DNA of 25,146 nucleotides. It comes from a virus. Positions 1 through 25,146 of the stretch are shown one piece after another. The position numbers and the translations under genes were made by a program. The stretch is from positions 1 to 25,146 of the IMG/VR virus record IMGVR_UViG_3300018481_000070, one strand, 5' to 3'. Position 1 is the first letter of the stretch. Every line of letters begins with the position of its first letter. A model generated the notes under the pieces. It was not told the origin of the DNA and ran no database searches. It saw only the letters and a program-made list of their open reading frames with translations.

Positions 1-12
1 ACCGCAACCGTT

Positions 13-177
13 TTAGCCGATGCGAATGTCAATTTTGCAATCCTCCTCGATATACCCGCAATCGTCTAGCCAGTAGCCGATATCCTTAAAGCTTCCAACC
101 GGAAACTCTGCCGAATCGGTCTTGCTCCACTTCCTAGAGTGAAGTTGACGCCGATACACTATCACCTTGTATTTCAT
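13..177 (-). CDS. Small hypothetical protein, 54 aa
   Basis: A short leftward gene read by eye: ATG at 177-175, stop TAA at 15-13, 54 residues starting MKYKVIVYRRQLHSRKW and ending CKIDIRIG. A GGAAGG ribosome site lies 8 nt before the ATG, the same box as the leftward gene upstream. The protein has an N-terminal beta-strand-like stretch, several aromatic residues and two cysteines (in LDDCGYIEEDCK). I do not recognise the family. It follows the 207-476 gene by 29 nt, so the two probably share a leftward transcript divergent from the virion genes. Coding status rests on start, ribosome site and protein-like composition. Confidence 0.6.
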   Translation of the reverse strand: MKYKVIVYRRQLHSRKWSKTDSAEFPVGSFKDIGYWLDDCGYIEEDCKIDIRIG

Positions 178-206
178 TGCGGCATCCTTCCTACCCTGTG
201 GGGGTC

Positions 207-476
207 TTAGAGCTTAGAAGGGACACTAACGATATTGCCGATGCTCTTAACCTCAATTGAGGTATCCAAGCGTGGGCGATTCTGGCCGAATGCCGTCTTA
301 GCAGCATTCTTAGTTGGGGGTGCGATTACGCCAGTGAGTGTCACTGAGCGATCAGCCCCACGGTAGCGCCGCAATGCGCGCTCTTGCTTGCGGGTTAGTC
401 CCTTGCTACGGCGAGTGTTAGCAACTCGCTCAGTAGCAGCACGATCACTGAGCGTATCCATGCTTAGACGCTTCAC
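207..476 (-). CDS. Small basic hypothetical protein, 89 aa
   Basis: Leftward gene with a GTG start at 476-474 preceded by AGGAAGGGG about 5 nt upstream, a strong ribosome site. An in-frame ATG at 461-459 is a weaker alternative. The protein is strongly basic, with many Arg and Lys residues, including the KQERALRRYRGADR stretch near residues 30-43, and has no membrane segment. Such composition fits a nucleic-acid-binding or structural accessory protein, but I recognise no family and assign no function. It sits upstream of the 54-aa gene in what looks like a two-gene leftward unit whose promoter would lie in the 477-830 region. Confidence 0.6.
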   Translation of the reverse strand: MKRLSMDTLSDRAATERVANTRRSKGLTRKQERALRRYRGADRSVTLTGVIAPPTKNAAKTAFGQNRPRLDTSIEVKSIGNIVSVPSKL

Positions 477-505
477 TGTATCCCCTTCCTAGTCTTAGCT
501 TGACG

Positions 506-654
506 TACCCTGCACTAGCCTCACTTCACTGCGCGTATCGCCGATAAGCGGGTTAGGACACTGTGCCGCGCATACCCCTAGGGTCTAAGCGGGTATACAC
601 TAACCGCCACTGTGCCAGTGTGACGCGGTGCGTGAGTGAGGCTAGTGCAGGGTA
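506..654. repeat. Perfect 19-bp inverted repeat with 111-bp spacer
   Basis: The left arm taccctgcactagcctcac (506-524) is matched exactly by gtgaggctagtgcagggta (636-654). A second pair, agtcttagc (491-499) and gctaagact (672-680), flanks it in the same nested order, so 491-680 could fold as one long interrupted hairpin or act as paired protein-binding sites. Confidence 0.8.
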
Positions 655-700
655 GGCGTACTCACTACCCTGCTAAGACTGTCCTACGTTCAGTGTGGCG

Positions 701-720
701 CTACCCCGCACTAGGGGTAG
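701..720. repeat. 7-bp hairpin ctacccc/ggggtag
   Basis: The sequence ctaccccgcactaggggtag forms a perfect 7-bp stem with a 6-nt loop and is followed by tcccttt. It may be a weak terminator or part of the larger structured region. No gene ends just before it on the plus strand, which argues against a simple terminator role. Confidence 0.5.
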
Positions 721-740
721 TCCCTTTGTCCAGTCTCCCC

Positions 741-813
741 GTACCTAGGTGCGACGCTTGCGAGAGAGGTAGCTATGCGAGAGACGGCTTGCGCTCCGCA
801 CCTAGCTAGGTAC
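741..813. repeat. Imperfect inverted repeat around cctagg
   Basis: gtacctaggtgcg (741-753) faces cgcacctagctaggtac (797-813); the arms match except for an extra ctag in the right arm. Between them are two near-direct copies of a gcttgcgagag-like string (about 756 and 772). Confidence 0.55.
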
Positions 814-845
814 TTAGAGTGACGTAGCCTTGCGACTGTCAACCC

Positions 846-957
846 TGCCTAGACCATGGTGGCTCTACTGCTAACCCTCCCGGTTGCGAAACAGCATCCG
901 GGGGAACCTTTGAACGCGCATTCTCCTCACCACCCTAGGCAACCTTATGAGTTGCCT
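846..957. repeat. Tandem hairpins in non-coding region
   Basis: Several stems lie in a row: tgcctag (846-852) with ctaggca (935-941), cccgg (879-883) with ccggg (898-902), and aggcaac (937-943) with gttgcct (951-957, 7-nt loop). The first and third stems share bases 937-941 and so exclude one another. The density suggests a structured RNA or a packaging/regulatory site rather than coding sequence. Confidence 0.5.
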
Positions 958-1241
958 ACTGCTCGGACGGCTTCCGGCTGTCAAACACTGCTCGCCGTGG
1001 CTCTTGCGCGTGACGCTCCTAACGTCTTCCTTCTGCGGTGAGTGTGGTCTAGTCCTGCTACCTGCCTCCGGGGGGATTGGCTACCTCCCGCGAGCCGCTG
1101 ACACTCTGCCGCTTCCGGCTTCACCTGCGACGCTTACCGAAACTCCGCGTCTCCCGGTGACTGAACACGAGGGACTGTAGTTGCGCTATCCGAACGAAGT
1201 GGGCGATCGTCCCCTCGTATCTCCATAATCGAAATCGGTAA

Positions 1242-1257
1242 GTTAGTGCTCACTAAC
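1242..1257. promoter_or_regulatory. Operator-like palindrome gttagtg-ct-cactaac
   Basis: A 7-bp inverted repeat with a 2-bp centre, 64 bp before the first rightward virion gene. A possible -10 hexamer tatact is at 1285-1290 with no good -35 at the usual spacing, so the palindrome could be a repressor or activator site for a late promoter. Location and symmetry are the only evidence. Confidence 0.4.
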
Positions 1258-1320
1258 CTGTTATCCCTACGCCTGCACGTCATCTATACTGCGATTCGAC
1301 ACAGGAGGTACAGTAGCACT

Positions 1321-1731
1321 ATGGATGATAAGAGTCAAGACGAGTCTAACGATAAACACGTTGGCGACGCATTCAGCATTGACCCAACACCTAATGGGCC
1401 GGATAAAGAGGTAAACGAACGTCAACTACAGCAGACTCTAAAGAACTATCAGAAAGCAATGGAAGAAGAGTGGGAAACGAACGAGAAGTATCAAGACGGT
1501 AAATTAACGCCAGTAGAAATTCGTGAAAAGACTAAAGAACTATTAACTGGTGCCGTACCTAAAGCAGTAGCAGTAATGCTACATATTGCACAACACGGTT
1601 CCAGTGAAGCTAATCGACTTAAGGCTGCTCAGTACATCATCGACAAGGCCGTTGGTAAGGAGATTGGCGCGCTAGTTGGCGATCCTCTAGAAGCACTCCT
1701 CCACGGTATGAATGAAGCTGAGAAGAAGTGA
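1321..1731 (+). CDS. Putative terminase small subunit, 136 aa
   Basis: The ATG at 1321 is chosen because AGGAGGT lies 11 nt upstream; an in-frame GTG at 1246 has no such site and falls inside the operator-like palindrome. The first 45 residues are acidic and polar. Residues about 65-120 form a helical segment (AVPKAVAVMLHIAQHG, then ANRLKAAQYIIDKAVGK) of the kind found in phage small terminase subunits, with a helix-loop-helix ending in an ILDxxxGK-like element. The small subunit recognises the packaging site and recruits the large subunit to phage DNA. It is the first gene of the rightward unit and overlaps the next by GTGA. The large subunit is far away (9475), so the call stays tentative; another DNA-binding or virion protein is possible. 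Confidence 0.5.
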   Translation: MDDKSQDESNDKHVGDAFSIDPTPNGPDKEVNERQLQQTLKNYQKAMEEEWETNEKYQDGKLTPVEIREKTKELLTGAVPKAVAVMLHIAQHGSSEANRLKAAQYIIDKAVGKEIGALVGDPLEALLHGMNEAEKK

Positions 1732-2168
1732 GTAACGTAGTAGCCCAAAACAGCTTTGTCCTTACAGGAGCGGCTGTAGGGCTAGACGCACTAACCAATC
1801 TAAGGTTTCTGCCTCACCGACCCTTTACAGGTTGTTGCATCTGTGGAGAGGTCTTTCAGAGTGAAGCAGACAGGTTTCCTAGTGACGTATTCCAGGCTAA
1901 TCCAAGGCAATTCGACTTTAAGCCTGACAACGTTACACTCTACGCTCTAGGTATGAGAAAAGAGTGGAGCCACAAACACGCTAAAACACACTCCCAACGC
2001 CAACACGACCTATTAGCGTCTAGTGGGCATTGGGCTACACCTGAAGCTGTAGTTAAACTAGTGGCTTATGGCGTAGTTAATCTCGGCGATGGTTTAATCA
2101 ACGATGAACACGAAATGGCATTAAAGGAGTCAAGTCCCATTCCAACCGACGACGTGGAAGGTACTTAA
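1728..2168 (+). CDS. Hypothetical protein with putative zinc-binding residues, 146 aa
   Basis: GTG start overlapping the preceding stop by 4 nt (GTGA), which suggests translational coupling. The protein carries a Cys pair in TGCCICGEVF (C36/C37 and C39) and a His cluster in WSHKHAKTHSQRQH (H83, H85, H89, H94), a layout compatible with one zinc site joining a knuckle to a helix. The C-terminus (about 125-146) is acidic. I do not recognise the family. Location between a terminase-small-like gene and virion genes fits a packaging accessory or minor structural role, but that is only context. Confidence 0.75.
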   Translation: MSNVVAQNSFVLTGAAVGLDALTNLRFLPHRPFTGCCICGEVFQSEADRFPSDVFQANPRQFDFKPDNVTLYALGMRKEWSHKHAKTHSQRQHDLLASSGHWATPEAVVKLVAYGVVNLGDGLINDEHEMALKESSPIPTDDVEGT

Positions 2169-2567
2169 ATGTATGAGGTAATTTGGGAGGACGGTTCGCA
2201 CTCACTAGCGAACTATGAGGATGACGAAGTTATGAAGGCAACTGTACTAGGCCACCATAACCGAGCTAAAGATGGTGAAGCCGGTGGTCCAGCAGGTCAG
2301 CCCGCAGGTCGTATCGTTAAAGTACTAAAGTACGATAGTGACCCCGCCGACTCTATGGATGCTTTAAGCGTAGATGAGGCAAAGGCCGCACTAAGTGATG
2401 CGATTGATGCGGCGGCAGACGAAAATGGTGTACTAGACCTAGCAGTTCTGCCTAACTTGGTTAGTGCGCTACGCACTTCACAGGTATCCAGCGGCCCACA
2501 CGAAAGTAACTACAAGATGGAAGCCGTTGAAGAATTTTCCATTGACGATCTAGAGGGTGGTAAGTAA
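2169..2567 (+). CDS. Acidic hypothetical protein, 132 aa
   Basis: ATG immediately follows the previous stop; GGAAGGT about 6 nt upstream is the ribosome site. The protein is acidic. Residues 1-55 look like a small beta domain beginning MYEVIWEDGSHSLANYEDD with a Gly/Pro-rich loop (GEAGGPAGQPAG). Residues 60-105 are helical and Ala-rich (SVDEAKAALSDAIDAAADENG), and the tail ends EEFSIDDLEGGK. No family is recognised. It overlaps the next gene by one base (TAATG). Confidence 0.75.
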   Translation: MYEVIWEDGSHSLANYEDDEVMKATVLGHHNRAKDGEAGGPAGQPAGRIVKVLKYDSDPADSMDALSVDEAKAALSDAIDAAADENGVLDLAVLPNLVSALRTSQVSSGPHESNYKMEAVEEFSIDDLEGGK

Positions 2568-3127
2568 TGTATGAGCCTGGTATCCACCTTCACCACTCCG
2601 ATTACCCCTGTGGGGACTTTGAAGCGCAGCGCGTACACGGTGCTGTCATTGTCTTTCAGCGGTTCTCACAGCTATTTACGGACTACGTACTAGGAGCTTC
2701 AGGATCAATTACGCCTCCTACTGACTGGCGTGTAGGACTTGCGACTCTAGCAGTAAGCACTATGGCTCGTAACTCCGTACTGTCACCTACGGTTACAGGT
2801 ACGAACGTCAACGAGCTAGGTAGCTCAACGGCTAACGGTTACGCTAGAGGTACAATCGCTAAGTCGATTAACACAGGCTCAGTAGACTGGGGAACTTCAA
2901 CGTTCGACAACACCCTTTCTACGGGTGGTCAGTCAACAGCAGCAGATCAAGTTACGATTGGACCGTTCTCCGGTGCGCCTTCACCTAACGGTGCAGATAG
3001 TTGGTTCATTGCGGAAGCCGGTACGATCAACGCAGGTAACTTGCATTGTGCAGGAGATACTGCCGCAGAACGTACCTTCGCTAACCTAGATACAGAGAAG
3101 GTCACGATCACAATTAAGGCTGGTTAA
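2567..3127 (+). CDS. Putative beta-rich virion protein, 186 aa
   Basis: ATG at 2567 shares its A with the previous stop. After about 35 residues, the protein is rich in Ser, Thr, Gly and Asn, as in phage surface beta-sandwich proteins. The middle has alternating strand-like segments (WRVGLATLAVSTMARNS, GYARGTIAKSINTG), and the C-terminal half (DQVTIGPFSGA, SWFIAEAGT, RTFANLDTEKVTITIKAG) resembles a jelly-roll decoration or minor tail protein seen in environmental siphoviruses. A small tail or baseplate-associated protein is the best guess. It is followed directly by a hairpin terminator, so it ends the first transcription block. Confidence 0.7.
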   Translation: MYEPGIHLHHSDYPCGDFEAQRVHGAVIVFQRFSQLFTDYVLGASGSITPPTDWRVGLATLAVSTMARNSVLSPTVTGTNVNELGSSTANGYARGTIAKSINTGSVDWGTSTFDNTLSTGGQSTAADQVTIGPFSGAPSPNGADSWFIAEAGTINAGNLHCAGDTAAERTFANLDTEKVTITIKAG

Positions 3128-3141
3128 CTCAGCGCCCACAG

Positions 3142-3190
3142 TAGCCCCCTAGTCCTAGCTTGGAAGCGGTTAGGCTAGGGGGCTAATTTT
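3142..3190 (+). terminator. Rho-independent terminator
   Basis: tagccccctag (3142-3152) pairs exactly with ctagggggcta (3175-3185); the stem extends by a few more pairs with a one-base bulge. The right arm is followed by ATTTT (3186-3190). It lies 15 nt after the stop of the 186-aa gene. The ribosome site of the next gene (AGGAG, 3191) starts straight after it, so it may attenuate rather than fully stop transcription. Confidence 0.75.
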
Positions 3191-3199
3191 AGGAGTAAA

Positions 3200-3628
3200 A
3201 TGGCCCGTACAGGAATTGATGTTACGGTTGCTGCTAGCCCTAATGGTAAAGTATCAGCCAGGGACGTTAAAACGTCCGGCGATCCTGTATGGCAGCAGCA
3301 CGTACAACAAGTAGAAGCAGGTTATGACGCACTAGACCATGTAGGTCCAACAACGGTTGATGCTACAGCAGGTGGAATAGCACTTCCCTCAGTACATGCA
3401 GATGCAGAGTACGCACTAATTAGCGTTGAGACGGCTCCACTACGTTGGAGCGATATTGAGGCTCCTACCTCATCTAACGGTCATCTACTAGTACCGCCAG
3501 CGAGTGATGCGGTCTACTATTGGGTAGCAGGTAGATCGCGTCTAACCTCTTTTAAGATGATCCGCACAACTGGCGTATCAGCAAGCATTCAGGTTACGTA
3601 CTACAAGGCAAGATTCCCTGATGCTTAG
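3200..3628 (+). CDS. Putative small virion protein, 142 aa
   Basis: ATG at 3200 is preceded by AGGAG with 4 nt spacing. The protein is predicted to be mostly beta strand: a short polar N-terminus, then segments such as DATAGGIALPSV, EYALISVETAPLRW, VYYWVAGRSRLTSFKMIR and SIQVTYYKARF. It looks like a compact beta-sandwich of the kind that caps or decorates phage virions. No catalytic motif is seen. It is the first gene after the terminator, and its last 8 nt overlap the beta-helix gene, so it belongs to the adhesion cassette. Confidence 0.7.
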   Translation: MARTGIDVTVAASPNGKVSARDVKTSGDPVWQQHVQQVEAGYDALDHVGPTTVDATAGGIALPSVHADAEYALISVETAPLRWSDIEAPTSSNGHLLVPPASDAVYYWVAGRSRLTSFKMIRTTGVSASIQVTYYKARFPDA

Positions 3629-5009
3629 TCTTGATTTACCACTACCACGTCACTGGCTACTAACAGGTAGTCCATACAAGAAGGTACTAGCTACCGCAGC
3701 TACAGGAGCAGCAGTACTAGGACTAGGCTATGGCGGCTTCGTAGCTACTACAGGAAATGGCGGCGGGGCACCAGAAGGTACTGCACACGTATGGGTAGAT
3801 ACAAATGGCGGCTCATGTACTAATACCGGCTCTGCCGTTGCGTACAATGATGCTACAGCCTGTGGGAGCTTTGATGCCGCATGGGACGCAATGAGCAATG
3901 GGCAAACAGCGCGAATCGTAAATGGTACATATGGGCAACAGTTCATTACTGGTGATAAGACCGCACCTGGCGCTAAACTAATTGGAGAGTCTAAAGCCGG
4001 CGTTCGGATTGAAGATACAATCACTGAAGAGTGTTATGCAGCTTTCGGTGCAGGTACTCTACTATGTCCAGACGCTAACTACACATGGATTGAAAACGTC
4101 ACAGTAGATACTAATGAAGAAGATGGCCCCTCGCCGGGATCACTTATTGCTGGTCAGAACGTTACCTACAAGAACGTGGATATCTTTGGTTGGTGGCCTG
4201 ATATTTCCGTAGGCAGTACAGTTGCGGAATGTACTGGTTGCGACGGTACTAACTTTACATGGGATGGTGGTACTTGGGGTGATCCTGCACCACCACCACG
4301 TAACTGTGGTGCTGAGCCTGGTGGTAATGGTGAACCAGTTTGGATCTACTTCCCTGGTGCTACTATTAACGGCATTACATTCAATCCACAGACGGTCGAT
4401 CTAGAAGAGCCTGAAGGTCCATGTGCGCCGGACGATAATGCACATCTAGAGTATCTACGTCTAGAGTCTGCTGCTGATAACGTAACCTATAGCAATAATA
4501 CTTTCGTACCCGGTGCTGCTTCAGGCTCAGGCTATATCTTCTTCTCAGTTGCTACCGTTGATAACTTCAAGATCATCGGTAACTACTTTGCGGACAATAA
4601 TGCCTCTACATGGATTCAGGCAGGATCATGTACCGACAGTACAGTTATCGCATATAACACCTTCGATCCTACTGGTGATGATGGTGCTAACTTAGGATGC
4701 GATGCTACGTGGGTAGGCAATGTTGGGCCTAACTTCCAAGGCGCTGGAAACTGTGCCGATCATATTAAGAACGTATGGAGTGGTTCAGGATCATGTGGTA
4801 CTGATACTTTCGTAGGAGCTACGAGTCTCGGAATTGATCCTGACGACGGTACTATCACTAGTAGTTCACCGGCTTTCAATGCAGCAGAAACTCCTGGTGC
4901 TTCCGATTACTGTACTGATTCAGCCTACGTTAACTCAATTGATCGTTACGGCACAGAAAGACCACAGGACACAATTTGCGATGCAGGATCGTTTGAGGTT
5001 ATTCCATGA
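3621..5009 (+). CDS. Membrane-anchored right-handed beta-helix protein, 462 aa
   Basis: ATG at 3621 overlaps the preceding gene by 8 nt. Residues about 21-45 (KKVLATAATGAAVLGLGYGG) form a hydrophobic, possibly membrane-spanning segment after a short positive N-terminus. From about residue 55 the protein reads as a secreted parallel beta-helix: HVWVDTNGGSCTNTG, then repeated strand-turn units (TWIENVTVDTN, NVTYKNVDIFG, NVTYSNNTF, NFKIIGNYF, STVIAYNTF), ending in a GTERPQDTICDAGSFE motif typical of polysaccharide-lyase-like helices. It is unusually rich in Cys for a phage protein, suggesting disulphides outside the cell. Probable role: tail spike or virion depolymerase/adhesin binding surface glycan. 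No catalytic residues can be assigned. The hydrophobic N-terminus is odd for a virion protein and might anchor it in a membrane or in the particle. Confidence 0.75.
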   Translation: MLSLDLPLPRHWLLTGSPYKKVLATAATGAAVLGLGYGGFVATTGNGGGAPEGTAHVWVDTNGGSCTNTGSAVAYNDATACGSFDAAWDAMSNGQTARIVNGTYGQQFITGDKTAPGAKLIGESKAGVRIEDTITEECYAAFGAGTLLCPDANYTWIENVTVDTNEEDGPSPGSLIAGQNVTYKNVDIFGWWPDISVGSTVAECTGCDGTNFTWDGGTWGDPAPPPRNCGAEPGGNGEPVWIYFPGATINGITFNPQTVDLEEPEGPCAPDDNAHLEYLRLESAADNVTYSNNTFVPGAASGSGYIFFSVATVDNFKIIGNYFADNNASTWIQAGSCTDSTVIAYNTFDPTGDDGANLGCDATWVGNVGPNFQGAGNCADHIKNVWSGSGSCGTDTFVGATSLGIDPDDGTITSSSPAFNAAETPGASDYCTDSAYVNSIDRYGTERPQDTICDAGSFEVIP

Positions 5010-6130
5010 GTAGAGAGTTTAACAACGGTGTAACTACCGACCTAATGACTTACGCCTTAAGTGCGGGCGTAGGTCCAGAAAACTTCGTATACGGAACACA
5101 GCTAGTACTAGTTCGTATTATGGCGGCAAACGATACGTGGGTTTCCATGATCGAAGGAAACCAGCCCACAACAGGCGAATATTTTGCAATAGGTCGTCGC
5201 CTTAATAACGGACTGTATACCAGCAATGGGGCTACTGTTCAAGATTCTAGTGAATCAGGTAGTGGTACGCCATTCACTATTACTAGTGCTGATAACTGGT
5301 CACTATATGTTCAAACCAAGGCGTCCGGAACCGTATCACCTACATATCATAAATACCCCGTAGGCGGTTCCAGAACTACCAATCAGATTACGGCTACGTT
5401 TGCTGACTCTGTCCCCAATGCTGTAAGTATTACTCTAGGTGGACCAGAAGATCCTGCTCACATCAGATTTGCAGTTGCCGCAGTTCTACATGGCATCGTC
5501 CTAACAGCTGGTCAAATTGACGCTATTATGGCTGCTCTGACTACACAGAGTATTTTAGACCTGTGTGATTCAAACAGTTGGGTAGTAGACGACTCTGATG
5601 GTTTCGCTAACAACCTAGCTAACAATCATTCACACCGTTCTGCAATTAACGGTACAACTGATAACGGCGATGATCCAGCAGGTTGGGTATACGGATTAGG
5701 TGCTTCATCACAAAAGGGTTATGCAGTAGCCGATAGCGTAGATAACGGTTGGACAGATCAGGCCGCTGGTACTTCGCTCGCAGCAGCTATTGATGAAACT
5801 TCTCCAAGCGATGCAGACTACATTCAGTCTCCGTTGTCACCATCTAACTCCGGTACTCGCATTAAAGCTTTCAATAGCCTAGTAACTCCACAATCGGGTA
5901 CACGTACTCTGCGTTGGCGTACAGCTAAAGATAGTGCAGCCGGCGCTACTATCAATATGACTATTAAACTGTATCAGGGTGGTGGAGACTCGTTAGGGGC
6001 TGGTACTCTTGTTGACTCTTTTAGCCGTAACGGTGTTAGTAATACTCCTACGACGTTTGACGAGACGGTTACGGGAACCATAACGGACTATGATGACCTC
6101 TACGTAGAGTTTTGGGCTAACCAGCCATAG
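5006..6130 (+). CDS. Two-domain beta virion protein, 374 aa
   Basis: ATGA overlap with the beta-helix gene. Residues about 15-185 look like a concanavalin/LamG-like sandwich (NFVYGTQLVLVRI, WVSMIEGNQPTTGEYFAIG, NWSLYVQTKASG, IRFAVAAVLHG). After a linker, residues about 260-374 match the repeated phage jelly-roll pattern that starts DETSPSDADYIQSP, continues with TLRWRTAKDSAAGATINM and ends in a DYDDLYVEFWANQ strand. Such domains occur in tail or neck fibres of environmental siphoviruses. Function is inferred as receptor binding or fibre attachment. No catalytic motif is seen. Confidence 0.75.
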   Translation: MSREFNNGVTTDLMTYALSAGVGPENFVYGTQLVLVRIMAANDTWVSMIEGNQPTTGEYFAIGRRLNNGLYTSNGATVQDSSESGSGTPFTITSADNWSLYVQTKASGTVSPTYHKYPVGGSRTTNQITATFADSVPNAVSITLGGPEDPAHIRFAVAAVLHGIVLTAGQIDAIMAALTTQSILDLCDSNSWVVDDSDGFANNLANNHSHRSAINGTTDNGDDPAGWVYGLGASSQKGYAVADSVDNGWTDQAAGTSLAAAIDETSPSDADYIQSPLSPSNSGTRIKAFNSLVTPQSGTRTLRWRTAKDSAAGATINMTIKLYQGGGDSLGAGTLVDSFSRNGVSNTPTTFDETVTGTITDYDDLYVEFWANQP

Positions 6131-6139
6131 CATAAGTCC

Positions 6140-9100
6140 GTGGCATTCCCAACCAAACAAGGTACACCCGCTGAATCCGCAACTACTACTGCGGGTACTA
6201 GCCATGTAGTCAACCTCCCAGGTAGCCTTGTCGTTGGTGAAGAAATTATCGTCATCATGGGCAAGGCCCAGGCAGTTACGATCAATGCCTTAACGGGCTG
6301 GACTGAGCTAGTAGATGAGAACGTCGCTAACGGTGCCTTTGTAGCTCGTCATATTGTAGACGGTACAGAAGGTGCCACCGTTACCTTTACAAGCTCAGGT
6401 AGCACCAAAAGCGCGAGTCTTGCATATCGAATCTCAGGTCACGGCTCTGCTTCAATTGCGCCACAGATTAGTACGGTAGCTACTGGTACATCGAATGCGC
6501 CTAATCCAAGTAGTCTTTCACCCACAGGTGGCGCTAAGGACTATCTCTGGATTACCTTCTTCGTACAAGCTGGTGAAGAAGCCGATGATGATACGTGGAC
6601 AAATAACGCCGCTACTAACTACTCTGGACTAGTACAGGTAACTTCGGGTACTGCGGGTACTGCGGGAACCAACTGTTCAGTAGCCGCAAGTGACCGTACT
6701 AACAATGCAGCCTCAGAAGATGCAGTATGGCCTGCTGCTTCTACGGATCAGGCAATTGGTTGGCGCGCATTCACTATCTCGATCCAGCCTTACGTAGCGC
6801 AGGAGTTCACGGACTCCGGTACAGTACCACTAGTCATTACGCCTTCAGGCGTTACTGGCTCTAAAGCAAGAGTCTATTGGGTTGAGTTTGAAATTCCTGA
6901 AGCTGCATCCGGAACAGAACATACTGATAGCGGTACAATATATGTAGACATTCAGGTTTCCAGCTTCGATCTTCATAAGGGCAATCCCGCAACTCGCGGT
7001 AGTATCTTCCTTGACGGTAATATGTCGTGGGAGACACAGCCATTAGGTACTACGATGGACAGACCCTACACTGTGGGGGTTTGGATAAAGCCACTGTGGT
7101 TGCCTTCAATGACCGTACAGGCACCAGCATCACTAGGTAGGGACGGAGCCGGCGCAGAAGGAGCATTACCTCTACTTAGTAGCCCTACGAGTGCTGCTGC
7201 ATACGAAGAGTATAACTCCGACTTTGAGAATCAGAATGCTGGCTCTGCTTTCCCTGAAAACCAGTGGAACAGCTTAGCAGCAGTATTCGCTTCACATAGT
7301 TCACGTAAAGCATTCGTAAACGGTGATACTAGTGGTGGTACAGGTACAGGGGCAATGGCTACGCCTATCCCTGACCACAACCGTATCTACATGGGCAAGT
7401 TTCCCGATGGTTCATGGGACTATAGAGGTTGGATCGCATATCTCTTTGTTTGGGAGTACGCGCTAACCGACGCAGAGATTACCGCTTGGCACAATGGCGA
7501 TCTAATTCGTGATCCATCGAGGGGCGCTAGCTACTTTTGGGATCTAACACTTCCAGGTGGTGCTTTCCCTGAATATGAAGATTGGTGGAACGCTACAGTT
7601 CTCACACCGCTAGGTGCAGATGCACTAATTGATACTGGCAACGTTCCGCCAGTTATCTATGAAATCCCCACTATTGATACTAATACGGTAACGCTCAAGA
7701 TTACCGTTAGTGGCGTAGATGAGCATACTGTTGGTGGAGGCGGTACTGAGTACACTGATAGCAATACAGTTCCGCTACTACTAACGCCTAGTGCCGTTGA
7801 AGGTCGTGAGAGCGCAGACGTTAATACCATCTACGTCGATCTTCAAGTAAGTGCTGTTGAGACTAGGGAGATTTTTGATGCAGCTACAGTTCTTCTCGAC
7901 ATTCAACTATCGAGTACCGAGTTTCGAGAGACGCTTGAAGTTGGAAGCATCTATGTCGATCTACAGCCAAGTGCTACAGAATACCGTGAAGGATTGGATG
8001 CCTCAACAGTTACGGTTGTTCTAAGTCCCTCGGCTACTGAGTTTAAGGAGTCTAGCTCTAGTTACGAAGATACCGGGACTATCTCTGTAGTTATTACTCC
8101 TAGCTCTCTAGATGCTCAGGAACGATTTGATTCTGCAACCGTACCCGTAACGTTAACTCCGTCTGCTACGGAAACTAGAGAGATTTTCGATAGTGGTACT
8201 GTTACACTAGTCATTATACCTTCTGGCATTGACGTTATTACGGAGGCTCGCCGAGGTATTGTTTATTGGGTCGAATTTGAGATTCCAGTACCTACCGAAG
8301 AGTATATTGATGCTGGCACAGTCTATTTCGATATTACTCCTAGTGCTACTGAAGAGTTCCCAACGAACTGGACCGATTCCGGTACGGTCACTCTTACTAT
8401 TAGTGTTAGTAGTGTCGATCTGGCTGCGGGTACTCCCGTTCCGGGCAGTATTCGTGGACTTATGGGATTGTACGTTTCCGAGATTAGTGTTACTAATGAA
8501 GATTCGGGAACAGTATACGTAGACCTTCAAGTTAGTAGTGTTGAAAGCAGAGAATCTGCTGATACGAATACCATCTACGTTGATCTGCAAGCATCGGCAA
8601 TCGAGGGTAGAGAATCTGCCGACGTTAATACAGTTTATGTTGATCTGCAAGTAAGCAGCGTTGAAGGGCGAGAGTCTGCTGATGTTGGTACGGTATACGT
8701 AGATGTAACTCCTAGTTCTACCGACGCGCAAGAACGTTTTGATAGCGCAACTATCAATTACGTTATTACTCCTAGCGCAACTGAGTTTAAAACGTCGGGA
8801 TATGAAGATGCAGGTACAGTATCTCTAACAGTCACACCTACTTCTACTGATACAGCAGCTTATGTAGAAGCTGGACAGGTTTATGTTACGATTACTGTCC
8901 AAGGTACAGCAGAAGGCTTTGACGCCGGGACGGTTAATTTCGTCATTACCCCGGCTACGATTCAAGAGCACGTTCTTGAATTTGACACGCTACTTGTCGG
9001 TGTGCTATCACGTACCTGGACAGGAGCACTTCAATCGGAACGTCGTTTTGGCGGATCTATGGCTAACAACTATAGCGCCACCCTACAAGGTACACTACGA

Positions 9101-9178
9101 TTCACCGGGAGTCTAAACAGCAGACGCTATTCAGGCGTAGATAGCAACAGATGGTCAGGAACACTAGGGAGGATATAA
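6140..9178 (+). CDS. Large repeat-containing fibre/adhesin with LamG domain, 1012 aa
   Basis: GTG at 6140 is the first start after an in-frame stop at 6128 and lies 9 nt after the previous gene; no strong ribosome site is seen, so coupling is likely. Residues about 1-218: a beta domain of the type starting VNLPGSLVVGEEIIV and TGWTELVD. About 222-282: two short repeats. About 285-470: a LamG/concanavalin-like domain (SIFLDGNMSW, YTVGVWIKPLW, NRIYMGKFPDGSW). About 510-943: some 19 more repeats of a 20-23-residue unit, consensus (F/Y)xDxGTVxVxIxPSxxExRE. About 950-1012: a Trp/Arg/Gly-rich tail with repeated (W/F)xGxL elements. An RVYWVEFEIP/IVYWVEFEIP block occurs twice (about 245 and 711). Likely a long tail fibre; repeats would form a rigid beta stalk. 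No collagen repeats, chaperone or trimerisation domain recognised. Confidence 0.85.
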   Translation: MAFPTKQGTPAESATTTAGTSHVVNLPGSLVVGEEIIVIMGKAQAVTINALTGWTELVDENVANGAFVARHIVDGTEGATVTFTSSGSTKSASLAYRISGHGSASIAPQISTVATGTSNAPNPSSLSPTGGAKDYLWITFFVQAGEEADDDTWTNNAATNYSGLVQVTSGTAGTAGTNCSVAASDRTNNAASEDAVWPAASTDQAIGWRAFTISIQPYVAQEFTDSGTVPLVITPSGVTGSKARVYWVEFEIPEAASGTEHTDSGTIYVDIQVSSFDLHKGNPATRGSIFLDGNMSWETQPLGTTMDRPYTVGVWIKPLWLPSMTVQAPASLGRDGAGAEGALPLLSSPTSAAAYEEYNSDFENQNAGSAFPENQWNSLAAVFASHSSRKAFVNGDTSGGTGTGAMATPIPDHNRIYMGKFPDGSWDYRGWIAYLFVWEYALTDAEITAWHNGDLIRDPSRGASYFWDLTLPGGAFPEYEDWWNATVLTPLGADALIDTGNVPPVIYEIPTIDTNTVTLKITVSGVDEHTVGGGGTEYTDSNTVPLLLTPSAVEGRESADVNTIYVDLQVSAVETREIFDAATVLLDIQLSSTEFRETLEVGSIYVDLQPSATEYREGLDASTVTVVLSPSATEFKESSSSYEDTGTISVVITPSSLDAQERFDSATVPVTLTPSATETREIFDSGTVTLVIIPSGIDVITEARRGIVYWVEFEIPVPTEEYIDAGTVYFDITPSATEEFPTNWTDSGTVTLTISVSSVDLAAGTPVPGSIRGLMGLYVSEISVTNEDSGTVYVDLQVSSVESRESADTNTIYVDLQASAIEGRESADVNTVYVDLQVSSVEGRESADVGTVYVDVTPSSTDAQERFDSATINYVITPSATEFKTSGYEDAGTVSLTVTPTSTDTAAYVEAGQVYVTITVQGTAEGFDAGTVNFVITPATIQEHVLEFDTLLVGVLSRTWTGALQSERRFGGSMANNYSATLQGTLRFTGSLNSRRYSGVDSNRWSGTLGRI

Positions 9179-9475
9179 ATGCCAACTTTACCACAAGGAA
9201 CCAAGGAATACCTAATGGTCGATGTTACGGATGAAACAGGTAATATCGTCAGCCTCGATACTTTAAGCCCAATGTATAAAGTGCTTAAGCCCGATGATAC
9301 CGATATGGTTGCGTGGACAGCCGCGCCTAATGTAGCTATGAAGATCAAGTGCATGATCGACACTAATACTCCTTCACTGTGGCCCGGTGCAGCCTATCGA
9401 ATCTACTGTAAATTTAGCGCAACGCCAGAACTACCGTGGATCGGTCCGTTCATCTTTGATGTAGAGGCTCCATAG
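9179..9475 (+). CDS. Small beta-sandwich virion protein, 98 aa
   Basis: ATG at 9179 directly after the fibre stop, with GGGAGG 6-7 nt upstream. The protein is about 98 residues and predicted to be mostly strands (EYLMVDVTDETGNIVSL, YKVLKPDDTDMVAW, MKIKCMID, YRIYCKFSATPELPWIGPFIF), like small Ig-like or fibre-attachment proteins. No catalytic residues. It overlaps the terminase start by one base (TAGTG). It probably acts with the fibre gene, for example as an attachment or capping protein, but that comes only from its position and size. Confidence 0.65.
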   Translation: MPTLPQGTKEYLMVDVTDETGNIVSLDTLSPMYKVLKPDDTDMVAWTAAPNVAMKIKCMIDTNTPSLWPGAAYRIYCKFSATPELPWIGPFIFDVEAP

Positions 9476-10869
9476 TGTTATCAGAGGCAGCCAAGCGGCA
9501 ACTCTTCAAGACGCTTAAGTACGAACCCCACAGTGAAGAACAGTGGGATTGCCACTTAAGCCCTGCAAGGTTCAAGATCCCCTGCTGTGGACGCCGTTGG
9601 GGTAAGACTACGTTCGGGGGTAATGAGTTAACCGCTGCTGCTCTAGAAACTGAGAACATCGACACTAGTGATCCTCCGGTCTATTGGATCGTAGGACCGA
9701 ACTACGCACTAGGAGAGAAGGAGTTTCGTGTCCTTTACACTAACCTCGTCAAGAAGTTGGGTTTGGGTAGCCGTATCAAAAAGCAGTACAATGTCAACCA
9801 GGGGCAAATGCGAATTGAAATGCCTTGGGGGACGGTCATTGAAGTTAAGTCAGCAGACAGAAAAGATGGTCTTGTCGGGGAAGGTCTGGATGGGGTGGTA
9901 ATGGCGGAAGCCGCAAAGCACGACAAGGATACGTGGGATATGTACGTTCGTCCTGCTTTGTCTGATCGTAGAGGTTGGGCTATCTTCCCAAGTACCCCAC
10001 AGGGTTATAACTGGTATCAGGGTATGTGGATGATGGGTCAGTTGCCGGACTTTCCTGAGTACGAGAGTTGGCGCTTACCCACATGGACGAATAAAGCAAG
10101 GTATCCAAAGGGTATGGAAGAAGAGGAAATGATTGAGCTTAAGCGCATCACTCCTGAAACTACGTGGCTACAGGAGTATGCTGCTGACTTCGTTGCATAC
10201 CAGGGTAAAATCTACACTGAGTTTATCCCCAAGATTCACATTAAGGAGATTCCCTACAATCCTGCATGGCGTAACTACCTAGTCTTCGACTATGGCTTTG
10301 CTGATCCATTTGTGTGTCTGGACATTATGGTCGATCCAAGCGATAACGTCTATGTTTGGCGTGAATACCAAGTTACCTCCATGAGTACGTGGGAGCATGG
10401 GCAGATCATCCGTAATAGAAAGAATCCACCTGGTTATCACATTGATGGTATGTTTGGCGATCCTCGTGGAGCAGACGAAGCAGCAACACTAGCACTCATT
10501 CTAGGTCCAGTATTAAGTGAACCTGTGGGATGGAAGTTAGGTATTGAGGCTGTTAAGGCTGGTCTTAAACTACAGCCTGATGGTCAGCCTAAGCTGTTTT
10601 TTGGACATACATGTGAACACTTGAATAGGCAGATGGAACGTCTACATTTCATTGATGTAAAGGAAGGCAAGAATCACAAAGAAATGCAACATGACTTTGA
10701 CGATCATGGTCCTGATGCATTACGTTACTTCTACAATCATATGTTTGTACTTGGTGTAGGGCCGCGCCTGTCCGACATTTACAATGCGGCCACATTCGGT
10801 TCGGAAGCTATGCAGTTCTTCACACAGGAAAGCATCATTACCAGGGATGAGAATAAGAGTTGGGTCTAA
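9475..10869 (+). CDS. terL: Terminase large subunit, 464 aa
   Basis: The DNA packaging motor: ATPase plus nuclease that drives DNA into the prohead and cuts it. GTG start at 9475 overlaps the previous stop; AGAGG precedes it. The ATPase has a Walker A-like CGRRWGKTT (38-46), a Walker B-like LDGVVMAEAA (138-147) where the usual Asp before the catalytic Glu is Ala (A144-E145), and a coupling motif PSTPQG (172-177). The RNase H-like nuclease has three acidic sites: FDYG (D272), FGDPRGADEA (D329) and DDHGPDALRYF (D409/D410, D414). Length fits the family. It overlaps the portal by 10 nt. It lies about 7.7 kb after the putative small subunit, an unusual separation. Confidence 0.95.
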   Translation: MLSEAAKRQLFKTLKYEPHSEEQWDCHLSPARFKIPCCGRRWGKTTFGGNELTAAALETENIDTSDPPVYWIVGPNYALGEKEFRVLYTNLVKKLGLGSRIKKQYNVNQGQMRIEMPWGTVIEVKSADRKDGLVGEGLDGVVMAEAAKHDKDTWDMYVRPALSDRRGWAIFPSTPQGYNWYQGMWMMGQLPDFPEYESWRLPTWTNKARYPKGMEEEEMIELKRITPETTWLQEYAADFVAYQGKIYTEFIPKIHIKEIPYNPAWRNYLVFDYGFADPFVCLDIMVDPSDNVYVWREYQVTSMSTWEHGQIIRNRKNPPGYHIDGMFGDPRGADEAATLALILGPVLSEPVGWKLGIEAVKAGLKLQPDGQPKLFFGHTCEHLNRQMERLHFIDVKEGKNHKEMQHDFDDHGPDALRYFYNHMFVLGVGPRLSDIYNAATFGSEAMQFFTQESIITRDENKSWV

Positions 10870-12368
10870 GAGAGTCATTAGGTCTTAGCGCCAAGAAAGA
10901 CCCCTTCTCAGACTACGAGGCACTTGCGGTACTTGCCGATGGACTAGGTATCGCTATGGCCGATCCGGTTGACCCACGTAGACGCACTACGGGCACTAGC
11001 TACAATGCCAAAGGGTCGATTCCGGTTGACGCTGGCGCAATCGTTGAAGCGGGTTCTGGCCGTGTAGCTCCTATTAGGGATATTGTCCCTGAGCTAGCTA
11101 CACGCGGTCAAGCTATTCAGGTCTATGACCGAATGGCAAATAACTCCGCTCCGGTTGACGTTTCACTACGCGCTGGCAAGATGCCGATTGTAGGTGCTGA
11201 CTTCTTTGTTGAGCCTTACACAGATAAGGGCGAAAATCTCGAGATTGCACAGTTCGTTGAATACAACCTACTGCAATCACAGACTTCACCATTCCTAAAC
11301 GTCCTACAGGACTTCCTACGAATGATGGAGCATGGCTTCAGTATTGGAGAGAAGGTCTTTGAAGAACGTGAGTGGACTCCTACACGCGATATGGCTAACC
11401 GTCGTAGGTACACAATGCTTCGTAAGATCGCTCCAAGACTAGCACCTACTATTACTGAGTTCATGTACGATGATAACGGTGGCCCTGTGGGGGTTAAGCA
11501 CATGGCTATCCGTGCAGATAACCGTCCACAAGAAGTAGAGATCCCTATTCATAAGATGGTCATCCTTACGCACAATAAGAAGGGTGGCAATCTAGAAGGT
11601 AAGAGTCTCCTTCGTACTGCATACAAGAATTGGGTCTACCAAGAGAACCTATACAAGATTGACGGTATCCAGAAGGAACGTCATGGTATGGGCTTTCCGA
11701 TCCTAGAGCTACCGCCCACAGCTAATGACAACGACATTCGCGTTGGTCTTGAACTAATTAGCAATATCCGCACTAATGAACGTGCGGGGGCGGTATTACC
11801 TACAGGTTGGGTACTGCGTTTCGCAGATATGCCTGGTCAGCCTGTTGATGTACTTCGTTCCATTGAGCATCACAATGGAATGATTATGTTGAACGTAATG
11901 GTTCAGTTCCTTCTTATGGGCGTAGCTGAGGGTGGTGGTAGAGCCACAGCCGGTTCCCACCAAGATATGTTCACTAAGTCGCAACGCTACCTCGCCAATC
12001 TAGTGTGCGATATGTTCAACTTGTACGTAATCCCCCAGCTAGTTGCGTACAACTTTGAAACGGACATGTTCCCTCAGTTACGGGTTAGAAACATTGGCGA
12101 GACGCGCGACCTACAACAGTGGGCTGCTGCACTCGCCAATCTTTCTGCTCGTAATCTAATCACTCTAGACCTAGATACAGAACAGTGGGTTAGGTCTAAG
12201 ATTGATGCACCATTGAAGCTAGGAGAGAAGCAAACTCCTGAAGCTAACGTACCTCCCGTTAAAGAACCATCAGAAGATGAAGCATTCGGTGGGGATAACG
12301 GTAAGGGTGATGTTCAAGGTGGAGAAGAAGGTAATCAAGGCTCCAAGGATAACCAGGGTGGAGGCTAG
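10860..12368 (+). CDS. Portal protein (DUF935-type), 502 aa
   Basis: Forms the 12-subunit ring at one capsid vertex through which DNA enters and to which the tail joins. The frame has a stop at 10854-10856, so the start is the TTG at 10860 (10 nt overlap with terL) or later; an ATG near 10956 is an alternative. Family features: SIGEKVFEEREW (161-172), APRLAPTITEFMYDDNGGPVG (191-211), a HNKKGGNLEGKSLLRTAYKNW block (238-258) and QENLYKIDGIQKERHG (261-276), all typical of Mu gp29/DUF935 portals. The last 60 residues are Gly/Gln/acidic and probably disordered. It abuts the protease gene directly. Confidence 0.9.
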   Translation: MGLRESLGLSAKKDPFSDYEALAVLADGLGIAMADPVDPRRRTTGTSYNAKGSIPVDAGAIVEAGSGRVAPIRDIVPELATRGQAIQVYDRMANNSAPVDVSLRAGKMPIVGADFFVEPYTDKGENLEIAQFVEYNLLQSQTSPFLNVLQDFLRMMEHGFSIGEKVFEEREWTPTRDMANRRRYTMLRKIAPRLAPTITEFMYDDNGGPVGVKHMAIRADNRPQEVEIPIHKMVILTHNKKGGNLEGKSLLRTAYKNWVYQENLYKIDGIQKERHGMGFPILELPPTANDNDIRVGLELISNIRTNERAGAVLPTGWVLRFADMPGQPVDVLRSIEHHNGMIMLNVMVQFLLMGVAEGGGRATAGSHQDMFTKSQRYLANLVCDMFNLYVIPQLVAYNFETDMFPQLRVRNIGETRDLQQWAAALANLSARNLITLDLDTEQWVRSKIDAPLKLGEKQTPEANVPPVKEPSEDEAFGGDNGKGDVQGGEEGNQGSKDNQGGG

Positions 12369-14048
12369 ATGAAGAACTACGCACGTATCGTTTCAATGTT
12401 ACAGGATACGCCTTGGTTAATTACTGAAGGTGGGCTACGACAGATTCTACAGATCATGAATGCCCACATGGACGGTAACTTTGACATTGAGAAGCTTAGG
12501 CAGGAAGCAAAGGATGCTAGACGTGATCGTGGTTCACTACCATCACAGCATGGTAGTGTAGGTATCCTTCCTCTGCATGGGCCTATCTTCCCCAAGGCTA
12601 ATCTAATGACGGAGCTTTCAGGAGCTACGTCAATGGAGCAGTTTACACAAGACTTCCGTGAACTACTACAGAATGATCGTGTTGAGTCTATTCTTCTAGA
12701 TGTTGACAGCCCTGGCGGTTCGTCATTCATGCTAGAGGAAATGGCTCAGGAGATTAGGTCGGCTAGAGACGTTAAGCCGATCTATTCAGTAGCCAATACT
12801 ATGGCTGCTAGTGCGGCGTATTACCTAGCTAGTCAGGCTAGTGAGATGTATGCTTCCGATAGTAGTATGCTCGGTAGCATCGGTACATTCATGGTACATA
12901 CCGATGAGTCTCAGCTAGCAGAGAACGTAGGCGTTAAGCAGACTGTAATCAAGGAAGGTCGCTTTAAGGCCGCAGAGATTCTACCGCTCACAGAAGAGAG
13001 CCATGAGTATCTTCAGAGCGTAGTTAAAGATGCAAACGATATGTTTGTACAGTCGGTAGCAGCAGGTCGTGGTACGACTGTGGAAGATGTTGTGCAGAAC
13101 TATGGAGAAGGAGGCGTAGTTAGCGCGAAGAAAGCTCTTGAAGCAGGTATGGTAGATGGTATTCGTACCTTTGATGAAGTTCTAGGTGCGATGCTTAATG
13201 GTGGTGGCACTTCAGTTCAAGTTAGTTCAGGTAATGGAGGCTTTGAGGGTTTTAGCCTTCGTGCTAGCTTCGATAAAGAAAAGGAACACTCAGAGCCGGG
13301 TACTGGCGCAGGTGGGGAACCACAGCCTAGAGAAAACCCGGATGATGAACACGTAGACGATTGGAAGAAACTTGGAGGTAGACTACACGCACCGCCGAAC
13401 CTTCCAGAGTTGGAGGAAAAAGCAATGAATGAACTTCTTTTGCAGTATGCGAAGAAGCTCGGTATTAGCGCAGAGGGTCTAAGTGAAGATGACCTTGCCA
13501 CCAAGGTATCAGAAGCACTAGACGCACAGCTAGAAATGACAGCCGAGCTAAGTGCCGCTACTGAAGCTGCAAGCACTCGTATCGCGTTTGCACAGCAGTT
13601 TCCAGAAGAGGCAGACAGACTACGTAAGCTCGAAGAGGAAAGCAGGCAGCATGAGGCTGTATCTTTTGCCAACGCTCTTGCAGACTTTAAGGTCGAAGGG
13701 GACGAAGAAGGAAAGCCCGTATCCTTCCGTCTATCGACTCTCGCACAGAGCATCGTCCAAGAGTCGCACATCAAGCTAAGTCAGGGTAATCTCAACTCCG
13801 CTGATCTTAAGCAGCTAGTACAGACAGTTGCTAAGGGTGCAGTACAGCAGGGTGAGCTTGGTAGCTCACGTGAGCCTGAGTTTGCTGGTAGTGAGGCAGT
13901 TCCGACTGGTCAGCGTCGTGATGATCGCAATAAGTTCGCTGCTATCGTTGGCGACCTAATGCAGAATGACGGTCTTGGCCGTAAGGAAGCAATCGCTGAA
14001 GCTAGTAAGCGGCATCCTGACCTCGCCCACGCTTACGTAGCTAACTAG
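12369..14048 (+). CDS. S49 head maturation protease with C-terminal scaffold, 559 aa
   Basis: Capsid protease fused to scaffold, as in lambda gpC. The ATG follows the portal stop directly. Residues about 62-300 are an S49 (SppA-like) Ser/Lys protease: GILPLHGPIF (65-74), DVDSPGGS (111-118) forming the oxyanion strand, a TMAASAAYYLAS motif giving Ser148, and GRFKAAE giving Lys200. The 52-residue Ser-Lys spacing matches SppA. Residues about 353-559 are charged and helical with coiled-coil character (LGISAEGLSEDDLATK, EADRLRKLEEESRQHE), consistent with a scaffold. An internal start with its own ribosome site lies at 13425 (separate entry). Likely active inside the prohead, cutting itself, scaffold and perhaps capsid. 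Confidence 0.9.
   Translation: MKNYARIVSMLQDTPWLITEGGLRQILQIMNAHMDGNFDIEKLRQEAKDARRDRGSLPSQHGSVGILPLHGPIFPKANLMTELSGATSMEQFTQDFRELLQNDRVESILLDVDSPGGSSFMLEEMAQEIRSARDVKPIYSVANTMAASAAYYLASQASEMYASDSSMLGSIGTFMVHTDESQLAENVGVKQTVIKEGRFKAAEILPLTEESHEYLQSVVKDANDMFVQSVAAGRGTTVEDVVQNYGEGGVVSAKKALEAGMVDGIRTFDEVLGAMLNGGGTSVQVSSGNGGFEGFSLRASFDKEKEHSEPGTGAGGEPQPRENPDDEHVDDWKKLGGRLHAPPNLPELEEKAMNELLLQYAKKLGISAEGLSEDDLATKVSEALDAQLEMTAELSAATEAASTRIAFAQQFPEEADRLRKLEEESRQHEAVSFANALADFKVEGDEEGKPVSFRLSTLAQSIVQESHIKLSQGNLNSADLKQLVQTVAKGAVQQGELGSSREPEFAGSEAVPTGQRRDDRNKFAAIVGDLMQNDGLGRKEAIAEASKRHPDLAHAYVAN
13425..14048 (+). CDS. Nested scaffolding protein, in-frame internal start, 207 aa
   Basis: ATG at 13425 is in the frame of the protease gene (residue 353) and is preceded by GGAGG at 13412-13416 with an 8-nt spacer, as good as any start in the window. 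This parallels lambda Nu3, which starts inside gene C. The product would start MNELLLQYAKKLG and hold all the helical charged region (LEMTAELSAATEAASTR, EEADRLRKLEEESRQHE) plus a C-terminal DRNKFAAIVGDLM segment. It would be the main scaffold, made in excess over the protease fusion. The coding frame is certain; use of the internal start is inferred from the ribosome site. Confidence 0.65.
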   Translation: MNELLLQYAKKLGISAEGLSEDDLATKVSEALDAQLEMTAELSAATEAASTRIAFAQQFPEEADRLRKLEEESRQHEAVSFANALADFKVEGDEEGKPVSFRLSTLAQSIVQESHIKLSQGNLNSADLKQLVQTVAKGAVQQGELGSSREPEFAGSEAVPTGQRRDDRNKFAAIVGDLMQNDGLGRKEAIAEASKRHPDLAHAYVAN

Positions 14049-14066
14049 AGGGGGTGACAGAAGCAA

Positions 14067-14450
14067 ATGGCAACTGGCAACTATGTAATGGACAAGGGCT
14101 ATAACGTTGCGGCAGCAATTACGAAGTTCCGTGGCGTTAAGTTCTCAGCAGAAGAAACTGTTACTCCCGTAACAGCCGCAACTGACCAGATCGCTGGCGT
14201 TACACAGGTTAGTGTATCCGCTGGTGAAATCACAAAGGGTAAGGGTGCATCCGTTAGAGTCATGGGTGCTACTGAATGGGAATGTTCAGCCGCTATCGCC
14301 GTAGGCGCTCTAGTCGCAATGGCAACAGATGGTCGTTGTAAGACCGCTGCTGCTGGTGAGCGTGTAGTCGGTATGTGTGTTGAACCTACTGCTAATGCCA
14401 ACGAGCGAGCCAGAGTTCAGCTTGTAATTCCTGGCTTCCTGCATCCGTAA
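14067..14450 (+). CDS. Head decoration protein, 127 aa
   Basis: A small beta-rich protein between protease and major capsid protein, the normal place of lambda-D-like or DUF2190-like capsid decoration proteins that stabilise the expanded shell. Typical features: YNVAAAITKFRGVKF near the N-terminus, repeated strand-turn units, GASVRVMGATEWECSAAI and a C-terminal GERVVGMCVEPTANANE plus ARVQLVIPG. The ribosome site AGGGGGTGA (14049-14057) sits 9 nt from the ATG and is repeated with the same spacing before the capsid gene, which suggests matched, high expression. Confidence 0.85.
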   Translation: MATGNYVMDKGYNVAAAITKFRGVKFSAEETVTPVTAATDQIAGVTQVSVSAGEITKGKGASVRVMGATEWECSAAIAVGALVAMATDGRCKTAAAGERVVGMCVEPTANANERARVQLVIPGFLHP

Positions 14451-14471
14451 TAGAGGGGGTGAATGGACTAA

Positions 14472-15470
14472 ATGTATGATCCTGGTACACTATACAGTGA
14501 TCCGCTACTCACTAACTTCTCGTTAGGGTACGCGCCGCAGAATCTCTACGGCCAGCGGATTATGCCGTTTGTAGAAGTAACATCACCCTCTGGACGATAT
14601 AGGGTATTCGACCGCTCGCATTGGTTGATGCATCCTGATCGTAGAGAGCCGGGTACGGTTGCTAACGAAATCTCGGGACGTAAGTGGAGTGAGGACGTTT
14701 ACAGGACTCAGGAGCATTCGCTACAGGCTCCAATCCATGACGAAGAAGAGCAGTTCCTCAATTCGTCAGGTGGTCTTGCAAATGAAGCGTTCGGTGGTCC
14801 ACTACAGATCGACCCCGCAGATGACGCAACCGTAGCTGTTACTACGTCAATCCTGCTTAGGCATGAGAAGCTAGTAGCTGACACGGTTCGCAATACTGCT
14901 AACTACCCTGGTGGTTCAACCATCACGCTAGCAGCAGCAGATCAGTGGGATAACTACGCTGGTGCAACAAGCAATCCGATTGACATCATTCGGGCAGCCG
15001 TACAGAAGGTGACTAACCTTATTGGTCGGGCACCTAATGTAATGGCAATTCCGACTGAGGGTATTCCGTGGCTAGAGTCACACCCGGACATTGTGGCACG
15101 TTTCATCAACTTCTCACTAATGGATGATGAAGCATGGCGCAAGCTGGTTGGCTTTACGGGTACTGTCATCCCGGTTGATTCAAAGTACAACGCTGCTGAC
15201 AACATCGACGCTGCTGAGTCTATTACCTCACTGTGGGGTAAGGACGTATGGATCGGTTATGTCGAGCCGGAACCGAACCTCAATACTCTTACGTTCGGTA
15301 AGACGTTTGCGGTGCGCTACCCGGATGGTACAATCGGCCCTGTCGATAGGTGGCGTGAGGAAGGTCGTAAGTCAGACCTAGTACGTAAGTCCATGCGGTA
15401 CGATTGTAAGGTCGTATCCGGTATGGCTGGCTATATCATCAAGACGGCGTTTAGCGCCGGTGCATGGTAG
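14472..15470 (+). CDS. Major capsid protein, 332 aa
   Basis: The shell protein, HK97 fold of the lambda gpE type by length, position and pattern. The start ATG at 14472 has an AGGGGGTGA ribosome site 9 nt upstream. The N-terminus (LLTNFSLGYAPQNLYGQRIMP) and the DEEEQFLNSSGG segment match the E-like N-arm and E-loop region. The P-domain region includes ILLRHEKLVADTV and APNVMAIPTEGIPWLESHPD, and the C-terminal part GKTFAVRYPDGTIGPVDRW precedes a final strand. It overlaps no gene and is followed by a strong ribosome site for the next. Confidence 0.9.
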   Translation: MYDPGTLYSDPLLTNFSLGYAPQNLYGQRIMPFVEVTSPSGRYRVFDRSHWLMHPDRREPGTVANEISGRKWSEDVYRTQEHSLQAPIHDEEEQFLNSSGGLANEAFGGPLQIDPADDATVAVTTSILLRHEKLVADTVRNTANYPGGSTITLAAADQWDNYAGATSNPIDIIRAAVQKVTNLIGRAPNVMAIPTEGIPWLESHPDIVARFINFSLMDDEAWRKLVGFTGTVIPVDSKYNAADNIDAAESITSLWGKDVWIGYVEPEPNLNTLTFGKTFAVRYPDGTIGPVDRWREEGRKSDLVRKSMRYDCKVVSGMAGYIIKTAFSAGAW

Positions 15471-15487
15471 AAGGGAGGTAATCGGGA

Positions 15488-15880
15488 ATGCCCGCAAAGC
15501 AGCACTATCTTTGGTCCAATCTCTACGATGGTGGTGAATCGGCTACGGTACGTACTCCGAATGGTGGAGAGCGTAACGTGATTAGTAGCCGTAACATCAA
15601 GACGGTTGGTGAGCCAATTAGTGAATCCGATGCTTCCTCAGAAGAAGAGTGGGAGGCATGGCTAGAAGCAGGTGTAGCACGTCCGTATAAGTACCCGGAT
15701 ATGCCTGCTGGTTCTACCGATAGCCCCGTAGTCCACCTACAGAAGCAGCTTGCAGAAGCAGCCTCTTCACAGGAGGAACTACTTACGGCGCAGGTAGCAG
15801 GAGTAACATCTTCTGAGGAACAGCTTGTAGAAGCTGCTTCTGAAGAGAAGCCTAAGCCTGCATCCGAAAAGGCTAAGTAG
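15488..15880 (+). CDS. Hypothetical head protein, 130 aa
   Basis: ATG at 15488 with GGGAGGT about 9 nt upstream. The N-terminal half (HYLWSNLYDGGESATV, SSRNIKTVGEPI) may be a short beta domain. Residues about 75-130 are a low-complexity, acidic, Ala/Glu/Ser-rich helix (QKQLAEAASSQEEL, EEKPKPASEKAK). The place between capsid and connector genes fits a head-tail joining or capsid accessory protein. No family is recognised. Confidence 0.65.
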   Translation: MPAKQHYLWSNLYDGGESATVRTPNGGERNVISSRNIKTVGEPISESDASSEEEWEAWLEAGVARPYKYPDMPAGSTDSPVVHLQKQLAEAASSQEELLTAQVAGVTSSEEQLVEAASEEKPKPASEKAK

Positions 15881-15895
15881 GGATTAGGAGAGAAC

Positions 15896-16345
15896 GTGCC
15901 GCTAACACAACCAATTGTAACTGATGCGGATATTCAGGTACACCTTCCGATTGATAAGTTCCTTATCACGGATTACCCGAATGATCTAGTAACGACAAAA
16001 CTAGATATCTCTCGCGTTATCTTTGGTCGTCTTAGTGGTACGTTCTCTCCCCTTACTCTAGCTTCATGGGCTGATCCCACAACTACACCTGAAACGATTA
16101 GAGCTATTGGTGGGCGTCTAGGCGCTGCACTAATGTACCGCAACAGGCTTGCAGAGGATTATCCAGAGGATGCCGATTACGCTCAATTGAAGTATCGTGA
16201 AGCAATGATGATGCTTGAAATGATCGTAAGTGGCGAAATGGTACTGCCTGAGGTTACAGAAGAAGTGAACACTGGACAGAGACTAAGCGAGAATCACTTT
16301 ACAGCATTGCCTGATCCTAAGTTCACTATGGATATGGAGTTCTAA
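15896..16345 (+). CDS. Putative head-tail connector protein, 149 aa
   Basis: GTG at 15896 preceded by AGGAGAG. The protein is mainly helical, starting with a conserved-looking VTDADIQVHLPIDKF stretch, then RAIGGRLGAALMYRNRLAEDYP and YREAMMMLEMIVSGEM. The size and place fit a connector or adaptor of the head completion family (gp6/gp15-like). It binds below the portal in such phages. It overlaps the next gene by one base. Confidence 0.7.
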   Translation: MPLTQPIVTDADIQVHLPIDKFLITDYPNDLVTTKLDISRVIFGRLSGTFSPLTLASWADPTTTPETIRAIGGRLGAALMYRNRLAEDYPEDADYAQLKYREAMMMLEMIVSGEMVLPEVTEEVNTGQRLSENHFTALPDPKFTMDMEF

Positions 16346-17010
16346 TGGCTACGGTTACGAACTCAATCACATACCATTGGGCAAAGCCCACGCCGGAAGA
16401 GATTAGGCGACAAATCATTAGGTTGTCGTTTGAGCTAGAGGATCTCTACGAGCCAATGACAGTCGCAGGAGAACTAGCACGTATTGATATTTCGGAAAGG
16501 TTCGTAGCAAAGAATTCTCCCGACGGAGTACCGTGGGAAAGATGGGCATTAAGCTATGCACCTGATGCATTGGCTCATAACACTGGTGGTATGTTAGTAA
16601 GGGAAGGCGACACTAGAGACGCAATGGCTAGTAGATCGACGTACGTTCCTACGAACGAAGGTCTATTCATTGACACCAGTGGTATCCCTGAATGGGGCAT
16701 TTGGAATAACTTTGGTGCTGAGAGACATTCAGCAGGAACGTCAGAAGAAGACAAGGCAGGTAACGCAGCAGTTAGAGGTTTCTCTGGCGATGAAGCTTTT
16801 GGAAACTTGTCAGGTGAGAATGCACTACCAGCACGTCCGTTCATGGGTCTAACTGATTCAGCGAAGTTTAAGATGGATGCAGCTTTCTATCAGTGGTTTG
16901 ACGGTGAAGTAGCACTCGCTACATCATCTAGAGGTAAGCCGTTCTTCCGCCATGCAAAGCGTGCTGGTGGAACAGGGCCAGGTCGGACTAGATTCGCTCC
17001 AATTGACTAA
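16345..17010 (+). CDS. Phage virion morphogenesis / tail completion protein, 221 aa
   Basis: ATG at 16345 overlaps the previous stop by one base. Matches the Mu gpG/P2 gpS-like tail completion family: a helical N-terminus with GELARIDISERF, SPDGVPWERWALSYAP (about 57-72), DTSGIPEWGIWNNFGAERH (about 110-128), a conserved ARPFMGLTDS motif (about 162-171) and a FFRHAKRAGG C-terminus. These proteins finish the tail or join it to the head. Overlap with the next gene is one base. Confidence 0.8.
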   Translation: MATVTNSITYHWAKPTPEEIRRQIIRLSFELEDLYEPMTVAGELARIDISERFVAKNSPDGVPWERWALSYAPDALAHNTGGMLVREGDTRDAMASRSTYVPTNEGLFIDTSGIPEWGIWNNFGAERHSAGTSEEDKAGNAAVRGFSGDEAFGNLSGENALPARPFMGLTDSAKFKMDAAFYQWFDGEVALATSSRGKPFFRHAKRAGGTGPGRTRFAPID

Positions 17011-17447
17011 TGCCATACTTCACAGAGCCAGAGCAAGCACTAGATCATATCTACAATCTTCTCAATACAAACAAGGTTGCTCTAGGACTAAAGTACGTAG
17101 GATATGCTGATGAAAGGTTGCTACGAGAGTATCCCGCAGTAGTTGTATCATACAATGTTCCAGTAGTTAGGGACTTACATGCTACACGGACGTTCAATCT
17201 TCAGTTCATCATTCAGCTTGAATGCTATCACGCGAGGTTAACAGCTAGTCATAGGACACGGACAAAGGAGGATATGCAACTTGCAGCTAGAATCCGTAAC
17301 AAGCTACATGAGGATTACAAGCTAGGCGGTGGCGTAATCTTTGGCTATGTCCTATCAGAACGTCCGGGTGTTATTGCAGATGCTAAAGGCCAAGCTAACG
17401 TAGCGACTATGTTAATTTGGAGCGGAGACAGTCGTGCAGCACTATAG
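17010..17447 (+). CDS. Putative tail terminator protein, 145 aa
   Basis: ATG at 17010 overlaps the preceding stop by one base. The protein has the length and order of tail terminators (gpU-like): a helix first (TEPEQALDHIYNLLN), then strands with RLLREYPAVVVSYNVP, FNLQFIIQLECYHARL, and a C-terminal strand NVATMLIWSG. It sits between tail completion and tail tube genes, as expected. The tail terminator caps the tube and fixes its length with the tape measure. The call rests on synteny more than on motifs. Confidence 0.65.
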   Translation: MPYFTEPEQALDHIYNLLNTNKVALGLKYVGYADERLLREYPAVVVSYNVPVVRDLHATRTFNLQFIIQLECYHARLTASHRTRTKEDMQLAARIRNKLHEDYKLGGGVIFGYVLSERPGVIADAKGQANVATMLIWSGDSRAAL

Positions 17448-17455
17448 GAGGCATA

Positions 17456-17752
17456 ATGGGAGTTAAGATCGAAGTCAACTTCCCGAACATGGATAAGGGT
17501 ACTGAGTTAGACGTTGGTGGTATCCTTGTTAAGAACGGGGGGAATGTAGAACTTACGGATGAACAGGAAGCGTTCTTCGTTTCCAAGTACCGTAAGACGC
17601 CGAAAGAGTGGGCTGGCGAGGGAGAGTACGTAAAGGTAAGTGGTACAGGTAAGTTCAGCCCCAAGCAGGTAGAGGATATGTTCCCTGAAGCCTCTACTAC
17701 GCCTGAAATGGCAGAACCCGCAGAACCGGAAGATGAAGGAGATAAGGGCTAA
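17456..17752 (+). CDS. Small acidic tail-region protein, 98 aa
   Basis: The ATG at 17456 is chosen because TAGGAGG lies 5 nt upstream, a far better site than the in-frame start at 17417 inside the previous gene. The protein begins MGVKIEVNFPNMDKGTELDV, probably a short beta domain of 60-70 residues, then ends in an acidic low-complexity tail (AEPAEPEDEGDKG). No family recognised. Its place before the tail tube gene suggests a minor tail or connector component. Confidence 0.6.
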   Translation: MGVKIEVNFPNMDKGTELDVGGILVKNGGNVELTDEQEAFFVSKYRKTPKEWAGEGEYVKVSGTGKFSPKQVEDMFPEASTTPEMAEPAEPEDEGDKG

Positions 17753-18765
17753 TGGCAACTACACCAGGGTTAGGCGGTGGCGGTTCTGTAGGTGTTGCTT
17801 TTGAGACTGTCATGGGTACTTACGTACCCCCGACTATCTTCGTTCCCGTTCTCAGTGAGTCACTAGAGTACACGGAAGAGAAGTATCTCTCAGAGCAGAT
17901 TAGACAGCAGAGCATCCACACAGAAGCAAAGCCTTCTTACTACCATGTAGAGGGCGATATCGAAATGGAAGTAGATCCAGAACTACTAGTCTACTTCATG
18001 TATGCATCACGTCATATCATCACTAAGACTGGTGCTGCTACTCCGTGGACATATACGTTTGCACCTAGCTCCGCAGGTACAGCGTCTACGGCTGCATCAG
18101 GTCCGACAGTACCGCGTACTCTTTCAATCACCATTGTACGTAACGGTGAAGTATTCGGTTACACTGGTTGTACTGTTGGCGGTTACGAGTTCAGCATCGA
18201 CACTGATTCCGGTGTCCTAATGTGTACGCTCAACATCGTCGGTCTAAGTGAAGCAGTTGCAGCCGATCCTACAGAGGTTTGGGTTGCACCTAAGCTATAC
18301 GGTGCCGATGCCCACGTCCTTAAGCTTGACGTTGCAGGTACGGCACCGGCGTTTGCGGCTGCTGCCGACGTTAACCACAACGGTATCACGTTCGGGGTTA
18401 ACTTCAATGCAGAAGCTCTTAACCGTATTCGCCAGGATCGTGGTGCAAGCTACATCGCTTACGGTATCACTGAAGGAACTATCAGCGCAGAGATTGACTT
18501 CTTGACTCGCGCTGACTATGACTTCTTCAAGGCTACCAACAAGCGAGCTATCCGTGTTTCGTCACTAACAGGCGGTGCAACACTAGCAGCAGCTACCCAC
18601 GGTGTCGAACTACAGGCTAACAACTACTTCTTCAATAGCTACAGTGTTCCACTAGAAGGAATGGGCGATCTAGTCTCAGCGGATACAGAAGGTCGTATGC
18701 TAGGTATTGCAGGCGGCAATGCTTACCTAATCACAGTTAAGGCACAGGTTACAACGATCACGTAG
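17752..18765 (+). CDS. Major tail tube protein, 337 aa
   Basis: Builds the inner tube of the tail. The ATG overlaps the previous stop. The N-terminus (GGSVGVAFETVMGTY, PVLSESLEYTEEKYLS) and the pattern of strands and long Gly/Ala-rich loops fit the siphoviral tube family: a beta-sandwich with a long insertion and the HVEGDIEMEVDPELLVYFMY segment. The C-terminal part (EGTISAEIDFLTRADYDFF, VELQANNYFFNSYSVPL) is a second sandwich. Position between tail terminator and the frameshifting chaperone pair supports it. A 12-bp structured hairpin follows the stop. Confidence 0.85.
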   Translation: MATTPGLGGGGSVGVAFETVMGTYVPPTIFVPVLSESLEYTEEKYLSEQIRQQSIHTEAKPSYYHVEGDIEMEVDPELLVYFMYASRHIITKTGAATPWTYTFAPSSAGTASTAASGPTVPRTLSITIVRNGEVFGYTGCTVGGYEFSIDTDSGVLMCTLNIVGLSEAVAADPTEVWVAPKLYGADAHVLKLDVAGTAPAFAAAADVNHNGITFGVNFNAEALNRIRQDRGASYIAYGITEGTISAEIDFLTRADYDFFKATNKRAIRVSSLTGGATLAAATHGVELQANNYFFNSYSVPLEGMGDLVSADTEGRMLGIAGGNAYLITVKAQVTTIT

Positions 18766-18779
18766 GTTAGCTCGACAAA

Positions 18780-18822
18780 TGTGCCCCGTCCAGCGGTGGC
18801 CGCTTACCAAGGGCGGGGCACA
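18780..18822 (+). promoter_or_regulatory. Strong hairpin with inner stem after tail tube gene
   Basis: tgtgccccgtcc (18780-18791) pairs with gggcggggcaca (18811-18822), one G-U wobble. Inside is a second stem agcgg/ccgct (18792-18804). No T run follows the right arm, so it is not a standard terminator. It may stabilise the tail tube mRNA end or tune expression of the downstream chaperone. Confidence 0.6.
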
Positions 18823-18850
18823 ACTACAGGAGAGAACAGGAGAGAGTTCT

Positions 18851-19348
18851 ATGCGTATTGCAACAGTTACTACAGAGCCTCAGCGTTTTGAACTAAAGAC
18901 GCTACCGCCCGACGAAACGGCAGGGCTAGAAGGTGGCTTCATCGTCGCTAGACCGCTACCTTATGGACTAGTTCTAGAACGTCGTGATAAGGGTACTAAG
19001 ATGGGTCTGGAAATGCAGGTACAGCAGCAGGGTCGTCGTAACAACAAGTCAATCCGGCAGAATGAGCCTGAGACTCAGAAGATTGAGTTGACTACTCTTT
19101 CTGGATGGATGGCTAATCACGACTTCTCGTACTGCATCCTAGATCACAACCTAGCTACTAAGGATGGTGAGAAGCTAGACTTCCACAATCCACTTCACGT
19201 ACAGGCTCTAGATCCAAAGGTCGGTATCGAGATTGACCGTATCCTTTCAGAGCTTAACGAGCCTGAGGAGGATGAGGAGACTCTAGAGGATTTTACAACG
19301 TCTGCTACCTCATCTTCGCCGAGCGACGAAGCACCATCACCAGCCTAA
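18851..19348 (+). CDS. Tail assembly chaperone gpG-like, 165 aa
   Basis: The ATG at 18851 (not the in-frame one at 18779, which lies within the hairpin) is preceded by two GGAGAG boxes. The protein (FELKTLPPDETAGLEGGF, PLPYGLVLERRDKG) ends in a long acidic, Ser-rich tail (about 135-165), typical of the gpG half of phage tail chaperones. A heptamer GGATTTT at 19288-19294 gives the -1 frameshift into a separate downstream frame. gpG and gpGT bind the tape measure and tube during tail assembly and are absent from the virion in lambda. Position between tail tube and tape measure is decisive. Confidence 0.8.
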   Translation: MRIATVTTEPQRFELKTLPPDETAGLEGGFIVARPLPYGLVLERRDKGTKMGLEMQVQQQGRRNNKSIRQNEPETQKIELTTLSGWMANHDFSYCILDHNLATKDGEKLDFHNPLHVQALDPKVGIEIDRILSELNEPEEDEETLEDFTTSATSSSPSDEAPSPA

Positions 19349-19596
19349 TAGAGAATGACGAAAACGACATAGACGTTCATCTAGTTTCGGATGCAGCTAG
19401 ATGGATTGGTATAGCTCTACTTTGCGAAACTGTGGGGGCTTTACCAAATCCAGGGGGCATCTTTCAACAGATACCAAGTCACATCAAAAAGCTAGAACGA
19501 GTCTATCAAGCACGTAACAAGTTCCAGTCAGATGACGCTGGAAAGAAAACAGACAAGAGAAAGAGTGATACGGACGAACCCGGTCCTGATATGTAA
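19276..19596 (+). CDS. Tail assembly chaperone gpT extension, -1 frame
   Basis: The -1 frame relative to gpG is open from 19276 (after a stop at 19273) to a stop at 19594-19596, and has no start codon of its own in a useful place. Read from the GGATTTT slip it gives about 100 residues beginning YNVCYLIFAERRST, with SDAARWIGIALLCETVG and GIFQQIPSHIKKLERVYQ, ending in a charged tail. The frameshifted product would be about 248 residues (gpGT). The stop overlaps the tape measure ATG (TAATG). The length, order and content match T domains of siphoviral chaperones. Confidence 0.8.
   Translation, partial: GDSRGFYNVCYLIFAERRSTITSLIENDENDIDVHLVSDAARWIGIALLCETVGALPNPGGIFQQIPSHIKKLERVYQARNKFQSDDAGKKTDKRKSDTDEPGPDM
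19288..19294 (+). promoter_or_regulatory. Programmed -1 frameshift site GGATTTT
   Basis: In the gpG frame it reads G GAT TTT. The A-site TTT re-pairs perfectly after a one-base backward slip; GAT to GGA is imperfect, so this is a relaxed heptamer related to GGGTTTT-type sites. A 5-bp hairpin cttcg/cgaag (19314-19318/19327-19331) lies about 20 nt downstream, rather far from the site. Confidence 0.6.
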
Positions 19597-22500
19597 TGGC
19601 TAGGCATCTATCAGAAATGATGCTCATTGTCAGAGCGCAGAATCAAGCCTCTGGCGCACTAAGACGAGTCGGTAAAGACTTGTCACAGTTGGGTCGTCAT
19701 CGTAACTTGCAGATCCAACAGCAGAAGATGTTGCTTAAGCAGCAGAATCTATTGCGCCAGGGGCTACGCGCTCGTAATGAGCTAGCCGACATTACTTCAG
19801 GTTCCCGTAGGCTAGGACTAGAACGTAGAGCATTGTCTCTACAGAAGAAGGCTGCTGATATTGAGCGTGGTCGTACTGAACAGTTACGCAAGTGGCAGAG
19901 TGTCAGTAGGCAAATTGGCACTATGCAAGATCGTATGTTCAAGATCAGTAACGATCAGTACCGTAGAGAGACTCAGCAGATTAGACTACTGGCTCGCCAA
20001 AAGCGAGCAATGGCGGCAGAGGAAGCACTTGTTAAGCAACGCCGGCAGATGCTTAAGGCGGCAGGGGGTCTTAAAGAAGTAGACCCTGATAAGAACGTTA
20101 TGTCCAAGGCGGGTATTGCCGATGCTCGCGCCCGCCTTGGACTACTAGAGCGAATGCTCGTCGCTAATAGTATGCGCCAGCAAGAACTGGCGAACAATGC
20201 GAAGAACACGACTAGAGCAATCGACTCACAAAGTGCAGCAGGTAGCGCACTAGGAGACAAGTATCGTGCGCTGAATGCAGCACAGGCAGCACTCTCTAAG
20301 GATCAAGAGAAGCTTGCCCAGGATCACATTAAGGCAACTAACCGCGCACACGTACTACGCTCAGAACTAGCAAGTGTAGCTACGCAGTATCAGATTGCCG
20401 CAGCACAGCAGCGTGGACTTAGCAAGGCAATCAGAGAAGCGCGATATGAGCCTATTAGTACACTTGGTCGTACAGTCCAGCATCTAGGACGTGTTGGACA
20501 GTACGCCTTCCTAGTCTTTGGTGGCGCTCTAGCATATGCAGCACATAACGCTGCTATGTTCGAGAAGAACGTCACCCTCGTTGCCACACAGACTGGCGCA
20601 GTTGACGCTAACTTTGGTCGCACCACTAAGACCATCGTTAACAACAGCAAGTTCCTACAGAAGGCGTTTCTTGGCATTCAGGCTAGTGGTACGTCTAGCA
20701 TGGATGATATCAATGCAGCAGCCTATAACCTATTCTCTACGATTGACCAGCTAGGAGATAGTCGTAAGGGATTAGGACAAGGCGCTAGAATGCTGAGATT
20801 GTTTAGCGATGCTGCTATCGCAGGGCAGACTCCAATCACTGACGTAGCTGAAGGTGTTATTGGCGTACTCTCTGCATTCGATAACATTGCTCCCACAGCC
20901 AGGAACGTCAATAAGATTCTAAACCGCATGTTCGCTGCTGTTCGTTTCGGTCGTATGTCATTTGCAGAGTTGAATGAATCACTAACGACTCTAACGCCGG
21001 CTGCTAAGAGTGCAGGACAGACTCTCGATACTACGCTAGGTACGTTTGCATTTCTCTCCAAGCCTCTAGGTGTAGCTAAGGCGCGTGTTGGTATTCCGCG
21101 ACTCATGGAAGTGCTAACACGGCCTAAGATGGTTAGCGGTCTAAAGAAGCTAGGTATCGAAGTAGCCGACAGTAGCGGCAAGATGTTCCAGCTAGACAAG
21201 ATCATCGGGAACATCGTAGGCAAGCGCAAGGATATCCTTAAGAGTGACCTAGCACTCATGCAGTTCTTCAAGACTGTGGGGGGTGCAGAAGGTACAGTAA
21301 TGGCAAGGCGCGCATTCGTCTTCCTAGCTCGTAACCTCACTGGATACCAGCGTATTCTCCGTAAGGTCACTACGGACAACAACGAGTTCCAGCGATCCCT
21401 TAAGACGATGGAAGACACCACAGGAGTTAGGTGGGAGAAGTTCATCAATCAGCTAAGGGCACTAGCTCTAATGATTGGTGCTAACGTCCTACCGGAGATT
21501 CTAAAGCTAGCCCCACATGTTCAGAAGCTAGTAGACTACTTCCAGAATCTCGATCCTGAGCTTAGAGCGCAGATCGTACATTGGGCCGCACTAGGCGTAG
21601 CATTCATTGGTGTTGCATCAGCAGCTATGTTCCTGCTTGGCCCACTAATCAGAATGGCCGCCGCGCTAGCAAAGAAGCGTATGCTACTGATTACAGTAGG
21701 TGCAGGCTTCCTAGCAATTAGCGCAGCTATCGCTGTACTCACTGGTAACTGGAATGGACTCAATACAGTCATCGACTCGTTCTTTAGTCTTACAGATCAG
21801 GGTCTAGGCGGTTGGGTTCTCATGTTCGGTATTGCTACCGCTGGCGCTTTAAAGCTGTCTAGAGCTATTGCAGGCGTTAGCATGGCATGGAAGTCAGCCG
21901 CAATTGCACAAGCAGCAGGTACAGGTGCAGCGGGTCTAGGTGGCATGGCTGGTATCTTCGCTAGAGGCAAAGGCTTTGGAGCTACGCTTAAGGCTATTCC
22001 AGCAGCTACAGCAGGAGCGGGTAAATTCCGTAGTGCTATGTTCCTCGCTGGTAGTGCAGCAGCGGCTATCCCTGGCCCACTAAAAGTAGCTGGTGCAGCT
22101 ATCACTATTGCGGCTGGCGCTGCTCTACTGTGGAGTCGTAGACAGAACGATATCGCTAAGGCTGCTAAAGAGACAGCAGATCAGCTTGCACGTAGTAGGG
22201 CAGTAGCAGCAGCTACAGGACAACAGGCAGGAGTATTCGGTGGACTAGCTGGTGCTGTTGGTGATGTGATTAAGGCACGTAACATGGTGAGCGAACTAGA
22301 TCGCCAGATTAAGGCTGGCGGTACTAAGGATCAAGTAGCAGCAATGTACATTGATCGCGCTCGCGCACTAGATACTCTTGCAGCAGCACATCGCAGAGCA
22401 GACACAGCCTTCAATGCCTTCAATACCGCTATCCAAAAGCAGCGCACAGCAATTACACAGCTAGGTGCAGTAAGTAACCGGCTCAACATGCTACAGCGTC

Positions 22501-23699
22501 TACAGGCACTATTCAATCGTAGGCAGGCTGGCGGGGCAAGTCTACAGCTAGTAGAGCAGATCAACAAGCTACGCAAGGCTCTAGACATTCCTGAAGGATT
22601 CATTGACCAGGGCCAGATTGATAGGCGCATCGCAGAGACTACTGCATCGTACAACCGATACATTGCTGGTGTACGTACTGGCGGTACTAGACTACAAAGA
22701 GAGTTCAGGAATGTTGTTACGAGTCTCTCACGCATGAAGGTACTACCCAAGCTACCGCCTAATGCAGTACAGGATATGTTCCGCTTTGCGCTTAAGAAGG
22801 GTCGCGCACTAACGATCCCTGAAATGCGCGCCTTCATTAAAGCTGAGATTGATCCTAAGTCTGCTCCTGCTGCAATGCGAAAGTTCGTAGCACAGATGAA
22901 CAAGCAGAGAGCGCAAGTGAAGGTTGCTGCTGAAGTAAAGCAGAAGCAGACTAAGCTGACCAAGGACTTTGGCAAGGCTATCGGCACCTTTACTGCTACC
23001 ATCAAGATTCCTTCCGCTAAGAAGGATGCTGCTGCTAAACAGAAGCAGATTGCACAGGTCTTTAAGCCTACGATCAATCAGAAGATCAAGGTTAACGTCG
23101 TTCCACCTAACTTCTTCAATCTAGGCTATCAGATTGCTAGTGGTGTTGGTAGCGGTATTGATGCAGGTACTAATCAGGTAATCATTCCTGCTATTGATCG
23201 CATGATCCAGCAAATCAACAGAGCAGCCATTGCTAAGGCAGAGATTGGTTCTCCGTCTAAGCTCTTTGAGCGCACAGTTGGTATCCCGATCATCGAAGGT
23301 ATCATTAAGGGTATGCTGGATAGGAAGCCTGAGATTCAAAAGACGGCTGCTATCATCATTGATCTATTCAATGGTGCCTTCCTACAAAAGAAGCAGCAGC
23401 GCATTGACTCTATTGGTGATGATCTTCAGTTCTCACAGACTAAGCTAGACAAGTACCTACAGCAGCAGAAGGATGCTCTCGCCAAGTTCAAGAAGTCAAA
23501 GAAGAAGATTGACGAGATTCGCGCTAAGGAGTTTGGCGAGAAGGCAGACAAGATGCGGCTACGTAAGGGACTTAACTTCGCTGACTTGCTAAGGATGCTA
23601 GAGGACAGGTCAAGGAATTCGTTGCCTTCAACAATGCGCTCTCCAAGTTGCAGAAGAGGGGAGTACCTAAGACCCTGCTCGATAACCTACGTGAGCTAG
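19596..23699 (+). CDS. Tape measure protein, N-terminal part (frame disrupted near 23591)
   Basis: Sets tail length and is injected with DNA. ATG at 19596 shares its A with the chaperone stop. Residues about 35-290 are charged coiled coil (QQQKMLLKQQNLLRQ, AMAAEEALVKQRRQ). About 300-640 match the TP901/PhageMin tail tape region (AAHNAAMFEKNVTLVATQTG, SGTSSMDDINAAAYN). Hydrophobic segments occur at about 302-320, 660-685, 695-717, 738-758 and 828-848. From about residue 1333 the frame turns into unlike sequence (RMLEDRSRNSLPSTMRS) and stops at 23699, while the -1 frame continues a tape-measure-like protein to the window end. One missing A near 23591 would join them. Length here 1367 aa; the full protein is well over 1840. 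Confidence 0.9.
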   Translation: MARHLSEMMLIVRAQNQASGALRRVGKDLSQLGRHRNLQIQQQKMLLKQQNLLRQGLRARNELADITSGSRRLGLERRALSLQKKAADIERGRTEQLRKWQSVSRQIGTMQDRMFKISNDQYRRETQQIRLLARQKRAMAAEEALVKQRRQMLKAAGGLKEVDPDKNVMSKAGIADARARLGLLERMLVANSMRQQELANNAKNTTRAIDSQSAAGSALGDKYRALNAAQAALSKDQEKLAQDHIKATNRAHVLRSELASVATQYQIAAAQQRGLSKAIREARYEPISTLGRTVQHLGRVGQYAFLVFGGALAYAAHNAAMFEKNVTLVATQTGAVDANFGRTTKTIVNNSKFLQKAFLGIQASGTSSMDDINAAAYNLFSTIDQLGDSRKGLGQGARMLRLFSDAAIAGQTPITDVAEGVIGVLSAFDNIAPTARNVNKILNRMFAAVRFGRMSFAELNESLTTLTPAAKSAGQTLDTTLGTFAFLSKPLGVAKARVGIPRLMEVLTRPKMVSGLKKLGIEVADSSGKMFQLDKIIGNIVGKRKDILKSDLALMQFFKTVGGAEGTVMARRAFVFLARNLTGYQRILRKVTTDNNEFQRSLKTMEDTTGVRWEKFINQLRALALMIGANVLPEILKLAPHVQKLVDYFQNLDPELRAQIVHWAALGVAFIGVASAAMFLLGPLIRMAAALAKKRMLLITVGAGFLAISAAIAVLTGNWNGLNTVIDSFFSLTDQGLGGWVLMFGIATAGALKLSRAIAGVSMAWKSAAIAQAAGTGAAGLGGMAGIFARGKGFGATLKAIPAATAGAGKFRSAMFLAGSAAAAIPGPLKVAGAAITIAAGAALLWSRRQNDIAKAAKETADQLARSRAVAAATGQQAGVFGGLAGAVGDVIKARNMVSELDRQIKAGGTKDQVAAMYIDRARALDTLAAAHRRADTAFNAFNTAIQKQRTAITQLGAVSNRLNMLQRLQALFNRRQAGGASLQLVEQINKLRKALDIPEGFIDQGQIDRRIAETTASYNRYIAGVRTGGTRLQREFRNVVTSLSRMKVLPKLPPNAVQDMFRFALKKGRALTIPEMRAFIKAEIDPKSAPAAMRKFVAQMNKQRAQVKVAAEVKQKQTKLTKDFGKAIGTFTATIKIPSAKKDAAAKQKQIAQVFKPTINQKIKVNVVPPNFFNLGYQIASGVGSGIDAGTNQVIIPAIDRMIQQINRAAIAKAEIGSPSKLFERTVGIPIIEGIIKGMLDRKPEIQKTAAIIIDLFNGAFLQKKQQRIDSIGDDLQFSQTKLDKYLQQQKDALAKFKKSKKKIDEIRAKEFGEKADKMRLRKGLNFADLLRMLEDRSRNSLPSTMRSPSCRRGEYLRPCSITYVS
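23585..23608 (+). other. Apparent 1-nt frameshift in tape measure gene
   Basis: The frame that fits the upstream protein reads LNFADLLR up to about 23594; the -1 frame fits downstream as KDARGQVKEF from about 23591. The -1 frame is closed upstream by a stop at 23582. Adding one A to the AA at 23591-23592 gives a smooth DLLKDARGQ joint. There is no X XXY YYZ heptamer, so a base deletion or assembly error is more likely than programmed shifting. Confidence 0.8.
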
Positions 23700-25146
23700 G
23701 TGTAGATGGGCTGAAGTACATTAAGCTCTTAGCTACCGCTACGCCTGCACAGCTTAAGAAGTACATCAGGGCATGGAATCAGATGCAGGGTCAGGTACGT
23801 CGTTCTCAGGTTAGCAGCATTGAGGATCTAAAGAACTGGAAGAATCAGACGAAGGAAGAGTTCAACGATCTAGTTAAGACCGCTGCTCAGAATCTACTAG
23901 ACAAGTGGAACTCCTTTAGAGAGCAGAACGCATCTAACTTTGGTTCTCTGTTTGAGGGTCCGACTAATCTAGCTGATCGTATCGGTAGTGCCTTTGACGA
24001 TGCTGTTGCTGCATACGATGAATCCGTAAAGGACTTCAATCAGCAGATTCAGGATCTAGACAAAGAACTAGTAGAAGCAAACGCCACAGCATTCAAGGAG
24101 ATTGGTAGACTCAACGCTGAAGCCATTGACGAAATGGCGAGACTAACATCGGATGCTCTTAAGGCACGTACAGATGAACTTAGGGGACTGTTCGGTGAAC
24201 TGTTTGCTGGCGACTGGCTTAAGAGTGAGACTGTTACAACCAACGCTGAGTGGGGCATTGCGGCTAGTTTCGACGATCTTCTGAAAGACCTTACAGGACA
24301 GCTAGAAGCATTCAATACGTGGCGCACTACACTAGCTTCTCTTGCCGCTAGAGTACCGCCGGATTTGGCTGCTGCGCTAGAGCAGCTAGGCCCACAGGCA
24401 ATTGGTCAGCTAATGACTCTCAATGGTGCTACGGAGGAACAGCTAGCTGAGTACGTAAGAGTATGGCAGGCTAGCCAGGGCATGATTAGTACCGTAGCAC
24501 AAGCTACCTTCCAAACGCCAGAACTAGCTGCTGAGATTCAGAAGGTACGAGATACCCTGAACGCTGAGATTGCTACTATCACCGCTGACCTAGCAACTAG
24601 GGCTGCTGAAATTGGCGCTCAGGTTGCGGAGATTAGAAGGCAGCTTGGTGAACTAGTTAAGCCTCTAGCAATTACAGGGCAGGACGTAGTTAATGACCTC
24701 AATGCTCAGATTGCCGGATGGACTAATTGGGAAGCTGTACTCACTCAGCTAAAGAATCGTGGAGTGCCACTACAGATCATCCAACAGCTTAGAGAAATGG
24801 GTCCACAGGCACTACCGCATCTACAGGCATTGAACTCACTAACCGATGCACAGCTAATCACCAATCCTGATTCGTGGGTGAATACATGGAAGAAGGGTCA
24901 GGCACTAATCAATGATTCTACCAATGTGATGATGAATGAGCAGCTAAAGATTTGGAAGCAGTATGGCTCTGATATCGCTACTGCAATCATCGCGGGTCTT
25001 GCCACTGAACAGGAAGCTCTATTGAAATTCTTTAGCAACATGTTCGAGAACATGCTTAAGGGCAAGTGGCCGCAAATTGGTACAAACACTGGTGCCTATG
25101 GGCCTCCTGATCCTTGGATGATTGCTGCTGGTCTTGCACAGCCTCA
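23591..25146 (+). CDS. Tape measure protein, C-terminal part, runs off right edge
   Basis: The -1 frame relative to the 1367-aa reading is open from 23585 (after a stop at 23582) to the last base. Read with one A added near 23591 it gives ...FADLLKDARGQVKEF, then LQKRGVPKTLLDNLRELG and so on, all helical and charged as in tape measure tails. Three units share a (K/R)xRGVPxxLLxxLxxLGxxxLxxL pattern: about 23639-23797, 24337-24490 (weaker) and 24748-24909. Coiled coil ELVEANATAFKEIGRL-like stretches lie between. No start with a ribosome site is seen at its beginning, so it is the broken continuation, not a separate gene. The true stop is beyond the window. Confidence 0.85.

Follow-up and report, generated by a model that had tools for sequence, protein, structure and literature searches.

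In the cluster A mycobacteriophages L5, D29 and StarStuff, the Pleft promoter drives a stable and abundant noncoding RNA of ~500 nt, encoded in the gap that follows the promoter and precedes the first leftward gene, and this RNA region has no open reading frame over about 30 codons and displays considerable sequence divergence (PMC5712189). In L5 and D29, Pleft and its noncoding RNA are located at the extreme right end of the genome, and the start of late transcription lies about 230 bp inside the left end (PMC5712189). In this study, a 25,146-nucleotide stretch of DNA from an uncultivated phage (IMG/VR record IMGVR_UViG_3300018481_000070; hereafter the window) was analysed with respect to positions 477-1320, which are the junction between a leftward early arm and a rightward virion arm. 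By analogy with Pleft of L5 and D29, the best explanation, which we hold with about even confidence, is that a 60-bp element at 1166-1225 serves as a leftward promoter/operator and that the DNA inserted beyond it would be expressed as a long untranslated leader RNA.

The ~840 bases of the junction contain no credible genes, as the first-pass annotation had proposed. With a codon log-odds model trained on the genes of a relative, all six frames of 477-1320 scored negative and the flanking genes scored positive. The chance open reading frames at 856-1041 and 947-1180 had values of -0.22 and -0.34 per codon, respectively, and a coding reading of the region was ruled out by these scores together with a six-frame comparison with L001. 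The higher GC content relative to the genes was also confirmed (59.4% in 477-1165 vs 48% in 1321-6000). The tight gene packing against which the region had been judged conspicuous holds for the late arm of the window but not for the leftward arm of the closest relative, in which gaps of up to 1,074 nt are present. No Rfam family, including those of the large phage RNAs and tmRNA, matched the region at the gathering threshold, and only implausible matches appeared at E values up to 10; no tRNA or tmRNA was found in the window, and a comparison of positions 1-2400 with 50,697 phage records revealed no DNA similarity.

The first leftward gene (207-476, minus strand) encodes a small basic protein of 89 aa that has a positive codon score and no family match. 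Its start codon adjoins the noncoding region, with the Shine-Dalgarno-like sequence AGGAAGGGG upstream. The homolog in L001 shares 66% identity and lies on the same strand beside terS; moreover, a second related group of the small leftward gene occupies the equivalent place in L015, L017 and G005. The first gene on the virion side (1321-1731, plus strand) is similar to terminase small subunits (phrog_2538, E 2.9e-5; phrog_10899, E 1e-4) and is preceded by the Shine-Dalgarno sequence AGGAGG (1303-1308) and by a candidate rightward -10 hexamer, TATACT (1285-1290, plus strand), which aligned with TATACA in L001. To its right lie the virion genes, including those of the terminase large subunit (9475-10869, plus strand; Terminase_6N, 92% identity to L001), portal, protease and major head protein. 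The leftward arm of L001 encodes DNA polymerase, primase, helicase, exonuclease and a Sak4-like protein. With leftward genes of the early and replication kind on one side and virion genes headed by terS on the other, the region is therefore the point at which the two arms diverge. The normal Shine-Dalgarno sequence before terS in the window and L001 is unlike the situation in L006, L015, L017, G005 and L108, where a TANNNT hexamer lies 6-7 nt before the terS start codon without a clear Shine-Dalgarno sequence, which suggests that the terS transcript is leaderless in these five lineages.

Relatives were located by means of the terminase large subunit, and seven lineages (the window, L001, L006, L015, L017, G005 and L108) were aligned upstream of terS. 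L001, the nearest relative, is a contig of 57,437 bases whose identical 123-nt ends indicate a circular map; it was recognised as a relative among 43 contigs matched in a scan with TACCCTGCYAAGACT, has a syntenic noncoding gap of 797 nt and shares 71% DNA identity with the window in the terS region. A profile search with terS yielded no new relatives; that with terL yielded more distant ones, among them L108 as one added lineage. Another contig, L159 (JACCUI010000155.1; 13 kb), whose TerL is 56% identical to that of the window phage, is binned in a metagenome-assembled genome of Pyrinomonadaceae (Acidobacteriota), a weak hint at the host that is insufficient to name it.

On comparison with L001, the region divides in three: the local alignment z against shuffles was 12.6 for 1151-1320, which includes the 60-bp element; 6.4 for 477-685, which holds a long-stem hairpin; and 1.1 for the middle at 686-1150 (1.4 in global alignment), where conservation was undetectable. 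The first-pass annotation had offered a packaging site, an origin, a structured RNA or a control switch for transcription in the two directions. Of these, the divergent junction is supported by our data, and a specific cis element is present, although it resides in the 60 bp proximal to terS and not in the hairpin; structured RNA is supported for the hairpin at 477-685 and not for the 465-nt middle.

The junction element, which the earlier annotation had overlooked, is bipartite. Its consensus, AGGNACTNTA followed after 47 or 48 nt by TAYCTCCA, was present just upstream of terS in all seven lineages. In the window, it consists of motif A (AGGGACTGTA, 1170-1179) and motif B (TATCTCCA, 1218-1225), between which lies a partial dyad (GGGCGATCGTCCC, 1201-1213) around a GA that is fixed at -13/-12. 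Thirteen flank columns were identical in at least six of the seven lineages, compared with a mean of 0.5 and a maximum of 4 in 500 shuffles, a null that ignores shared ancestry. Furthermore, a pattern scan of 2.9 million viral contigs gave 13 matches, nine in family contigs and four elsewhere. The latter were chance-like: none had a convincing terS, gene-2 or small-gene neighbour, and in the two for which open reading frames were listed the match fell within a long open reading frame that belongs to another phage. The element was found at one place per genome.

A candidate leftward -10 hexamer, TACAGT, is located at 1174-1179 on the minus strand and would place the transcription start near 1167, with the centre of the dyad about 40 bp upstream. 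The start codon of the first leftward gene follows this predicted start at a distance of 56 nt in L006, 45 nt in L015 and 39 nt in G005, vs 691 nt in the window and 633 in L001, which shows that the extra DNA of the latter two sits on the side of the element facing that gene, ahead of its start codon. The occurrence of TANAGT in all seven lineages, the normal leader length in the lineages with short gaps and the position of the dyad together fit a leftward promoter accompanied by an activator or operator site. Since no -35 sequence was conserved and a consensus scan detected neither a full sigma-70 promoter nor an intrinsic terminator, promoter function is something that we infer; the direction of transcription and the stability and role of the RNA are likewise putative. 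In addition, the single copy per genome means that the element is not a reused promoter motif, which counts against the promoter reading. If this reading holds, TANAGT would be the minus-strand -10, and the promoter in the window phage and L001 would be separated from the first leftward gene by the insert of ~650 nt. Transcribed leftward, the insert would give rise to an untranslated leader or a separate noncoding RNA (477-1165, minus strand), and the RNA would end in the hairpin with the 20-bp stem just before the Shine-Dalgarno sequence. The recurrent 8-mers GTTARTGA and CCCCACAG, considered as promoter or operator sequences, were rejected, being mostly coding or scattered. A match of GTTATCCCTACGCC to G005, G008 and G009 was also set aside; it was weak (E 0.29-0.49) and lay inside another hairpin in G005 and G009.

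The same element might instead be a cos or pac site for the terminase encoded to its right, the dyad being the nicking site and the insert a spacer at the genome end, a possibility that is plausible from its position, although we hold it to be less likely. In lambda, cos lies 5' of terS, and the element is likewise immediately 5' of the TerS-like gene, occurs once per genome and is bipartite, with a partial dyad and fixed spacing. Moreover, Pleft and the noncoding RNA of L5 and D29 are also found at a genome end (PMC5712189). However, two relatives gave circular assemblies in which the overlap is 123 nt, no end of a family contig was seen within 100 bp of the element, and nine contigs besides the window cross it, although the ends of bulk metagenome assemblies are weak evidence either way.

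To return to the leftward promoter with its leader RNA, the insert of ~650 bases was found, among the lineages compared, in the window phage and L001 only; in L108, about 145 nt separate the element from the first leftward gene, as read from the sequence. The earlier argument that so costly a region must carry a function is thereby weakened: elsewhere in the family, 39 to about 145 nt suffice at this place. The middle of the insert is 465 nt long in the window vs 475 nt in L001, and its GC content is 60% in both. The plus strand of the middle has a pyrimidine excess (57-58%, z above 3 in both phages), and the minus strand of the insert is purine-rich (56% in both). This purine bias speaks for the leader reading, as do the conserved hairpin and the replication genes in the leftward arm of L001. 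No excess folding over shuffles was found in the 465 nt of the middle, and the fact that this part is neither detectably conserved nor unusually structured speaks against a leader RNA. It would agree with an insert that drifts without function, selection acting only on the hairpin base, the junction element and the terS promoter, and the absence of the insert from the other lineages points the same way. This reading is nevertheless improbable in our view, since length and skewed composition were kept in two phages whose terS regions share no more than the DNA identity given above, and phages tend to lose useless DNA. Both the neutral spacer and the replication origin considered below are less favoured than the leader RNA and the packaging site.

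The hairpin at the leftward end of the insert is the part in which structure was evident. The perfect inverted repeat reported by the first-pass annotation is present, but it measures 20 bp and not 19 (arms at 506-525 and 635-654, with a loop of 109 nt), a length reached in none of 60 dinucleotide shuffles of the region. The nested flanking repeats were recovered as well, with the outer pair AGTCTTAGC (491-499) and GCTAAGACT (672-680) enclosing the 20-bp stem to give a nested long-stem hairpin at 491-680. The full 844 nt folded better than shuffles, with a z of -5.2 on the plus strand and -3.0 on the minus strand, and the excess was confined to 481-680 (z -5.3/-6.5), the remaining 200-nt windows falling between about -1.9 and +1.7. 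The hairpin adjoins the first leftward gene and is kept in L001 with changes on both sides. The stem base, CTGCACTAG, is retained in the L001 counterpart except for one mismatch, and the next 7 bp are changed on both arms with pairing preserved (CCTCACT/AGTGAGG in the window, GCCGTAG/CTACGGC in L001). This two-sided change is a single observation, of one helix in two sequences, and could also have been produced by gene-conversion-like correction of quasi-palindromes. Consensus folding of the whole region from the two sequences gave z values between -1.3 and -2.4, but the underlying alignment was too divergent to be relied on. An assignment of the transcribed strand from wobble pairs, in which single cases favoured the minus strand, was dropped, because G.T and A.C mismatches, judged by eye, were about even across the hairpin family.

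Long-stem inverted repeats with arms of about 19-26 nt and loops of 38-121 nt were also observed in gaps of the leftward arms of G001, G004 (39319-39446, 40966-41061 and 41338-41440, for example), G005 and G009, and hardly in late arms. Their arms vary from copy to copy yet stay complementary, and they could represent signals for RNA processing, small RNAs or quasi-palindromes. In the window itself, an imperfect 28-nt inverted repeat with a 108-nt loop (15887-16050) spans the start of the gene at 15896-16345. Furthermore, L079 (IMGVR_UViG_3300049063_000008) encodes a tmRNA at 10359-10694 on the minus strand (Rfam RF00023, 85 bits, E 1.3e-31; ARAGORN tag GADNKCPDFIPDWVMDEVLVAV) within a 1.6-kb noncoding gap with several hairpins. 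Elements of 108-130 nt resembling tRNAs, with a 7-bp acceptor-type stem and a T-arm, occur in L077 (8745-8874, plus strand) and L079 (10806-10913, minus strand); ARAGORN did not call them as tRNAs. It is conceivable, although we consider it doubtful, that the insert represents a new class of phage noncoding RNA that the junction promoter expresses and that forms part of a larger group of hairpin RNAs with long stems in the untranslated leftward-arm gaps of this phage family, some members of which carry tmRNA or tRNA-like elements. A replication origin in which the hairpin would serve as a cruciform or primer structure is very unlikely: the cumulative GC-skew minimum coincides with or borders the junction in G001, G004 and G005, but skew is confounded by divergent gene orientation, the minimum of G009 is about 1 kb off, neither an AT-rich stretch nor an iteron array was noticed in the GC-rich insert, and similar hairpins occur at many other leftward gaps.

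If the reading as a leftward promoter with a long leader RNA is true, an early promoter of the L5 type followed by a long noncoding leader recurs in a family without detectable DNA similarity to L5, and such recurrence would suggest that junction RNAs have a general role as infection begins. The conserved 60-bp element provides a concrete handle on the question of promoter versus packaging site.

In comparison with known systems, the locus shares with the large ornate phage RNAs GOLLD and ROOL (PMC12286853) a noncoding stretch of several hundred nucleotides in a phage genome; unlike them, it has no Rfam match, and most of the stretch folds no better than shuffles. As in cos or pac sites of the lambda type beside terS, a conserved bipartite element with a partial dyad is placed directly upstream of a TerS-like gene, whereas the circular relatives, the lack of contig ends at the element and the lack of identified repeated TerS-type sites set it apart. 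The Pleft locus of L5, D29 and StarStuff differs from the present one in that promoter and RNA are here predicted, the insert was seen in only two lineages, a hairpin with a 20-bp stem precedes the first gene, and no DNA homology to the mycobacteriophage locus, or to any other of the phage records searched, was detected in positions 1-2400. In common with Pleft, an ORF-free stretch of several hundred nucleotides lies ahead of the first leftward gene where the leftward and virion arms meet, here beginning at the conserved element with its putative early promoter, and the sequence diverges strongly between relatives. The resemblance to L5 and D29 is thus one of arrangement, with no kinship implied, and this arrangement is already known from mycobacteriophage L5.
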